A DNA stretch of 64,000 bases from Bacteroidales bacterium (lineage in GTDB: Bacteria > Bacteroidota > Bacteroidia > Bacteroidales > UBA10428). Positions 1 through 64,000 of this stretch are shown here, piece by piece. Position 1 is the stretch's first letter, and the number at the start of each line of letters is the position of its first letter. The DNA lies in assembly GCA_016938235.1 (NCBI GenBank), contig JAFGVA010000189.1:1-64000 (forward strand), in the 5' to 3' direction. Made by a program: the position numbers and the translations under genes. The notes beneath the pieces were generated by a model. That model saw only the letters and a program-made list of their open reading frames with translations, was not told where the DNA came from and searched no databases.

Positions 1-56
1 AAACAGAAAGAATATAAAAAGGTTTATGGCAGTCAACTAACGCTTGACTTCTGATA

Positions 57-77
57 CCTCGGGGCTCTGCCCCGGGG
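57..77. terminator. GC-rich hairpin, terminator-like
   Basis: A nine-pair stem (CCTCGGGGC against GCCCCGGGG, one T-G wobble) with a TCT loop stands out in AT-rich surroundings. The sequence after it on the + strand (TTGTTCATTATTTT) is only a weak T-tract. It may end a gene to the left of the window or be one copy of a dispersed palindrome. Nothing else is recognisable in the first 186 bases. Confidence 0.4.
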
Positions 78-186
78 TTGTTCATTATTTTATATAAAAG
101 TTTTAGTACTATGAGAAATATACTATTAAATCAATAGCATAATGTTCGAGCCTGCTGGCTTGAAAAAGAAGAGGAATTGTGGTCTA

Positions 187-600
187 CTATCTATTAACCA
201 TTTGCAACTTCAACCATTTTTCAGCTTCAGTTTCATTGGTAAACAGTCTTGTAGGCACCTTTGGCCGGCTAAATGTTAGAAAAAGATTGGCAAAATAGCT
301 CGATACTTTTGATTCGATAACAATGGCCTGTCCGGCAACATGTTCACGGTATTGTGCAGCAGCGTATTCCCTGGTTTTAGAATCGACAAAAAACATATCG
401 CGCAGATCAATAAGGTTGGCACATAACTTTGTACCGTTCCATTCATCACCCTGTTTGGTCATTTTTTCAATTGTATCCATATCAATGGTACAGTTATTAA
501 TGGCGATATACTTGTATATCTGATCATCTCCCTGCACCATTTTAATCTTGTCGTTTATTATTTTAGTTTGCATACCCGGCAATGAATTTATGCTTATCAT
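187..600 (-). CDS. STAS/SpoIIAA-like small protein
   Basis: A 137-residue soluble protein without signal peptide or membrane segment. After a short N-terminal strand region it reads NLIDLRDMFFVDSKTREYAA (residues about 62-81), resembling the strand-helix core of STAS/SpoIIAA-like folds, where a strand ending in D is followed by a helix. Such proteins often relay signals in partner-switching systems, but no kinase or phosphatase partner is adjacent. The ATG at 600 is the only good start. It is the last gene of the - strand group before the window edge, 169 bases downstream of the 7TM-HTH sensor gene. The family call is by general shape; the exact role is unknown. Confidence 0.45.
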   Translation of the reverse strand: MISINSLPGMQTKIINDKIKMVQGDDQIYKYIAINNCTIDMDTIEKMTKQGDEWNGTKLCANLIDLRDMFFVDSKTREYAAAQYREHVAGQAIVIESKVSSYFANLFLTFSRPKVPTRLFTNETEAEKWLKLQMVNR

Positions 601-769
601 TTAATACTTAAACAAACTATTTATACTTGAATTATTTAGGATATGTTTCGTTGCATTGTTTTTTTGCCAATTATTTTTTGAGCTTAATTCGATTTGCACT
701 TCTTCGAACATATAAAAGCAGTTTAAACTATAATACAGCTAAAATGTTTCTGAAATAAAGAGTTAATTT

Positions 770-2356
770 CTATTGTTGAAGTAAAAAATTGCTCAGACTA
801 TTATCGCGTTGCAGGTTTAATTTATGACGTATCCGACTACGCATTGTTTCAATGCTATGAATCGATTTCTGGGTAATAGCAGCAATTTCTTTTGTATTTA
901 GATTTAGTTTTAAAAATGCACATAACCTGATCTCATTTTGTGAAAGCAGGGGATAATTTGAAACTATATTTCTATAGAACTCAGGATGAATGGAATTGAA
1001 ATGCTTATTGAAATCACTCCACATTACCTTATCAATTCTATCAGTCATTTCCAGTTCAGAATAAATTTGGTGTTTGTTCTTTTCAGTGTTAAAGGCTTTT
1101 AATTTATTCTTAACTGACGATAGTACAGTTTCTCTTGATGTTAGCTGTAAAGCTTGATTCAGAAGTTCACGGTTTTTGATTTCCAGTTCGTTTTCCAATA
1201 CATGATTTCGATATTTTGCAATAAAAATTTCTTTGAAGTAGTGGTCATTTAGTGCATAGGTAAACAAGATAAGTTCAATTAAAAGACCTGAAACATAGAA
1301 CATTTCTGTTTGATATTTAAAAAGTGTAAGTACAATATTTATATAGCCCATAAGTATGAGAAGGAGTGAACCGTGCATTACAATTCGCAGAAATTTGTCT
1401 GATTTTTTATAAAATACTGAAAACAGAACTATACAGATAACAGATACAATTAGATTACTCAGCCTTGATAAAATTGAAAATAGATCTAACCGAAAAAACA
1501 GCGTACTACTAATTAGTAAATTAAGCACCAATGCTGTGTATGCCATGGGTAACAATATATATTTGTCTTTTTGTTTCGTATAGTCTGAACAATGGTTTAG
1601 CATTGAATTTCGTAAAAACAGAAGGTAAAAAAACACTCCGATTATCTGAAGGCTTAAAAGCATCTGGTTTAGGTAAGGGGTGTTTGGAAAAAGAAATTTT
1701 TCGCTGAATTCGTGGTACGATGTTAGTAAAAGAGCATTTAGCAAAATGTAAATAACGAAGTACAAATAAATTCTTTGTTTTGCCACGATAAAAAGCAGGA
1801 TGTTGTATATCAGGATAAGTATGAAAAATCCCTGGATAATTCCGTAGAAAAAAATTTTCTTAGCCCGGCCAGATAAGTAATTTGAATAAGGGACAACTTT
1901 CAATGTTTTAAAATAAACTAGACTTTGAAGTTTATTTTCGATTTTAACAAGTTGGGGATGGCTACTGTGTTTAAGAATTAATTTATCGCCAAACAAATCT
2001 TTTTCGCTACCTGGAACTGAAATACCAGCGATGGCTGAAAGCTCTGTATAGGGGTAATTATATGCTTCAACCCTGGATAGCCGATCGTTTATGGTAAACA
2101 AATAATCCTGTGAAGTATCAACCAATTGAGGTTTCAGTATTAACCAGTAGTTTATCTTAGAGCTTAACTTTTCAGGAATTTTATCTGGAAGCGACAATAT
2201 TACCTCATTTTTATTGAGCATATCTGCAACATCTGTAGCTTTCAACAATTCTGTAGAATCCTGAAAAACCAGGATATTAAAACCATTCATTAATTCCTGG
2301 CCCGTAATTTTATGAAAACTATGGAGTATAATTAGAATACAGGCTAAATACCTCAT
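770..2356 (-). CDS. 7TM-DISM sensor with C-terminal LuxR-type HTH
   Basis: The 528-residue protein starts with a signal-like segment, then a predicted extracytoplasmic domain (about 20-165) of the 7TMR-DISM extracellular type. Seven or so hydrophobic helices follow (about 168-370), then a coiled coil (about 375-430) and a C-terminal HTH (about 465-525) containing NEIRLCAFLKLNLNTKEIA and a recognition-helix-like SIHSIETMRSRI. No HisKA, HATPase or GGDEF domain is present, so it looks like a one-component transmembrane regulator: ligand binding outside, DNA binding at the inner membrane face. The same C-terminal module ends the protein at 56990-59923. A plausible promoter lies 25-55 bases upstream. 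It might act on the secreted FG-GAP gene upstream of it, but nothing in the sequence shows that. Confidence 0.75.
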   Translation of the reverse strand: MRYLACILIILHSFHKITGQELMNGFNILVFQDSTELLKATDVADMLNKNEVILSLPDKIPEKLSSKINYWLILKPQLVDTSQDYLFTINDRLSRVEAYNYPYTELSAIAGISVPGSEKDLFGDKLILKHSSHPQLVKIENKLQSLVYFKTLKVVPYSNYLSGRAKKIFFYGIIQGFFILILIYNILLFIVAKQRIYLYFVIYILLNALLLTSYHEFSEKFLFPNTPYLNQMLLSLQIIGVFFYLLFLRNSMLNHCSDYTKQKDKYILLPMAYTALVLNLLISSTLFFRLDLFSILSRLSNLIVSVICIVLFSVFYKKSDKFLRIVMHGSLLLILMGYINIVLTLFKYQTEMFYVSGLLIELILFTYALNDHYFKEIFIAKYRNHVLENELEIKNRELLNQALQLTSRETVLSSVKNKLKAFNTEKNKHQIYSELEMTDRIDKVMWSDFNKHFNSIHPEFYRNIVSNYPLLSQNEIRLCAFLKLNLNTKEIAAITQKSIHSIETMRSRIRHKLNLQRDNSLSNFLLQQ

Positions 2357-2380
2357 AAATATGTTGTTTGAACAGCCATA

Positions 2381-2411
2381 TAAAGATAGGATATCAATGA
2401 GCCAAAGTCAA
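2381..2411 (-). promoter_or_regulatory. Candidate vegetative promoter
   Basis: On the - strand a TTG (2411-2409) is separated by 20 bases from TATCTTTA (2388-2381), one mismatch from the Bacteroidota -7 element TAnnTTTG. The start codon of the 7TM-HTH gene is at 2356, so the predicted leader would be short. Confidence 0.4.
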
Positions 2412-2486
2412 TGATATTGACCTGTATTTGATTGATATATAATATGAAACATTAACCACTTAGGTGTTTTACATCTGCCAGAATTA

Positions 2487-5400
2487 TTAATTTGTAATTA
2501 GAAGTTTCAATGTACTTGAGCTTTTATTTGCAGAGACTTTTAAAAAGTACATACCTGCATCAAGATGATCTGCTTTTAGTATTATCGAGTGTTTTCCGAT
2601 GGAGTAAATGTTGTTGGCAATATTTTGAACCAGCGTACCCGACAGATTATATAAATCAATGTTTATATGTTCTTCTTTATCAGAAAAAAACTCAATATTA
2701 CATTCTGTTTGCACAGGATTTGGATAAACATGTAGCTTCAGTGAATTGTTGTCAAGCACTTTATATTGAGCAGTCCTTTCGGCATAGGAGCACTCCCTGC
2801 ATCCGGCAATCAGCAGTTTATTCCAACCCAGGTTATTGTTTTCATGTATTTCTTCAAATTCGTTGTCTGGGTCAATTTTAGCATAAATTCTTGGCGAACA
2901 TGTAATGGTGTCGGGTACTTTCCAGTTGAATGTAAAGTATTCTTCTTTATCCAGATTTTCCTCAGTTGCATCAAACATCATCACCACATCTTTAGATATA
3001 TCAGAGTTTCCATAGATATCTTCAAGCAGAATTCCGTTGCTTTCCGGATCACCCAGGTATAAGTTAAGGTGTATTCTTTCGTTGAATGTTTTAAGACTGT
3101 AATTGTGTATTCTTACAGCAATACAAACTGTATCGCCTGTTTCTGCAAGGGGTTTGATAAACTGTATATCGTTTGTTTTTTGTTTTTTCGAAAGTTTTAC
3201 ATTTTGCCCACCTTTTTCGGTAGCGTACCGCCATGGAAGTATAAAAGCCAAATCGGGTTTCTGGCCGTATTTATTTTCCCACCAATCCATATTGGCCTCA
3301 TCAAATTCGATCATATAGTCTAAAACAAGTGCACCGCATTGCGAGCGATAGATGTATGGAGTAATGAAATAGCGTGCATTATTGTCGTATTCTGCGTTAA
3401 GTCTTCCAATTACACCATCAATCTGGAATGAGTTTTTGAGCATGGTGTTGTGTGTTTTAAGTGTTGAACTTGAGAAATAGGATGACAATTCGCTGGAAAC
3501 CCCTGCCCTGAAATCGGTTGAAATTGAACCTCCAATACCAAATGCTCCTATATTGATGGTTGCCGTACCTTCAATGCCAATCTTTGTAAACAAATCGGCT
3601 CCAACTCCACATGCAAATGAAACACTGTTTCCTTCTTCTGCAATATTCTCAAAAGTGAATTTAAAACTACCATCTCCGGTATGCGAAACAGGAACTTTTG
3701 AATAATCGCATGAAATAAATTCGCTTGTTCCGTTAACCATGTCTTTGTTATTTTTACAGGATTTATATGAAAGAAGATTCCCCGATTCATGGTTGAAGAT
3801 GTATCCCGGGTGTTCCCAGGTATTACCACTGCCCCATGAAGAAACAAATTTTTCAGACTTTGGATTTAACACACCAATATAGCCAAGCTTTTCCAAGTTA
3901 AAATTATACACCGGGTAGCGGTAATAACTATAATCAAGACTTGAATACAACACAAAATCTTCGGTATATACGCTTTTACCTTCTTCGATGGTTTTACTCT
4001 GGCTAACGGCGTGATAGAATGACTTTCCGGCATCAAAATTGTTTTTTACTGAAGCTTCGAATCCTGTGCCTCCTGCTTCTGCATAAACTCTAAGGTCTGA
4101 TGAAAAACCAAAGGCATTATCAACTTCTACACTTGTTGTGGTTTCTCCACCAATTTCGGTGTTGTATGTTGAATAAAATGGCGGATTCTCATTGCTATTA
4201 AAAGCACTGCACAAATCATATGATACATTGTTAAAAACGTCGAAATGCACGGGTGGTGCATTTAAAATTACCAGGGGTTGTTGAAGATCAGAAACTGAAA
4301 ATATATCGGGAATTCCAACATAATAAACCTGGCTGTTTTCTAAATCGAAATCGCCGGTAGTTAATCCTGTAATGGTAATATTGCTTGTATTGTCAAAAGG
4401 TATATCATGGGCGGGGCCGGGTTGTTTAAGTATAATTACCTCCGGACTAATCGAATCCAGTTCGTAGATTTCTATGTTGGTATTTGTTGCTACACCGTTT
4501 AGCTGATTTATATAGTTCTGTTCAGATTTTAGTAGTATTATTTCTTTATTAAAATCAAGATTTGCAGTATCCGGGTTTAAATCAGCTACAACAAAGGTTT
4601 CGTTTCCCCTGATATCCATATTACCGGTTACAGTAAGGCCGACTTTTTTTGTAATACCGGTATGCTCCGTATTTGAAGCATAAATACAGAAATGCAAAGC
4701 ACTATTTAAAAGTATTTCATCGTAACCTGTGTTATCGAGATTTTCGCATTTTAGGCTGAGGGCAATATGCTGATTGGCCGGAGCCGTTCGCCGGGCATAA
4801 TATTCCTGGGCTACAAAATGGTTCTCAATGTTCTCTATATTACTTTCGAGGTTAAGGCCGAAGGTATTTAAAAACAGGGCATCTTTATAATAGTAATCCC
4901 AATGAGATGTAAAGGGCCAGACATCCCATACCTTAACCCAGTAATAGCAGTAGTAATTCGACCAGGCTACAGCAATTTCATCCTTATTATCAGCATCAAA
5001 ATCACCACAAGCCAACCGTATCTCGTTTAGGTGCATTCCTTTTGAAGCGGCGTAATTATCCGAAGGAGCTTGATTTGCCAAAATAATATCCTTGCTGGTT
5101 TGTTTGGAAACAATTTCATCTGTAAGTGTATCGTATTTTAGCACATACAGGTCGTATTTCGAATTAAAAATTGGAGGATCAACATCACTATTTGTTTCAT
5201 AAGGCATAGAGATATTTTTAACCATAACCATTTCATCGGTTCCATCGCCATCAACATCACCCGAATTAAAATCGAAATTAATATCCTGGTAAACAATCTC
5301 TTTATACGAGTCGAGATGAGTAATATTTAAATCATCATCGGTTTCGAACATCGAAATACAGAAAGTTTGGCCGGGTTTTCCATAGCAAAGTGCAAACTCA

Positions 5401-5879
5401 TCCTCGTGATCAGTGTCGAAATTTCCGGCACAGATTCTTATGCGCTCATAACCTGAGTTTATCAGTTCTTCATCGGAGTATTCTTTAAATTCGGTTATTT
5501 CTAAATCTTGATTAAATAGTGGAATACTTATTTTTATTCCACCCGAAGTATTATCGGTAATAGTTACTACATCGGCAATGCCGTCCCCGTTAAAATCACC
5601 CGTTGTTGATGCCGTTTTATTCCGATTGAGAAATTGCCTTTGATCAGGAGCCTCACTTGTAGTAATATCGTTTAATGTCACAGGAATATCCAATATTCCG
5701 TTGTAAGAAAAAGTATTTGCAGCATTTGTGTAGGAAAGAAATAGCTCTGATTCACCTCCTATTTTATACACATTAGTTATCGGATCAATATCCGTTTGGC
5801 CTTTCAGACCGATTAAATTGAATCCGGCAATTCCTAAAATATAAATTGCAATTTTAAAGTTTAAAAACAGGTTTCTCAT
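2487..5879 (-). CDS. Secreted FG-GAP/VCBS repeat protein with CARDB-like and T9SS sorting domains
   Basis: An 1130-residue exported protein. A signal peptide covers about residues 1-28. Several FG-GAP/VCBS-type repeats follow with calcium-binding-like acidic loops (DFNGDGIAD near 95, DVDGDGTDE near 208, DFDADNKDE near 292). The middle (about 560-880) is rich in beta strands and aromatic residues and not recognised. Around 925-1040 it resembles a CARDB adhesion domain (DPDNEFEEIHENNN). The last ~80 residues form a type IX secretion sorting domain (VYPNPVQTECNI ... GMYFLKV). Export through T9SS to the cell surface or medium is therefore likely; the ligand is unknown. The gene stands alone, with 130 bases before the downstream sensor gene. 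Confidence 0.8.
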   Translation of the reverse strand: MRNLFLNFKIAIYILGIAGFNLIGLKGQTDIDPITNVYKIGGESELFLSYTNAANTFSYNGILDIPVTLNDITTSEAPDQRQFLNRNKTASTTGDFNGDGIADVVTITDNTSGGIKISIPLFNQDLEITEFKEYSDEELINSGYERIRICAGNFDTDHEDEFALCYGKPGQTFCISMFETDDDLNITHLDSYKEIVYQDINFDFNSGDVDGDGTDEMVMVKNISMPYETNSDVDPPIFNSKYDLYVLKYDTLTDEIVSKQTSKDIILANQAPSDNYAASKGMHLNEIRLACGDFDADNKDEIAVAWSNYYCYYWVKVWDVWPFTSHWDYYYKDALFLNTFGLNLESNIENIENHFVAQEYYARRTAPANQHIALSLKCENLDNTGYDEILLNSALHFCIYASNTEHTGITKKVGLTVTGNMDIRGNETFVVADLNPDTANLDFNKEIILLKSEQNYINQLNGVATNTNIEIYELDSISPEVIILKQPGPAHDIPFDNTSNITITGLTTGDFDLENSQVYYVGIPDIFSVSDLQQPLVILNAPPVHFDVFNNVSYDLCSAFNSNENPPFYSTYNTEIGGETTTSVEVDNAFGFSSDLRVYAEAGGTGFEASVKNNFDAGKSFYHAVSQSKTIEEGKSVYTEDFVLYSSLDYSYYRYPVYNFNLEKLGYIGVLNPKSEKFVSSWGSGNTWEHPGYIFNHESGNLLSYKSCKNNKDMVNGTSEFISCDYSKVPVSHTGDGSFKFTFENIAEEGNSVSFACGVGADLFTKIGIEGTATINIGAFGIGGSISTDFRAGVSSELSSYFSSSTLKTHNTMLKNSFQIDGVIGRLNAEYDNNARYFITPYIYRSQCGALVLDYMIEFDEANMDWWENKYGQKPDLAFILPWRYATEKGGQNVKLSKKQKTNDIQFIKPLAETGDTVCIAVRIHNYSLKTFNERIHLNLYLGDPESNGILLEDIYGNSDISKDVVMMFDATEENLDKEEYFTFNWKVPDTITCSPRIYAKIDPDNEFEEIHENNNLGWNKLLIAGCRECSYAERTAQYKVLDNNSLKLHVYPNPVQTECNIEFFSDKEEHINIDLYNLSGTLVQNIANNIYSIGKHSIILKADHLDAGMYFLKVSANKSSSTLKLLITN

Positions 5880-6170
5880 GGCTTAATTGGGATTAAGTTT
5901 TATAAAAAGAAAAAGAATAGTAGTTACGAAAAGAAATCCGTAACCCGAGGGTAAATCACCTCACAATAACTCACATAATCCCATAAAATTTATTTTGTGA
6001 ACAATAAAATTTCACGAACCATAGAAAACAAATCGTATAAAATATTGGGATTGACTTATCGGCTAACTTTTGGTGATAAACAGGTGCAAGTCTCATATAC
6101 GAAACTTGCACAATAACATTTAGTTTTAAATAATCGGAACCAGGTTAGAACCACAATTCCGTAATGGTTT

Positions 6171-6474
6171 AAGTTCAATATCGTTCTCGCCTGGCACTTA
6201 TGAAAATGGTATTGAGGATGTAGTAGCAATAATAGCTTGAACACCTTTAACAGCATTTCTTAAACTTGGTTTGTTTCGTAAATCTCCAATAACGATTTTA
6301 ACACCTGCTTCTTTCAGTGCTTTACTTTTGCGGGGTCGGAAGTTTCGCGAACCATTGCTCTGATGGCTACATTTTTTTCTTAATATCCGGCAGATCTCAC
6401 TACCAAGCATACCTGTTGCTCCAATAATTAATTCATAGGTTTGTGGATTAAGAACAAGTGAAACTACTGCCTGA
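6171..6474 (-). pseudogene. Decayed NmrA/SDR-type NAD(P)-binding protein
   Basis: On the - strand the reading starts as YELIIGATGMLGSEICRIL, a classic Rossmann GATGxLG motif, but there is no start codon before it. The frame then breaks in a run of A (near 6375) and continues as NVAIRAMVRETSDPAKVK. It breaks again at AAAGTAAAGCACTG, where one G seems missing, and resumes as ALKEAGVKIVIGDLRNKPSL. A stop follows SSIPFS, and a further scrap reads PGENDIEL. Two frameshifts, a missing start and a stop show a dead gene of the atypical SDR/NmrA family (NAD(P)H-binding, stress or quinone-reductase related). Only the N-terminal third remains. Confidence 0.75.
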
Positions 6475-6573
6475 AAAAGCGAAAGTCAACTGATATGGAA
6501 TTAATTAGCTATATTGTTGTTTTCTTAAATCTTTTATTTTGACTTAAAAAATTGTAAATACAGAAATAAGAAA

Positions 6574-7218
6574 ATGTATAATCAAATAAATATTATTGCT
6601 GATTATAGGGAAGTCCCATCAAAATTGCCTGAAATTCTGGAAAACATAGGTGTGAATGTAAAAAAAAGTCAGCTAAAAACAGGGGATTATATTATAAACA
6701 ATGAAATTATAATCGAAAGAAAATCGCGGGATGATTTTGTTTTATCGATAATACAGGGAAGGCTTTTCTCGCAATGTGCAAAAATGAAAAAAACAGATAA
6801 ACATATCATTCTATTAATAGAAGGAAATCCATATAATACAAAACATGATATTGACAGGCAGGCCATAAAAGGAGCACTAATATCAGTTTCTTTATGCTGG
6901 CAAATACCCATTATTTATTCAACTGATGTTAAAGACTCAGCTCATACAATAATTATGGCAGCCAAACAGCTATTAAAAGAAAATTTTACATATTTTAAAA
7001 GATCCGGGAATTCAAAGAATTTGAAGAAAAAAGCAATCTGTTTTCTACAGGGTTTACCATCTGTTGGGCCGGTTTTAGCCAAAGCATTGCTGGAAAAATT
7101 CGATACAATTGAAAATGTTATTTTAGCTGATGATGAAGAATTACTTGAAATTGAAGGTTTGGGAAAAAAGAAAGTTAAATTAATTCGTGAGTTTTTAAGT
7201 GTTTCTTTCTTGAGATAA
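6574..7218 (+). CDS. Stand-alone ERCC4-type nuclease with HhH domain
   Basis: A 214-residue XPF/Mus81-type nuclease. Residues 1-135 form an ERCC4 domain with the expected catalytic signature: ADYRE near residue 10, GDY near 38, and ERKSRDD near 48, fitting the family motif GD-Xn-ERK-X3-D. Residues about 150-212 form a tandem helix-hairpin-helix DNA-binding region (LPSVGPVLAKALLEKF; IEGLGKKKVKLI). Relatives cut branched or flapped DNA near ss/ds junctions. There is no helicase domain, so it resembles the short archaeal-like XPF. The start ATG at 6574 precedes the first core strand by a few residues. The gene is monocistronic and flanked by two pseudogenes on the other strand, so this spot may have been rearranged or acquired. 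Confidence 0.85.
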   Translation: MYNQINIIADYREVPSKLPEILENIGVNVKKSQLKTGDYIINNEIIIERKSRDDFVLSIIQGRLFSQCAKMKKTDKHIILLIEGNPYNTKHDIDRQAIKGALISVSLCWQIPIIYSTDVKDSAHTIIMAAKQLLKENFTYFKRSGNSKNLKKKAICFLQGLPSVGPVLAKALLEKFDTIENVILADDEELLEIEGLGKKKVKLIREFLSVSFLR

Positions 7219-7284
7219 GGAGTCCAAAAGTGAGTTGATATTTTTTTCAAGGGCCTTAACAAGCTATTATGAATCCTGTTTCTT

Positions 7285-7419
7285 TTAATCTTCTTTGCAC
7301 ATATTAGTTTTGTAGCCTTTCCCGGTAAACTTCTCAATAGGTTTTTTGCAACCACATATTTTGCAATAGTGTCCTAATTATTTACCATTTTCTTCTTCTA
7401 TACTTTTCTTTTTTGCCAT
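7285..7419 (-). pseudogene. Small zinc-ribbon protein gene with in-frame stop
   Basis: Reading from ATG at 7419 gives MAKKKSIEEENGK, then TAA, then in the same frame LGHYCKICGCKKPIEKFTGK and GYKTNMCKED before a second TAA. The CxxC...C pattern resembles a small Bacteroidota zinc-ribbon protein (CRICG...EKFSGKGH...CKEC). Further in-frame scraps past the second stop (LVKALEKNINSLLDSL, then S) suggest the original was longer. One frame with three or more stops points to decay by substitution. Apart from this remnant and a terminator I see nothing in the 309 bases between the nuclease and lipoprotein genes. Confidence 0.55.
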
Positions 7420-7467
7420 TCCTCTTTAAAGTCTCACTATGGCAAAATTTAATTTTCTGTTTATTAA

Positions 7468-7497
7468 CAAAAAAACCCTGCCTAAGCCGGGTTCTTT
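7468..7497 (-). terminator. Intrinsic terminator after the small lipoprotein gene
   Basis: On the - strand AACCC and GGGTT arms (7493-7489 and 7478-7474), with inner GGC/GC-rich pairing, are followed by a run of seven T. It lies 31 bases past the lipoprotein stop codon. Confidence 0.7.
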
Positions 7498-7527
7498 TTA
7501 ACTAACTCTTACCTCAATGAGCCACGA

Positions 7528-7728
7528 TTAATTAGCCAAACTGCTGTCCGATTTTACTTCCAAGGTATCAGCTTCTGTTGAGACGGTGTCAATATTCACT
7601 TCCTGAATAACATCTTCAACTTGTTTAAGAGAATCGACATTTTCCTGATTCTCGCTGGTAGTCCCTGTTTTACACGAACTCAATGCAATAGCAAATAAAA
7701 ATACGATGGGGATGACTACTTTTTTCAT
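7528..7728 (-). CDS. Small lipoprotein
   Basis: A 66-residue protein with a clear lipoprotein signal: KK, then a hydrophobic stretch VVIPIVFLFAIAL, then lipobox LSSC with cysteine at 19. The mature part is short, acidic and rich in S, E, D and V, with no recognised domain, and resembles other small disordered Bacteroidota lipoproteins. It is divergent from the response-regulator gene at 7897. The shared 168-base intergenic region holds a paired CTTTAG element for each direction, so it is probably a target of that regulator. Its own terminator shows it is monocistronic. It could be a stress-induced envelope lipoprotein; that is inference from context only. Confidence 0.75.
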   Translation of the reverse strand: MKKVVIPIVFLFAIALSSCKTGTTSENQENVDSLKQVEDVIQEVNIDTVSTEADTLEVKSDSSLAN

Positions 7729-7775
7729 ACTACGTTTATTTTATGTTTATTGTGCCAAAAAACTATAATCGAGGA

Positions 7776-7810
7776 TAAAAGTAAAACCCAATACTAAAGC
7801 AATTCTAAAG
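7776..7810 (-). promoter_or_regulatory. CTTTAG paired operator and promoter for the lipoprotein gene
   Basis: On the - strand CTTTAG occurs at 7810-7805 and 7799-7794 (11-base period), followed after 10 bases by TACTTTTA (7783-7776), one mismatch from TAnnTTTG. Spacing is identical to the two sites at 7846-7880 and 9992-10026. Direct repeats with an 11-base period are typical of OmpR/PhoB-family binding sites. Confidence 0.6.
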
Positions 7811-7845
7811 TTTTTAATTGACTGGCAAATTTATGAGAGTCGATT

Positions 7846-7880
7846 CTTTAGTATTACTTTAGAATTTGCAAATACATTTG
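7846..7880 (+). promoter_or_regulatory. CTTTAG paired operator and promoter for the response-regulator gene
   Basis: CTTTAG at 7846-7851 and 7857-7862, then after 10 bases a perfect -7 element TACATTTG at 7873-7880. The start codon is at 7897. The direct repeat takes the place of a normal -33 box, fitting an activator-dependent, autoregulated promoter. Confidence 0.7.
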
Positions 7881-7896
7881 CAGTACAACATGACGG

Positions 7897-8574
7897 ATGA
7901 AAATATTAATCGTAGAAGATGAAAAGAACCTCCTGGAGAGCATGCTGAAATATCTTTCAGGGGAAAATTATATCTGTGAAGGGACCTCCGGCTTTCAATT
8001 GGCAGAGGACAAAATATATGTCAATGAATACGATGTATTTATCATTGACATTATGCTTCCCGATGGCAACGGATTGGATCTTGTTTCAAAAGTGAGGGAA
8101 AAGAATAGCGAAGCGGGAATTGTTATTATTTCAGCTAAAAACTCTCTGGACGATAAAATTGCCGGCCTGAATTCTGGTTCAGACGATTATATCACAAAAC
8201 CTTTCCATTTATCGGAACTGAATGCAAGGATTAAAGCCCTTCTACGCAGAAAATATTCAAAAGGTTCAAAAATACTCCGGGAAAATGAAATTTCGTTAGA
8301 CCTTGATGGTTTCAATGCTTCTGTAAATGAGGAAAATGTGGGTCTGACTATTAAGGAATTTCAATTACTGCACTACCTTATTGTAAACAAAGACAGGATA
8401 GTTCGGAAACAATCCATAGTAGAACATCTCTGGCCGGATGAATACGATTTTCACTCGTATGATTTTTTGTATACTCATGTTACAAACCTCAGAAAAAAAC
8501 TCACAAAAAAAGGTTGCAGGGATTATATAAATACTGTTTATGGAATAGGCTATAAATTTTCGGATGAAAAATAG
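7897..8574 (+). CDS. OmpR/PhoB-family response regulator
   Basis: A 225-residue DNA-binding regulator. The receiver domain (1-118) has the acidic pair E7/D8, phospho-acceptor D51 in IIDIMLPDG, and the conserved lysine in ITKPF near 101. The C-terminal winged helix (about 128-222) has the usual LTIKEFQLLHYL, HVTNLRKKL and TVYGIGYKF elements. Its cognate kinase follows after 57 bases. The upstream region carries the paired CTTTAG motif, also found before the divergent lipoprotein gene and the exchanger operon, so it probably controls itself and both neighbours. ATG at 7897 begins directly with the first receiver strand. Confidence 0.93.
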   Translation: MKILIVEDEKNLLESMLKYLSGENYICEGTSGFQLAEDKIYVNEYDVFIIDIMLPDGNGLDLVSKVREKNSEAGIVIISAKNSLDDKIAGLNSGSDDYITKPFHLSELNARIKALLRRKYSKGSKILRENEISLDLDGFNASVNEENVGLTIKEFQLLHYLIVNKDRIVRKQSIVEHLWPDEYDFHSYDFLYTHVTNLRKKLTKKGCRDYINTVYGIGYKFSDEK

Positions 8575-8631
8575 GATGGGAACTATATTGAAAGGGACTA
8601 ACCACGCACTTTTTAAAACCGTAAAAAGAAT

Positions 8632-9915
8632 ATGGAGGCCGGCAACATGAAGCTATTAAGGAAAACTTTTGGAGCCTACATTTTGGTTGCCTTGCCCGTT
8701 TTTGTTATTAGTATGGGTGGATTTTATTTTTTTCTGAAATACCTAATCACCCAACAAGTTGATGCATCGCTCAAACAAGACAAGCAGGAAATTACCGAAT
8801 TTGTAAATAATAACAAGAACGATGTTACCGAACTTTACAAGAACATATCCTGCAGCTACTATTTAAAAAAAATACCAAAGGATAGTATTGTTTTTGACAA
8901 AAGCCGGTTTATTGCAGTTTACGATAGTGTTGAGCAGGAATACGAACCCATCAGAGAATTACGTTCCTCGTTAATGATTAAAGGGAAAAATTACGCTATT
9001 ATCTTGCAGGAATCTTTCGTTGAAAGTGATTCCCTTATATACAGCATTGCATCTTTTGCCTTGATTTTGTTTATTATTCTGACCTTGGGGATTTCATTAG
9101 TTCAGGTATTTATTGCCAGGCAAATCTGGAAACCTTTCAAAAAAACCTTACGGAAAATCAGTCGTTTTAAGCCTGGTTTAAAGGGAATACCTGAATTTGA
9201 AAAAACCCCAATTGCCGAATTTACATTGCTTAACGAAGCCCTTTCAAAAATGATTGACCGTATTAATACCGACTTCGAACTTCAAAAAAAATTCATTGAT
9301 AATGTTTCGCATGAACTGCAAACGCCAATATCTGTGCTAAGTGCGCAGATTGAACTGCTTATCCAGGAAATTGAGCTGAAAGAAAGTTCGGCAGGTATTA
9401 TTAGTATCATTGAAGAAACCCTATACAAAATGAAAAGGGTAAACAAGGCATTGTTGCTTCTTTCTAAAATTGAAAATGAACAGTTCCTGTCAGCCCAGGA
9501 GGTTGATTTGGATAGCATAATTAAGCATTTTATATCAAGTCATGAAGAACAATTTAAAGTCAGGAATATTCATATTGAAACCAATAATATAAACAAGCTT
9601 AGTGTGAATATGAATCTTACCCTGGCAGAAATACTGATCGGGAACCTGTTGAGTAATTCTGTAAGGCACAATATTGAAAATGGCGAAATAAAAATTACGA
9701 TTACACAACACAGTTTATATATTTCAAACACAGGGAATGAACTGGCAACGGATCCAATGCTGCTATTTAATAAATACACTTACTCAGGAAATTCTGCTGC
9801 ATCAACGGGGCTGGGATTGTCAATCGTTAAAGAAATATGTAACAGGTATGGTTTTACAGTAATTTATACAAACAATAAAAATGTACATACCATACAAATT
9901 GATTTTGTTCGTTAA
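8632..9915 (+). CDS. Sensor histidine kinase of the OmpR-type pair
   Basis: A 427-residue membrane kinase. The first membrane segment spans about residues 15-37, a small periplasmic sensor of about 95 residues follows, then a second segment (about 140-163) and a linker. The HisKA H-box is FIDNVSHELQTPISVLSAQ (H near 228). The ATPase domain (about 320-427) has the N-box NLLSNSVRHN and G-box STGLGLSIVKEI. The periplasmic part is too short for a known ligand-binding fold that I recognise. The gene follows its regulator by 57 bases and probably shares its promoter. Start could be M1 or M6 (8647). Context suggests it senses envelope, lipid or calcium stress, but that is inference. Confidence 0.92.
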   Translation: MEAGNMKLLRKTFGAYILVALPVFVISMGGFYFFLKYLITQQVDASLKQDKQEITEFVNNNKNDVTELYKNISCSYYLKKIPKDSIVFDKSRFIAVYDSVEQEYEPIRELRSSLMIKGKNYAIILQESFVESDSLIYSIASFALILFIILTLGISLVQVFIARQIWKPFKKTLRKISRFKPGLKGIPEFEKTPIAEFTLLNEALSKMIDRINTDFELQKKFIDNVSHELQTPISVLSAQIELLIQEIELKESSAGIISIIEETLYKMKRVNKALLLLSKIENEQFLSAQEVDLDSIIKHFISSHEEQFKVRNIHIETNNINKLSVNMNLTLAEILIGNLLSNSVRHNIENGEIKITITQHSLYISNTGNELATDPMLLFNKYTYSGNSAASTGLGLSIVKEICNRYGFTVIYTNNKNVHTIQIDFVR

Positions 9916-9991
9916 CTTAGATATAACCTAAACAGGAATAACCCAAAAATGGTTAGTTTATTTGTTTGGTTTTGGATTTGTTCAAGTTGGG

Positions 9992-10026
9992 CTTTAGATT
10001 CACTTTAGATTTTGAAAATACATTTG
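9992..10026 (+). promoter_or_regulatory. CTTTAG paired operator and promoter for the exchanger operon
   Basis: CTTTAG at 9992-9997 and 10003-10008, then 10 bases, then TACATTTG at 10019-10026, 19 bases before the ATG at 10046. From the second CTTTAG on, the sequence matches the response-regulator promoter almost base for base (ACTTTAGA-TTTG-AAATACATTTGCA). Confidence 0.7.
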
Positions 10027-10045
10027 CATTTCAAATAATGCATTG

Positions 10046-11026
10046 ATGGGTACATATTCAATATATACATACCTGCTGTTTTTGGCAGGATTTTTAATTT
10101 TAATAAAAGGGGCCGACTTACTTATAAAGGGTGGGGTTGGTGTCGCCAAACGTTTTGGTTTATCCGAGCATTTCATTGGACTAACCATTGTTTCTTTTGG
10201 TACATCCATGCCCGAATTTATAGTAAGTTTTATAGCTGCCTTGAATGGCAATAACCAGATTGCAGTGGGGAATGTTTTGGGGAGCAATATTGCCAACACC
10301 TTGCTTATTACCGGCGTTTGTGCCCTTTTAATTGCTGTTCCCGTAAAAAAGAGTACCCTCAGGTTTGAAATTCCGCTCTCAATAGTGTCCGTCCTTTTGC
10401 TGGGCTTGTTTTCATATATTAATTTTTTTGGAAAATATGTTGATTCCATTGTGGCCTGGGAGGGATTTGTACTTCTGGTTGTATTCTTTTATTTTATCCG
10501 AAGAAGTTTTAAAGATTCCAGAGAAGAAGAGAAGGATTTCAAAAAAGATAAGCAGACAAAAATAGTCCCTTTTGTTATTTTAGTTGTATTGGGGGTTGCT
10601 GGTCTATTTTTTGGCGGTAAATGGATAGTAGGCAGTTCCGTAATTATTGCGGGACATTTTGGAATCAGCCAGACATTTATTGGGTTAACCGTGGTTGCTT
10701 TCGGCACTTCTTTACCCGAGCTGGTTACCTCTGTTATTGCAGCACTCAAAAAAAACAACGGAATTGCAATCGGAAATATCATTGGCTCAAACATTTTTAA
10801 TATCCTTTGGATTATTGGATTTACATCGTTTATAAAACCAATTGGGATAAACAGTTTAAATTATTCCGATATGCTAATTGTTGCCTTATCGGCTATTTTA
10901 ATTATTGTATTTGTAATTGCCAATAAATCCAGAACATTGCACAAATCGGGGGGTATCGTTCTGGCAGGAAGCTATTTGCTATATATTGTTTATCTGTTGA
11001 ACAGGGAAAATATCGTGTCATGGTAG
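10046..11026 (+). CDS. Ca2+/Na+ exchanger, CaCA family (YrbG-like)
   Basis: A 326-residue inner-membrane antiporter of about ten helices in two homologous halves. Both alpha repeats are visible: GLTIVSFGTSMPEFIVS with GNVLGSNIANTL in the first half, and GLTVVAFGTSLPELVTS with GNIIGSNIFNIL in the second. The acidic residue in each (S/T)MPE or SLPE motif is the ion ligand in this family. It most likely exports Ca2+ in exchange for Na+ or H+. I start at ATG 10046 rather than the TTG just before it. It is the first gene of a four-gene operon led by the CTTTAG promoter and overlaps the next gene by 7 bases. Confidence 0.92.
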   Translation: MGTYSIYTYLLFLAGFLILIKGADLLIKGGVGVAKRFGLSEHFIGLTIVSFGTSMPEFIVSFIAALNGNNQIAVGNVLGSNIANTLLITGVCALLIAVPVKKSTLRFEIPLSIVSVLLLGLFSYINFFGKYVDSIVAWEGFVLLVVFFYFIRRSFKDSREEEKDFKKDKQTKIVPFVILVVLGVAGLFFGGKWIVGSSVIIAGHFGISQTFIGLTVVAFGTSLPELVTSVIAALKKNNGIAIGNIIGSNIFNILWIIGFTSFIKPIGINSLNYSDMLIVALSAILIIVFVIANKSRTLHKSGGIVLAGSYLLYIVYLLNRENIVSW

Positions 11027-11265
11027 TTAAAAATATCTTGTTAAAATTAATGGTATCGGCATTTATCGTTTTTTCAATTGCATTTAATCTGTATGGCATA
11101 ACAAATCAATTTCCATATATAGTTAATAAGCCTTCTCTTGAAATAGTTGATCTTGTGATTGATATAGAATGGAAGTTTAAAATCTCCATCTCCCATGAAG
11201 AACAAAAGAAGATTGAAACTATCGGTAATGTGTTAATTTTAATTGGAAAATATCAACGAATTTAA
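11020..11265 (+). CDS. Membrane-anchored acyl-carrier-protein-like protein
   Basis: An 81-residue protein. Residues about 6-26 are a hydrophobic helix (signal anchor or uncleaved signal). The rest, PSLEIVDLVIDIEWKFKISI followed by SHEEQKKIETIGNVLILIG, follows helix II to helix IV of acyl carrier proteins (family: DSLDxVELVMxLEExFxIxI...E...TVGDV). The phosphopantetheine serine is kept, but the canonical DSL reads PSL, and helix I of a normal ACP is replaced by the hydrophobic segment. Overlap with the exchanger gene and 11 bases to the glycosyltransferase gene show co-transcription. It may hold an acyl chain at the membrane, or be a non-carrier relative. The homology is short, so confidence is moderate. 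Confidence 0.6.
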   Translation: MVVKNILLKLMVSAFIVFSIAFNLYGITNQFPYIVNKPSLEIVDLVIDIEWKFKISISHEEQKKIETIGNVLILIGKYQRI

Positions 11266-11276
11266 TTTAATACCTG

Positions 11277-12023
11277 GTGAATAATACAGAAAACGAATTT
11301 TTAAGCATCATTATAATAGCATATAACGAAGAAAAATACCTTCCCAGACTCTTAGATACCCTTGCTAAACAGACCAATCAAAATTTTGAAATTATTATTG
11401 TTGACAGCAACTCAACGGATAATACAATTCAAAAGGCCAAAGACTATCAGCACAGATTTCAACAAATTAAAATACTAGTGCTTGATGAGCCCAATGGTCC
11501 GGCATTTGGAAGAAACCAAGGGGCTTTAGTAGCAAAATACGAACGCCTGTTATTTTTGGATGCAGACACGAGTTTAAAGCCCAATTTTATTGAACGGATA
11601 TTGAAAAGCCTGAAAAGAAATAAGGCAGATGTTGCAACCTGTCCAATCCGAATTGCAGAGGGGAGTCTTGTCTCCAACATGGGAGCAGTATTTCTGAACT
11701 TTTTTATGATTGGTTTAAAACCAGTTTATTCTTCAGCGTATGGAGCATGTTTTATCTCTACACGAACAATTCATGCTGAATTGAATGGTTTTAGAGAAGA
11801 TCTTGCTGTATGCGAAGATTGCAACTATGTAAAGCGGGCACGACGATTGCATCACTATAAATTCAGGATATTAACCCCCTTGTTTTATACTTCCGACCGC
11901 AGGGCTAAAAATGAGGGTGGATTGAGCTTTATGCTTAAATACATAAAAATTCACTTAAGAAGAATATTCACAAAAAAAGAAATCAAAAAAGGAGAAATTA
12001 CATACAATTATGGAGAATTTTAA
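11277..12023 (+). CDS. Family 2 glycosyltransferase
   Basis: A 248-residue GT-A enzyme with a GTG start. The nucleotide-sugar fold is plain: SIIIIAYNEEKYLPRLLDTL (11-30), VDSNSTDNT near 44, and the metal-binding LDADTS near 98. An acceptor-side segment near 175-190 (EDLAVCEDCNYVKRAR) has the ED pair typical of GT2 enzymes. There is no obvious membrane helix, apart from a hydrophobic VFLNFFMIGL stretch. It likely adds a sugar to a lipid or polyprenyl carrier at the inner membrane. It overlaps the following PAP2 gene by 14 bases, and both fit lipid headgroup modification. Substrate cannot be read from sequence. Confidence 0.85.
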   Translation: MNNTENEFLSIIIIAYNEEKYLPRLLDTLAKQTNQNFEIIIVDSNSTDNTIQKAKDYQHRFQQIKILVLDEPNGPAFGRNQGALVAKYERLLFLDADTSLKPNFIERILKSLKRNKADVATCPIRIAEGSLVSNMGAVFLNFFMIGLKPVYSSAYGACFISTRTIHAELNGFREDLAVCEDCNYVKRARRLHHYKFRILTPLFYTSDRRAKNEGGLSFMLKYIKIHLRRIFTKKEIKKGEITYNYGEF

Positions 12024-12702
12024 AACACCGGCAATTAAAAAAAAATGGTTATTGAAGTTTATTGAAGTAATTGATGAATTAATCAGTTTATTACGCAACA
12101 AGAAATTTTATATTGGAATAGCATTCCTGTTTGGTGGAATTCAACTGAATTTCGTATCCCAAACCTATCTTCATAATTATATGGTGGAGGGTAAAGCGCT
12201 TCCGGTTCTTTCTGACCTTATTCTGGATAATTTACCCTATTGGGATGTGGATTATTTGTACGATATCTTCAGTCTGGTTTCTGTGTTTGTTTTTATTGTA
12301 TATGTTTTGCATAAACGTGAATATAATAAAGTTCCTTATTTCCTGTTGTTATGCGGTATTTTTCATACTATACGGGCAATTTTTATAGTTCTTACGCCTT
12401 TTGGAAATCCTCCACTGTTCGATGGAACCGAGGGGCCGTTTAATGGTTTTTCGAAATACGAGTTGGGGGTTTACCCATCAGGACATACCGGAATCGCATA
12501 CATGTACTTTATCCTGGCAAAAGACAGGCGATACAGGTTGGTTCTCTTGTTTAGTGTGTTGGTAATTATTGCAGCCTTGTTCTTATCCCGTGGCCATTAT
12601 AGTATCGATGTTTTATCGGGTATATTTTTTGCTTTTGCCATCAAAGCGTATGGAGACAAATATATTTCCGGATTAATGATAAATGAAAACAGGAGGGAAT
12701 GA
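12010..12702 (+). CDS. PAP2_C / sphingomyelin-synthase-like membrane phosphatase or headgroup transferase
   Basis: A 230-residue protein with about six membrane helices. Active-site blocks are HTIRAIFIVLTP (about 119-130), YPSGHTG (about 156-162) and SRGHYSIDV (about 196-204). The two histidines and the aspartate form the H-H-D triad of the sphingomyelin synthase/PAP2_C group, which moves phospho-headgroups between lipids or removes a phosphate. Many Bacteroidota make sphingolipids, so a ceramide or undecaprenyl substrate is possible. It is the last gene of the exchanger operon and has no terminator that I can see before the convergent TrkA gene, 39 bases away. Confidence 0.8.
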   Translation: MENFKTPAIKKKWLLKFIEVIDELISLLRNKKFYIGIAFLFGGIQLNFVSQTYLHNYMVEGKALPVLSDLILDNLPYWDVDYLYDIFSLVSVFVFIVYVLHKREYNKVPYFLLLCGIFHTIRAIFIVLTPFGNPPLFDGTEGPFNGFSKYELGVYPSGHTGIAYMYFILAKDRRYRLVLLFSVLVIIAALFLSRGHYSIDVLSGIFFAFAIKAYGDKYISGLMINENRRE

Positions 12703-12741
12703 TATTTTAAAGTATTTAGCCTTGTAGTATTTGTAATTTTT

Positions 12742-13422
12742 TTACTCCAAAAACTTCTCAATATCCATTACATTGCCAAAAATTACCATAATTGCATCCT
12801 TGCTTAACACCGTATCTGCTTTTGCAATACCTTTAACTTCCATTCTGGACTGCTTTATCCCCAGAAAGTTTCTTTTATACGCTTTTGATATCATAGCTAA
12901 AACAGTAATGTTGTAACCTGATCGAATGTCTGTTTCGTTTAAGATCATCCCTTCATATCTTTCAGGCACATCGACTTTTACTATGCTATATTCATCAGAG
13001 AGTTCGAAAGAGTCTATCAAACCTTCGGTAGTAATACTCTTTGCAAGTTTCTCTGCCGAGTCTTGTTCAGGGTGAACAATTTCATCTATACCCATTGCAT
13101 TAAGCACTGTTTCCTGTGTTTCAGATACAGCCCTGCCAATTATTCTCTTGGCATTCAGTTGTTTCATAATTGCTGTGGCCATAATTGAATTTCCTTCATG
13201 CTCTCCAATACTGATTATAACCACATCTGCATCTTTTACGGGTAATTCTTTGGCTGAATGAATATCTGCACAGTTTGCGCAAATGGTATGGGTAATATCA
13301 TTTTTAAGCATTTCAACTTTTGACATACTGCTATCAACACCTATAACTTCATGACCGAGTTGCGTAAGTCTTACTGCCAGCGCAGCGCCAAAATTACCGA
13401 GACCAACTACTAAAAAGTTCAT
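12742..13422 (-). CDS. TrkA/KtrA-type potassium channel regulator
   Basis: A 226-residue cytosolic gating subunit. The RCK_N Rossmann domain (1-120) opens with FLVVGLGNFGAALAVRLTQL and has the acidic VDSS that binds the ribose of NAD or ATP. The RCK_C domain (about 135-225) ends in IMVIFG. One RCK pair rather than two makes it the KtrA form. It forms a ring under its membrane partner, encoded 11 bases upstream at 13434-15176. It is the last gene of a long - strand cation-transport block. Confidence 0.92.
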   Translation of the reverse strand: MNFLVVGLGNFGAALAVRLTQLGHEVIGVDSSMSKVEMLKNDITHTICANCADIHSAKELPVKDADVVIISIGEHEGNSIMATAIMKQLNAKRIIGRAVSETQETVLNAMGIDEIVHPEQDSAEKLAKSITTEGLIDSFELSDEYSIVKVDVPERYEGMILNETDIRSGYNITVLAMISKAYKRNFLGIKQSRMEVKGIAKADTVLSKDAIMVIFGNVMDIEKFLE

Positions 13423-13433
13423 AGTATAAATTT

Positions 13434-15176
13434 TTAATTTATTAAAATACTTTCGGATGGATATTGAAACAATTTCCCCTTTGATTTTCTGATAAATGCC
13501 GATAAGAAAGTTAAAGCACCTACCCTTCCAATAAACATTGTAAACGAAATTATGTATTTACCGGTAACCGATAAATCGCCGGTAATACCACGGCTCAAAC
13601 CTACTGTACTAAATGCCGAAAAGACCTCAAACATCAGGTCGGTGGCATTTTTATCGGGTTCCGATTTTAATAAGATAATTATGACCAGGCCAATAATTAA
13701 CAAAGCTAAAAACATAAAAGCAAAGGAACGTCGGATAGATGTTTCAGGGATTTGCCTGCGATTTAGTTCCACTTTCTGTTTTCCTCTTGCGAGACTTGCA
13801 ATATTAAGAATAGCCAGGGCAATTGTGCTGGTTTTTATACCTCCTCCTGTTGATGCGGGTGATGCCCCTATCCACATAAGCAGAATAATAAACATTGCTG
13901 TTGGAATGTAGATTGCTGAGGTGTCAACTGTATTGAATCCTGCTGTACGTGGGGTTGCTGCACAAAAAAAAGCAGTTATAAATTTCCCAAGTCCTTTATG
14001 TTCAGCTAAGGTATTGTTATACTCCAGTAAAAAGAACATAACTGTACCAACAATTAAGAGAATGAGCGTAGTATAAAGAACCAGCCTGGTGTTCAGTGAA
14101 AATACATGGGCCTGGTGAATTGTTTTTCTATGTTTGTGTAAAGGGTGTAGGTGATTTATAAACCAATGTTTAAGCCAGCTAAACAGATTTATAATAACCG
14201 GAAAACCCAGTCCGCCAACAATAAATAGCAATGCTATGGTTACATGCAAAAAATAGTTAAATCTGAAATTTATGTCATAAAAACTGTCTGCTAGCGTTGA
14301 AAAACCAGCATTACAAAAAGCTGAAATGGCATGAAAAACTGAAAAAAATAAGGTTTCTGATTGTTCATAACCGGATAGGTAACGGATATTTATGTATATG
14401 AGAACAACCCCAATCAATTCTACAAAAAAGGTAAAAAAAAGTATCTTTTTCAAAGTACCGATAACCTCTGCTATTTTATTTTCATTTGTAAGGTTGCCCA
14501 CTAAGACAAGATTTTGATAGGAGACACCTCCCATAAAAAAATAAGCAAAAAAGCTGGTGAAGGTCATTATTCCAATGCCTCCCAGTTGAATCAGCACCAG
14601 TATTATTGACTGCCCGAAAACTGTAAAACAGGAACCTGTATCAACCACAATTAAACCGGTTACACAAACCGCACTGGTTGAAGTAAACAGGGCATCAATA
14701 AATGAAATTCCTGAGTAGCTTGCCCGTGGCAGCATAAGCATAACTGTTCCCGCTACAACCAGTAAAGCAAAACTAAAGATAAAAATAGCTGCTGGATTAG
14801 CATGTTTATAGCGCCAGTTCAACCTCATGCCCGAAAACTCCCGAACGAGGCTCGTTGTAATTGCTATGAATAACCAGATTTTATAATTTGCAGCCCCATT
14901 CGATAGTTCACCGAAGGGAATTGTAACCAATAGATAATTGTAAAAACCCCATAAAACCAGCTCATTTATCCATATCCTTAGTTTTGGATAGTCTTTAAAA
15001 TCAACAATATATTTAATGGGGATAAAAACGATGATTCCCAAGAGGTAAATGAAATAGGAATAATTCAGAACCTTTAAAGTTTTTGCGTCCTGGTAAAATC
15101 CAACATCAAACAGCATGGTAAGCATTGCCATGATGCTGATAAAAAGAGCACCATATTTTAAAGTATGCTTGTTCAC
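13434..15176 (-). CDS. TrkH/KtrB-family potassium transporter
   Basis: A 580-residue membrane protein with an N-terminal hydrophobic extension (about 1-120) before the four M1-P-M2 pore repeats. Selectivity-filter blocks include TSAVCVTGLIVVDTG (first pore loop), AFCNAGFST, TPRTAGFNT and FSTVGLSRG, each with the conserved glycine. Na+ or H+-coupled K+ uptake is the family function. The GTG start overlaps the stop of the upstream antiporter gene by one base (TAGTG), showing translational coupling, and ktrA follows after 11 bases. The extra N-terminal helices set it apart from the shorter TrkH at 20769. Confidence 0.92.
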   Translation of the reverse strand: MNKHTLKYGALFISIMAMLTMLFDVGFYQDAKTLKVLNYSYFIYLLGIIVFIPIKYIVDFKDYPKLRIWINELVLWGFYNYLLVTIPFGELSNGAANYKIWLFIAITTSLVREFSGMRLNWRYKHANPAAIFIFSFALLVVAGTVMLMLPRASYSGISFIDALFTSTSAVCVTGLIVVDTGSCFTVFGQSIILVLIQLGGIGIMTFTSFFAYFFMGGVSYQNLVLVGNLTNENKIAEVIGTLKKILFFTFFVELIGVVLIYINIRYLSGYEQSETLFFSVFHAISAFCNAGFSTLADSFYDINFRFNYFLHVTIALLFIVGGLGFPVIINLFSWLKHWFINHLHPLHKHRKTIHQAHVFSLNTRLVLYTTLILLIVGTVMFFLLEYNNTLAEHKGLGKFITAFFCAATPRTAGFNTVDTSAIYIPTAMFIILLMWIGASPASTGGGIKTSTIALAILNIASLARGKQKVELNRRQIPETSIRRSFAFMFLALLIIGLVIIILLKSEPDKNATDLMFEVFSAFSTVGLSRGITGDLSVTGKYIISFTMFIGRVGALTFLSAFIRKSKGKLFQYPSESILIN

Positions 15177-17179
15177 TATTGCTCTGGATATATAATTACT
15201 ATGTTATTTTTATTCAGCCAATCCATCGAAGCATTCATTATCTGTTCAAAGGATTTGTTGTAAGATATGGTTCTTTTCCTGGAATGAACAAATACCACCA
15301 ACTCTGAAATTGAGTTCTGAATGTGTTTGTTGATGTGTTGATTTACTTCTTGTTGTTGTAAATCATAATATTTTATTGTACCGGTAAGGCTTGTATAATG
15401 CTTAATAGCCTCTAGGGTTTGAGTTGAGTTACAATCAACAAAGGCTTTTATCTGTAACTTTTTAATAAGATAATTCAATGTATCTATCCACAGGTAAAAT
15501 CCTTTTTCATACTGGGCATTTTCCGGACACAGCAGGTGCATCTTTCGAACCTGACTAAAACTCGAAGGTGTTTTCAATACCATTACCATACGCTCGGTTT
15601 TATCCAACAGGTTATTCAATACACTGCCAAACAGAATATGAAAAGGGGTTTTGCTTTTGTTCCACCCCATAATAATTGTGGTTGCAACAACTTCTTCAGC
15701 AGCTCTCACTATTCCGTTAGTAACATTATTATCAATTCTGGAACTGGCTTCGAAGGAAACATCGGACTGCATAGAATTTATAACCTTTGTAATTCTTTCC
15801 CGGTTTTCGTCAATTCTGTCTCTTACTTCATTTCGGTTTGTGAAAATAGTGAGAGGATATACAGGAATATTGCTGCCGTCTACTTTTATTAAGCTGGCAA
15901 ATTCAAGCAGGTTTTCCATATTGGAGGGATTCGCCACCGGCACCAGTATTTTTTGCTTTACTTTGCTTCCTCCCTCAATAGTATCTTCTTCGAACAGCAG
16001 CTTCTTTCCTGACCGCTGTGTAATGTATGAGCTGCTAATACTTGTAACCAGAATGAGTATTACCGTATTATTTAATACGGCTTCGGGAATAAATCCCATA
16101 TTAAAACCAATAAGAATAATTGCAATGGCAGATGCCGCCCTGGAAACACTAAGGCCGAAAATCAGGTTGGTTTCTGTTTTCGATGTTTTAAAAATCAGCC
16201 TTGTAAAAAGAGCAGCAATATATTTACCTGCAAAGGCGGTTATCACAAGTGTTATCAGGAAAACAATCTGAATAGGATGATTTAAATAAACTTTAAAATC
16301 GGCCAAAATACCTATTGATATCAAAAAGAACGGTATAAAAAGGTTATTACCAATAAACTCTATGCGTTTATACAAGGGTGATGAGTTGATAATCAAGCGG
16401 TTTAAAACCAGTCCGCTAAAAAAAGCACCCAGTATGGGCTCAATATCCAACAGATAGGCAACCATCGCCGAAGCAAAGAGTATAACCAACACAAAAATAT
16501 ATTGCACACCCAAATCCCCTTCATACTTGTTTAAAAAGACCCTTGAAAGACGGGGTATAACCAAAAAAACAACAAAAAACAACAGTGAAAAATGCAAGCC
16601 TAACAACAGCAAGCTGTCCATTTCAAAACCCTTATCGGCAAAATTGGTTATGAGTTCCATTGCTACCAGGGCAAGTATATCGGCAATTATTGTGGCACCC
16701 ACAATAACGGTAACAATGGGTTTGCCGACAATACCCAACCTCCCCAATAATGGATATGAAATGAGGGTATGGGAAGACAGCATGGCTGCAATCAGCCATG
16801 AAGCAATTACTTCGTAATTTAATAAATACCTGCACGCCAGATAGCCCAGAATAAATGGCAATACAAAGGTAGCCAGACCTATAAAAATACTTTTTACTTT
16901 GTTTTCAATAAAATCTACGAGGTCAATTTCCAATCCGGCTAAAAACATCAGGTATAATAAGCCCATAGTTCCCAGTAAGCTGAACTCCAGATCGGGGGAT
17001 ACCAGATTAAATCCATGCGGACCGATTATTGCTCCACTTATTAACAAGCCTACAATGGAAGGAATACGCACCCGCTCGAAAAATACCGGGCCAATAAGTA
17101 AAATAACCAAAACCAGGGTTATTATAATTACCGGTTCCTCGAAAGGGAAATGGATATTAAGTGTAAGCAATTGCTTCAT
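15176..17179 (-). CDS. CPA2-type cation/proton antiporter with universal-stress-like C-terminus
   Basis: A 667-residue protein. About 12-13 helices (20-390) form a Na+(K+)/H+ exchanger domain, with LLISGAIIGPHGFNL, MFLAGLEIDL and the later GLSVSRAASAIAI blocks of the KefB/CPA2 group. The soluble part (about 405-665) begins KQKILVPVANPSN and continues with an alpha/beta layout like one or two UspA domains (ATTIIMGWNKSK). No TrkA-N domain follows, so regulation is not KefB-like. It probably exchanges monovalent cations for protons. It overlaps the downstream KtrB gene by one base. Confidence 0.88.
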   Translation of the reverse strand: MKQLLTLNIHFPFEEPVIIITLVLVILLIGPVFFERVRIPSIVGLLISGAIIGPHGFNLVSPDLEFSLLGTMGLLYLMFLAGLEIDLVDFIENKVKSIFIGLATFVLPFILGYLACRYLLNYEVIASWLIAAMLSSHTLISYPLLGRLGIVGKPIVTVIVGATIIADILALVAMELITNFADKGFEMDSLLLLGLHFSLLFFVVFLVIPRLSRVFLNKYEGDLGVQYIFVLVILFASAMVAYLLDIEPILGAFFSGLVLNRLIINSSPLYKRIEFIGNNLFIPFFLISIGILADFKVYLNHPIQIVFLITLVITAFAGKYIAALFTRLIFKTSKTETNLIFGLSVSRAASAIAIILIGFNMGFIPEAVLNNTVILILVTSISSSYITQRSGKKLLFEEDTIEGGSKVKQKILVPVANPSNMENLLEFASLIKVDGSNIPVYPLTIFTNRNEVRDRIDENRERITKVINSMQSDVSFEASSRIDNNVTNGIVRAAEEVVATTIIMGWNKSKTPFHILFGSVLNNLLDKTERMVMVLKTPSSFSQVRKMHLLCPENAQYEKGFYLWIDTLNYLIKKLQIKAFVDCNSTQTLEAIKHYTSLTGTIKYYDLQQQEVNQHINKHIQNSISELVVFVHSRKRTISYNKSFEQIMNASMDWLNKNNIVIIYPEQ

Positions 17180-17229
17180 TTTTTAATTTTTATTCAATGG
17201 TTGACAAAGGAGATTAAATACAAAAAAAA

Positions 17230-19359
17230 TTATTGATTATTTACATCAGAAATACTCACATATTCACGGAAAAGTTTAGCAATTGATTTTGTTTCTCCAA
17301 TAATGGTCAGAATATCATTTTCCAGCAGGAGTGTTGACCCATTTGGAGGAAAAGTATTGTTTTCCCTTTCAACAAGGGCTACTAAAACATCGCGGGGCAG
17401 TTGTATGTCTTTTAGCTGACGTCCTATCATATTACCCTGAGTTGTTCCATTAATGAGTTTAACAGTAACAAACCGCTCGTTTTGCAACATATACTCTTTA
17501 ATTTCCCTATGACTTTTAAATTGAAGCACATCTTCAGTAAAATTTTCACGTTCAACAATATCTACTAACCTTGAAAGCATTCTAAGTTGCTGTTTAGGGT
17601 CATTATCAGAATTTATAAGAAAGAAACAGATATTAATACCATCTGTTTTTTCCGAGGCTTTTAAATTAGCTTTTCCCTGTATTCCGTTTTTTGAGACTAC
17701 AATATGCATCGAAGGGTGATGAATGTGTTCGTGCTTTGCATACATAATCAGGATATTTGGAGCAGAAACCAGAGAACTGAGTGGTGATGAGCTAGCCAGG
17801 CTATGCATTATAATTTCTTTGTTTACTCCAATCTCTGTTGCAAAAAAACCAGAAATGTTTTCGATGAGTTTATTTAACCCTATCTTTTTTTCCAGGATGC
17901 TTATCCTCGCCTTTACAACTGTTTCATCGAAAGGGTCGCCTTGTCTTAATCCTTTTTCTTTTAAAATGGTCATAAACTCATTCTCAAGCTCGTCATACTG
18001 GTATTTTCCCAGTAAGGCAAACCAGTGGTAGATTGCACCTTCACGCTTAACTTTTAAGCGTGCATGGAAATGATACCATAACCAGCCAATGAATACGATA
18101 CCCATAGTAAACAAAACAGGCATCCAACCCAAATAAATAATGAGAACGATGGAAATAAAAATGCCTGCAATTTGCATAAAGGGATATAAGGGCGATAAGT
18201 ACCCAGGGTCGTATGATTCAATTTTACTTTTTCTGAAAACAATAACAGAAAAATTAATAAACATAAAAATGAGTAATTGAAAGGTACTTGCCAGTTTAAC
18301 AATACCTTCCTCTGATAATACCAGTATAAATATTATTATAAATATTGTTGTGAGTAGTATTGCAATAACAGGGGTGCCTTTTTTTCCAATTTTTGAGAAA
18401 AAAGGAGGGAACAAGTTATCGCGCCCCATAGCAAAAGGGTATCGCGATGAGGATAAAAGGCCGGCATTACCGGTAGAGGCAAATGCTGCAAGAGCTGCAA
18501 CCGACATGAGAACGGCTCCGGCTTTGTCAGGCAGCCATTTAAAAATTTGTTCTGCCGCAATCGCAGCCGGGGCAAGTTCTTTGGAAAAGGTTAAGGGATC
18601 TATTACTGCCACCATAATAAAAACCCCCAATCCATATATTATTGCGGTTACAATTAAGGATAATATCATTCCCAAAGGAATGTTTCTTTCAGGATTTTTA
18701 ATTTCTTCGGCTACACTGGCAATCTGGGTTAAGCCTAAGTAAGAAACAAAAACAAAACCTGCCGTGGTGAACAAGCCTTTGAGCCCATCAGTCAGGAACG
18801 GGGTAAAATGGTTATTTTCAGACAGAATGTCAACTTGTTCTGTAAAAAAAATGGCATAAAACCCATCTGCAATAAATGCAGTGAGAATAATTATCAAAAA
18901 AGCAACAAAGACCTTTTGAAGAGCCGATGTTTTTTTTGTACCCACCAGATTTAATACCATAAAAAAAAATGTGGCAATAATGGCGACAGTTTTTACAGGG
19001 ACTTCCCAAAAAAGGGCTGCATAAGCACCAATACCAATAATTGCAAATGCCGTTTTAAACATAAGTGCAAAATACGTACCTAGTCCACCTATTGTACCCA
19101 TTAATGGCCCCAGACTACGGTCAAGAAAAAAATAGGCACCGCCCGACCTGGGCAAAGCAGTAGATATTTCGGCAATGCTAAACATAGCTGGCAATATTAA
19201 CAGGCCGGCAACCAGGTAAGCCAGAAATACCGACGGACCGGTATAATGCGATGCTATACCCGGCAATAAAAAGAAGCCGGAACTGAACATTGCCCCGGTG
19301 CTTATTGCAAACACATCAAATAAGCCTAAATCTTTTTTTAGATGTTCTTTTTTAGCCAT
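17230..19359 (-). CDS. APC-family permease fused to EIIA-like and RCK_C domains
   Basis: A 709-residue protein. Residues 1-430 are an APC transporter with 12 helices; helix 1 carries ISTGAMFSSGFFLLPG, the substrate-binding break. A cytosolic part follows. About 490-620 resembles a PTS EIIA type-2 domain (HHPSMHIVVSKNGI, then RMLSRLVDIVERENF) without a clear phospho-histidine motif. About 630-700 is a TrkA_C/RCK_C domain (GRQLKDIQLPRDVLVALVER ... ENDILTIIGE). The combination suggests an amino-acid or cation permease gated by a small ligand. It lies in the potassium/proton block, 50 bases before the CPA2 gene, so K+ or osmolyte transport is plausible. Confidence 0.8.
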   Translation of the reverse strand: MAKKEHLKKDLGLFDVFAISTGAMFSSGFFLLPGIASHYTGPSVFLAYLVAGLLILPAMFSIAEISTALPRSGGAYFFLDRSLGPLMGTIGGLGTYFALMFKTAFAIIGIGAYAALFWEVPVKTVAIIATFFFMVLNLVGTKKTSALQKVFVAFLIIILTAFIADGFYAIFFTEQVDILSENNHFTPFLTDGLKGLFTTAGFVFVSYLGLTQIASVAEEIKNPERNIPLGMILSLIVTAIIYGLGVFIMVAVIDPLTFSKELAPAAIAAEQIFKWLPDKAGAVLMSVAALAAFASTGNAGLLSSSRYPFAMGRDNLFPPFFSKIGKKGTPVIAILLTTIFIIIFILVLSEEGIVKLASTFQLLIFMFINFSVIVFRKSKIESYDPGYLSPLYPFMQIAGIFISIVLIIYLGWMPVLFTMGIVFIGWLWYHFHARLKVKREGAIYHWFALLGKYQYDELENEFMTILKEKGLRQGDPFDETVVKARISILEKKIGLNKLIENISGFFATEIGVNKEIIMHSLASSSPLSSLVSAPNILIMYAKHEHIHHPSMHIVVSKNGIQGKANLKASEKTDGINICFFLINSDNDPKQQLRMLSRLVDIVERENFTEDVLQFKSHREIKEYMLQNERFVTVKLINGTTQGNMIGRQLKDIQLPRDVLVALVERENNTFPPNGSTLLLENDILTIIGETKSIAKLFREYVSISDVNNQ

Positions 19360-19479
19360 CTTATATTCCCTTTTTGTAAAAACATTTATAGCTATCTATG
19401 GTGAAAGATAGTAATTTTTACAATGGTAATACAGCCTTAACATTGGCAAAAAAACGGTAAAAATACCTTTCTTGCCTCA

Positions 19480-20757
19480 TCAATCAGCTTTTATTTCATC
19501 CGAATTAGTTAAAGAGATCTCAGTCTTATTGTCTTTTGATAGCTTAAAAATATTACCAAAAAGATTAGGCTTGACGCTGAGAAGGATAACCAGTAATGAA
19601 CAAATAATAATGCTAAACAACACTATAGAATAACCCAGGTCAAGAATGATTTCACCATGAGCCAGGCCTCTCTGTAAGGGCAGGGATGCCAACACTGCAG
19701 GCACCAAACCTTTAGGTGTCATTACCGACATAATGGTTTTTTCGGGTCTTGTAATTCCACTACCGGTAAGGAAGATAACTCCTGGAACCCGCAACAAAAT
19801 AATTAATAAAACAATTAACAAGCCGGCAGCATAGATGGAAATGGAACCAAACTGTATTGAAATACCTACATATACAAAAAAATAGGTTTGCATAATAAAT
19901 ACGACTTCGGAAAAAAAGTCCCGTTCATGTGGGTTGAACCCCGAACTTTCAAAGGCAAACAACTTTTTGAATTTCCTTGTTTTACCGAATCCTTCTACAT
20001 TACCTAAAAGAATCCCAAATGATAAAACGGCAATTCCCCCGTTCAAGCCCAACAACTCGACCACTCCGTAAAGAATAAAAACAAAAGCGAGTGTCGTGAA
20101 CATGGAATTTTTCACACTACGTATTTTGCCAATTACAGCAGACCACACAAACCCACTGAGCAGCCCCAGGGTAATCGCAAAAACAAAAGCTTTCCACATT
20201 TTTGAAAGTACCATTCCAACAGTAACCACACCTTGTGTTATTCCGTCAAGTAAGGCAAGGCCAACAACAAGGCACAGTACATCGCTCAATGCCGATTCGA
20301 GAATTAAAACAGATGTGCTTTTCTCGCCCATCTTTAATTGTTTTACCATTGGTATAACCACAGCTGAAGATGTGCCGCCAACGATAGATCCAATAAAAAC
20401 AGAACTCATCACATCTATGGAAAGCAGCCAACGTGAAAGATATGATGTTAATAATACAGTTATGATAAAATTTAACAGGGTAAGCAGGGTGGCAGAACCA
20501 ATTGCTTTTTTAATCTCTTTGAAATTCAACCCTGAACCACTCTCAAATAAAATGACAATTAGCGTAATGGTAGTAAAAACATTACCGAGTTTACCAAAGA
20601 AATCTGTTGTGACTATACCGCTTACAGGGCCGATAATGATACCTATCAGTAGTAATAAGAGTACATTGGGGATTTTCGTCTTATCGAATAGTTCGTTAAA
20701 CACGTGCGATAAGAAAATGAGTACGCCTAGACTTATTATGGTTATGTATAAATTCAT
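19480..20757 (-). CDS. Cation/proton antiporter (Na_H_exchanger fold)
   Basis: A 425-residue protein with about 12-13 helices and a short polar tail. Blocks such as LLLLLIGIIIGPVSG (35-49), LILFESG-like VILFESGSGLNFKEI (67-82), GSIVGGTSSAVVIPM and ESALSDVLCLVV match CPA family antiporters; the last carries the ESA-SD residues of the ion site. Unlike the protein at 15176 it has no large cytosolic domain. Expected role is Na+ or K+/H+ exchange for pH and ion balance. Its start codon lies 11 bases after the TrkH stop, so it is in the same operon. Confidence 0.88.
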   Translation of the reverse strand: MNLYITIISLGVLIFLSHVFNELFDKTKIPNVLLLLLIGIIIGPVSGIVTTDFFGKLGNVFTTITLIVILFESGSGLNFKEIKKAIGSATLLTLLNFIITVLLTSYLSRWLLSIDVMSSVFIGSIVGGTSSAVVIPMVKQLKMGEKSTSVLILESALSDVLCLVVGLALLDGITQGVVTVGMVLSKMWKAFVFAITLGLLSGFVWSAVIGKIRSVKNSMFTTLAFVFILYGVVELLGLNGGIAVLSFGILLGNVEGFGKTRKFKKLFAFESSGFNPHERDFFSEVVFIMQTYFFVYVGISIQFGSISIYAAGLLIVLLIILLRVPGVIFLTGSGITRPEKTIMSVMTPKGLVPAVLASLPLQRGLAHGEIILDLGYSIVLFSIIICSLLVILLSVKPNLFGNIFKLSKDNKTEISLTNSDEIKAD

Positions 20758-20768
20758 AACTGTTTAGT

Positions 20769-22220
20769 TTATTTACTCCAAAAGCTACGGGTGAAAAGCA
20801 TAATCACTGTATATATTTCAAGCCTTCCGACCAGCATTAAAAACGTTAGAAGTGCTTTTCCCACTTCAGGTAAATGTGCAAAGTTACTGGCGGGGCCTAC
20901 TGTGCCAATTCCCGGCCCAATCCCTGCCATACAAGTGGCTACGGAACTGGATGCTGTTTTTGCATCAATTCCCAATAGTACCATTAAAATAGTACCAAAT
21001 AAAAATACTAAAAAGTAAATTGAAATAAAAGTCAGAATTGAACTATTGGTGTCTTCATTAACGGGATTGCCGTTTAAGCGAATGGGAATAACCGCATGAG
21101 GTGACAACAATTGTCTGAATATTCGTTTAATGTTTTTAATTAGTATCAGATGTCTGGCCATCTTAATTCCTCCCGCAGTAGAACCGGTGCTTCCTCCAAG
21201 AAACATGGCAAAGAAAATAATTGTCCATGCAAAAACCGGCCATTGCAGATAATCAGCTGTAGCATATCCTGTACAGGTAACTATTGAAATTAGCTGAAAG
21301 AATGATTCCCTAAAGGCTTCTTCAAAAGGTTTGTTTATGTAAAAATAAAGTGCAAAGGTGAGGATAAGACCTACAATAACTGTAGTTCCCAGGTAGAATT
21401 TAATTTCATCGTTGTGTTTAACATTATTGAACTTTCTTTTTAGAATGTAGTAATGAATTAAAAAGTTAGTTCCTGCCAGAAGCATAAATATCATAATTAC
21501 ATACTGAATATAAGGAGAATAGTCTGCAATACTTGTATTTTTTGGAGAAAACCCACCAGTGGCAATTGTTCCGAACGCATGGCAAATGCTTTCAAAGCTA
21601 TTCATTTTACCTAATAACAAAAGTACTACCTCAGCACAAGTTAATGTCAGGTATATAAATAGCAGACGATATCCAACAGATTTAATTTTTGGTTTTATTT
21701 TTTCCTGTAATGAAGATTCTAACGTAAATAAGTTATAACCACCAATTTGTAATGTAGGCATGATAATGATAAATAAAACAATGATACCAATACCACCGAT
21801 CCAGTGGGTCAAGCTGCGCCAGAAAAGGATGGATTTTGGCAAACTTTCAATATCTGTAAGTATAGAAGACCCGGTTGTCGTAAATCCCGAAACGGATTCG
21901 AATAAAGCATTATTAAAAGAAGGTATAGAATGAGAGAAAAGATAGGGTAAGCTCCCTATTAAACCAATTACAGCCCATGAAAGGGTTACAGCAATATAAG
22001 CTTCTCTTTTTCCGATGATAACATCTTCGTTTTGTTTTTTTGTTATTAACGACAAAATGATAGCTATAATAATTGCAATAAGTGCCGACCATGCAAACGG
22101 CATAAATGTCTCTGAATATATAAAAGCAACTGCTACACAACTCAATAATGCAAAGGTTATAATATACAAATTCCTGCTAAGTACCTTAAAAACTATTCCG
22201 TAATGGATTATGCTTGTCAT
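20769..22220 (-). CDS. TrkH-family potassium transporter
   Basis: A 483-residue membrane protein with four pore repeats. Filter regions are SGFTTTGSSI (near 111-120), FGTIATGGFSPKN (near 217), VTCTGYATAD (near 308) and ATCMAGIGPGIG (near 436). Length fits E. coli-type TrkH. It shares an ATGA overlap with the upstream kinase-less sensor gene and sits 11 bases before the antiporter gene, so the four are co-expressed. No dedicated TrkA lies next to it; the only RCK subunit in the window is at 12742 at the far end of the block and might serve both channels. Confidence 0.92.
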   Translation of the reverse strand: MTSIIHYGIVFKVLSRNLYIITFALLSCVAVAFIYSETFMPFAWSALIAIIIAIILSLITKKQNEDVIIGKREAYIAVTLSWAVIGLIGSLPYLFSHSIPSFNNALFESVSGFTTTGSSILTDIESLPKSILFWRSLTHWIGGIGIIVLFIIIMPTLQIGGYNLFTLESSLQEKIKPKIKSVGYRLLFIYLTLTCAEVVLLLLGKMNSFESICHAFGTIATGGFSPKNTSIADYSPYIQYVIMIFMLLAGTNFLIHYYILKRKFNNVKHNDEIKFYLGTTVIVGLILTFALYFYINKPFEEAFRESFFQLISIVTCTGYATADYLQWPVFAWTIIFFAMFLGGSTGSTAGGIKMARHLILIKNIKRIFRQLLSPHAVIPIRLNGNPVNEDTNSSILTFISIYFLVFLFGTILMVLLGIDAKTASSSVATCMAGIGPGIGTVGPASNFAHLPEVGKALLTFLMLVGRLEIYTVIMLFTRSFWSK

Positions 22221-22999
22221 AACTTTTTCGATTCTGTTTCTGCTTTTCCCGATTTGGTTTCCAATACTATTTTCTTAAAAATCTCTTCCAGCTTCTCTAA
22301 TTCGTGATTTGTCTTAATTTCAATCTCTTTGTTAAAATTGGTCTTGTAAAAGTTCATCATCCTTTCTGTAAGTTTATCAATAGGGTTTATCAAAAGAAGT
22401 GGCAGCGTAAAAATTAGGATGGACAATAGGGTCAAACCTATTATCCCAACTTTTTCCTGTACATTTAATATCCGTGTTGCCGAATTTTTGATTTCTTCAT
22501 TTTTACTTTCGAGCAAGCCTATATTTATGTTATGGATGCTCAAAATATTTTCACGAAAGTGTAAGTATTTTACCCGGTATGCCTCAAAATTTTTATTATA
22601 CTCATTTTTGGCAATACTCTTTTGATAATTTTCATACCCCTTGCGAAGTGATTCAGTCAATTCCTTTTCACCCGGTTCGGTGATATTTTTCTCCTGAAGT
22701 ATAAGGTAGTTTTTAAGTTCTTTAAGGTAATTGTTTGCTGTCTGATTGAAGCTGTCAACAGTAACGCTTTTAGAAACTGTAGTATCGGGTGAAATGAGCA
22801 AAATATTTAATTCATCTAATGCCCGTAACATTTGGAAGGCATATTTTACCGAAGGGAAATTATCTTTTAATAAGGATTGGGATTCTATAACCACTCTCTG
22901 GTTTGCACCAATGTTTATCATGAGAACAATGAAAGATACCATAAAAACCAGGAATATCCCGGCCATCATTTTTGATTTAATTTTTTTTATGCGTTTCAT
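22217..22999 (-). CDS. Kinase-less sensor protein, paralogue of the adjacent kinase's sensor half
   Basis: A 260-residue protein: membrane helix at about 11-32, an extracytoplasmic helical bundle (about 33-180), a second helix (about 188-210), then a HAMP-like and coiled tail ending at 260. There is no HisKA, HATPase, MCP or GGDEF domain. It aligns by eye with the N-terminal half of the kinase at 23012: NITEPGE against NITEDGE with the same Y..Y.KS pattern after it, and similar spacing to both membrane helices. It is therefore a duplicated sensor module, perhaps a modulator that pairs with the kinase. It sits 12 bases downstream of the kinase gene and overlaps trkH by 4 bases. Confidence 0.65.
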   Translation of the reverse strand: MKRIKKIKSKMMAGIFLVFMVSFIVLMINIGANQRVVIESQSLLKDNFPSVKYAFQMLRALDELNILLISPDTTVSKSVTVDSFNQTANNYLKELKNYLILQEKNITEPGEKELTESLRKGYENYQKSIAKNEYNKNFEAYRVKYLHFRENILSIHNINIGLLESKNEEIKNSATRILNVQEKVGIIGLTLLSILIFTLPLLLINPIDKLTERMMNFYKTNFNKEIEIKTNHELEKLEEIFKKIVLETKSGKAETESKKL

Positions 23000-23011
23000 G
23001 GCACTGTTGGT

Positions 23012-24853
23012 TTAATTATATACCGGTAAACTAATATAAAAACGGCTTCCGCTGCCGGGACTGCTTTCAGCCCAAATCCGGCCGTTTTGTTTGCTTATGA
23101 ATTCTTTTGAAATAGCAAGCCCCAAACCTGTACCTTTTTCAGTTGAGTTAGGAACCCTGAAAAATTTCTGAAATATAAGTTCGAGATATTGAGCTTCTAT
23201 TCCCTTCCCAAAGTCCTGAACCATAAATATGACTTCATTTCTGTTTTGCGATGCTACTACTTTTATACGGCTTCCATTTTCAGAATACTGGATGGCATTA
23301 TTTATCAGATTAATAAGAACCCATGCGGTTTTTTCGGAATCAGCATAAATGGCAGGCAAATCCGGTTTAATTATAAAATCAATTTTAATTTGTTTAGACT
23401 TGGCATGGTTTTCTGATGTTTCTTTTATATAGTCGAAAATTGTTGTGGTTTTTACCGGTTGAGAATTCAGTTGAATATTACCGGATTCTAATTGCGCTAT
23501 GTCTAATAGTTCAGTAGTTATAGTCAGCATTTTGTTGGTCTCTAATATTAAAGCTTTTACTATTTCCTGTTGTTCCCCATTGAGTTGGCCAATCCTTGAA
23601 TCGTCCAATAGCTTTAGGTTTAACCGTAATGACGATATTGGCGTTTTCAACTCATGAGAAATAGTAGCCATGAAATTGGTTTTAGCTTCGTCCTGTTCCA
23701 GAAAATGCGTGATGTTTTTTAAAACAATTACCATCCCTGCCCGAATTGGTTCGTCTTCGCCGGTTTTAGTCAGGTTTACTTCAAGAACCTCGCGGGCAAA
23801 ATACCTGACTTTTGATTTATGAATAATTCTTAGGGGTTTAAATTCTTTTAGTTCGTAAGTTGGTTTGTCTATAATATCGCTGATTATGGTTTGAAAAGTG
23901 CCATTGTTTAGTGCAATATCGGGAGCATATTTTCCAAGAATAGAAGATTCTTTTAAATCTATTATTTCACAAGCATAAGTATTTGAGAATATCACCTGCT
24001 TTTTATCATTTAAGCCAATGATACCATCATTCATATTGTTGATGATTGTGTCAATGCGCTTTTTTTCAAATAATATCTCCGATAAGTTGCTATGTTCAAA
24101 TTCATCTAACTTGGCAGCCATTGTGTTAAAAGCTTTAGCCAGCTCACCCAATTCATCATTCGAGTGAAAACTAAGACGTTTGGAATAATTACGATTAGCG
24201 ATTTCCGTTATACCCCTGATGAGTTCACCAATTGGGCGTGCAATATTTTGAGGGTAGCGGAAGAAAAACAATGCTGAAATAATAAAACATACCGTACCTA
24301 GAATAGAAATAAAAACAAAAGCTCTGTGTGCAGTACTCTTAAGCAGCGCATTTTTAAAACTAATGGCATTCATGTTCATGTCCCACAAATTCACTATAAG
24401 GTTTCTGGTAACTGTGTACTCGGGTATCAATTCCTCAATAAATAATTTAGAATCGGTTCCGGTATCCTGTCTTAATCGGTTAAATGATTTCGAATATTGT
24501 TGATAGTTTACTTTTATTTGTTCAATGATTAACTGTTCTCCATCCTCTGTAATATTATTCTCAACGGCTACTATATGTTCCGCAAAAATTTCGTGGTTTT
24601 TATTAAAAACACTATCATCAAACATTTCTGTTTCTCCAAAGAAGAATTTAAACTGTTGATTTTTAATTTCATCAATTGAGGTAATTAAAAATTTCGTGGA
24701 TTCAACTGTTTGATAGTTTTCCCGGAGCATTGCAGCCGAACGATTAGATAAATCATATATAAAAAATCCGCCAATAATCCAGATAAGGATTATCATAAAA
24801 AACAGAAAACCAAATCCCAGAAACAATTTACTTTTCAGGTTTACGCGTATCAT
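23012..24853 (-). CDS. NtrB/KinB-like sensor histidine kinase (4-helix sensor, HAMP, PAS)
   Basis: A 613-residue membrane kinase. First helix about 10-32, periplasmic helical bundle about 33-188, second helix about 190-210, HAMP about 212-262 (RPIGELIRGI...LGELAKAFNTMAAKL), PAS about 265-380 (DGIIGLNDKKQVIFSN), HisKA with H-box FMATISHELKTPISSLRL (near 395-412), and HATPase to the end (NLINNAIQYSENG, GKGIEAQYL, GTGLGLAIS). It is the likely partner of the sigma-54 regulator at 25196; the 41-codon gene lies between them. The periplasmic bundle is shared with the kinase-less protein at 22217. The signal may relate to cations or osmolarity, from context only. Confidence 0.92.
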   Translation of the reverse strand: MIRVNLKSKLFLGFGFLFFMIILIWIIGGFFIYDLSNRSAAMLRENYQTVESTKFLITSIDEIKNQQFKFFFGETEMFDDSVFNKNHEIFAEHIVAVENNITEDGEQLIIEQIKVNYQQYSKSFNRLRQDTGTDSKLFIEELIPEYTVTRNLIVNLWDMNMNAISFKNALLKSTAHRAFVFISILGTVCFIISALFFFRYPQNIARPIGELIRGITEIANRNYSKRLSFHSNDELGELAKAFNTMAAKLDEFEHSNLSEILFEKKRIDTIINNMNDGIIGLNDKKQVIFSNTYACEIIDLKESSILGKYAPDIALNNGTFQTIISDIIDKPTYELKEFKPLRIIHKSKVRYFAREVLEVNLTKTGEDEPIRAGMVIVLKNITHFLEQDEAKTNFMATISHELKTPISSLRLNLKLLDDSRIGQLNGEQQEIVKALILETNKMLTITTELLDIAQLESGNIQLNSQPVKTTTIFDYIKETSENHAKSKQIKIDFIIKPDLPAIYADSEKTAWVLINLINNAIQYSENGSRIKVVASQNRNEVIFMVQDFGKGIEAQYLELIFQKFFRVPNSTEKGTGLGLAISKEFISKQNGRIWAESSPGSGSRFYISLPVYN

Positions 24854-24892
24854 ATTTTAATTCTTAATTTAAAAGCAAATTACGGGTTCCTA

Positions 24893-25018
24893 TTAATATG
24901 GTCTTTCGTTTTTATGTTTAAATATTCCATCCAATGCGTTTAAAGCAAATCTGCCAATAAAATAGAGCGTAGTAATAGCTAAAATTAATATTATGATGGC
25001 TACTAAATTTAATACCAT
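24893..25018 (-). CDS. 41-residue single-pass membrane protein
   Basis: The reading frame from ATG at 25018 gives MVLNLVAIIILILAITTLYF then IGRFALNALDGIFKHKNERPY and a TAA. Residues 3-22 are one membrane helix and the tail is positively charged, so the N-terminus is probably outside. Its size and place in a potassium-transport and two-component block recall KdpF or other small transporter subunits, but the sequence is not clearly KdpF. It starts 177 bases downstream of the sigma-54 regulator's stop and ends 39 bases before the kinase start. A purine-rich AAAGAA stands before the ATG. Without comparison its reality rests on composition and position. Confidence 0.55.
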   Translation of the reverse strand: MVLNLVAIIILILAITTLYFIGRFALNALDGIFKHKNERPY

Positions 25019-25195
25019 TTCTTTGTTTTAAAATTGTATAGCCAAAGCGTGTACCAGAATTTCTTAAAAACAGATGTGCATGATTTAGTATTCAGAAAAT
25101 GAAACTGATAAGCTGAAAAGAAATATTTAGGTCTGGTTTAATGCGAAAATTTTCTATTCTGTTTTGATAGGGCGGTGTTCTAAAACAGAAGGATT

Positions 25196-26542
25196 TTATT
25201 TTAACCCGTACTTTTCTAGTTTTCGGTATAATGTTGGAACTCCAATACCAAGTTTCTCAGCCGTTTTTGTTTTATTTCCCTTGGTAAACCTCAATATTTT
25301 TTGGATATGAATTTTTTCCATTTCTTCAAGGGTTCCGTAATTATCTGAAAGTGTATTGACATCTGGATAAAGAACTTCAAGCGGAAGCGCTTCCTTTGTT
25401 ATTTCATTATTCTCAGAAAGGATAACTGCCCTTTCTATCATGTTTTTAAGCTCCCTTGTGTTTCCGGGCCAGTTAAAATCAGAAAGCTTATCATAGAATT
25501 CAGGTGTGATTTTATCTATTTTCTTATTGGTTTTACTGGCATAAATTGAAATGAAATTTTTAACCAATAGTGGGATATCCTCTTTTCTATCCCGCAGTGC
25601 AGGTATTTGTATTTTAAATACAGATAACCTGTAATACAGGTCACTACGAAAATTTTCACTTAGGATTTCTTCCAATAAGATTCTGTTGGTAGCAGCAATA
25701 ATCCTTACATTTACTTTGATTGGTCGGGTATCACCAATTTTCGTAAAAGTCTGTTCTTCCAGAACTCTCAATAATTTTGACTGTAAGTCAGGGTGCATTT
25801 CTCCTATCTCATCCAGAAATAAAGTGCCATCGTTGGCTTCCTCAAACAATCCTTTTTTATCAAGAGTTGCCCCGGTAAATGCCCCTTTTTTATGTCCGAA
25901 AATTTCTGATTCCAATAATTCTTTTGGGAAAGCACTGCAATTGACAGCAATAAACGGTTTGTTTTTCCGTGGGCTGGCATTGTGAATGGATTGGGCAAAG
26001 AGTTCTTTTCCAGTCCCTGTTTCACCTTCGAGTAATACAGTTGAATCGGTGGGGGCAACTTTTTCGGCGAGGTTAATAGTATTTTTTATGATTTGAGATT
26101 TACCAATAATCCTGTCGAAACTATACCTTGTCTCCAGCTTATTTTCAAGCTCTAAGATACGCTTTTGCATGAGTGATTTTTCGATTGCCTTTTCTACTGT
26201 TACCAGAATTTGTTCATCGCCATCGCCTTTGGTAATGTAATCAAAAGCACCCTGTTTCATGGCAAAAACACCGTCGTGGATTGTTCCATAAGCTGTAATG
26301 AGAATTACCTCGGTAATTGTATTGGAAAATTTAATTTTCTTTAAAACTTCCAGTCCATTAATATCCGGAAGTTTAACATCACAAATAACGAGCGAAAAAT
26401 CGTTTTCTTTTTCAAATATTTTCAGTCCTTTGGTTGCGGTTTCAGCCTGAAATACCTCGTAACCTTCAAGTTCAATAATTCTTGAAAGTGCTTTCCGAAG
26501 CTGGTCTTCATCATCGATTACGAGTATTTTACCTTTTTTCAT
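25196..26542 (-). CDS. NtrC-family sigma-54-dependent response regulator
   Basis: A 448-residue activator. Receiver 1-120 with DDEDQLRKAL, phospho-acceptor D in VICDVKLPDING (near 55) and lysine in ITKGD. AAA+ domain about 140-370 with Walker A GETGTGKE, the sigma-54-contacting GAFTGA loop, Walker B GTLFLDEIGE, and R-finger region. C-terminal Fis-type HTH (about 405-448: RFTKGNKTKTAEKLGIGVPT). All parts needed to open sigma-54 promoters are intact. It is the first gene of the - strand cation block. Direct targets are unknown; sigma-54-like sites in the window are at 45956 and 63958. Confidence 0.95.
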   Translation of the reverse strand: MKKGKILVIDDEDQLRKALSRIIELEGYEVFQAETATKGLKIFEKENDFSLVICDVKLPDINGLEVLKKIKFSNTITEVILITAYGTIHDGVFAMKQGAFDYITKGDGDEQILVTVEKAIEKSLMQKRILELENKLETRYSFDRIIGKSQIIKNTINLAEKVAPTDSTVLLEGETGTGKELFAQSIHNASPRKNKPFIAVNCSAFPKELLESEIFGHKKGAFTGATLDKKGLFEEANDGTLFLDEIGEMHPDLQSKLLRVLEEQTFTKIGDTRPIKVNVRIIAATNRILLEEILSENFRSDLYYRLSVFKIQIPALRDRKEDIPLLVKNFISIYASKTNKKIDKITPEFYDKLSDFNWPGNTRELKNMIERAVILSENNEITKEALPLEVLYPDVNTLSDNYGTLEEMEKIHIQKILRFTKGNKTKTAEKLGIGVPTLYRKLEKYGLK

Positions 26543-26557
26543 TTAAACAATAAACGA

Positions 26558-26565
26558 CAAAAATA
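26558..26565 (-). promoter_or_regulatory. -7 promoter element for the sigma-54 regulator gene
   Basis: TATTTTTG on the - strand matches TAnnTTTG and lies 16 bases before the ATG at 26542. The -33 region (TTTC at the right spacing) is weak. No other element is visible between here and the tRNA terminator. Confidence 0.4.
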
Positions 26566-26720
26566 CATATTTGAAGCAGTGAAATGAAAAAGAATATTAT
26601 TTTTATTGAATTTCATACTCCCCAATCTTCACAACCGAACTGCGGAAACTAGCTTAGCCAGACAAGTAAGCCGATTCTTTTTTACAATAACAGATCTAAC
26701 CTCAAAGTTTCAATAGAAAA

Positions 26721-26759
26721 GAAAAAAGCCTTGTCAGAACTTATGTTCAACAAGGCTTT
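26721..26759 (-). terminator. Intrinsic terminator after the tRNA gene
   Basis: On the - strand AAAGCCTTGT pairs with ACAAGGCTTT around a GAACATAAGTTC inner hairpin, followed by TTTTTTC. It ends the tRNA transcript 17 bases past the tRNA. Confidence 0.85.
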
Positions 26760-26775
26760 GAAGCATTTCTGCCAG

Positions 26776-26849
26776 TGGTCCCACATGGGCTCGAACCATG
26801 GACCCCCTGATTATGAGTCAGGTGCTCTAACCAGCTGAGCTATGGGACC
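26776..26849 (-). tRNA. tRNA with CAT anticodon, probably elongator tRNA-Met
   Basis: A full cloverleaf of 74 bases: acceptor GGTCCCA/TGGGACC, D arm GCTC/GAGC, anticodon stem CCTGA/TCAGG with loop CTCATAA, a five-base variable loop, T arm CATGG/CCATG with TTCGAGC loop, discriminator A. CCA is not encoded. The first pair is a normal G-C, so it is not an initiator. CAT could also be the precursor anticodon of tRNA-Ile2, which is charged after lysidine modification. Similarity to elongator tRNA-Met (AGCTGGTTAGAGCA) favours Met. Confidence 0.92.
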
Positions 26850-26884
26850 TAATAATATGTTAAGAACGTTTCTTTCTGCTTCTT

Positions 26885-26945
26885 TCCCACTTCCTGACTC
26901 ATGTCAGGTAACCATCCCGATAATTATCGGGAGAGCTATGGGACT
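26885..26945 (-). repeat. Degenerate partial tRNA copy with inserted palindrome
   Basis: GAGCTATGGGAC at 26933-26944 repeats the first 12 bases of the tRNA gene's 5' end (26837-26848, - strand). Beside it lie a perfect 18-base palindrome TCCCGATAATTATCGGGA (26915-26932), a hairpin with arms CCTGAC/GTCAGG around a four-base loop (26893-26908), and a TCCCAC that would be the other acceptor arm. It looks like a broken tRNA copy carrying a REP-like palindrome. The rest of the intergenic space to 27083 is AT-rich with no gene. Confidence 0.45.
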
Positions 26946-27083
26946 TGCTGCTTTGCAAATGTTAAAATGTATAATTAAAAATTAATAATTTGAACAACTA
27001 TACATTATTAATTATTCATTTTACATTATTCTAAAGCGGGTGCAATATTAATGATTTGTATTGAATTTTACAATACTTAATTT

Positions 27084-27848
27084 CTATTTCTGTTCATCAA
27101 TCTCAATATTACTGATGCCTGACATGAGCACTCGGTGCAGCTTATCTTTGTTACGCTCTGCAACATCCATTTTTTCGGTATGCGAAGCCGGTGGAATATC
27201 GGTTCTCCACGAATCGTAATAAGTGCATAAAGATATTGCTCCGTATTTCAGATTCAGTTCATGTGCTAGAATTGCTTCAGGAACTGTTGTGGTGTTTACA
27301 ACATCGGCACCCCATCTGCGGTAAAGATTCGATTCGGCCCGGGTCGACTGCCTTGGTCCGTCAACAGCCAGCACAATTCCTTTGGTATGCGTAGTAAAAC
27401 CATTAACTATACTGGCCTCAATAAGGCTGTTTCGCATATCATCAGAAAAGGGTTTATGTAACGATGAGTGGTTCAACTGCGAAATATCAATTTTATCGGA
27501 GAAAGTAAGCTCGCGATGTGTCGAAAGATTTATAAACTGGTCGAATGCTACAAACTCACCAGGACAGATTTCTTCCTGCAGGCTTCCACAGACCGATGTA
27601 GCCAGAATATTTTCAATACCCAGTTCGTAAAGTGCGTAAATATTGGCTTTATAATTTACCTTGAACGATGGAATTCTTTTATCAACGCCATGACGGTAAA
27701 TTACATATATTTCTTTATTCTTTTGCCTGTCAACAAAAACAGGGCTACTTGTGTTACCGTAAGGAGTATCGATGGTCAGAGATTCACATAAATTTAATTC
27801 GGGAAGTTGTTGAGGCCCGTAACCTATAATGAGTGCAATTTTTACCAT
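27084..27848 (-). CDS. mtnP: MTAP/PNP-family nucleoside phosphorylase, probably 5'-methylthioadenosine phosphorylase
   Basis: A 254-residue cytosolic enzyme that cleaves a purine nucleoside with phosphate. Family marks are YRHGVDKRIPSFKVNYKAN (phosphate and substrate loop), SVCGSL, DGPRQSTRAES (base site), and VVNTTTVPEA, close to the INMTTVPE of MTA phosphorylases, followed by LCTYYDSW. It would recycle methylthioadenosine from polyamine or SAM metabolism. Some positions differ from textbook MTAP (TTT for MTT), so guanosine/inosine activity is possible. It is divergent from the HAD phosphatase gene with 57 bases between. Confidence 0.8.
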   Translation of the reverse strand: MVKIALIIGYGPQQLPELNLCESLTIDTPYGNTSSPVFVDRQKNKEIYVIYRHGVDKRIPSFKVNYKANIYALYELGIENILATSVCGSLQEEICPGEFVAFDQFINLSTHRELTFSDKIDISQLNHSSLHKPFSDDMRNSLIEASIVNGFTTHTKGIVLAVDGPRQSTRAESNLYRRWGADVVNTTTVPEAILAHELNLKYGAISLCTYYDSWRTDIPPASHTEKMDVAERNKDKLHRVLMSGISNIEIDEQK

Positions 27849-27905
27849 CGGGTTGGTGCTTTTACTTTCTGATAATATCTTTACATTTTAATACGTGTAA
27901 AAATA

Positions 27906-28565
27906 ATGAAAATATCACATCCTGAAAAAATTGATTTTCAAAGTATACGCAATATAATATTCGACTGGGGCGGAGTAATTACGAATATAAATTACCATGC
28001 AACAGTAAATGCCTTTGTTGAATTGGGTTTGAAAGATTTTAACAGTTATTTTACACAGGAACAACAAAACAGTTTGTTCAGAAGCTTTGAGGTTGGAGAA
28101 TTATCTAATGAAGAGCTTAGAAATGAAATTCGTAAAGCTATAGGTAAGCCGGTTACCGACAAACAAATAGATGAAGCCTGGTGTGCCATGTTGCTCGATA
28201 CCCCTTCGAAGAATATTGATTTGATAAGGAAAGTGTCTGAAAAGTTCAGGATTTTCCTCTTAAGTAATACCAACGATATTCATGTGCCGTATTATAATAA
28301 ACTGTTGAAAGAAGCACTCAATATTGATTACCCGGCCCTGTTCGAGAAATCATACTATTCGCACCAGGTGGGTAAAAGAAAACCCAATGCCGATGTTTTT
28401 GAATATGTTTTAGATGACAGTAATTTAAAACCCGGCGAAACTTTGTTTATTGATGATACTGAAATGCATATCGATACTGCCGCATCTTTAGGTATTAATG
28501 CATTATACCTGAAACCCGGATTAGATATTCATATTGTGTTCCGCTATGCGGGCATAAGTATCTAG
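27906..28565 (+). CDS. HAD-superfamily phosphatase (YihX-like)
   Basis: A 219-residue HAD hydrolase of the subfamily IA, type 3 kind. Motif I is IIFDWGGVIT (about 17-26), with the second catalytic Asp replaced by Gly as in YihX-like sugar-phosphate phosphatases. Motif II is LLSNTND (about 117-123), the motif III lysine is in GKRKPNADVFEYVL, and motif IV is LFIDDTEMHID. The four-helix cap lies between about 30 and 105. It likely hydrolyses a small phosphoester. No operon partner is visible; it diverges from the phosphorylase gene. Confidence 0.85.
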   Translation: MKISHPEKIDFQSIRNIIFDWGGVITNINYHATVNAFVELGLKDFNSYFTQEQQNSLFRSFEVGELSNEELRNEIRKAIGKPVTDKQIDEAWCAMLLDTPSKNIDLIRKVSEKFRIFLLSNTNDIHVPYYNKLLKEALNIDYPALFEKSYYSHQVGKRKPNADVFEYVLDDSNLKPGETLFIDDTEMHIDTAASLGINALYLKPGLDIHIVFRYAGISI

Positions 28566-28706
28566 TCTTATTTGGTACGAATATTGATATTTAAAAGGAA
28601 ATTTTGGAAAATCAGCATAAAAAAAGCAGTGAAAAATAATTAACTTGCTGTTTCGTTTTATGTAAGCATGGAATATTAATTAATAAAACCAAAACATATT
28701 TTTATT

Positions 28707-29180
28707 ATGAAAACACTACTAACTGCCGCCTTTTTAATTCTAAATCTGTTTTCTTTCGGACAAAATAAAGATGTTCCCGTTCAGATAAACTTAAAAGATG
28801 GAGGAAGCATTGAGGCTGTTCACTTTGGCCAACTTAAGTGTGGTACACAATCGAGTTTTCTGAATAACTTTGTAATCATTCGTGGAATGTTTCTTGATAA
28901 TGTTACCGAGATTAAAGACTATGCAGATATTGAAAAGTTGATACTCGAAGGTTTTAATGCCGACCCCGTTAATTCAATAGGGAACGAAAAAAGTACTATC
29001 TATGTGCAAAAGAAAAATGGTAAGACTTTCACACTCGAAAATGCCGAGATCACTTTATCGTGCTATGGAGTAGGAGATAAATACAACCAGTTAATTGTTC
29101 AGATTGAAAACCCCATTACAGAGCAGCGTGGCGAAACAGTAATCGATGTTAAAAACATTCATTCAATAATTTTTAAATAA
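28707..29180 (+). CDS. Exported hypothetical protein
   Basis: A 157-residue protein with a signal peptide (MKTLLTAAFLILNLFSFGQ). The mature part has alternating strands (VPVQINLKDGGSIEAVHFGQ; NGKTFTLENAEITLSCYGVG; VIDVKNIHSIIF) like a small beta-barrel or sandwich. Two cysteines, near 46 and 120, could form a disulphide. I do not recognise a family. It stands alone after 140 AT-rich bases and ends in a strong bidirectional terminator shared with the convergent gene. Confidence 0.7.
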   Translation: MKTLLTAAFLILNLFSFGQNKDVPVQINLKDGGSIEAVHFGQLKCGTQSSFLNNFVIIRGMFLDNVTEIKDYADIEKLILEGFNADPVNSIGNEKSTIYVQKKNGKTFTLENAEITLSCYGVGDKYNQLIVQIENPITEQRGETVIDVKNIHSIIFK

Positions 29181-29202
29181 CAAATCTGTATAAGCACAAA
29201 AT

Positions 29203-29235
29203 AAAAAGCCGGTAATTTTATTCACCGGCTTTTTT
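29203..29235. terminator. Bidirectional intrinsic terminator
   Basis: AAAAAGCCGGT and ACCGGCTTTTTT arms around a ten-base AATTTTATTC loop, with A/T tracts on both sides, between two convergent genes. Confidence 0.9.
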
Positions 29236-29260
29236 GCATTACAAGGGATTTAAATTTCAG

Positions 29261-30175
29261 CTATTTCAGGATTAAGCTTGAAACCCCTATTTCGAAACCT
29301 TCACAGAAAAGTTTGATTGTATATTCACCGGGAATAAGTTCTTCTGTTTTATCCCAGAAAATACACATATCAATATCCATATTATCATATTCCAGTTCAC
29401 GTTTGGCAGAATAAACAATTTGTTCACCTTCAAATTCAGTTGTTCCGGACTCAGGCGACGACAGTATGATATTGTCAGGCCTGATTAGCTGAAGATAGAT
29501 CATTTTTTTCCCTGCATCGGCAACGCGGTTTTCACGAACGGTAAAGCAAATGCGTAGTTTTGCTATTTTGTCGATTTTGTCTTTTTCTTTCGAACGGTCA
29601 TTCAGACCCATCGGTATGATATTTTTTGCCGAAAGTTTTTGAGCAAACTCAACCTTTGAACTTAGTTCTTCTTTTACATCGCTTAGTTTCTTGTAATCGG
29701 TCTCAGTCCGGCGCAGTTGGGTACGCACTTTCACATTTTCTTCGGTAAGTTCGCGATTACGGGTATTCAACGAATCAATCTGAACAATGTAACTTCTCAT
29801 TACTTTGCGCAAAGTTTCAAGTTCGTTTTGATACATCCTTATTTTCTGCGCGTTTGAAGCCTGATAGCCAAGTAGTTTTTTAATTTTTTGTTGTTCACCG
29901 GCAAGCTTTGTATTTATACTGTCATTTTCAGTTTTAAGTGAATCATAAGCAAAAATCAGGTTATTCAATTCGCCTTCAAGCTTTTGTTTTTGCTCTTCAA
30001 CAAAAAGAACTTCTTCTTTTGTATCTCCCAGTTGATTAATGCTTCTGAAATATAAAATACCTAAAGTTGTTGCAATAACCGAAAGGGTTATTATAACAAA
30101 AACCAGTGGCATTGATACCTTTGGCTTAGCTGGTGGCTGATACATTGGTTTTTGTGGTGTATTGGGTTCCATCAA
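29261..30175 (-). CDS. Membrane-anchored coiled-coil protein
   Basis: A 304-residue protein: a proline-rich cytosolic start, one membrane helix (about 22-44), a long coiled coil (about 52-190, heptads rich in E, K, L and N), and a beta-rich C-terminal domain (about 205-304; KLRICFTVREN, GKKMIYLQLIRPD, GEYTIKLFCEGF). This layout is common in Bacteroidota proteins often named ParA-like or chromosome partitioning by mistake; there is no ATPase motif. It probably spans the periplasm with its C-domain near the outer membrane. Function unknown. Two upstream - strand envelope genes precede it but are separated by 81 bases. Confidence 0.75.
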   Translation of the reverse strand: MMEPNTPQKPMYQPPAKPKVSMPLVFVIITLSVIATTLGILYFRSINQLGDTKEEVLFVEEQKQKLEGELNNLIFAYDSLKTENDSINTKLAGEQQKIKKLLGYQASNAQKIRMYQNELETLRKVMRSYIVQIDSLNTRNRELTEENVKVRTQLRRTETDYKKLSDVKEELSSKVEFAQKLSAKNIIPMGLNDRSKEKDKIDKIAKLRICFTVRENRVADAGKKMIYLQLIRPDNIILSSPESGTTEFEGEQIVYSAKRELEYDNMDIDMCIFWDKTEELIPGEYTIKLFCEGFEIGVSSLILK

Positions 30176-30256
30176 TTTTGTGGTTTTATAATTTATAACG
30201 AATATATGTTTTTAGTTATTACCATTCAAACGGAATATCTAAAGATTAATTATATG

Positions 30257-30703
30257 CTAAAAATAATAACGGAGACCCAAGGCTCCATCAATATCAAAAT
30301 CTGTGCTTGGTATTAAATCTAAAGTTGGAACTATTTCAAGAAATGCATCAAGAGGAGCGTCGGAAAACAAATAGCTTAATCCAACAGGAACCCTGATACC
30401 TATACGGGGATCATCAGCTAAAACCAGTTTTGCTCCTATTCCAAAATACAGAGGTAAACGTCCTTTATTAACATTGATTAAATCGAATCGGTGTGCTAAA
30501 AAATCGGCATGCAAATGCAATACGTCAACTGAACCTAATGACCAGCCTGCGGCAGCATCAAAAGCAGTGGTTTCTCCTGTCCACATTTTTCCGCTAATTC
30601 CGGTTGGTTCATATAGTATTACACCTAGCCCCAGCTTTTTATCCTGGCTAAAACTGATAGCCGCAAAACAAGCAAATAATACAATTAAAATTGTCTTTTT
30701 CAT
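30257..30703 (-). CDS. BAPKO_0422-type outer-membrane beta-barrel protein
   Basis: A 148-residue exported protein with signal peptide ending near SFSQ. It begins LGLGVILYEPTGISGKMW, followed by AFDAAAGWSLG, resembling the BAPKO_0422-type small barrels. Alternating strands with aromatic ends finish in GALGLRYYF, whose terminal phenylalanine is the usual BAM signal. It is expected in the outer membrane with about eight strands. The gene lies 41 bases downstream of the DUF4251 gene, so the two may form a short envelope operon. Confidence 0.8.
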   Translation of the reverse strand: MKKTILIVLFACFAAISFSQDKKLGLGVILYEPTGISGKMWTGETTAFDAAAGWSLGSVDVLHLHADFLAHRFDLINVNKGRLPLYFGIGAKLVLADDPRIGIRVPVGLSYLFSDAPLDAFLEIVPTLDLIPSTDFDIDGALGLRYYF

Positions 30704-30744
30704 TTTAGTTTATTTTTTGTAGTTTGTATATAATAATTTCAAAA

Positions 30745-31320
30745 TTAGTAGCTCTGGCTGCCTTTAAAAACTCTCGATTTTGCAGGCTCGATAACGCTGC
30801 CTGAATAAGTAAGCTGACCCCTTACCGATGATTTAATTGTTGCGGTAGCATATCCACTTTCAGATACTGTAAAATTAATGTCAAATATACCTAAAGGAGT
30901 TAGTATTATGGTCGACAGCATGTATGAGGTGCTGTGTTTTCTTTCTGCCACTTTAATTTCATAACTTGAGATTTTCCCTTCGGTGGTAACACCTCCCAGT
31001 CCATTGTAACCCATTCCTGTAAGAGTACCTATTTGAATAACGCCTCTTGTTGAATCAATAGTAATAAAATTGAGCGTTGGACTAACACTTATCCTGTTAC
31101 CATAACCGTCGCTTAAGAAATCGGCTTCAAGAACAAATTTTCTGTCGTTAAGCATTTTCCAGGTCAGGTTGTTCTGTTTTTCCTTTAAGACTTCCTGTTG
31201 AGCTATTTTTTGTTCCCTCTCAAGCATCCTTATTTCCTTTTTCGACATCATATCATCTTCCTGCGAGTATGAAATCTGCCAGAATATAACGAAAACTAAC
31301 GAACTGAAAAGGTAGCGCAT
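30745..31320 (-). CDS. DUF4251 exported protein
   Basis: The ATG at 31320 gives a 191-residue protein with a proper signal peptide (MRYLFSSLVFVIFWQISYSQ); an upstream ATG at 31356 would add 12 residues before it and is less likely. A charged helix (about 23-48) is followed by the DUF4251 fold: FVLEADFLSDGYGNRISVSP, DSTRGVIQIGT, GYNGLGGVTTEGKISSYEI, and GQLTYSGSV near the end. DUF4251 proteins are periplasmic or surface lipocalin-like beta proteins of unknown role in Bacteroidota. Probably co-transcribed with the small barrel gene downstream. Confidence 0.85.
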   Translation of the reverse strand: MRYLFSSLVFVIFWQISYSQEDDMMSKKEIRMLEREQKIAQQEVLKEKQNNLTWKMLNDRKFVLEADFLSDGYGNRISVSPTLNFITIDSTRGVIQIGTLTGMGYNGLGGVTTEGKISSYEIKVAERKHSTSYMLSTIILTPLGIFDINFTVSESGYATATIKSSVRGQLTYSGSVIEPAKSRVFKGSQSY

Positions 31321-31440
31321 TATGCCTGATGCTTTTGTTTGCAGCAAAATTAGCAAATTGTGTTACAATCCGTATTCATTATTCCGAATTGCTATTAACA
31401 AAATTCTATAAGGAGAAGGTGTAAATAAAACATGGGTTAA

Positions 31441-31818
31441 TTAACCGACAACTTCTTCAAACTCATTGAATATAAAATCAAAACGAGGGAAAAGATCCTT
31501 ATAAATTTCACCCGATTCTTTCATCTCATCATCACCTTCCTCATAATGCCAGGTAATGCTTATTTTTATAGACTTTGGCTTGGAATTCAATAAGGTAAAA
31601 AAATCGTGGAGTTGCTTTGATACGCTTGTATTGAAATATTCGAGGTTAATATTGAGAATCAGTTTTTCGCCATTATAATCTTTTACCCAGTTTAATATGG
31701 GTTGAAAAAACTGGTAGGCATCTTCCAGCAAAGCACGACCTTCAATCTTGATATTACCATTGGTTTGCAATTCAACATATGGCAATGTTTCAGATCCTTC
31801 AATTATCAGACTTTCCAT
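31441..31818 (-). CDS. SiaC-family regulatory protein (DUF1987)
   Basis: A 125-residue soluble protein. It has the SiaC/DUF1987 layout: a start with SEPYVEL-like GSETLPYVELQTNG, then KIEGRALLEDAYQFFQPILN, LILNINLEYFNTSVSKQLHD and ITWHYEEGDDEMKESGEIYK. In Pseudomonas SiaC acts in a phospho-switch with SiaA/SiaB to control c-di-GMP. The phosphorylatable threonine/serine of the NLEYFNTSVSK segment is present. No kinase or phosphatase partner lies next to it. Two relatives are encoded at 46078 and 46505. Confidence 0.85.
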   Translation of the reverse strand: MESLIIEGSETLPYVELQTNGNIKIEGRALLEDAYQFFQPILNWVKDYNGEKLILNINLEYFNTSVSKQLHDFFTLLNSKPKSIKISITWHYEEGDDEMKESGEIYKDLFPRFDFIFNEFEEVVG

Positions 31819-31964
31819 CCTGAGACTTACTTTTTATTTTAAATTTAGAAACTTACAACAACAAAACAATAATGATTATTAAATAATTCAATATTAAAGG
31901 CATAAGGAATAATTTGAGCACATTTCATTTTGCTGGAAGAACAACGCAAACCAAACTTTGTTCG

Positions 31965-32660
31965 TTAGAGTAATTTTCTTACTTCAACGGCTTTTGTTAT
32001 GATACTCACAATTTCTTCAACTGATTGTGTCATACAGTTAAATGTTATATCAAACCAGGTATAATCAGTATTTTTTCCTTCAAAATATTCCCTGAATTGC
32101 TTTCTTTTTTTATCAATGTCAATAATATGTTTTTCAGCTTCTTCGAGAGAAAGGTTATCTTTTTGTGCCACTTGCACTTTCCTCCACTCCATTGGGGCTT
32201 CAAGATTAATATGCAGCGATTTCGGAATGTCTCTCGTAATAGCAACTCCACCTCGCCCAACAACTATTATACGACCTTCGTAAGCCATATTGCGAATTAC
32301 TTTTGCTATGGTATTCCTTATTTTTCGGTCGCTTTTATAATATTTTAAAGAATGCGACGATAAAATGTCGTCTATTATGCTTTTCTGCTCGTAATCAAAA
32401 ATATATTTAATTTGCTTTGGAGCCATTTCAAGTTCACGAGCCGATTCGCTCAATATTTCTTTAGTAATGAACTTCCATTTTTGAGTAATTTTGCCTGCTG
32501 CAAGGTTTTTTTGATTGAGCTTTTCTGATAATCCTATTGCAACCTTTTTAGCCGGACAGCCATAAAGCCTTGATATGGTGACTATCGGACCAGATTCTTC
32601 CGAACCGCCTTCATCTTCTTTAAGCCTGTTTGACATGTATTTAAGCAAATCAAATTCCAT
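31965..32660 (-). CDS. Cytidylate-kinase-like family protein
   Basis: A 231-residue P-loop kinase-like protein. The phosphate loop reads TISRLYGCPAKKVA (about 28-41), a variant of GxxGxGK in which the second glycine is lost. GRIIVVGRGGVAIT (about 126-139) and the lid-like KKRKQFREYFEG (about 182-193) match the cytidylate_kin_2 family. Relatives are widespread in Bacteroidota and clostridia and usually lack proof of nucleotide kinase activity. The DKKRKQFREYF lid suggests that phosphotransfer is possible. The gene stands alone, 146 bases from the SiaC-like gene. Confidence 0.8.
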   Translation of the reverse strand: MEFDLLKYMSNRLKEDEGGSEESGPIVTISRLYGCPAKKVAIGLSEKLNQKNLAAGKITQKWKFITKEILSESARELEMAPKQIKYIFDYEQKSIIDDILSSHSLKYYKSDRKIRNTIAKVIRNMAYEGRIIVVGRGGVAITRDIPKSLHINLEAPMEWRKVQVAQKDNLSLEEAEKHIIDIDKKRKQFREYFEGKNTDYTWFDITFNCMTQSVEEIVSIITKAVEVRKLL

Positions 32661-32804
32661 AGAACAATAAGTTTATGACTGACTTAACTAAATATACGAA
32701 TATTCGGCATAATATTCAAATCCCCGAACAAAATCTGTACTTAATTTTAGCTTAAAGGCTTGTAAAGTAGCATCTTTTTTTTTACTTTAAATAAAAATTT
32801 TAGA

Positions 32805-33302
32805 ATGGTAAATGCCGAATATTGGATATCTCATCTGGGATTAAAGCCTCATCCTGAAGGAGGGTTTTATAATGAAATTTTTCGTTCGAGTGTAAAAATA
32901 CCGAAAGAGGAACTTCCTATAGGATACAAAAGTTCAAGAAGAGTAGCTACAAGTATTTATTTTTTGCTGCGTTCAGGAGATATTTCGCGATTGCATCGTT
33001 TGCGTTCCGATGAAATATGGTATTACCATACAGGCGGGCCTGTTAAAATCGTCTATATTGATAAGGAGGGTCATAAACATAAAAAGTTTCTTGGATGCAA
33101 TATCGAGAAAGCCGAAGAACCCTGCATTCTCATTTCTGCTGGAAATATTTTTGCAGCTGAGCCTGTTGAACAGGATAGTTACTGTCTTATGAGCTGTGTA
33201 GTAGCTCCTGGCTTTGAATTCGAAGATTTTGAAATGTTTCCGAAAGATGAATTGATGCAATCTTACCCAAAACTTTCAGATATAATTGAGAAATACGGTT
33301 AG
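32805..33302 (+). CDS. DUF985 cupin protein
   Basis: A 165-residue soluble protein of the DUF985 cupin type: LGLKPHPEGGFYNEIFRS (about 11-28), then YFLLRSGDISRLHRLRSDEIWYYH (two adjacent blocks near 46-70) and AEPVEQDSYCLMSCVVAPGFEFEDFE near the end. One jelly-roll barrel with H and E residues for a metal. The family is associated with sugar or drug-like small substrates, but no activity is assigned. Its stop overlaps the convergent adaptor gene's stop by four bases. Confidence 0.88.
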   Translation: MVNAEYWISHLGLKPHPEGGFYNEIFRSSVKIPKEELPIGYKSSRRVATSIYFLLRSGDISRLHRLRSDEIWYYHTGGPVKIVYIDKEGHKHKKFLGCNIEKAEEPCILISAGNIFAAEPVEQDSYCLMSCVVAPGFEFEDFEMFPKDELMQSYPKLSDIIEKYG

Positions 33303-34408
33303 TATTTTCTGACTTGATTTTGCAATTTGGAAAAAACTTCATAAGGTTTTTTAATGAGAATTTTGTTGCCATCAAAAGCCTTGGCCCATGAAATCAGTAA
33401 ATATTCACTGTCAATAATATAATTCGAAAGCTGGTGCAGAAAAAGGCTCTTATCCGGTTTCTGAAGTATAATATATTTGTTTTCAATTAATGAATTAGCC
33501 GGTATTTTTAATTTTTTATGTGGAATGAATAAGGCAGAGGGCAAAATTTCACCATCCCGGAAACTTTTATTACCTGCAGCGACAACAATTTTTGAGGTTA
33601 AGTTATTTGCAGATATTTCTTTTATTAAATAGCTTGCCTGAATAGTGTTACTAAACGCGATTTTCAGACTGTCTCTGATGTATTTAGCCTGTTCTGTGGA
33701 AACTGAAAATGCTACCAGGGTTTCAGGATCGGAAACAACACAAAATATTGATTCTGTTTCGGAATAAAAACTTCCGCGAATTATGTTCCGGTATTTTAAA
33801 TAGCCAGAGACCGGGCTGACAAGATATCCGGTGTTATCAATATTTTTGGGATTGAGGTTTTCAGAAGAAATACCAATTGTTTTGAGTTTTGCTTTACAGC
33901 TATAATAGTTGGTTTCGGCAAGTTGATACTCAAGTTCTGCTTCTTCCATTTTCTTTATTGAAGAGGCATTTTCAATGGTCAATTCACCCTGACGCGTAAA
34001 TTTCTTTTTTGCAAAATTATAACTGGCACGAGCCAAGAGATATTCCTGCTTAATTTCAAGGAAGGTTTGGTTTTCTAAAACGGCAATTGTGTCAACTGGG
34101 TTCAAAAAAGAACCTTCTTTTAGAAATATTTTTTTAAGTGCACCACCGTAGGGCATTCCAAGTTCATATACAGTGGTGTAGTTTATTTTTGCAATTCCTT
34201 CATAAAATGCCTCTGTTTCAGTAAAAAACACACATTCATTTAATGCTAAAAAACCCGATTCATCTATCTCCTGGTTTAAATTGAATGATTTTTCAAGTAA
34301 AACGGAATAATCTGTCTTGTCTTTAATTTCACTATTACAACTCAATAATAGCGAAGCAGTAAAAAAGTAAAATAAATACAGAATTTTATTTTTTTTACAT
34401 CTCATCAT
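33299..34408 (-). CDS. Efflux periplasmic adaptor (HlyD/MFP family), lipoprotein
   Basis: I choose ATG at 34408, giving MMRCKKN and a lipobox LLLSC with cysteine near 24; the earlier ATG at 34435 would place nine residues before it. The mature protein has a lipoyl half (GKINYTTVYELGMPYGGALK, then AVLENQTFLEIKQEYLLA), an alpha-hairpin (about 125-165), a beta-barrel domain with GYLVSPVSGYLKYRN, and a C-terminal domain. The order matches CusB-like adaptors. It overlaps its TolC partner by 14 bases, but no inner-membrane pump gene is adjacent on either side. It may serve a pump encoded elsewhere. Confidence 0.82.
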   Translation of the reverse strand: MMRCKKNKILYLFYFFTASLLLSCNSEIKDKTDYSVLLEKSFNLNQEIDESGFLALNECVFFTETEAFYEGIAKINYTTVYELGMPYGGALKKIFLKEGSFLNPVDTIAVLENQTFLEIKQEYLLARASYNFAKKKFTRQGELTIENASSIKKMEEAELEYQLAETNYYSCKAKLKTIGISSENLNPKNIDNTGYLVSPVSGYLKYRNIIRGSFYSETESIFCVVSDPETLVAFSVSTEQAKYIRDSLKIAFSNTIQASYLIKEISANNLTSKIVVAAGNKSFRDGEILPSALFIPHKKLKIPANSLIENKYIILQKPDKSLFLHQLSNYIIDSEYLLISWAKAFDGNKILIKKPYEVFSKLQNQVRKY

Positions 34409-35654
34409 TCGGATAAGGTTTTGTAAATAATTCAAGTTTTAAAGCCGTTTGGTTGTATGAATTAATAACATCAAGGTAGGCGCGTTTTATCTTCAAAGCT
34501 TCGTTAACTTTTTCCATATATTCTTCGAAATCAATGGCTTCTTTTTGATATTGACTGGTAGTTGTGCTTAAGATAAGATTGGCAGCCGGGATTTCATAAT
34601 TCTCAAAGTGTCGGGTTTGTAAAAAGATTTTATCGAGTTCTAATATCGTGTTTTGAATCTCAAGTGCATAACCAAACTTTTCGTGCTGAAGTTTTTGCAG
34701 GGCAAAATCGGCTTGTATTTGTGCCTTTTCTTCTGATTCTTTCAGTGCTTTATCGAAAATTGGCATACTTATGCCGGCATGTATACTCAAAAGGTTAAAG
34801 CTGTTGGGAGAATATTCTTTCTGATAGGTCATCCCAACTTCAAATTTTGGCAATTTTTCTGTTCTAATAAGTTTAGTATTGTTTTCTGCCAGTTTATAAT
34901 TTGTACCCGATATATCTGTAAAATAGTTGGAATTAAAATCTGAAGTATCTGATACTTTTGAGATCATATAAAGTTCAAGTTTTGTATTTCGGGGAACTAG
35001 TTTTTCTGTAATACCAAGATATTTTCTGAGTTTATTTTCGGTTATATCTATGTCTATTAGGTAAGCCTGGTATTCGAATTCCAGTGCTGATAACTGATTC
35101 TGAGACTTAGCTAATTCAACAAACTCTGTGTCTCCCAGTTCGTTTCTGACATTAGCAACATGTATCAGCTTTTGAGAATATTCTTTTTTTAGTTCAATAT
35201 TTTGTAAAACATTCATTTGGTATAACCAGTGCAGGTAAAGCGATTTAATCTCTATTTCAACCTGTTTTTTTGAAAGAGCCAGCTTTTGCTTCTCAAAGTC
35301 TTCGAGAATTGCTCTTGAGTTCCGCTCATTTTTATTATGACCGGGAGTGCCTAAGTTCTGAATCAATTCAAGTTTTAATACCGGATTCTCCGTATAAAGT
35401 TGTCCGTAATCTATGTTTAGATCGGTCGGGTATTCTGAAGTATACTTATTTGCAAGAGTCTTATTTGCTAAATAATTAAAATTGTTATTATTGCCGAAGG
35501 CTATTTCCAATGCCTTGTTTATATCAATAAAAACAGTGTCCTGAGAACATAAATAATATGGTCTGATGCATTGCATCAGACAAATAATGAGCATCCCGGT
35601 AAGGTATTGTCTGTTGATGTTTTTTGTTTTATATTTTGTCTTAAAATGCCACAT
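34395..35654 (-). CDS. TolC-family outer-membrane efflux protein
   Basis: The ATG at 35654 gives about 419 residues with a signal peptide near YLTGMLIICLMQCIRPYYLC. An upstream ATG at 35702 would add 16 residues and is less likely. Two long alpha-hairpin regions (about 100-190 and 300-400) and repeated strand pairs fit the TolC trimer fold; FEVGMTYQKEYSPN and ISMPIFDKAL are characteristic strands. It precedes and overlaps the adaptor gene. The pair lacks the RND pump that normally completes such an operon; compare the full set at 47223-54005. Confidence 0.8.
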   Translation of the reverse strand: MWHFKTKYKTKNINRQYLTGMLIICLMQCIRPYYLCSQDTVFIDINKALEIAFGNNNNFNYLANKTLANKYTSEYPTDLNIDYGQLYTENPVLKLELIQNLGTPGHNKNERNSRAILEDFEKQKLALSKKQVEIEIKSLYLHWLYQMNVLQNIELKKEYSQKLIHVANVRNELGDTEFVELAKSQNQLSALEFEYQAYLIDIDITENKLRKYLGITEKLVPRNTKLELYMISKVSDTSDFNSNYFTDISGTNYKLAENNTKLIRTEKLPKFEVGMTYQKEYSPNSFNLLSIHAGISMPIFDKALKESEEKAQIQADFALQKLQHEKFGYALEIQNTILELDKIFLQTRHFENYEIPAANLILSTTTSQYQKEAIDFEEYMEKVNEALKIKRAYLDVINSYNQTALKLELFTKPYPNDEM

Positions 35655-35944
35655 AGAATACCTATCGATGTTTCTGTTATATCCGAAAATTATGGAAATC
35701 ATATTGTGAAAACTATTTAATCTCTAATTTTTTCTGAACAATTCATGAAAACCAAAACTCCGGAGGTTTATTATTTTATCCTGCAATAACATTTTATTCT
35801 TGTATATTTTGTCGCTTTTATGACAATAAGTATCAGATAATACACTATTCAAAATGGTGGTTTATATCGGTATTTTGGGTAGAAACATCTATGGAATCAG
35901 CCGTTTAGGTTCGTTAAATTTGTATAACTAAATACAACAACCGA

Positions 35945-36283
35945 ATGATTGATTCATTTAAAGTACAAGCAGATGTTAAAAAGAATAATTTACTCATTCA
36001 GTTGAGGGGTTATTTTATGAAGTCAGAATTAGAGTTAACTTATTATCTGGCCCGGAAAGAAAGTAAAAAACTAAATCCGGGATTCGAAGTTATTCTTGAT
36101 TTAGATGGAATGCACACAAGTGTTGATGACCAAAATAGTATACACAGTAATTTTAACAGAATATTTACCACTTTAGGTGCAGGAAGAATAAAATCTATTG
36201 GTGCTCTTGCCCGCATGCCTAAAGTTAAATTGCACGATATAGAATACTTTGCATTTGAGAGTGTCGGTTTTTACCCAAATTAA
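35945..36283 (+). CDS. Small STAS-like protein
   Basis: A 112-residue cytosolic protein. The order strand (NLLIQLRGYFMKSELELTYY), helix, strand ending in acidic residues (FEVILDLDGMHTS) and later helix (LKSIGAL-like IKSIGALARMP) resembles the STAS/SpoIIAA fold. The usual phosphorylatable serine after the LDLDGM strand could be H/T/S at about 57-59. It stands alone, 313 bases before a receiver-only regulator, on the same strand. The family is tentative. Confidence 0.5.
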   Translation: MIDSFKVQADVKKNNLLIQLRGYFMKSELELTYYLARKESKKLNPGFEVILDLDGMHTSVDDQNSIHSNFNRIFTTLGAGRIKSIGALARMPKVKLHDIEYFAFESVGFYPN

Positions 36284-36449
36284 AATGGGTAAAAATGCAC
36301 AGAAATTAGGTATAATTACGATCCCTGTATTCTGTACGTACTCTTATATTTGCACTGAACGATACACGAATCCGATTAGCTGTTTAAAGTCTAATTGGTC
36401 GTTTCATGGTTAATATTTGATGTAGGGTTTGGTTGGATTTAGGTAGACG

Positions 36450-36489
36450 ACAGGGTGGCAGATTCGTTTTTGTCGCCCTGTTCTTTTTT
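36450..36489 (+). terminator. Intrinsic terminator
   Basis: ACAGGG and CCCTGT arms, with partial inner pairing, around a GATTCGTTTTTG loop, followed by TCTTTTTT. It lies in the 313-base interval between the STAS-like gene and the receiver gene, the rest of which holds no gene that I can see. Confidence 0.7.
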
Positions 36490-36596
36490 GACGGAAAATA
36501 CCCACAACAAAATAGGTATAATTGCAGGCAGTCTTCGTAAATATTCTATTTGTTAAAAAGTTGTAAAGAAGTAGATTTACATAAAAGATTTCAGGT

Positions 36597-36977
36597 ATGA
36601 AGAAGCAGAAAATACTTATTGCTGACGATAATCCACACTTTGCAAAAGCGTTGAAATTCATGCTTCTAGATTCTTTCCAGGAACAAGTTGAGGAAATAAA
36701 TATCGTTAAAGATGGCGATGAATGTTTAAATGAGCTTAACAGCAAGATCTACGATACCGTTTTTATGGATATTAATATGCCTAAAGTTAATGGTATTGAA
36801 GCCACCCGTGAAGCAACTCAACACTACAGAAACCTGATTGTCATTGCAGTATCTTTTCATTCAGAGATGAAGTACATTGTTCAGATGATCGAAGCAGGAG
36901 CAAGAAGTTACATCATTAAAGATGAAATTTGCAGAGAAACTTTAGAGAAAGCTCTCGCCATAGAATATTCATTCTGA
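36597..36977 (+). CDS. Receiver-only response regulator
   Basis: A 126-residue CheY-like protein. It has ADDNPHF near residue 8, phospho-acceptor D in TVFMDINMPKVNG (near 57), a threonine/serine switch in VIAVSFHSE, and the lysine in SYIIKDE (near 107). The GARSYIIKD wording is the type seen in NarL-class receivers, but there is no HTH after it, so output must come through a partner. Not beside a kinase gene. A strong hairpin follows 180 bases downstream. Confidence 0.9.
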   Translation: MKKQKILIADDNPHFAKALKFMLLDSFQEQVEEINIVKDGDECLNELNSKIYDTVFMDINMPKVNGIEATREATQHYRNLIVIAVSFHSEMKYIVQMIEAGARSYIIKDEICRETLEKALAIEYSF

Positions 36978-37156
36978 TTTACCCCCTTTCGGTGAGCAAA
37001 ATCATTGGTAAACAATGATTTCACGCACTTTGTTTTTACTGACAACAGCCTTATAAAATCGTATATTTAACTATACATTTATGTATTTGGTTAAGAAATT
37101 TTATTAGAAGGGTAGATTGGTGAAGTAAGAGAAATTGCTGATTGTTTGTATTTTTG

Positions 37157-37192
37157 TTAGTCCTGTCAATAGCGGCAGGACTAATTCTTTTT
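37157..37192 (+). terminator. Intrinsic terminator or attenuator just before ispG
   Basis: TTAGTCCTG (37157-37165) pairs perfectly with CAGGACTAA (37176-37184) around a ten-base loop and is followed by TTCTTTTT. The ispG ATG is at 37199, six bases further on. It may end transcripts of the receiver gene and, if read through, control ispG. A TATTTTTG (-7-like) at 37149-37156 would start transcription inside the hairpin. Confidence 0.7.
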
Positions 37193-37198
37193 ATAACA

Positions 37199-39013
37199 AT
37201 GAATAAATACTGTAATAGTCTGACAAAATACTCACGATTAAATACATACGAGGTAAATGTAGGTAGTATAAAAATAGGCGGGAATGCCAGGATTTGCCTG
37301 CAAACAATGACCAATACCCGGACTTCAGACATCAAAGCTACCGTTGAACAGGTAATCAGGGCTTATAAAGCCGGGTCTGAGCTGGTGAGAATAACAGCAC
37401 CTTCAATTCACGATGTAGATTATCTTCGTATGGTTAAAGAAGAATTAGCTAAACTTTCATACGCTATTCCTCTTGTCGCTGACATACATTTTAACCAGAA
37501 AATAGCTTTCGAAGCTGCAAAAGTGGTTGAGAAAGTTCGAATTAATCCCGGAAACTTTGCCGATTCAAAAAAATTCGATAAGCATGATTACACCGAAGAC
37601 GAATACCAGACTGAGCTTAGAAGGGTAGAGAAAGATTTTATTCCACTGATTCATATTTGTAAGGATTACAACACCTCTCTAAGAATAGGAACAAATCATG
37701 GTTCGCTTTCCGACAGAATCATGAGTCGGTTTGGCGATACACCCGAAGGTATGGTTGAATCGGCAATGGAATTTCTTAGAATTTGCAAGAGAGAAAATTT
37801 TAATCGGGTGGTAATTTCTATGAAGGCAAGTAATACCCTCATTATGGTTCAGGCTACTCGATTACTTGTTTCACGAATGATGGAAGAATCGATGAATTAT
37901 CCTTTGCATTTGGGAGTAACTGAAGCTGGCGAAGGGGAAGACGGACGTATAAAATCAGCCGTTGGAATAGGAGCACTTTTAAACGACGGAATCGGAGATA
38001 CCATTAGAGTGTCGTTAACCGAGCAACCTGAAAATGAAATTCCGGTAGCAAAAAAACTGGCAGATTATTATGCTGAAAGAAACAATCATGAGTCAATTCC
38101 GGCAATCGATAAAAACCCAGTAAATCCATTTGTTTATACAAAAAGGAAAACTGCTGATTTAGGAATTGTTGGTGGCAATAATTTGCCGGTTGTTTTAGCA
38201 GCTAATGAAACCGAGGCCTATCCTAAAGACTTGATTCCGGATATAATTATTAAAGATACTTCCGCCTTTTTATTTAACGAGAAAGATTCTGATCAAAAGA
38301 AAACTTATCCGGTATTTTATTCGAACGATAAGTTGCCTGGCGGAGACAAGGTTTCATTTTTAATTGTCGATTGTAAACAATTAGATTCTTCCTATATCAA
38401 CCTGCTTAAGGAGGAAGAAAAAGTTGTTCTGGTTTTGCAAACCAGCAATAAAAATGGTTTCGCAGATCAAAGAGCTGCTGTTATTCGTTTAATAAATTCC
38501 GGAATTCAGGCACCTGTAATTTTAAAACGTACCTATTCCGAAAACGATTTGGAAACTTTGCAGGTTAAAGCAGCAGCAGACCTGGGCGGACTTTTTATTG
38601 ATGGCTTAGCCGATGGTGTTTGGATTGAAAACATGGGCAACATTACCCAGGCTGAAGTTGTATCAGTAGCATTCGGAATTCTCCAGGCTTGCAGGTTGAG
38701 AATGACTAAACCTGATTATATTTCTTGTCCCTCATGCGGGCGTACCATGTTCGATTTGCAAAAAACTACCCGTGAGATCAGGGAGCGCACTTCACATCTA
38801 AAAGGCTTGAAAATAGGAATAATGGGTTGTATTGTAAACGGGTTGGGCGAAATGGCTGATGCCGATTATGGGTATATAGGTTCCGGAAAAGGAAAGGTTA
38901 ACCTTTATTTCAATAAAGAACTGGTTAAAAGAGGTATTGCTGAAGCAGATGCCGTAAACGAACTTGTAGAATTAATTAAAGAAAAGGGAGACTGGATTGA
39001 TCCAACTAATTAG
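37199..39013 (+). CDS. ispG: 4-hydroxy-3-methylbut-2-enyl diphosphate synthase, long form
   Basis: A 605-residue enzyme of the MEP isoprenoid pathway, which turns MEcPP into HMBPP using reduced ferredoxin or flavodoxin. The N-terminal TIM barrel (about 15-290) has VNVGSIKIGG, MTNTRTSD, LVADIHFNQKIA and RINPGNF. An insertion domain (about 300-500) is the extra part present in Bacteroidota, Chlamydiae and plant enzymes. The C-terminal [4Fe-4S] domain has CPSCGRT and GCIVNGLGEMADADYG. I start at ATG 37199; an upstream TTG at 37142 would add a hydrophobic stretch read from the terminator hairpin. Followed after 8 bases by the DUF2461 gene. Confidence 0.96.
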   Translation: MNKYCNSLTKYSRLNTYEVNVGSIKIGGNARICLQTMTNTRTSDIKATVEQVIRAYKAGSELVRITAPSIHDVDYLRMVKEELAKLSYAIPLVADIHFNQKIAFEAAKVVEKVRINPGNFADSKKFDKHDYTEDEYQTELRRVEKDFIPLIHICKDYNTSLRIGTNHGSLSDRIMSRFGDTPEGMVESAMEFLRICKRENFNRVVISMKASNTLIMVQATRLLVSRMMEESMNYPLHLGVTEAGEGEDGRIKSAVGIGALLNDGIGDTIRVSLTEQPENEIPVAKKLADYYAERNNHESIPAIDKNPVNPFVYTKRKTADLGIVGGNNLPVVLAANETEAYPKDLIPDIIIKDTSAFLFNEKDSDQKKTYPVFYSNDKLPGGDKVSFLIVDCKQLDSSYINLLKEEEKVVLVLQTSNKNGFADQRAAVIRLINSGIQAPVILKRTYSENDLETLQVKAAADLGGLFIDGLADGVWIENMGNITQAEVVSVAFGILQACRLRMTKPDYISCPSCGRTMFDLQKTTREIRERTSHLKGLKIGIMGCIVNGLGEMADADYGYIGSGKGKVNLYFNKELVKRGIAEADAVNELVELIKEKGDWIDPTN

Positions 39014-39021
39014 TTACAAAT

Positions 39022-39687
39022 ATGATTAATGCATTGTTATATCGTTTTTTGACTGACCTCAGTAAGAACAATAACAAAGAATGGTTTCAGGAAAACAGGA
39101 AAACATACAATACCTGCAGGGAGTCTTTTATATATTCTGTGGAATTAATGATTCGGGGAATTTCTGAGTTTGATAAATCAATTGCCGGATTACAACCTAA
39201 GAATTGTATTTTTCGAATTAACAGAGACATAAGGTTTTCAAATGATAAACGACCCTATAAAACAAATTTTGGCGCATTTATGGCTCCCGGAGGCAGAAAT
39301 TCAGGCAAAGGTGGCTACTACCTGCACATCGAACCCGGTTTATCCATGATAGCAGGGGGCATTTATATGCCTTCGGGACCTGTATTAAAAACTATTCGTA
39401 ACGAAGTTTATAATAATCTTGAAGAGTTTGAATCTATTGTTACGGAGGAAGATTTTGTTAAACACTTTTCGGGTTTAACCGGAGAAAAGTTAAAAACAAA
39501 ACCACAAGGTTTCCCCGATGATTTTGAAGGCATGGAGTACCTGCGTTTTAAACATTATATTGTTTCCCGCAATATTTCGGACAAGCAAACTCAATCGCCT
39601 GAATTCTTCAATGAATTAATGATGTATTTCGAAAGTATTTATCCTCTGAATCGTTTCCTTAATCAAGCTGTTGCGGAGCTTTCATAA
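39022..39687 (+). CDS. DUF2461 protein
   Basis: A 221-residue protein with the DUF2461 (TIGR02453) marks NNNKEWFQENRKTYN (about 16-30), FRINRDIRFSNDKRPYKTNF (about 69-88), GGYYLHIEPG and GIYMPSGP. Proteins of this family are found in many bacteria and fungi; their activity is not known. Co-transcription with ispG is likely (8-base gap). Its 3' end overlaps the convergent receiver gene by 29 bases, so the two messages could pair. Confidence 0.9.
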   Translation: MINALLYRFLTDLSKNNNKEWFQENRKTYNTCRESFIYSVELMIRGISEFDKSIAGLQPKNCIFRINRDIRFSNDKRPYKTNFGAFMAPGGRNSGKGGYYLHIEPGLSMIAGGIYMPSGPVLKTIRNEVYNNLEEFESIVTEEDFVKHFSGLTGEKLKTKPQGFPDDFEGMEYLRFKHYIVSRNISDKQTQSPEFFNELMMYFESIYPLNRFLNQAVAELS

Positions 39688-40069
39688 TTGCAGAAGCCTC
39701 GCGTAAAAGCACCTTTTTTAAAAAGGGTATCTCTATAGGCTTAAGAATATACGATGAACAACCGGCATTCATACAATTGTTTAACAAGTTGTGTTCGGCA
39801 TAGGCTGTTTGAGCAATTACCGGTAGATCCTCACGAATAGATTTTATTCTTTTTGTAGTTTCTATGCCACTCATAAATGGTAGATTGAGATCCATCAGCA
39901 CGATATCAACAGAGGGGTTATTTTTTACAATTTCAATGGCTTGCATTCCGGATTCGGCCCAGATAGCATTGCCCTCCCACATTTCAATAAGTTCGCGCAG
40001 AAGATACCAGTTGCGATCTTCATCTTCAACAACCAGTATTGTCAGATTTTGTAGTTTTGTGTTTTGCAT
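39659..40069 (-). CDS. Receiver-only response regulator
   Basis: A 136-residue CheY-like protein: LVVEDEDRNWYLLREL near 12, phospho-acceptor D in IVLMDLNLPFMSG (near 60), T/A switch IAQTAYAE and lysine in YILKPIEI (near 110). This wording is typical of the receiver domains of hybrid kinases, so it may be a shuttle in a phosphorelay. The ATG at 40069 directly follows the T-tract of the terminator behind the ROK kinase gene. Its 3' end overlaps the DUF2461 gene. Confidence 0.88.
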   Translation of the reverse strand: MQNTKLQNLTILVVEDEDRNWYLLRELIEMWEGNAIWAESGMQAIEIVKNNPSVDIVLMDLNLPFMSGIETTKRIKSIREDLPVIAQTAYAEHNLLNNCMNAGCSSYILKPIEIPFLKKVLLREASAIMKAPQQLD

Positions 40070-40110
40070 AAAAAAAGCCTGTTACTTTAATCATTTACGT
40101 AACAGGCTTT
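40070..40110 (-). terminator. Intrinsic terminator after the ROK kinase gene
   Basis: On the - strand AAAGCCTGTTAC pairs with GTAACAGGCTTT around 13 bases and is followed by TTTTTTT, immediately before the ATG of the receiver gene at 40069. It lies 22 bases after the ROK stop. Confidence 0.85.
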
Positions 40111-40131
40111 AAAAAGTTTTTTAATTAGAAA

Positions 40132-41094
40132 TTATTTTTCCAATTCTTTCCAGGCCAAAGCGCTGGCGCCAAGTACAGCGGCGTTAGTCTCCTGTAGTTG
40201 CGATGGTAATAATTTAACTTTTCCTCTGTAAATCGGGAATAAGTTTTCTTCCATATATTTTTGAGTCGGGTTGAAAATAAGATCACCGGCTTTAGCTAAG
40301 CCTCCGAATACAAAAATTGCTTTGGGACTTGTACAAGCAACGGCATCGGCAAGTTTAACCCCAAGAATTCGTCCTGTAATTTCAAAAGCTTCAAGCGCAA
40401 TTTTATCACCCTTCTTAGCTGCTTCAGAAACCATTTTTGCAGTTAAATCATTATAGCTAATATCTCTAAGTTCTGTTTTATCGACTCGTTCGGCTAATAA
40501 TTTAAAAACTGTACGTTTAATACCTGTGGCAGAAACATAAGTTTCGAGGCAACCGCTTTTGCCGCAACCACATTTTCGTCCCCGGTGTTTTACATTAATA
40601 TGACCAAGCTCACCGGCAAATCCATCGTGACCGTAAACAAGCTCACCATTAACAACAATACCGCTACCTAATCCAGTTCCCAGGGTAATAACAATGAAAT
40701 CTTTTATGTCTTTGGCGCCACCATAAATCATTTCGCCTATTGCTGCAGCATTGGCATCGTTGGTCAGAACCATTGGTATGCCGGGGAAATAGGGTTTAAA
40801 GTTTTCAATAAAGGGAACAATACCTTTCCAGTTAAGGTTTGGGGCATGCTCAATAGTCCCATGGTAATAATTACCATTAGGTGCTCCAATACCAATTCCT
40901 TTAATTTTTATTTCGGTAGTTATTGTGTTGAGAAGCTCTTCTATTTCTGTGTGCAGATGTTCAAGGTATACTTCAAAATCTATGAATTTGTCGGTACTTG
41001 TAAAGTTTTCAGCCAGGCAGTTTCCATTCTTATCTACTATACCAAATTTGGTAAATGTACCTCCTATGTCTATTCCTATAACTACTTCTGTCAT
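40132..41094 (-). CDS. ROK-family glucokinase
   Basis: A 320-residue sugar kinase. The ATP site VVIGIDIGGTFTKFGIVD (about 4-21), substrate aspartate in LTNDANAAAIGE (near 108) and the ROK zinc motif GRKCGCGKSGCLETY (near 171-185) are all intact, followed by FVFGGLAKAGD near the end. It phosphorylates glucose or a related hexose; the ROK zinc signature and length point to glucokinase or N-acetylglucosamine-type kinase. No transporter or regulator gene is adjacent. Its own terminator follows. Confidence 0.9.
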   Translation of the reverse strand: MTEVVIGIDIGGTFTKFGIVDKNGNCLAENFTSTDKFIDFEVYLEHLHTEIEELLNTITTEIKIKGIGIGAPNGNYYHGTIEHAPNLNWKGIVPFIENFKPYFPGIPMVLTNDANAAAIGEMIYGGAKDIKDFIVITLGTGLGSGIVVNGELVYGHDGFAGELGHINVKHRGRKCGCGKSGCLETYVSATGIKRTVFKLLAERVDKTELRDISYNDLTAKMVSEAAKKGDKIALEAFEITGRILGVKLADAVACTSPKAIFVFGGLAKAGDLIFNPTQKYMEENLFPIYRGKVKLLPSQLQETNAAVLGASALAWKELEK

Positions 41095-41180
41095 GAATCT
41101 TTAATATATAGTTTATTTATTTGAGTCTTTATGAATTTACAGCGCAAATATTAATTCTGTTACCGGTGCAAAAGTTTTTG

Positions 41181-41816
41181 CTAAAGTCCTTGGAATAGCC
41201 TTCGTTGAAAAATCAGGATAAAAGCCACCCCAACTGAAATTGCTGAATCGGCAATGTTAAAAATTGGCCGGAAGAATACAAAATTTTCACCACCACGAAT
41301 GGGGAACCATGCAGGAAAACGGCCCTCAATGAGTGGAAAATAAAGCATATCAACAACACAACCTTTTAAGGGAGCAGTATAACCCTGAAAATTAGCCTGC
41401 GCTATTCCTGCGTATCCAACCCATCGTCCGAATTGGGGATCGTATATTGTACCTTTATCGAATATTAAGCCATAAAAAAGACTGTCTAAAATATTACCAA
41501 TTGCACCTGCCAGAATCATTGAAACACTAATGAGCAAAAATATTTTTGCGTTTTTTTGAATAAGCTGCCTCAAATACCATATTATTCCTCCAATTGCCAC
41601 AAGTCGGAAAAGAGTCAACGCAAGTTTTCCGAATTTACCTGGTATATCCAGGCCAAATGCCATTCCCGGATTTTCGATATAGCGTATTGAAAACCAATTA
41701 CCCATAACAGGAATTGACTCTCCCAGGTACATATGTGTTTTAACCCAGATTTTTAATGTCTGATCGAATAGAAGTATAATAATTACAACCAGAATAGTTT
41801 TTAATGCTTTCGACAT
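41181..41816 (-). CDS. lspA: Lipoprotein signal peptidase
   Basis: The ATG at 41816 gives about 211 residues starting MSKALKTILVVIIILLFDQT; a further upstream ATG adds a poor hydrophobic tail and is less likely. Four helices carry the aspartyl-peptidase motifs: LFDQTLKIWVK, YIENPGMAFGL, AGAIGNILDSLFYG (first catalytic Asp) and PIFNIADSAISVG (second Asp). The loop between helix 3 and 4 is longer than in E. coli, as usual in Bacteroidota. It cleaves prolipoproteins after diacylglyceryl transfer. It follows dksA and ileS in the usual order, 90 bases downstream of dksA. Confidence 0.95.
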   Translation of the reverse strand: MSKALKTILVVIIILLFDQTLKIWVKTHMYLGESIPVMGNWFSIRYIENPGMAFGLDIPGKFGKLALTLFRLVAIGGIIWYLRQLIQKNAKIFLLISVSMILAGAIGNILDSLFYGLIFDKGTIYDPQFGRWVGYAGIAQANFQGYTAPLKGCVVDMLYFPLIEGRFPAWFPIRGGENFVFFRPIFNIADSAISVGVAFILIFQRRLFQGL

Positions 41817-41906
41817 ATTATTATTATTAAAAAATCGAGGGGCAAAAATAAAAAAAATGATTGGATAAAACTTCCAATCATTCAATTACATATCTAATAC
41901 TTGATA

Positions 41907-42284
41907 TTATTTTTGTTTTTGTTTTGCATCAATCGAAAGAGTGGCATGTGGTACAGCGCGGAGTCGTTCTTTTGAGATTAATTTTCCGGTTTCACGACAA
42001 ATACCATAAGTTTTATTTTCGATGCGTATTAATGCTGCCTGCAAGTGTTGAATAAATTTTTGCTGACGCTGAGCCAGTTTTCCCGACTCTTCTTTTGATA
42101 GAGTAGCAGCACCTTCTTCTAAAACTTTAAAAGTTGGTGAGGTATCCTGTGTATCATTACTTTCGCTTTGGGTTATTGCGCTTTTTAATAACTCAAAATC
42201 TTTTTTTGCCTTATCGAGTTTTTCCAGAATTAGTTCTTTAAACTCAGCTAATTCTTCATCTGAATATCTTGTCTTTTCAGCCAT
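41907..42284 (-). CDS. DksA/TraR-family transcription factor
   Basis: ATG at 42284 gives 125 residues beginning MAEKTRYSDEELAEFKELIL. A helical coiled coil fills residues 1-90, then YGICRETGKLISKERLRAVPH (two overlapping blocks) and ATLSIDAK follow. E. coli DksA has four zinc cysteines; here only the first is present (C in GICR), as in many Bacteroidota members, so zinc is probably not bound. Relatives bind the RNA polymerase secondary channel and work with ppGpp. Located between ileS and lspA, 61 bases downstream of ileS. Confidence 0.9.
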   Translation of the reverse strand: MAEKTRYSDEELAEFKELILEKLDKAKKDFELLKSAITQSESNDTQDTSPTFKVLEEGAATLSKEESGKLAQRQQKFIQHLQAALIRIENKTYGICRETGKLISKERLRAVPHATLSIDAKQKQK

Positions 42285-42345
42285 AGCCGTAATATTTGTA
42301 TCAGTTAAATATATAAAAATAATCAATTCAAGCTACCAAATAAGC

Positions 42346-45300
42346 TTAAATCTTATAAATTGTTATTCTAGCTACCAGTTCATCGCTGATTGCTAGTTCA
42401 ATAGCATCCTTACCACCAAAATTTTCAACAAGTTCAATGTTTTTTGCCAACACCTGTGAGCTTATGTAATCCCTGAAGTTATCAACAGCTATTCCAACGG
42501 TTTCTGAATTTTCAACCTGAACATTAATTTTATCGGTAACCTCAAAGCCACTTTCTTTTCGTATATTCTGAATTCGGTTAATCAGCTCCCTGGCAATGCC
42601 TTCCTGTTTTAATTCTTCAGTAAGTGTTATATCAAGTGCAACCGTAAGTTTATTCTCTGTTGATACTAACCAGCCCGGAATGTCTTGTGATACTATTTCA
42701 ACATCTTCAGAAGTCAGTTCCACTGTTTGTCCTTCAATATCCAGGGTATATTTACCTTCCTGCTCAATTGCACTTATGTCATGTTGCTCAAACTTACTTA
42801 CAGCAGCAGCAATTTGCTTCATCAGTTTACCATAGCGCGGACCAAGAGACTTGAAGTTTGGTTTTATACTCTTTACCAATACATCGGAGCTGTCGGCAAG
42901 GTATTCAATTTCTTTCACATTCACCTCTGAAAGAATTAATGAAGAAACAGCCCGAAGTTGATTTTCAAACTTTTCGTTAAGCACCGGAACCATAATTTTA
43001 CTTAATGGCTGACGCACTTTCAGGTTAACTTTTCTTCTTAAGCCAAGTATCATCGAAGACATTTGTTGTGCAATTTCCATTCGCTCTTCAAGATCTTTGT
43101 CTATCAGGCTTAAATCGTATGAGGGGAAATTTGTATAATGCACAGATTTTTCGGTATAGTTTTCCGATAGATTATTCAGGTCAGTAAAAATCTTGTCGGA
43201 ATAAAATGGTGCTATGGGCGCCATTAACATCGATATTGTTTCGAGGCAACTGTATAATGTCTGGTAAGCGGCCAGCTTATCTGAGTCAAATTCGCCTCCC
43301 CAGAACCGCTTCCTGTTCAAACGAACATACCAGTTACTAAGATTTTCTGTAACAAAGTTCTGAATAGCTCTTCCTGCTCGTGTAGGTTCGTAATTTTCGA
43401 GATGATCTTCAACCTCTTTTACCAATGAATTCAGCAGGCTCATGATCCAGCGGTCAATTTCAGGGCGGTCCTTTACTGGCACCTGGGGCTGTTTGTTGTC
43501 AAAGCCATCAACATTTGCATATAGTGCAAAGAACGAATAGGTATTGTATAATGTGCCGAAGAATTTACGCCTCACTTCTTCGATACCTTCAACATCAAAT
43601 TTAAGGTTGTCCCAGGGTTGAGCATTGGTAATCATATACCAGCGTAAAGGATCCGAGCCATATTTTTCAATGGTTTCAAACGGGTCAACAGCATTTCCTA
43701 AACGTTTCGACATTTTGTTGCCATTTTTATCCAGCACAAGCCCATTGCTGATTATGTTCTTGTAGGCAACGGAATCAAAAAGCATGGTGGCAATTGCATG
43801 CAGGGTAAAGAACCATCCCCGGGTCTGGTCAACACCTTCAGCAATAAAATCGGCAGGGAATTTTTTGTTAAATTCTTCTTCGTTAATCGAGAACGGATAA
43901 TGAAACTGTGCGTAGGGCATTGCGCCAGAGTCGAACCATACATCAATAAGGTCTTCTTCGCGAAACATTGGTTTTCCCGATTCAGAAACCAGAACAACAT
44001 GATGTTTTTTGGTTATTGCATCTTTATCAAAGGTGTTTTTGTGCAGGTCAATTTTTTCGTAATTTGCTTTGGTGTAGTTGCCAACAACAAATCCATTTTT
44101 TGTCAGTGGATTTTCATCCATAACACCTGCTTTTATTGCTTTATCAATTTCGCAACTTAGTTCTTCAACAGAACCAATGCATTTTTCTTCTGCTCCATCT
44201 TCGGTGCGCCAGATTGGTAATGGGGTACCCCAATAGCGTGAGCGTGAAAGGTTCCAGTCTACAAGGTTTTCGAGCCACATGCCGAAACGGCCACTTCCGG
44301 TAGCTTCCGGTTTCCAGTTTATGGTTTTATTCAGCGATATAAGTTTGTCTTTTAATGCGGTGGTTTTAATAAACCAGGAATCCAGCGGATAGTAAAGTAC
44401 CGGTTTGTCGGTTCTCCAGCAATGCGGATAGTTGTGTGTATGTTTTTCGATGCGGAATGCCTTGTTGTCTTTTTTTAGCATTACAACAATGTCAACATCA
44501 ATAGTGGTATCGCTTTCACTTAAAGTTTCGTCGTAGCTGTTTTTAACATATTTTCCGGCAAAAACTTTATAAGTCTCAAGCTTAACCTGTTCTTTAATGA
44601 ATTTGTCATCCAGGTCTTCAATTCTAAAGAATCTACCTTTTCTATCAACCAGCGGAGCAATGTTACCATCTTTGTCGGTTACCAGCAAAGCTGCGACATT
44701 GTATTTGGCAGCAACACGGTAATCATCAGCACCAAAAGTGGGTGCAATGTGAACAATCCCGGTACCGTCTTCGGTAGTTACAAAATCGCCAATCAGTACT
44801 TCAAACGCCTTGCCTTTTGGCCGCACCCAGTCAATAAGTTGTTCGTATTGAATACCTTCCAATTCACTACCCTTACATTCGCCTAAAACCTTAAACGGGA
44901 TTTCTTTTTTATTGGGGTCAAATGATTCTAGATCCAGCTCTGCATGATTTGGGTTGAAATAAGTATTCATTAAATCCTTGGCAAGGATCACATTTATGGG
45001 TTCTCCTGTATACGGATTGAAAGATTTAACTTTTACATAGTTTATATTACCTCCTACTGCTAAAGCAGTATTTGATGGCAATGTCCATGGAGTAGTTGTC
45101 CAGGCCAGGAAGTAAAGTGTTTCGTCGTTTGAAGTGAACAGTGATTCGGAACGTTCGTTTCTAATTACCTTAAACTGGGCAACGCAGGTGGTATCTTTTA
45201 CATCGCGATAACATCCCGGCTGATTCAGCTCGTGTGAACTAAGTCCTGTACCGGCTGCAGGCGAATATGGCTGGATTGTATATCCTTTGTAAAGCAGTTT

Positions 45301-45816
45301 TTTATCGTATAGTTTTTTAAGCAGAAACCAGACACTTTCAATGTACCGGTTATCGTAGGTTATATAGGGGTCATCCATATTAACCCAATAGCCCATACGT
45401 TCTGTAAGGTCTTCCCATTCGCGGGTATATTTCATAACCTCTTTTCTGCAGGTCTTGTTGTATTCTTCAACACTGATTTTCCTGCCAATATCTTCCTTGG
45501 TTATGTTCAGGCTCTTTTCAACGCTTAACTCTACCGGCAGTCCATGTGTATCCCAACCGGCTTTACGTTCAACAACAAATCCTTTCTGGGTTTTATAGCG
45601 GCAAACAATATCTTTAATGGTTCTGGATATTACATGATGAATTCCGGGCATACCATTGGCAGAGGGCGGACCTTCGAAGAAAACAAACGATTTACTGTTC
45701 TTTTGCTTGCGCAGCTCAATGCTTTTTTCGAATGTTTTTTCTTTGGCCCATTTTTGAGCATATTCTTTATTTATCTCCGATAAATTGAAATTATATTGTG
45801 CAAATTTGCTTCTCAT
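42346..45816 (-). CDS. ileS: Isoleucyl-tRNA synthetase
   Basis: An 1156-residue class I synthetase. The HIGH equivalent is PSANGMPGIHHVISR (about 50-64), the KMSKS equivalent is GNKMSKRLGNAVDP (about 690-703). CP1 editing (about 190-410) carries TTPWTLPSNTALAV and GTGIVHIAPTFGADDYR. The C-terminal anticodon-binding and tRNA-binding parts follow to 1156. The GIHH form and the lack of a final zinc-finger C4 module mark the eukaryote-like IleRS class, which resists mupirocin in several bacteria. It is first in the ileS-dksA-lspA unit, with a very good promoter just upstream. Confidence 0.97.
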   Translation of the reverse strand: MRSKFAQYNFNLSEINKEYAQKWAKEKTFEKSIELRKQKNSKSFVFFEGPPSANGMPGIHHVISRTIKDIVCRYKTQKGFVVERKAGWDTHGLPVELSVEKSLNITKEDIGRKISVEEYNKTCRKEVMKYTREWEDLTERMGYWVNMDDPYITYDNRYIESVWFLLKKLYDKKLLYKGYTIQPYSPAAGTGLSSHELNQPGCYRDVKDTTCVAQFKVIRNERSESLFTSNDETLYFLAWTTTPWTLPSNTALAVGGNINYVKVKSFNPYTGEPINVILAKDLMNTYFNPNHAELDLESFDPNKKEIPFKVLGECKGSELEGIQYEQLIDWVRPKGKAFEVLIGDFVTTEDGTGIVHIAPTFGADDYRVAAKYNVAALLVTDKDGNIAPLVDRKGRFFRIEDLDDKFIKEQVKLETYKVFAGKYVKNSYDETLSESDTTIDVDIVVMLKKDNKAFRIEKHTHNYPHCWRTDKPVLYYPLDSWFIKTTALKDKLISLNKTINWKPEATGSGRFGMWLENLVDWNLSRSRYWGTPLPIWRTEDGAEEKCIGSVEELSCEIDKAIKAGVMDENPLTKNGFVVGNYTKANYEKIDLHKNTFDKDAITKKHHVVLVSESGKPMFREEDLIDVWFDSGAMPYAQFHYPFSINEEEFNKKFPADFIAEGVDQTRGWFFTLHAIATMLFDSVAYKNIISNGLVLDKNGNKMSKRLGNAVDPFETIEKYGSDPLRWYMITNAQPWDNLKFDVEGIEEVRRKFFGTLYNTYSFFALYANVDGFDNKQPQVPVKDRPEIDRWIMSLLNSLVKEVEDHLENYEPTRAGRAIQNFVTENLSNWYVRLNRKRFWGGEFDSDKLAAYQTLYSCLETISMLMAPIAPFYSDKIFTDLNNLSENYTEKSVHYTNFPSYDLSLIDKDLEERMEIAQQMSSMILGLRRKVNLKVRQPLSKIMVPVLNEKFENQLRAVSSLILSEVNVKEIEYLADSSDVLVKSIKPNFKSLGPRYGKLMKQIAAAVSKFEQHDISAIEQEGKYTLDIEGQTVELTSEDVEIVSQDIPGWLVSTENKLTVALDITLTEELKQEGIARELINRIQNIRKESGFEVTDKINVQVENSETVGIAVDNFRDYISSQVLAKNIELVENFGGKDAIELAISDELVARITIYKI

Positions 45817-45847
45817 TTATACTTGAATTGCTATTAAAAAAAGTGCT

Positions 45848-45879
45848 CAAAGATAGACTACTGAATAATAAAATGCAAA
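45848..45879 (-). promoter_or_regulatory. Vegetative promoter of ileS
   Basis: On the - strand TTTG (45879-45876), 20 bases, TATCTTTG (45855-45848): a full match to the Bacteroidota sigma-ABfr consensus TTTG-N19/21-TAnnTTTG. The ileS ATG is at 45816, giving a short leader of roughly 25 bases. Confidence 0.8.
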
Positions 45880-45955
45880 GGGAACGGCTGTTTATTTAAG
45901 GCTAAAGAAGGGGGGATAAAATATTATTTGCAGAAAATATAAAATGACATAGGTT

Positions 45956-45971
45956 TGGCACGCAATTTGAA
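45956..45971 (+). promoter_or_regulatory. Sigma-54-like promoter
   Basis: TGGCACG (45956-45962), four bases, TTGAA (45967-45971). The -24 half is perfect and the spacing is exact; at -12 the usual GC is GA, which should weaken it. No protein gene follows on this strand for over a kilobase, but a terminator with T-tract lies 51 bases downstream. Confidence 0.5.
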
Positions 45972-45981
45972 ATATTGATAA

Positions 45982-46048
45982 TAACAGTTCTTCGATGATA
46001 TACTTGATAACACATCAAGGCAAGTCCCGAAATTTTTCGGGACTTTTT
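45982..46048 (+). ncRNA. Candidate ~67-nt small RNA under sigma-54
   Basis: The interval from the predicted start of the sigma-54-like promoter (about 12 bases past its -12 box) to the end of a rho-independent terminator. It would have a roughly 40-base unstructured 5' part, a hairpin AAGTCCCGAAA/TTTCGGGACTT and a final U-run, the standard outline of a trans-acting sRNA. There is no ORF of note. The alternative is that the hairpin is only a dispersed CCCGA/TCGGG palindrome and the promoter a chance match. No expression evidence. Confidence 0.4.
46022..46048 (+). terminator. Intrinsic terminator, + strand polarity
   Basis: AAGTCCCGAAA and TTTCGGGACTT with a short T-rich loop, followed on the + strand by TTTAA. 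On the - strand the sequence after the hairpin is GCCTTG, so it would not end the SiaC-like genes well. It therefore points to a + strand transcript. Confidence 0.7.
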
Positions 46049-46077
46049 AATTGAATATAATAGTAAGTTATGTAGTG

Positions 46078-46515
46078 TTAAATTTCCTTAAGCGTAAGAG
46101 GTATCTTAAGTTCAGATTTTAATAACTGTCCGGTTTCAAGAATTGTTTCATCATCTTTTTCATATAGCCATGAAACCTCGATCATGCCTTTTTCATTGGC
46201 TAATTTTTCAAGTTGATGGAGCATATGAAAAATCCATTTTGATGAGCCTGTATTTACATATTCAAGTTCGAATTCTATAAAAAGCGTATTTCTGAAGTCG
46301 TGAAACAGGTCAGTCAGTTTTTCTGCCATATTAAAATAAAAATCTACAGGGTCTGGCATACGGGAGACCCCGGAGATTTTTACTTTTTTCAGCCTCTTCT
46401 TCACCTCAATCGCCGGCTGAAATAAATCTATTGTCTTGTGTCCTGTGAAAAAATTCATTGAGAACAGTTTACGGTCCTGACTCGAAAGTTGATAATAATT
46501 CCTGTTAAGCAGCAA
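46078..46515 (-). CDS. SiaC-family-like protein, second of a pair
   Basis: A 145-residue soluble protein with the SiaC/DUF1987 layout: DLFQPAIEVKKRLKKVKISG, then PVDFYFNMAEKLTDLFHDF, a strand pair LFIEFELEYVNTGSSKWIFH and VSWLYEKDDETILETGQLLK. The phospho-acceptor region is here NTGSSKW. It overlaps the preceding SiaC-like gene (46505) by 11 bases in a different frame, so they are translated together. Two copies side by side without a SiaA/SiaB partner are unusual. Confidence 0.65.
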   Translation of the reverse strand: MLLNRNYYQLSSQDRKLFSMNFFTGHKTIDLFQPAIEVKKRLKKVKISGVSRMPDPVDFYFNMAEKLTDLFHDFRNTLFIEFELEYVNTGSSKWIFHMLHQLEKLANEKGMIEVSWLYEKDDETILETGQLLKSELKIPLTLKEI

Positions 46516-46876
46516 TTAAATTAACAGGGATCAGAGAGTTTAGTTTTAGCCTTTCTCCGCTAATTTGCATATTTACATTTTCGGGCTGGTAATACCAGTT
46601 AACTACCACATTATGACCTGGTATAATCGTTGCCATTTTTCTCATGATTAACATAATCCATTTCGTGGAGTTATCGTTTATTTTTTTTAATCGGAGGTTT
46701 ATCGTTGTTGTTTTAGCTCCTTCCTGGTTAAATGCAATGGCCCATTTAAGAACATTACTGTAAAACCAACTGGTATTCTGGAAGGTAGAGCTGCCTGAAA
46801 TATCAATGCTGTGGTTTTTTTTGTCAATAATAACCTCTGGTGAGGTTTTTCTGGCTTCAATTCTAAACGTAAGCAT
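46505..46876 (-). CDS. SiaC-family-like protein, first of a pair
   Basis: I choose ATG at 46876 (MLTFRIEARKTSPEVIIDKK), 123 residues; the longer frame from 46921 adds 15 residues without a domain. Strand and helix order match the neighbour: SIDISGSSTFQNTSWFYSNV, then TTINLRLKKINDNSTKWIML and VVNWYYQPENVNMQISGERL. The phospho-acceptor equivalent is NDNSTKW. It overlaps the downstream paralogue by 11 bases. Upstream, 346 bases to the divergent TetR gene contain a candidate operator and several TTTACCG words but no other gene. Confidence 0.65.
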   Translation of the reverse strand: MLTFRIEARKTSPEVIIDKKNHSIDISGSSTFQNTSWFYSNVLKWAIAFNQEGAKTTTINLRLKKINDNSTKWIMLIMRKMATIIPGHNVVVNWYYQPENVNMQISGERLKLNSLIPVNLIAA

Positions 46877-47143
46877 GTCTGATTCTTTTAGTTTTTGTAA
46901 AAATAAAAGGAATTTGCCCATATGATATCGTTTTATATATGATATACCTTAATGTTTACCGGTGATTTGCATCATTATGAATTATGGCTTATTATACCTT
47001 AGCTTTACCGATTACTTGAATCTGTTTACCGATTTTTTCTGTTTCATTATTAAGAATGAATTTACTTTTGATTACCAATGATTACAAGATAATAAATCAA
47101 CAACTACTTTAAGCTATAATCATTAGAAAGTAATTAACCATTG

Positions 47144-47162
47144 TCATACTTGTACAGTATGA
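47144..47162 (+). promoter_or_regulatory. Palindromic operator candidate for the TetR repressor
   Basis: TCATACT, five-base spacer TGTAC, AGTATGA: a perfect seven-base inverted repeat 61 bases before the TetR start codon. Size and symmetry are right for a TetR dimer. A TATTTTTT follows at 47163 and may be part of the promoter it blocks. Confidence 0.6.
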
Positions 47163-47222
47163 TATTTTTTAAAAACCAGGGAAACTAAAAAAGTGTAAAA
47201 AGTGTCAATAGTTTAATGTTAA

Positions 47223-47831
47223 ATGATTGAAAAAAGAGCTATAATAAGTCAAACCGGAGATCTTTTTAAGAAGTACGGGATTAAAAGTATCACTATGGAT
47301 GATATCTCAAGAGCAATGGGGGTATCAAAAAAAACTATTTATCAGCATATACCCGATAAGACAGAGTTGGTGCAGTTGGTGGTTGAGCAGGAACTTAATC
47401 AATTAAAAGATAAACTAAACAAAGCAAAAGACTCTTCGGATGATCCGATACATCAATTTGTTCAGTACACAAAAGTGATGAATGAGTTTTCTCATGATTA
47501 CAGTTATGTTATTGAATATGATTTAAACAAGTATTATCCGCAAATATTCAGTTTTATAAAGGAAAAATACATTGTATTGTTGATTGATACTGTTGTGGAA
47601 AATATCATTTTTGGAAAAAAAACGGGGGTGTACAGAAAGGATATAGATGAGAAAATTTTTGCAAAAATTCATGTGTCTAATGCAAAACATTTTTCTGATG
47701 ATCAGATATTAACAAAAGAGGAGCATTGTTCTCCTGTTTATTTAAATGAAGTTTGCCGGCTTCATTTGAAAGGACTTTTAACGGATAAATGGGAATCAAA
47801 AATTGAAAAATATTTAACAAAACCAAATTAG
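47223..47831 (+). CDS. TetR/AcrR-family repressor
   Basis: A 202-residue regulator. The HTH (about 17-50) reads GIKSITMDDISRAMGVSKKT then IYQHIPDKTEL, the standard TetR form. The rest is the helical ligand domain; YVIEYDLNKYYPQIFSFIKE (about 97-116) is common in Bacteroidota efflux repressors. It heads the RND operon, 18 bases before the tolC-like gene, and a palindrome lies 61 bases upstream. It should repress the whole operon until it binds a toxic small molecule or lipid-like ligand. Confidence 0.92.
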   Translation: MIEKRAIISQTGDLFKKYGIKSITMDDISRAMGVSKKTIYQHIPDKTELVQLVVEQELNQLKDKLNKAKDSSDDPIHQFVQYTKVMNEFSHDYSYVIEYDLNKYYPQIFSFIKEKYIVLLIDTVVENIIFGKKTGVYRKDIDEKIFAKIHVSNAKHFSDDQILTKEEHCSPVYLNEVCRLHLKGLLTDKWESKIEKYLTKPN

Positions 47832-47849
47832 AAATCAAACAAACATTTT

Positions 47850-49244
47850 ATGAAGGAGATAAAAGTAGTTAACATCGCATTTTTACTTTCACTTTTTTCG
47901 GTTACTCTATTTTCGCAGAGCGATTCTGTTTTTAGCTTTTCATTGGTTGAAGCACAAAATTTTGCCAGTGATAATTTTTACATGAGTAAAAATGCGCAAT
48001 TAGATGTAGAGTCTGCTAAAAAGCAGGTGCTGGAGACAACGGCAATAGGTTTACCACAAGTTAGTGGGGGTGTTGATTATACCTATATACCCGAAGTACC
48101 CGAAGTGGTTTTTGGAGGTTATAATTATATATTTAGCACGCTACCAAACGATCATGTTATTACAGCAGCAGATTTAAACAATCCCAATTCTGTTGGCTTA
48201 GGCTTTATTCCAGGAGAGCCTGTTGCTCTTGGTGTAGAACACAATGTTTCTTATAATGTAATGGTTAACCAGCTGCTTTTCAGTGGTGAATACATCGTTG
48301 GTTTGCAGGCATCCAAAACCTTTAAGCAACTTTCTGAAGAAGCCTATGAAAAAACGCTTATTGAGGTAAAAGATATGGTTTCCGGTAGTTATTATTCCAT
48401 TCTCATTTTGGAGAAAAATAAAGAACTCCTGGGAGAATCTTTAGAGAATCTGAAAGACTTATACAACGAGGCAAAGAAAACAACCGAGGTAGGGTTAATG
48501 GAATCAACCGATGCCGATCAGCTTTTGGTTAATGTTACTCGTACAGAAAATTCTTTAAAATCGATTGATCGACAGATTGAGTTTATGTATAATATGTTTA
48601 AATATCAATTAGGATTACCGGTTGAAACGGAAATCCAGTTAACGGAAGATATTGATGACTTAATTTTGAGGAATCTTATACCTGCCACTGATTTATATGA
48701 ATTTAAACTTGACAATCATATTGATTATAAGATGTTAGACACTCAGGAGAAGATAAACTCTTTAAGCCTGAACAGGGAAAAATCGACTTACCTTCCAACC
48801 ATATCTGCTTTTTATAAGTATGAAGATAAAATGGAAAAGGCAGCTCTTGATTTTACAATGAAGCATATGGTAGGAGTAAGTTTGAGTGTGCCTATTTTCA
48901 GTAGTGGCATGAAAACAGCACGTGTCAGTAAGGCGAGGATAGAATTAGAAAAAATCCATTTAAAAAAAGAGCAGGAATCTGAAAAGATTAAAATGATGGC
49001 TGAGCAAGCTCAATTTGACTATTTATCTGCATTAGACACATATCAAAACGAAAAGTCGAATTTTACCCTGTCTGAAAAGATATTTAATAATACCACTATA
49101 AAATATTCGAACGGGATGGTATCCAGTATGGATCTGACCTTGGCAAATAACCAATTTTTACAAGCTCAGTTATCCTTATCTGGTGCGATTCTTGAATTAA
49201 TGAACGCCAAAACCAAACTCGATAAAGCATACAGCAAACTATAA
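47850..49244 (+). CDS. TolC-family outer-membrane protein of the RND operon
   Basis: A 464-residue outer-membrane channel with a signal peptide ending near LFSQSD. Two TolC repeats (about 25-240 and 270-460), each with a strand-helix-helix layout, are visible: FAVSLVEAQNFASD-like start, YNVMVNQLLFSGEYIVGLQA and later GVSLSVPIFSSGMKTARVSK. It would form a trimer spanning the outer membrane and periplasm, closed by the adaptor and pump encoded next. Gap of 24 bases to the adaptor gene. Confidence 0.92.
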   Translation: MKEIKVVNIAFLLSLFSVTLFSQSDSVFSFSLVEAQNFASDNFYMSKNAQLDVESAKKQVLETTAIGLPQVSGGVDYTYIPEVPEVVFGGYNYIFSTLPNDHVITAADLNNPNSVGLGFIPGEPVALGVEHNVSYNVMVNQLLFSGEYIVGLQASKTFKQLSEEAYEKTLIEVKDMVSGSYYSILILEKNKELLGESLENLKDLYNEAKKTTEVGLMESTDADQLLVNVTRTENSLKSIDRQIEFMYNMFKYQLGLPVETEIQLTEDIDDLILRNLIPATDLYEFKLDNHIDYKMLDTQEKINSLSLNREKSTYLPTISAFYKYEDKMEKAALDFTMKHMVGVSLSVPIFSSGMKTARVSKARIELEKIHLKKEQESEKIKMMAEQAQFDYLSALDTYQNEKSNFTLSEKIFNNTTIKYSNGMVSSMDLTLANNQFLQAQLSLSGAILELMNAKTKLDKAYSKL

Positions 49245-49268
49245 ATCTTAAAATATTAATCAACAGAT

Positions 49269-50516
49269 ATGAAAACACTTGTACGTTTATTACCGGTAAT
49301 TCTAATTTTTGCCTGTAATCCGAATAAACCAGATAAAGAACTGGTCGAACTTACTGAGAGGAGAGATTCATTGCAGGCAGTGCAGGCCGGTATTAATAAA
49401 GAACTAATTAAGATAGATGAACAAATAGCTCTGCTGGATACTAATTTATCTGATGACGATATAACAACAATTAAAAAAATTACAGCCCAGAAAAACCGAA
49501 TTTCGGCGATTCAGGTTAAAATACGTAAACTTGAAGACAAGCTTTCGAGTGCACATAATAAGGATGATGTCAGGGCTGTTGCTGTAAAAGAAATGGTTGG
49601 AGAGCCTTTTGATCATTATTTAATATCGTATGGCGATGTTGACGCTTCGAAATATGCAAAGCTTAGCCCGGAGATGAATGGCAGGGTAGAGCAAATTTAT
49701 GTTACAGAGGGTCAAAAAATTAAAAAAGGGGAGTTAATTCTTTCTCTTAATACTTCGGCAATCGAAAACCAGATAAAATCTGTTGAAACCAGCCTGGAAC
49801 TTGCAAAAACAACCTATGAGAAACAAAGTACTTTATATAAACAGGGTATTGGTTCCGAAATTGAATACCTGGGTTCAAAAACAAACAAAGAAAGTTTGGA
49901 AGCTCAGCTAGATGCATTGCAGGCGCAAATGCGAATGTCGCAGTTAAGAGCTCCTTTCGATGGGGTTGTTGACCAGATATATGCCAAGAAAGGAGAAATG
50001 ACGAGCCCAATGTATCCGGCAGTTGATTTTATTAATCTTGATAAAATTACTATTCGTTCCGACATTTCTGAATCCTATATTGGTGAAGTTAAAACGGGAG
50101 ACAATGTTGAGATTACGTTTGCTGCGTTGCCTGGTTTTAAGCAAATTGCTCCAATAAAATTTATTTCGAAAATTATTGATCCACAAAGCAGGACTTTTAA
50201 AATAGAAATAGAATTAAACAATAAAGCAGATAAAATTCGTCCGAATATGGTTTCGACCATAAAAGTCAATGACTTTTCCTCAGAAAATGCCATGGTTGTT
50301 CCATCGCTGGTTATCAGAAAAGATATTTCAGGCGATTATGTTTATGTAGTAACCGAAGAGGATGGTAAAAGCAGAATTGCCAAGAAACCAATTGAAACTT
50401 CTCTTTCTTACGAGGAAAAAACACTTGTTAATTCCGGATTAGTAAAAGGTGACAAGGTTGTTATTGAGGGTTATCACCTTGTAAGTAACGGAGAAGAAGT
50501 TAAAATTGTTAAATAA
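49269..50516 (+). CDS. RND efflux adaptor (MFP) lipoprotein
   Basis: A 415-residue adaptor with lipobox LIFAC (cysteine near 16). It has an N-terminal coiled region (about 20-105), lipoyl halves around YVTEGQKIKKGELILSLNTS (about 140) and LRAPFDGVVDQIYAKKGEM (about 222), an alpha-hairpin between, and a beta-barrel and membrane-proximal domain to the end (VVPSLVIRKDISGDYVYVV). An extra N-terminal coiled coil is longer than in AcrA. It bridges the TolC-like channel and the RND pump of the same operon; 15 bases to the pump gene. Confidence 0.92.
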   Translation: MKTLVRLLPVILIFACNPNKPDKELVELTERRDSLQAVQAGINKELIKIDEQIALLDTNLSDDDITTIKKITAQKNRISAIQVKIRKLEDKLSSAHNKDDVRAVAVKEMVGEPFDHYLISYGDVDASKYAKLSPEMNGRVEQIYVTEGQKIKKGELILSLNTSAIENQIKSVETSLELAKTTYEKQSTLYKQGIGSEIEYLGSKTNKESLEAQLDALQAQMRMSQLRAPFDGVVDQIYAKKGEMTSPMYPAVDFINLDKITIRSDISESYIGEVKTGDNVEITFAALPGFKQIAPIKFISKIIDPQSRTFKIEIELNNKADKIRPNMVSTIKVNDFSSENAMVVPSLVIRKDISGDYVYVVTEEDGKSRIAKKPIETSLSYEEKTLVNSGLVKGDKVVIEGYHLVSNGEEVKIVK

Positions 50517-50531
50517 GACAAACTCTAAGTT

Positions 50532-53500
50532 ATGAGTGCAAAGCAATTATCAGAACAGGTTATAAGAGATTTTAAACTGACCTCTTTAGCCCTGAAGAAC
50601 AAAAATACGGTTTACTTATTAACCCTTATACTTCTTTTCTTTGGAGTATATTCTTACCGGAACCTCCCCAAAGAATTGTTCCCCGAGATAGTCTGGCCCC
50701 AGATAATGGTGCAGACTGTTTACCCCGGAAATTCTCCCGAGGATATCGAAAACCTGGTAACCAGACCTATAGAAAAGGAAGTTGAGAATGTCAGGGGGTT
50801 GAAAGAATTAACCTCTATTTCGGCACAGGATGCATCTATGATATTCGTTGAGTTTAACACCGATGTGGATATTGAAGACGCCCTGCGCAGAGTAAAAGAT
50901 GCAGTTGATAATTCAAGTAAAGATTTGCCAACAGGATCAGATTTTAACGATCCGCTTGTATTTGATATCGATTTTTCTGAGTTTGCCATTCTTAATATTA
51001 ACCTGTCGGGCGACTATAGTGTTGAAGAATTAAAATACTATGCCGAATACCTTCAGGATGAGTTGGAGAATATCAAAGAAGTATCGAAAGTACTTATTGA
51101 AGGTGTAAACGAAAGAGAAATAAAGGTTAATGTTGATTTAATGAAGCTCGAAGCTTACGAGATTTCTTTCTACGATATTACAAATGCAATTTCTGCCGAG
51201 AATATAAGTATGTCGAGTGGAGAGATACTTCTTGGACAAACCCGCAGAAGTGTAAGTATTGTGGGTGAATTTGAGAAGATTGATCAGCTGAAGAACATCA
51301 TCATTAAAAAGGATGGAGACAAGATTGTTTATTTGAAAGATGTAGCCGATGTAATTGATGGTTATACTGAACCTACCAGTTATGCCCGTTTAGATAAAAA
51401 TCCGGTGGTTTCGGTACAGATTGTAAAAAAAGGAGGAGAAAACCTTTTAAGCACTACCGATAAAATTTATGATGTTCTTGATCTGGCTAAGGAACAAAAA
51501 ATGCTTCCCGAAAGTGTTCAGGTTTCTATCACCAACGATCAGAGCGAATTGGTTGATATGCAGTTAAACAACCTGGAAAACAGCATGATAATGGGTATTA
51601 TCTTTGTTGTTTTGATTTTATTCTTTTTTCTTGGAACAAGAAATGCATTGTTTGTTGGTCTGGCAATTCCCATGTCGATGTTCATCTCATTTGTTGTAAT
51701 CGGGGTTATCGATTTCAGAATAAACATGATTGTTTTGTTCTCTCTGATTTTGGCACTTGGAATGTTAGTCGACAATGCCATTGTTGTAGTTGAGAATATT
51801 TACCGCTTTGTTGATATGGGCTATGAACCCTGGGAAGCTGCAAAAAAAGCTACGGGTGAAATAGCAGGACCAATTATAGCCTCTACGGCAACAACCCTGG
51901 CAGCTTTTTTTCCACTGGCTATGTGGGAAGGAATTATGGGAGAATTTATGAAATACCTTCCTATAACCCTTATAATTGTATTAACCTCTTCGTTGTTTGT
52001 CGCTTTGGTTATTATACCAGTTGTTTCGGCAACCTTCATAAAAGTTAAAACTGAAAACGGCAATGGAGATTCCGCAAGAAAGCGAAAAATGTCAATTTTA
52101 ATAGCCTCCGGAATGTTGGTTACAGGAGCTTTTCTGCTTATACCGGGGTGGAGAATGTTTCCTAACCTTCTTATACTTTTTGGTATTATTGGATTGTTAC
52201 ATCAATTGTTTCTTCGCAGAATGGAGTCTTGGTTCCAGGCAATATTTCTGGTTAAGCTTGAACGTTTCTATAGCAGGGCTTTAAAATATGCCTTAAGGGG
52301 CAAAAACCTTTTAATATTCTTCGGAAGCACAATGGTTCTGCTGGTGATTACTATAATGCTTTTCTTTGGGAGCATGCCCGATGTGAAGCTATTTCCAACT
52401 GCCGACCCAAATTATGTAAATATAGTTTGTGAACTGCCTGTAGGTACCGATATTACAAGAACCAATGATTTTATGCAGGAGCTCGAAGACGATATTACTG
52501 AATTTGTTAAGCCATACAAAACCGAAGAAGGAGATCCAATAGTTGAGTCTGTATTATCAACAGTTGGTAAAGGTGATCCCATGGATTTTTCCGCAGGAGT
52601 AAAACCAAATCAGTCAATAGTTACAATCACTTTTATCGATTATGATTTGCGCGATGGCATTAAAACTTCGGAGATAATGCGTAATTTAAGCGATAAACTT
52701 TTGGGAAATTATCCTGGTGTAGAGTTTGAAATATCGCAGGACGATATGGGGCCGCCCACGGGTAAACCTATTAATCTTGAGATTATCGGTCGGGATTTTG
52801 ATGAGCTTGTACTTCTTACAGATAGAATCAAAGAATATCTTGAAAGTGCAAACATTGATGGAATTGAAGGGCTGAAAATGAATATCAGTACACAAAAACC
52901 TGAACTCATAATTCATATAGACAGAGACAAGGCTCAGCGATTTGGTCTTAGCACTCAGTTTATTTCCTGGACTCTTCGTCAGGCCTTGTTTGGAAATGAT
53001 ATTTCAGACTTCAAAGTTGGCGAAGACGAGTATCCCATTGTAGTGAGACTCAAAGACGAGTACAGGTACGATTTGTCGGTTCTTTCGAATATAAAAATCC
53101 CTGTGTTTGGTGACGGACCACCTGCTTACGTGCCCCTATCATCTGTTGCAACAATAGAGTATTCAACAACTTTTAGTTCAGTAAGAAGAAAGGATATGGA
53201 TCGGGTGATAACGCTTTATTCAAATGTTGTTGCCGGTTATAACGCGAATACTATTATCGAACAAATGCGGTCTGAGCTGGAATCGTTTGAGATGCCTGCA
53301 GGTTATGCATACGAATTTACAGGAGAACAGCAGGAAGCAGATGAGTCTATGGCATTTCTGAAAAATGCAATGCTTATTGCACTTGCTCTTATTATGCTGA
53401 TTCTGGTTACACAGTTTAATTCAATAATACGTACCCTCATTATTATGGGTAGTGTGCTGTTTAGCACTATTGGTGTATTTGGCGGCCTATGGACATTTAA

Positions 53501-54005
53501 AATGGATTTCATAATTATAATGACGGGTGTGGGTATAATTTCACTGGCCGGAATTGTAGTGAATAACGCCATTGTGCTGATTGATTATATCGAACTTTTA
53601 AAAGCCCGCAAGCGAAAAGAACTCGGACTGGCTGAAGACACATTCTTACCTATAGATATTGCTACCGAATGTATTATTGAGGCAGGTAAAACCAGGTTAA
53701 GACCGGTATTATTAACAGCAATTACCACCGTACTTGGTCTTTTGCCAATGGCAGTCGGACTAAACTTCGACTTTGTAGGATTATTTAAGAATTATGATCC
53801 TAATATTTATTTTGGTGGCGATATGTCTGCTATGTGGAGCCCAATGTCGTGGACAGTTATTTTTGGATTAACTTTCTCAACATTCCTTACGCTTATTATT
53901 GTTCCGGTAATGTACAGAATGACAACCATAGCCACTAAAAAATGGATACGATTTACCGATATTTTCAAAGACAGACATAAGCAGTTTGTTGGCGATACTG
54001 AGTAA
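50532..54005 (+). CDS. RND-family multidrug/solute efflux pump
   Basis: An 1157-residue inner-membrane pump with 12 helices and two large periplasmic loops (about 50-345 and 640-940). It shows YPGNSPEDIENLVTRPIEKE near the start, the proton-relay aspartate in ALGMLVDNAIVVVENIYRF (about 410-428), and a C-half SLAGIVVNNAIVLIDYIELL. One relay Asp rather than the DD pair of AcrB points to the HAE2/CzcA-like or lipid-type subgroup of Bacteroidota. Substrate unknown; TetR control suggests inducible export. It completes the four-gene operon, which ends in a terminator 22 bases after the stop. Confidence 0.95.
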   Translation: MSAKQLSEQVIRDFKLTSLALKNKNTVYLLTLILLFFGVYSYRNLPKELFPEIVWPQIMVQTVYPGNSPEDIENLVTRPIEKEVENVRGLKELTSISAQDASMIFVEFNTDVDIEDALRRVKDAVDNSSKDLPTGSDFNDPLVFDIDFSEFAILNINLSGDYSVEELKYYAEYLQDELENIKEVSKVLIEGVNEREIKVNVDLMKLEAYEISFYDITNAISAENISMSSGEILLGQTRRSVSIVGEFEKIDQLKNIIIKKDGDKIVYLKDVADVIDGYTEPTSYARLDKNPVVSVQIVKKGGENLLSTTDKIYDVLDLAKEQKMLPESVQVSITNDQSELVDMQLNNLENSMIMGIIFVVLILFFFLGTRNALFVGLAIPMSMFISFVVIGVIDFRINMIVLFSLILALGMLVDNAIVVVENIYRFVDMGYEPWEAAKKATGEIAGPIIASTATTLAAFFPLAMWEGIMGEFMKYLPITLIIVLTSSLFVALVIIPVVSATFIKVKTENGNGDSARKRKMSILIASGMLVTGAFLLIPGWRMFPNLLILFGIIGLLHQLFLRRMESWFQAIFLVKLERFYSRALKYALRGKNLLIFFGSTMVLLVITIMLFFGSMPDVKLFPTADPNYVNIVCELPVGTDITRTNDFMQELEDDITEFVKPYKTEEGDPIVESVLSTVGKGDPMDFSAGVKPNQSIVTITFIDYDLRDGIKTSEIMRNLSDKLLGNYPGVEFEISQDDMGPPTGKPINLEIIGRDFDELVLLTDRIKEYLESANIDGIEGLKMNISTQKPELIIHIDRDKAQRFGLSTQFISWTLRQALFGNDISDFKVGEDEYPIVVRLKDEYRYDLSVLSNIKIPVFGDGPPAYVPLSSVATIEYSTTFSSVRRKDMDRVITLYSNVVAGYNANTIIEQMRSELESFEMPAGYAYEFTGEQQEADESMAFLKNAMLIALALIMLILVTQFNSIIRTLIIMGSVLFSTIGVFGGLWTFKMDFIIIMTGVGIISLAGIVVNNAIVLIDYIELLKARKRKELGLAEDTFLPIDIATECIIEAGKTRLRPVLLTAITTVLGLLPMAVGLNFDFVGLFKNYDPNIYFGGDMSAMWSPMSWTVIFGLTFSTFLTLIIVPVMYRMTTIATKKWIRFTDIFKDRHKQFVGDTE

Positions 54006-54027
54006 TTATTAGTGGGTATTAGTAACA

Positions 54028-54063
54028 AAAGGGGTTGCAGTTTCTTATAAATGCAGCCCCTTT
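54028..54063. terminator. Bidirectional intrinsic terminator
   Basis: AAAGGGG-TTGCA and TGCAGCCCCTTT arms around a TTTCTTATAA loop between the convergent RND operon and TonB receptor gene. Confidence 0.8.
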
Positions 54064-54091
54064 ATGTTAATACAGGGTAAAAAAAGTTGTA

Positions 54092-56515
54092 TTATAAAAT
54101 CATATTCAGAGACACGATAAAATTCCTGCCCGGAGCAACAATTCCTGAGCTGTATGGGCGGTATCTCTGGTCGGTAATGTTTTCGATTCCTGTACTTATT
54201 GAAATTCTGTCTTTAATCTGATAAACAGCTTTTAGATTTACAGTATACCAGGCAGGAGAATATGGATTTCCGTTTTCGTCTTCAGCATACATGTACGTTT
54301 TAGTGATCTCACTTTCGGGCATATCCTTGAAACTCACCTTTCCGTTATACACAGCATAGAGATCAAGCTGCAATTTTTTAACAGAGTAGGTTACATGGGT
54401 TCTGCCAAACCACGGGGCGGCATGTCTTAAAGGACTTTCTGAGCCATCATCCAGTTCTTCGGTTCCTTTTTGAAAATTGAATTTACTAAGAATATCAAGT
54501 CCATTTATAATTCTGATGTCTATTCCGGTAGAAAAACCATATACATTTGCTTTAGCAGCATTTTGAATGGCCTGAACCTGGCTTATTTCACCATTGTAAA
54601 TAATACTATCCAAGCCATTAAATGTGTAATCTCTGCGTACCAAGGCATTGTTTAGTATAGTGTAAAAACCAGAAATGTCGAGTTTAAGTATTTCAAAGCA
54701 TGTTTTTGAGATTCCGGCCTCAGCATTATAGGCGTACTCAGCTTCAAGTTCAGGATTCGGAACAATTACAGAACCGGGTTCAGAATCGAATATTTTTCCT
54801 ATATCATCCACATTTGGCGATCGGAAGCCTGTTGAAAGAGCAGCATTCATTACCCATGTTTCATTTAAATTCCAGGTAATACCCAAACTACCTGTTAGCG
54901 CTCCTTTGTTTAAATTTGCCGTGGTGAAAGGTAAAGGGTAAAAGCTGGTATCAAATTCAGCATTCAGATTAAAATAATTGTATCTGGCACCTCCCTGTAA
55001 AATAAGTTTTTCGCTAAGCTTGTTTTGCCAGTTCAGGTAAATTGCATTCGAAAACCAGTTGGCCTGTGGGTATCTTGAAGGACCTTTTTCGCTGGTCTTG
55101 TTTAAAATGTCCTCATTTCTACCGTAAGAATCAACCAGGTTAAAAACGGTTTCAAAACCGTATAAAATTTTGTTTCTATTGTTTATGTTCTTAATTAAAT
55201 CAATATTTAGCGAAATTGCATTTACAGTTTCGATACGCGTGCGTTTTTCGGCATCATTGAAGTCTCTGTCGATCCGGCTTTCTTTGAATAACTGGTGAGC
55301 TAATCTTACAGCCATTTGATCATATTGTTTTGTTGAATTATGATTGTTGGCCATGAAATTATTCATCATCCAGAGTTGTGGTCCATAATTCCATTCGGCG
55401 CTTCGCGGCAAATCGTTTTTGGTTCGGATAAGCCTGTCGTACCTTGAATAGTCTGAGGTGACAGAATAATGAAAACCATAGGTATAATCCCAACTTTTGT
55501 TGGGTTTGAAATATACTTTCTGCATTATATTAACCTGGCTGTAGCCGGTTGGTTTCTGAACCAGGCCATCGCCATTCGATTTTACTACATCAGCAGTATC
55601 CTCACTTTTAACATAAAATGTTCTTAGGTATTCGTCGGGGCCGTTGGATCCCATTTTTAGGTCGTCAAAGTCGGAAAAACTTACTCCTGACACCAGGGCC
55701 CATTTTTTCCAGCCAAAATTCAGGCTTAAATGACCTGTTTTTTCATTATTTACAGTTGAATATCTGAAACCAGTTTTACCAGACACCTCCGTTTTATTGT
55801 TGTATGAAAGTTGTGGATTTAGGGTTTGAAAACTCATAACCCCACCAATTGCATCACTTCCATAAATAACAGAACCTGGGCCGAATATTATTTCTGTTTT
55901 TTCAATTGAAAAGGGGTCGAGCGATATTACATTTTGCAGGTTGCCGCTACGAAAGATCGCGTTATTCATTCGTATTCCGTCGACAGCTATTAGCACCCTG
56001 TTTGTTGAAAATCCTCTAATCATTGGACTTCCCCCTCCAAGTTGGCTTTTTTGAATATAAACATCTCCGGAGATTTCAAGAAGGTCGGCAGCTGTTTGCG
56101 GGTTAAAGAGTTTTACATCTTTGGGTGTGATTATTGATATCATTACCGGGCTTTCCTTCTTAAGTTGATTCCACCTGTTTGTGGAAACCACCACCTCATC
56201 AAGCGACAGGCCTGCCTTTTCGAGAGGAATAATATAGTTAAGAATTTCAGCATTGGCATAGCTTAAAAAGTACGGTTTATATCCAAGAATCCTGATCTCA
56301 ATTCTATCAGCATTTCTGAAAATCGATATATCGGCCTGCCCTTTTATATTTGTTAATGTTGAAGCTATTGGCTTATCACTATACAAGGTGGCTAACTCTA
56401 AGGGCTTGTTTGTTTCACTGTCAACAACGGTAATAATTTGCGAAAGAAGCATTCCCGGATTAATTGCTAATAACAGGAGCAGAAGAAGAATTGAACTTGC
56501 TTTTTTGCGTAACAT
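54092..56515 (-). CDS. TonB-dependent outer-membrane receptor
   Basis: An 807-residue receptor. Signal peptide about 1-26, a CarboxypepD_reg-like domain (about 27-110; DSETNKPLELATLYSDKPIA), a plug (about 120-235; MIRGFSTNRVLIAVDGIRMN, GPGSVIYGSDAIGGVM), and a 22-strand barrel to a final aromatic-type end (GRNFIVSLNMIL). The plug wording is that of haem/iron- or cobalamin-type receptors rather than SusC, and no SusD gene is adjacent. Substrate cannot be settled. It is monocistronic, with a bidirectional terminator behind it. Confidence 0.93.
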   Translation of the reverse strand: MLRKKASSILLLLLLLAINPGMLLSQIITVVDSETNKPLELATLYSDKPIASTLTNIKGQADISIFRNADRIEIRILGYKPYFLSYANAEILNYIIPLEKAGLSLDEVVVSTNRWNQLKKESPVMISIITPKDVKLFNPQTAADLLEISGDVYIQKSQLGGGSPMIRGFSTNRVLIAVDGIRMNNAIFRSGNLQNVISLDPFSIEKTEIIFGPGSVIYGSDAIGGVMSFQTLNPQLSYNNKTEVSGKTGFRYSTVNNEKTGHLSLNFGWKKWALVSGVSFSDFDDLKMGSNGPDEYLRTFYVKSEDTADVVKSNGDGLVQKPTGYSQVNIMQKVYFKPNKSWDYTYGFHYSVTSDYSRYDRLIRTKNDLPRSAEWNYGPQLWMMNNFMANNHNSTKQYDQMAVRLAHQLFKESRIDRDFNDAEKRTRIETVNAISLNIDLIKNINNRNKILYGFETVFNLVDSYGRNEDILNKTSEKGPSRYPQANWFSNAIYLNWQNKLSEKLILQGGARYNYFNLNAEFDTSFYPLPFTTANLNKGALTGSLGITWNLNETWVMNAALSTGFRSPNVDDIGKIFDSEPGSVIVPNPELEAEYAYNAEAGISKTCFEILKLDISGFYTILNNALVRRDYTFNGLDSIIYNGEISQVQAIQNAAKANVYGFSTGIDIRIINGLDILSKFNFQKGTEELDDGSESPLRHAAPWFGRTHVTYSVKKLQLDLYAVYNGKVSFKDMPESEITKTYMYAEDENGNPYSPAWYTVNLKAVYQIKDRISISTGIENITDQRYRPYSSGIVAPGRNFIVSLNMIL

Positions 56516-56989
56516 GTGAGATTTTAGTTTTTAGTTGATTCAAAAATGACCGAAATATTAATCTAATTAACAGAAAAACAGGTAATTAAAAAGATTTGAA
56601 TGATTTCTGGCTTAAATTTGATGAATCTTAATATGACGCAAAAATTGTGCCTAAAATGAAAAGTGGGTGTTCTGAGTATAATTTCAGGTGAATAGTTTAA
56701 AGCGCTTTTTTATTTAGTAAGTCATTGAGGTATAACAAACCCTAAAACAGACAAGTTGGAATTTATAAAAAAAATGAACTTTGCTGAAGAGTATACAGTA
56801 ATTACAGATAAATTAAACCTTAACTATAATCCGAATTATATTTTTAAGGAACTTAAGTGAATTAAGCTAAAGTAATATTTTGTAGCTGCGGCACAACAAA
56901 TGAATATCGATTAGCAAATATTCTGTCTTTTCGGGAAACAAGAGTTTAATAATCTTCATGGTATTTGAAGCAGGCTTGTATGGAAAAAT
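56516..56989. other. 474-base intergenic region
   Basis: AT-rich spacer between the TonB receptor start and the propeller regulator stop, both on the - strand. The only open frame of note is 28 codons (+ strand, 56774-56860) with no recognisable feature. A possible receptor promoter must lie at the left end, but no full TTTG/TAnnTTTG pair is clear. I see no RNA gene or repeat. Confidence 0.6.
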
Positions 56990-59923
56990 TTAAAACCTCA
57001 TAATAAAGTCGTTCAGATTAATATCTTTCAGAATATCTAAACGTTTTCGTAGTCTGTACCTGCCGGATTCAACACTTCGCAGAGTAATATTCAGCAAATT
57101 GGCAATTTCTTTATTCGAAAGATTCATTCTTATATAAGCTACAAGCTTTAAATCTTTATGCGTGATTTTCGGGTATTTCTCTGTAAATCGCTGAAGAAAA
57201 TTATCGTGGGTTAGATTTATGCCTGTTTCAAGAGCTTTCCAGTTTTCTTTCTGATTGATGTCTTCTTCGAGCGACCTGCGCAACTGAACCAGTTTTTTGT
57301 AATTTTCTCTGGAAGCGTTTGGTAGAATATCAAGAATTTGCTGATGAACCGTAAACAGTTTTTCGTTTTTTTGAGCCACCTGCAGGTTTATTTCGGCAAG
57401 TTCATGAGTTTTCTCATCGAGCTGAGAACCAAGATGTTGTCTTTCCTGTTCTATCTCAATCTGCATGCGTTTCCACTTTTCAAGTTTAGCCAGGTTTTCG
57501 TTCAAAGCCACCCGCCGGTGTAGCTCATTCATTCTGAAACTAACCCCAATGTATATAAGCAGTCCGATTGCTAATATTACTAATATTCTGAAAAACCATG
57601 TTTTATAAAAGGGCGGAGTAACGATAATTTTAAGTGTTGCAGGAGTTTCATCATATACGCCATCGTTGTTAGTGGAGCGTACTTTAAAAGTGTATTCACC
57701 GGGGTCGAGGTTCGAATACGTAGCATTTCGCTGATTGCCAACAGCATTCCAGCTGCTTTCAAGTCCTTCAAGCATATACTCAAAACTATTATTCTCGGGG
57801 CGAGTATAATTAATAGCTGTGAATTCAAGAGTAAACACATTCATTTTCGGAGAAAGTTTAATCGAATTCATGAAGCTTAATGCTTTATCAGGAATGGGCC
57901 TTTCGCCAATATTAACCTCCTTGTTAAACAGCCTGATATCGGTTATTATGGTATTAGGCGGCCTGGGATTTTCTTCAATTCTTTTAGGATCAAACATTAC
58001 AACTCCTCCATTTCCTCCAAAAATCAGCTTGTCGTCATTAATGCGATGAGCAGCATTTATTCTGAACTCCATAAATGGTAATCCGTCACTTTCTTCATAT
58101 ATCCGCGAATTTTCTGAGTAAATGTTAAACCGGATTAATCCTTTGTTTGTTCCCAGCCATAAATTATGATTGGACCCTTCGAGAATAGACCTTATTTCGA
58201 AGCTTTTACCAGGCATGAAATTATGTATCCGCTTAAAATTGTTTTCTCCGGGGATATATTTGTTTAAACCGTTGCTTGTTCCAATCCAGATATTCTCGTC
58301 GCTATCCTGGAATATTGAAAGGACAATATTTGAAGTTAAAGTTGAAGAATCTGCCGGATTACTAATGAAATTTTCTATTTTATGACTGTTGTTGCCTGTA
58401 TTAGAGAGAACACACAGACCGTTAAGTGTGCCAATCCAGATTCGAGATTCTGAATCTTCAAAAATTGTAAAAATATTGGAGCTGATGATGGTATTTTCCT
58501 CATCAAACGAACTAAACGTTTTACTTATTTTATTTTCCGGTGAAAATTTGTATACACCATTGCCCCAGGTTGTTATCCATTTATTGTTAAACCTGTCTTC
58601 AATAACCCTGAAAACACTTGTATTACCAAAAATTTGTGATTTAACTTTCAGATCCTTATCTACTATTTTTATTCCCCCCGACCATGAACTTACCCAGTAT
58701 TCATCTTCAAATGCTCTGACTTCCATCTGGTTTAAAGGCTCAATTCCGATGTGCTTAATTTCATTTTTATTATATAGAAACAGGCCTTCGCCATCTGTTG
58801 AAATAAGCATAGACTCATTATCAGTCATGCAGAAAGAGGTTACAGTTGAACGTCCAAGTTTATTATTTATAAAGTAATTTTCCGTATTATACTGACCGAA
58901 TTTATTCCAGAAGGGATCAATACGGCAGGCTCCGTGCCCATAGGTGCCAAGCCAGAATATTCCAGAATTGTCTTTGAAAATTGTCCATATTGAATTATCA
59001 GGTATTGAGAAGGGGTCTTCATCGGCTTTTAAAAAGTGGTGGCAATAACTGTTGCCGGGTTCGATAACTGCTAATCCATGATTCTCTGAGCCAAGCCATA
59101 TTTCACCATTTGAATTACAAAAAATAGTTTGTATTGGCAGGAAATCGATCTTTTTAAATATTGGGAAGTTTGAGGAGTGCACAAAACTCTTAATTTCTCC
59201 GTTTTCAAGAATTAATTCAGAGAAACCATTTTCGTAATAACTTAACCAGATATTGCCATTATAATCGGTACTTAATGTTCTGATGTTTTTTGATTTTCCC
59301 GGAATGCTTACAGGTTCTGTTTCATTATCTGTATTTTTAAGAATTCTAAAGAGTCCGTGGTTAAAAGTTCCGATCCAGATGTTGCCTTCATTGTCTTCTG
59401 CAAGACTCGAAACTATTAAGTTTTTAACAGGTTTAAGTTCGATAAACCTGCTGGTGTCTGATAATATCTGGTATAAACCATTTTCGGTACCAGCATATAT
59501 TTTGCCTTTTGATGTAAGAAGTATCTTGGTAATGTTGTTTGAGGCCAAATCATCGGCTCCCTGGCCAAGGTATATGTAACTGAATTTGCGGGTTTCGGGG
59601 TTATAAATATTTACACCTCCGCCGTAGGTGCCAATATATATTTTACCATTCGGACCTATTTCCAAATCGTTTATCCTGCTATTGGTTATGGTGTTAATAT
59701 CAAGCAGGTTATATTCAAAAGTTTCGTAATTGTATCCGTCGTATTTACTTAATCCTGTAAAAGTTCCCAGCCACATAAATCCTTGTTTATCCTGAATTAT
59801 GGAGGTTACAGAATTGCTTGGCAAGCCTTTGGGTAAAGATAGAAATGCCGGATTATCGCTAATACCGTGAACCTGAAATGCAAGAGGAATAAGTATAAAA
59901 CAATTTAGCAGCTTTAGTCGCAT
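56990..59923 (-). CDS. Reg_prop/Y_Y_Y transmembrane regulator with C-terminal HTH
   Basis: A 977-residue protein like the periplasmic half of hybrid two-component systems. After a signal peptide, 10-14 propeller repeats (about 25-670) carry the W-x-G-T pattern (GFMWLGTFTGLSKYDG; NIWIGTFNHGL; IFWLGTYGHGA). A Y_Y_Y domain follows (about 690-790), then one helix (about 797-818), a coiled coil (about 825-900) and a LuxR-type HTH (about 915-977; NLSNKEIANLLNITLRSVES). No kinase, receiver or AraC domain is present. It should bind a sugar or other ligand outside and DNA inside. It diverges from the SDR gene with 83 bases between. Confidence 0.9.
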   Translation of the reverse strand: MRLKLLNCFILIPLAFQVHGISDNPAFLSLPKGLPSNSVTSIIQDKQGFMWLGTFTGLSKYDGYNYETFEYNLLDINTITNSRINDLEIGPNGKIYIGTYGGGVNIYNPETRKFSYIYLGQGADDLASNNITKILLTSKGKIYAGTENGLYQILSDTSRFIELKPVKNLIVSSLAEDNEGNIWIGTFNHGLFRILKNTDNETEPVSIPGKSKNIRTLSTDYNGNIWLSYYENGFSELILENGEIKSFVHSSNFPIFKKIDFLPIQTIFCNSNGEIWLGSENHGLAVIEPGNSYCHHFLKADEDPFSIPDNSIWTIFKDNSGIFWLGTYGHGACRIDPFWNKFGQYNTENYFINNKLGRSTVTSFCMTDNESMLISTDGEGLFLYNKNEIKHIGIEPLNQMEVRAFEDEYWVSSWSGGIKIVDKDLKVKSQIFGNTSVFRVIEDRFNNKWITTWGNGVYKFSPENKISKTFSSFDEENTIISSNIFTIFEDSESRIWIGTLNGLCVLSNTGNNSHKIENFISNPADSSTLTSNIVLSIFQDSDENIWIGTSNGLNKYIPGENNFKRIHNFMPGKSFEIRSILEGSNHNLWLGTNKGLIRFNIYSENSRIYEESDGLPFMEFRINAAHRINDDKLIFGGNGGVVMFDPKRIEENPRPPNTIITDIRLFNKEVNIGERPIPDKALSFMNSIKLSPKMNVFTLEFTAINYTRPENNSFEYMLEGLESSWNAVGNQRNATYSNLDPGEYTFKVRSTNNDGVYDETPATLKIIVTPPFYKTWFFRILVILAIGLLIYIGVSFRMNELHRRVALNENLAKLEKWKRMQIEIEQERQHLGSQLDEKTHELAEINLQVAQKNEKLFTVHQQILDILPNASRENYKKLVQLRRSLEEDINQKENWKALETGINLTHDNFLQRFTEKYPKITHKDLKLVAYIRMNLSNKEIANLLNITLRSVESGRYRLRKRLDILKDINLNDFIMRF

Positions 59924-60006
59924 AACCGGAATTTTGCTTTAAATTTAAACATTCTGGTAAAACTAAAGTTAGCAATTACTGTTAAACCCTCATAGGCTTT
60001 TTACAT

Positions 60007-60780
60007 ATGAATTTAAAAATTTCAGATTCGACATTTATAGTATGTGGTGCAACAAGTGGTTTTGGCCTTGCAATTACAAGTTTGCTAATTGAAGAGGGAG
60101 CAAAAGTTATTGCTATTGCCCGAGGCGAAGAAAAACTCAAAGAACTTAAGGATGCTTATAACGATAAAATTGAAACCTTACAGGCTGATATTACACAAAG
60201 CAAATCAATAAGTTTATTGTTGAAGCATATTGAAAAAAGGAAGATTGAAGGTATTGTGGTAAATGCCGGAGGCCCCCCGGCTATGAAGTTTGCCGAATCG
60301 AAGATTAAAGACTGGGATAATGCTTATCAGCAGGTTTTGCGTTGGAAAATTGAATTAACACAGGCTCTTTTACCACTATTCCTGAATCAGGCTTATGGCA
60401 GGTTTATTTACATTGAAAGTTCATCGGTAAAACAGCCGCTTGAAAATCTGGTTTTGAGCACTTCGTTGCGATTATCGGTTGTAGGTATGGTAAAAACCCT
60501 GGCACAGGAATTACCCGATAAAGGTATTACTTTTAATATTCTGGCGCCAGGTTATCATTATACAGCTGCGGTTGAAAGGCTGATTGATAAAAAAGCCAAA
60601 GACGAAAAAATTTCGAAGAAGCAGGCACAAAAACTGCTTGAAGCCAATATTCCCATGAAAAAAACAGGAGATACAAAGAATTTTGCTTCCCTGGCTATCT
60701 GGCTGCTTTCGCCCATGTCGGAATATGTTACCGGACAGGTGTATGCAGTTGATGGGGGAGTATTGAAAGGGACTCTATAG
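60007..60780 (+). CDS. Divergent SDR-family protein
   Basis: A 257-residue Rossmann protein. The cofactor motif is VCGATSGFGLAITSLLIEEG (about 12-31), the second motif is VNAGGPPAM (about 86-94) and the serine block IYIESSSVKQPL (about 131-142). The usual YxxxK catalytic pair is missing: where it should be the chain reads LVLSTSLRLSVVGMVKTLAQ (about 144-163). A subgroup of SDRs annotated as FabG-like shows the same wording (NAGGPP, SVKQP, LS.SLR), so this is a family trait, not damage. Activity is unknown. It is convergent with the CBM9 gene two bases away. Confidence 0.85.
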   Translation: MNLKISDSTFIVCGATSGFGLAITSLLIEEGAKVIAIARGEEKLKELKDAYNDKIETLQADITQSKSISLLLKHIEKRKIEGIVVNAGGPPAMKFAESKIKDWDNAYQQVLRWKIELTQALLPLFLNQAYGRFIYIESSSVKQPLENLVLSTSLRLSVVGMVKTLAQELPDKGITFNILAPGYHYTAAVERLIDKKAKDEKISKKQAQKLLEANIPMKKTGDTKNFASLAIWLLSPMSEYVTGQVYAVDGGVLKGTL

Positions 60781-60782
60781 AA

Positions 60783-61808
60783 TTATAAAACAACTAACTT
60801 TTCATTGATAGTTGTATTCCGGGTATGGATTTTTATAATATACTCGCCCTGTAAAATACCACTTAAATCTATACCGGTTGCCAGAATATTCCTGTTAACT
60901 TTTTTAATTAACTGCCCTTGTATTGAATAGATTTCTATGCTTTCAATTTCGGAATTGTTTTTAATGAACAGGTATTCGTTTGCCGGGTTTGGAAATATAT
61001 AATTATCATCTGCTTTGTAATCATTCGCTTGGGTGTATGCTACACAATTACTTTTATTAGAGAGTTTTAATATTCCAAATGTTCGGGTATCGTACCAGGC
61101 ATTATCTTCAAGTTCATCATCATCTTCGCCGTCAGCATCCCATGTTAATTGACATTCACGAGATCCTTGTTCTCCATCATTGTCATTTACAATAACATCG
61201 AACCCAATGGCATTTTTATTTACATAATTCCACAACTCTTCGGCAAATAGCGCATCGCTTATAAGGCCATGCCATGGAATTATTGCCTCTATTTGCCAAC
61301 TGTTTTCACCTTCAGCAACAACAAAATTGTTTAGGTTTTTACCGTTACAGCCAGTTGTATTAATAAGGGTGTCTAATCCCCTGTTATACCGAATCTGGAA
61401 TGAGAAATAATCGTATTCACCTTTGTTCGAGGCAGTATCGAGATCGAAATAGATTTCAACATTATCATATAACCACCAATCTTCTGTACTGCCATCAAAT
61501 GCACTATTTATGTCATCTTCAACATGAGCAAAGAAATAGAGATTATCAAGGTCCCAGCATAATTTGATATAGGCAGAAAGGTCTTGTTCACCAGTCCAGT
61601 CATCGGTTTCAATAACTGGTTCGCCCAAATCTGTTGCTTCCGACCAAAAGCATTCATCATCAACACCATCGAGAATTACATCTGAAGACCAGTTTCGCGG
61701 TACCTCTTCCCAAATTCTTAAGGGGTCATAATGTTGCGAATACGCTATTTTGCCGATAAATAACGATAAAAATAGTGCCAGATAATATGAGAATGCCTTG
61801 TATTTCAT
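60783..61808 (-). CDS. Secreted CBM9-like protein with T9SS sorting domain
   Basis: A 341-residue exported protein: signal peptide (about 1-24), a CBM9-type sugar-binding domain (about 35-250; VILDGVDDECFWSEATDLGE, LSAYIKLCWDLDNLYFFAHV, DNVEIYFDLD), and a C-terminal type IX sorting domain (about 270-341; IFPNPANEYLFIKNN ... GEYIIKIHTRN). It likely sits on the cell surface and binds a polysaccharide. No catalytic domain is present. It is monocistronic, two bases from the SDR stop on the other strand. The acidic DGEDDDELEDN stretch (about 224-237) is unusual. Confidence 0.85.
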   Translation of the reverse strand: MKYKAFSYYLALFLSLFIGKIAYSQHYDPLRIWEEVPRNWSSDVILDGVDDECFWSEATDLGEPVIETDDWTGEQDLSAYIKLCWDLDNLYFFAHVEDDINSAFDGSTEDWWLYDNVEIYFDLDTASNKGEYDYFSFQIRYNRGLDTLINTTGCNGKNLNNFVVAEGENSWQIEAIIPWHGLISDALFAEELWNYVNKNAIGFDVIVNDNDGEQGSRECQLTWDADGEDDDELEDNAWYDTRTFGILKLSNKSNCVAYTQANDYKADDNYIFPNPANEYLFIKNNSEIESIEIYSIQGQLIKKVNRNILATGIDLSGILQGEYIIKIHTRNTTINEKLVVL

Positions 61809-61982
61809 TTTATGCAGGAGCTGAATGTGACTTTGCTCAATACTAATGATGTTTTTACGGTGTAAAAGGTTGCGTTGGATAAAGGCTTGCTGGTCAAAAT
61901 AAAAGCTATGAAAGCGAATATTTAAATCGTTAGCAAAGTAAGGAAAATTTATGTATAATCAAAGTGTTGAATATCAATGAAA

Positions 61983-62007
61983 AAGGCTGCTCAATTTGAA
62001 CAGCCTT
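61983..62007 (-). terminator. Intrinsic terminator after gpmI
   Basis: On the - strand AAGGCTG pairs with CAGCCTT around TTCAAATTGAG and is followed by TTTC. It lies about 22 bases after the gpmI stop. The rest of the 220 bases to the CBM9 gene is AT-rich without a gene. Confidence 0.8.
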
Positions 62008-62028
62008 AGAGAATGTTAGCGGAATGTC

Positions 62029-63543
62029 TTAAACTAAAACTTTTCCGGTCATATCTTTCGGGATCTCTAAATCCATTATTTTAAGAAGTGTTGGAGCAAC
62101 ATCTGCTAAAATGCCGTTCTTGATTGACTTGTATTTATCTGAAACAAGAACACAAGGCACAGGATTTAATGAGTGTGCTGTATTTGGCGAACCGTCTTCG
62201 TTTAACGCATTGTCGGCATTACCGTGGTCGGCAATTATCATTGCAGTGTACCCGTTGTTTTTTGCAGCATTAACAACATCGCCAACACAACTGTCAACGG
62301 TTTCAACAGCTTTCCAAATTGCTTCGTATATACCGGTATGTCCCACCATATCGCCGTTGGCAAAGTTAAGCGCTACAAAGTCAACTTCTCCTTTGTTTAA
62401 TTCGGCAACAATAGCATCACGAACTTCAGGGGCACTCATTTCGGGTTGTAAATCGTATGTGGCTATTTTTGGCGATTGAATGAGAATACGTTTTTCACCG
62501 GGGAATTCCTGTTCGCGTCCGCCATTCATAAAGAAGGTAACGTGAGCGTATTTTTCAGTTTCGGCAATTCTGATTTGCTTTTTACCGGCTTTCGAAACAA
62601 TTTCGCCAAGGGTATTTTGAACGTTATCTTTTTTGAAAATTACATTGACACCCTTAAAGCTTTCATCATAAGTTGTCATTGTAAGATAATGCAGTGGAAT
62701 GGTTTTCATACCGTGTTCCGGCATATCCTGTTGTGTTAAAACAGTGGTAATCTGGCGTAACCTGTCGGTACGGAAGTTGAAACAAATAACAACATCGCCT
62801 TCCCGAATGGTGCCAACAGGTTTGTTGTCGGCGTCTACCATCACAAGAGGTTTAATAAATTCATCAGTTACACCTTCGGCATATGAATCTTCAATGCTCT
62901 TGATAATGTTGGTTGTTGCTTTTCCTTCGCCTTTTACCATAAGGTCGTATCCGAGTTTAACTCTTTCCCATCTTTTGTCGCGATCCATTGAGTAGTAGCG
63001 ACCAATAAGCGAAGCAATTTTTACATTTGAACCATTAAAGTGATTCACTACTTCCTTCATGAAGCCCAGTCCGCTTTTTGGGTCTGTGTCCCGTCCATCG
63101 GTAAGACAGTGCACAAAAACCTTATCCAGTCCATAATCTGCCGTGATATCACCAAGTTTAAATAAATGATGGCTCATGGCATGAACACCTCCGGAACCTA
63201 TCAGTCCAATAAAATGTACAGCTTTATTGTTTTCTTTAGCGTATTTGTATGCATTAACGAGAGTCTCGTTTGAAGCAATGGTGTTTTCCCTTATTGCTTT
63301 GTTAATTTTTACGAGATCCTGGTAAACAACACGGCCGGCTCCAATATTCAGGTGACCAACTTCAGAGTTACCCATCTGGCCATCCGGTAAACCAACATTT
63401 TCTCCTGAGGTAAGTAATTGTGACGTTGGGTAGTTTGCTTCCAGACTATCCATATTTGGAGTATTTGCCTGTGTTACAATATCACCTTTTCCTTTATTTC
63501 CATTTCCCCATCCATCAAGAATGATTAAAATAGCTTTATTCAT
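62029..63543 (-). CDS. gpmI: 2,3-bisphosphoglycerate-independent phosphoglycerate mutase
   Basis: A 504-residue alkaline-phosphatase-superfamily enzyme that interconverts 3- and 2-phosphoglycerate in glycolysis. Start [13 protein letters not shown] with the first metal Asp, catalytic Ser60 in [31 protein letters not shown] (near 140-155), [34 protein letters not shown] and the final metal block ADHGNADNA. Two Mn2+ ions are expected. Length is typical. Transcribed alone from a -7 element at 63608. Confidence 0.97.
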
Positions 63544-63607
63544 GAAATCTTATTTTTAATTATTTATTATCAAATGAAAAATCGCACTACGGTCTGAAAA
63601 TGAGCCG

Positions 63608-63615
63608 CAAATATA
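63608..63615 (-). promoter_or_regulatory. -7 promoter element for gpmI
   Basis: TATATTTG on the - strand matches TAnnTTTG, 65 bases before the gpmI ATG (63543). At -33 only TTTAGC is seen near the right distance, so the match is partial. Between 63616 and 63957 I see no gene; the 75-codon frame at 63641-63868 (+) has no recognisable feature. Confidence 0.45.
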
Positions 63616-63957
63616 GGTATAAACAATGTAATAACGCTAAATGTTCAGCAAGAAAAGGTCCTGCTGGTTCTATTTCAAAAGAGCGAATCATGCGCAATTT
63701 GTAAGATTCCGTAAGGTATATTATTTATTTCTTAAATCTTTTTGGGTGCAAAGTTTGAATTATCTGATAACAAAATTAGCTTTAAATGCGCAAGCCGTAT
63801 TTAAAAAATCCTCTAACAACAGAAAACATGAATCGATCCTAGCAATAGCAGGTTTCTGTTGGCTTTAATGACATTTTCCACCTTCTAAGCATATTTATAT
63901 TTTTTGTTTATGGGTTTTTATGGCATGTTAATTCCTCGAGTCGAACCAACGATACTT

Positions 63958-63973
63958 TGGCACAGGAAATGCT
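63958..63973 (+). promoter_or_regulatory. Sigma-54-like promoter at the window edge
   Basis: TGGCACA (63958-63964), GGAA, ATGCT (63969-63973). The GG (-24) and GC (-12) pairs are present at exact 12-base spacing; the first T of TTGC is A. It would drive a gene to the right of the window on the + strand, which cannot be seen. Confidence 0.4.
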
Positions 63974-64000
63974 GGACTTTAATCTGGATTAGTCACAAAA

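Follow-up and report, generated by a model that had tools for sequence, protein, structure and literature searches.

A paired CTTTAG element as the predicted operator of a PmrA-like regulator encoded beside a PorY-family kinase in a Bacteroidales genome

Three copies of one operator-promoter element were found in the window (the whole stretch of DNA analysed, 64,000 nucleotides), each in front of a different unit. Judged from the sequence, the element is very probably the operator of the OmpR/PhoB-type response regulator encoded at 7897, which would control its own operon, a small lipoprotein gene and a calcium/sodium antiporter unit, likely by activation. The best reading of the regulator itself is a PmrA-like OmpR protein paired with a PorY-family sensor kinase. 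The features are as follows:

7528-7728, minus strand: putative lipoprotein, 66 aa (signal and SCK lipobox assigned by eye)
7776-7810, minus strand: operator-promoter element 1, CTTTAG-N5-CTTTAG-N10-TACTTTTA, in front of the small lipoprotein gene
7846-7880, plus strand: operator-promoter element 2, in front of the regulator and kinase genes, ending in TACATTTG, with the regulator start 16 bases on
7897-8574, plus strand: OmpR/PhoB-type response regulator (Response_reg and Trans_reg_C), predicted recognition helix at residues 188-204
8632-9915, plus strand: PorY-family sensor histidine kinase (NF052314, 406.2 bits, cut-off 350)
9992-10026, plus strand: operator-promoter element 3, in front of the antiporter unit, ending in TACATTTG
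10046-11026, plus strand: calcium/sodium antiporter (TIGR00367, 235.6 bits, cut-off 179.65)
11020-11265, plus strand: 81-aa reading frame between the antiporter and glycosyltransferase genes, below family cut-offs
11277-12023, plus strand: family 2 glycosyltransferase, its C55 counterpart (see below) 60% identical
12010-12702, plus strand: PAP2-like membrane protein, Pfam scores slightly below cut-off, its C55 counterpart 77% identical

Both domains of the regulator scored above cut-off (PF00072, 80.7 bits; PF00486, 72.4 bits). The protein stayed under the cut-offs of the RprY model NF051850 (118.8 bits, cut-off 370), the RppA model NF041734 (176.9 bits, cut-off 250) and the PmrA model NF007928 (174.5 bits, cut-off 330). 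The kinase, the true start of which may lie a few codons in, shares its assignment with nine other kinases tested from related loci, the C55 paralogue among them, which also passed the PorY-family cut-off; the kinases of L172, L173 and L184 lay barely above it. The 66-aa putative lipoprotein gave 28.9 bits against the PG1828 family, below the cut-off of 50. The 81-aa frame has a hydrophobic start and a second half that weakly resembles an acyl carrier protein. We also noted an 1130-aa exported protein on the minus strand (2487-5879), the end of which, judged by eye, resembles a type IX secretion sorting domain, and a minus-strand potassium/cation block adjoining the antiporter unit (12742-17179), consisting of a TrkA-like protein, TrkH and a Na/H exchanger with a Usp domain.

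The original prediction placed CTTTAG-N5-CTTTAG-N10-TAnnTTT at these three positions and strands, with spacing identical to the base and a different unit behind each copy. All three copies were read there, period 11 and spacer 10 are common to them, and they precede the lipoprotein gene, the regulator and kinase genes, and the antiporter unit, respectively. Element 1 reads CTTTAGaattgCTTTAG-tattgggttt-TACTTTTA (minus strand, 7810-7776), element 2 CTTTAGtattaCTTTAG-aatttgcaaa-TACATTTG (plus strand, 7846-7880) and element 3 CTTTAGattcaCTTTAG-attttgaaaa-TACATTTG (plus strand, 9992-10026). The standard housekeeping promoter of Bacteroidota is TTTG-N19-TAnnTTTG. Its -7 box, TAnnTTTG, was present in two of the three window sites, with TACTTTTA in the third; the TTTA at the end of element 1 fits TAnnTTT and not TAnnTTTG, to which it has 1 mismatch. 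The -33 box, TTTG, had no match at any of the three sites, where AGAA, AGTA and AGAT occupy that place.

In the proposed mechanism, two regulator protomers would bind head to tail to half-sites CTTTAG(AWTT) set one helical turn apart, and the operator would take the place of the -33 box, 10 bases from the -7 box. With the operator placed across the -33 region at a fixed distance from the -7 box, activation of RNA polymerase by the bound regulator, which would replace the -33 contact, is the most likely outcome. The kinase-regulator pair would then control itself, the divergent small lipoprotein gene and the downstream antiporter/glycosyltransferase/PAP2-like unit. The regulator might instead bind the same sites and repress, blocking RNA polymerase at otherwise active promoters. 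Occlusion is conceivable because the operator overlaps the promoter region, but we regard repression as improbable: the -33 TTTG is missing from all three sites, and the constant 10-base distance, seen in the window and in the relatives carrying it, is expected for polymerase contact.

Exact CTTTAG-N5-CTTTAG occurred three times in the window, at these places only, versus 0.012 expected under a first-order Markov model of the window; with the -7 box included, the expectation fell to 0.00005. Both expectations concern a pattern picked after the sites had been seen, so the whole genome and the relatives provide a fairer test. When the repeat pair alone was allowed up to 3 mismatches, the window was not enriched (70 observed vs. 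87 expected); the signal thus sits in the near-exact copies.

The host genome (239 contigs, 5.22 Mb) contained six exact pairs versus 0.96 expected from the same model, i.e. three in the window, two at a second locus, C55, and one on contig C17. The last (L001) was rejected, as it lies within a long reading frame and has no -7 box at the correct distance. For the full motif with TAnnTTTG, of which about 0.004 sites are expected per genome (first-order Markov of the window), we found four sites without mismatch, two with 1, none with 2 and 13 with 3. The motif read backward gave 22 sites at up to 3 mismatches and 0 at up to 1. The six sites with at most 1 mismatch comprised three in the window and three at C55. 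A genome-wide search, as the original prediction had called for, therefore found the element not scattered but confined, in six copies, to two paralogous regulator/kinase loci. A wider regulon in the host genome was rejected, with zero further full-motif sites at up to 2 mismatches. The genome encodes seven Trans_reg_C regulators, and the five others lacked the full motif at up to 1 mismatch.

The layout of C55 is like that of the window, with a 73-aa putative lipoprotein on the left, a regulator and a kinase on the right, and a third element followed by an SdiA-regulated protein, a glycosyltransferase, a PAP2-like protein and a DUF2141 protein. Element 2 has counterparts there and upstream of the regulators of relatives. 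The two regulators are 59% identical, and their recognition helices read FLYTHVTNLRKKL and FIYTHLTNLRKKL. Since C55 carries the same operators and its regulator a near-identical helix, the two systems probably share one regulon, predicted to comprise six promoters, and would cross-regulate them. The original prediction had described a compact regulon of three promoters under the 7897 regulator; the sequence supports those three, and the second locus had been missed. It thereby becomes testable whether a single operator lets two diverged systems of one cell act on a common regulon.

Chance and recent duplication, i.e. copied DNA without function, were weighed against these data. Two of the three window sites are at most 110 bases apart and the second locus is a paralogue, as copying would leave them. 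However, the paralogous regulators have diverged to the identity given above, and element 3 and its C55 counterpart align in both half-sites while the surrounding DNA is hardly alignable. Chance is ruled out by the exact counts and controls, including the minute number of full sites expected per genome. Moreover, further families and orders also have the element next to related regulators, and the conservation tests described below contradict both ideas, the joint probability of which we consider close to nil.

An operator of a known regulator type is well supported. As described in the accessible part of PMC3973317, the PmrA box of Salmonella has half-sites CTTAAG and XTTAAT arranged head to tail with five bases between them. 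PmrA (BasR) is thus alike in being an OmpR-type regulator with two head-to-tail hexamers separated by N5. The 7897 regulator was 33% identical to K. pneumoniae PmrA in a structure alignment (4s04); the PmrA helix residues His and Asn (193, 196) are kept, whereas His195 and Glu199 are replaced by Thr and Lys. The half-site differs as well, being CTTTAG and not CTTAAG, with T instead of A at base 4 in the three window sites, and the target genes are other ones. A fold search returned the OmpR family, with the PmrA-DNA complex at rank 5, and added little beyond sequence. The second comparison, by operator alone, is with BqsR (CarR) of Pseudomonas aeruginosa, an activator with the period-11 operator TTAAG-N6-TTAAG in the available portion of PMC4682146; the period agrees and the half-site sequence differs. 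The same portion gives 432 candidate operators at up to 2 mutations in the P. aeruginosa genome, versus six here at up to 2 mismatches.

The window kinase belongs to the family of PorY from Porphyromonas gingivalis. In that species, according to the part of PMC5005315 available, the porY and porX genes are far apart, the PorX protein is of the CheY-PglZ type, and no binding of PorX to the T9SS promoters tested was seen. As far as that part goes, the window differs in that the kinase gene follows the gene of an OmpR-type DNA-binding regulator and does not sit apart from its partner. PorY-family kinases, the studied P. gingivalis member of which sits apart from its partner, hereby gain a concrete predicted operator, regulator and small regulon. 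In the literature searched, to which subscription journals mostly did not belong, we found no report of the element, and neither the motif nor the link to this kinase family had a match there.

Within the same family, a regulator match at E 1e-40 was present in 6 of 23 genomes, and the motif at up to 1 mismatch in only 2 of the 23, the host included. Across the order, 96 of 392 genomes (host included) had a regulator match at E 1e-55. A pattern search of the 392 genomes with two mismatches returned 49 sites in 29 genomes. Outside the host genome there were 43 sites. For 28 of them a regulator match was no more than 10 kb away, and for 26 no more than 3 kb, leaving 15 remote ones; the backward control summed to 10, close to the number of unexplained remote sites.

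The regulator set comprised the 60 strongest order matches outside the host genome, 4 from the family, the 2 host regulators and 9 from a contig scan, 75 in total; 51 weaker matches and one partial match were left out. The contig scan covered at least 80 loci, of which 9 (L059-L066 and L130) entered the element counts and L122 and L125 were inspected for elements. After removal of L059 (24 bases upstream) and L216 (N), 73 regulators, the two host ones included, were counted, each with 150 bases of upstream region. A motif-free test found nine-base repeats of period 11 in 21 of the 73 regions (19 of 71 without the host), with 2.5 in shuffles and no more than 5 regions at any other period from 6 to 24. 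In the motif test, 22 regions (20 of 71 without the host) reached at least 15 of 18 points, compared with 0.00 in shuffles, and a clear peak stood at period 11 with spacer 10, other spacings giving at most 6. The element thus recurs upstream of related regulators, as the original prediction required, and at a number of loci a further copy precedes the next unit; nevertheless, it is absent or changed at many, with 51 of the 73 below 15 points. Bases 7, 9, 10, 18, 20 and 21, which took no part in the scoring, are conserved too, and the fuller consensus for regulators without Lys at residue 196 (see below) is CTTTAGAWTTN-CTTTAGAWTT-N6-TAnnTTTG. In 18 of 24 elements of such regulators (at least 14 points), e.g. 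L173 (1370-1409) and L188, the start codon lies 4-5 bases past the -7 box, so the regulator messenger of these relatives may be leaderless or nearly so; the distance in the window is 16 bases.

Residue 196 occupies a central position in the predicted helix of the window regulator. The helix aligns with that of PmrA without gaps, and residue 196 pairs with PmrA His195, one of the helix residues named in a docking model in the accessible part of PMC3973317. Base 4 of the half-site tended to be C with Lys at this position and T with Asn or Thr. In the discovery set, scanned blind to base 4 at a threshold of at least 13 of 16 points, all 11 Lys cases had C in both half-sites and all 21 others had no C. 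The base-4 prediction was noted before a class set of 89 further regulators (29 loci given and 60 fetched, weaker class matches left out) was fetched. In its strict form, which asks for two C half-sites with Lys and for no C otherwise, it failed there: among elements scoring at least 14 points, C stood in both half-sites for 10 of 17 with Lys and for one of three without (L312), and L326, a Lys regulator, has CTTTAG twice. At least one C for Lys, a looser form framed after this result, held for 16 of the 17 Lys elements; from 13 points upwards, at least one C was present in 25 of 28 elements with Lys and in 2 of 4 without. With both sets combined, at least one C was found in 36/39 cases with Lys and 2/25 without (Fisher p 4.6e-12, ignoring kinship), and for the 3' half-site alone C was found in 30/39 and 1/25. 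The residue-196 label changes six times on a tree from which the helix columns were left out. Counted in independent pairs, the 3' half-site had about 3 for, 0 against and 2 neutral (median p 0.25); any half-site had 2.4 for, 0 against and 2.6 neutral (median p 0.5). The trend, strong in raw counts and not significant once corrected for phylogeny, is therefore suggestive evidence for direct recognition and not proof. It makes testable whether one operator base is dictated by one residue of the helix, and the related regulators form a useful natural covariation series. We must also note that at class loci L280, L298, L301, L325 and L334, where the helix is VHLRN or VHLTN, one or both half-sites carry A at base 4, which gives CTTAAG, the PmrA-box hexamer.

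It could also be argued that another regulator or an alternative sigma factor uses the element and controls this neighbourhood by coincidence, given that the 15 remote order sites lie away from any regulator match. We hold this to be very unlikely, since sites accompany a 7897-type regulator at both host loci and in other genomes, base 4 tends to vary with a residue in that regulator's own helix, and the known operators of PmrA and BqsR are likewise head-to-tail repeats of period 11. In addition, three of the 15 remote sites (L243, L259 and L261) stand before small exported proteins; the two tested, those of L243 and L261, are PepSY_like, the commonest neighbour of the regulators.

The element was also found directly before the PepSY_like gene in several loci, and seven such proteins tested all exceeded the PF11396 cut-off. 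PepSY_like matches occurred in 44 of the 75 regulator loci, starting 1.2-3.3 kb past the regulator start in 32 (69 of the 75 have enough DNA there). The gene at that position is the calcium/sodium antiporter in the window and the SdiA-regulated protein in C55; PAP2-like matches were confined to these two among the 75 loci. Cation or envelope stress as the signal is a guess from the antiporter and the envelope-type genes. Calcium signalling, considered because of the antiporter and of the SdiA-regulated protein in L028, is a lead only. Direct binding, activation rather than repression, cross-regulation and an envelope or cation signal are all what we infer from the sequence.

A class-wide reading is possible, although we lean against it as a whole. 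PorY-family kinases would ancestrally partner a PmrA-like regulator with a small, often almost leaderless, self-controlling regulon and an exported PepSY_like feedback protein, and residue 196 and base 4 would have switched together several times. Here, two diverged copies with one common operator would cross-regulate their six promoters, the targets having moved from PepSY_like proteins to calcium exchange and to genes for envelope lipids or glycans. If true, one residue and one base would form a natural recognition series across the class.

In L205, the regulator and a PepSY_like gene each have one element of a divergent pair. The gap between divergent elements is 35 bases in the window, 13 in C55 and 14 in L205; 35 and 13 differ by 22, or two helical turns, which with three cases only is proof of nothing. 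In L130 (Nonlabens antarcticus), three period-11 half-sites in a row (10189-10216) immediately precede a PepSY_like match, some 4 kb downstream from where the regulator starts.
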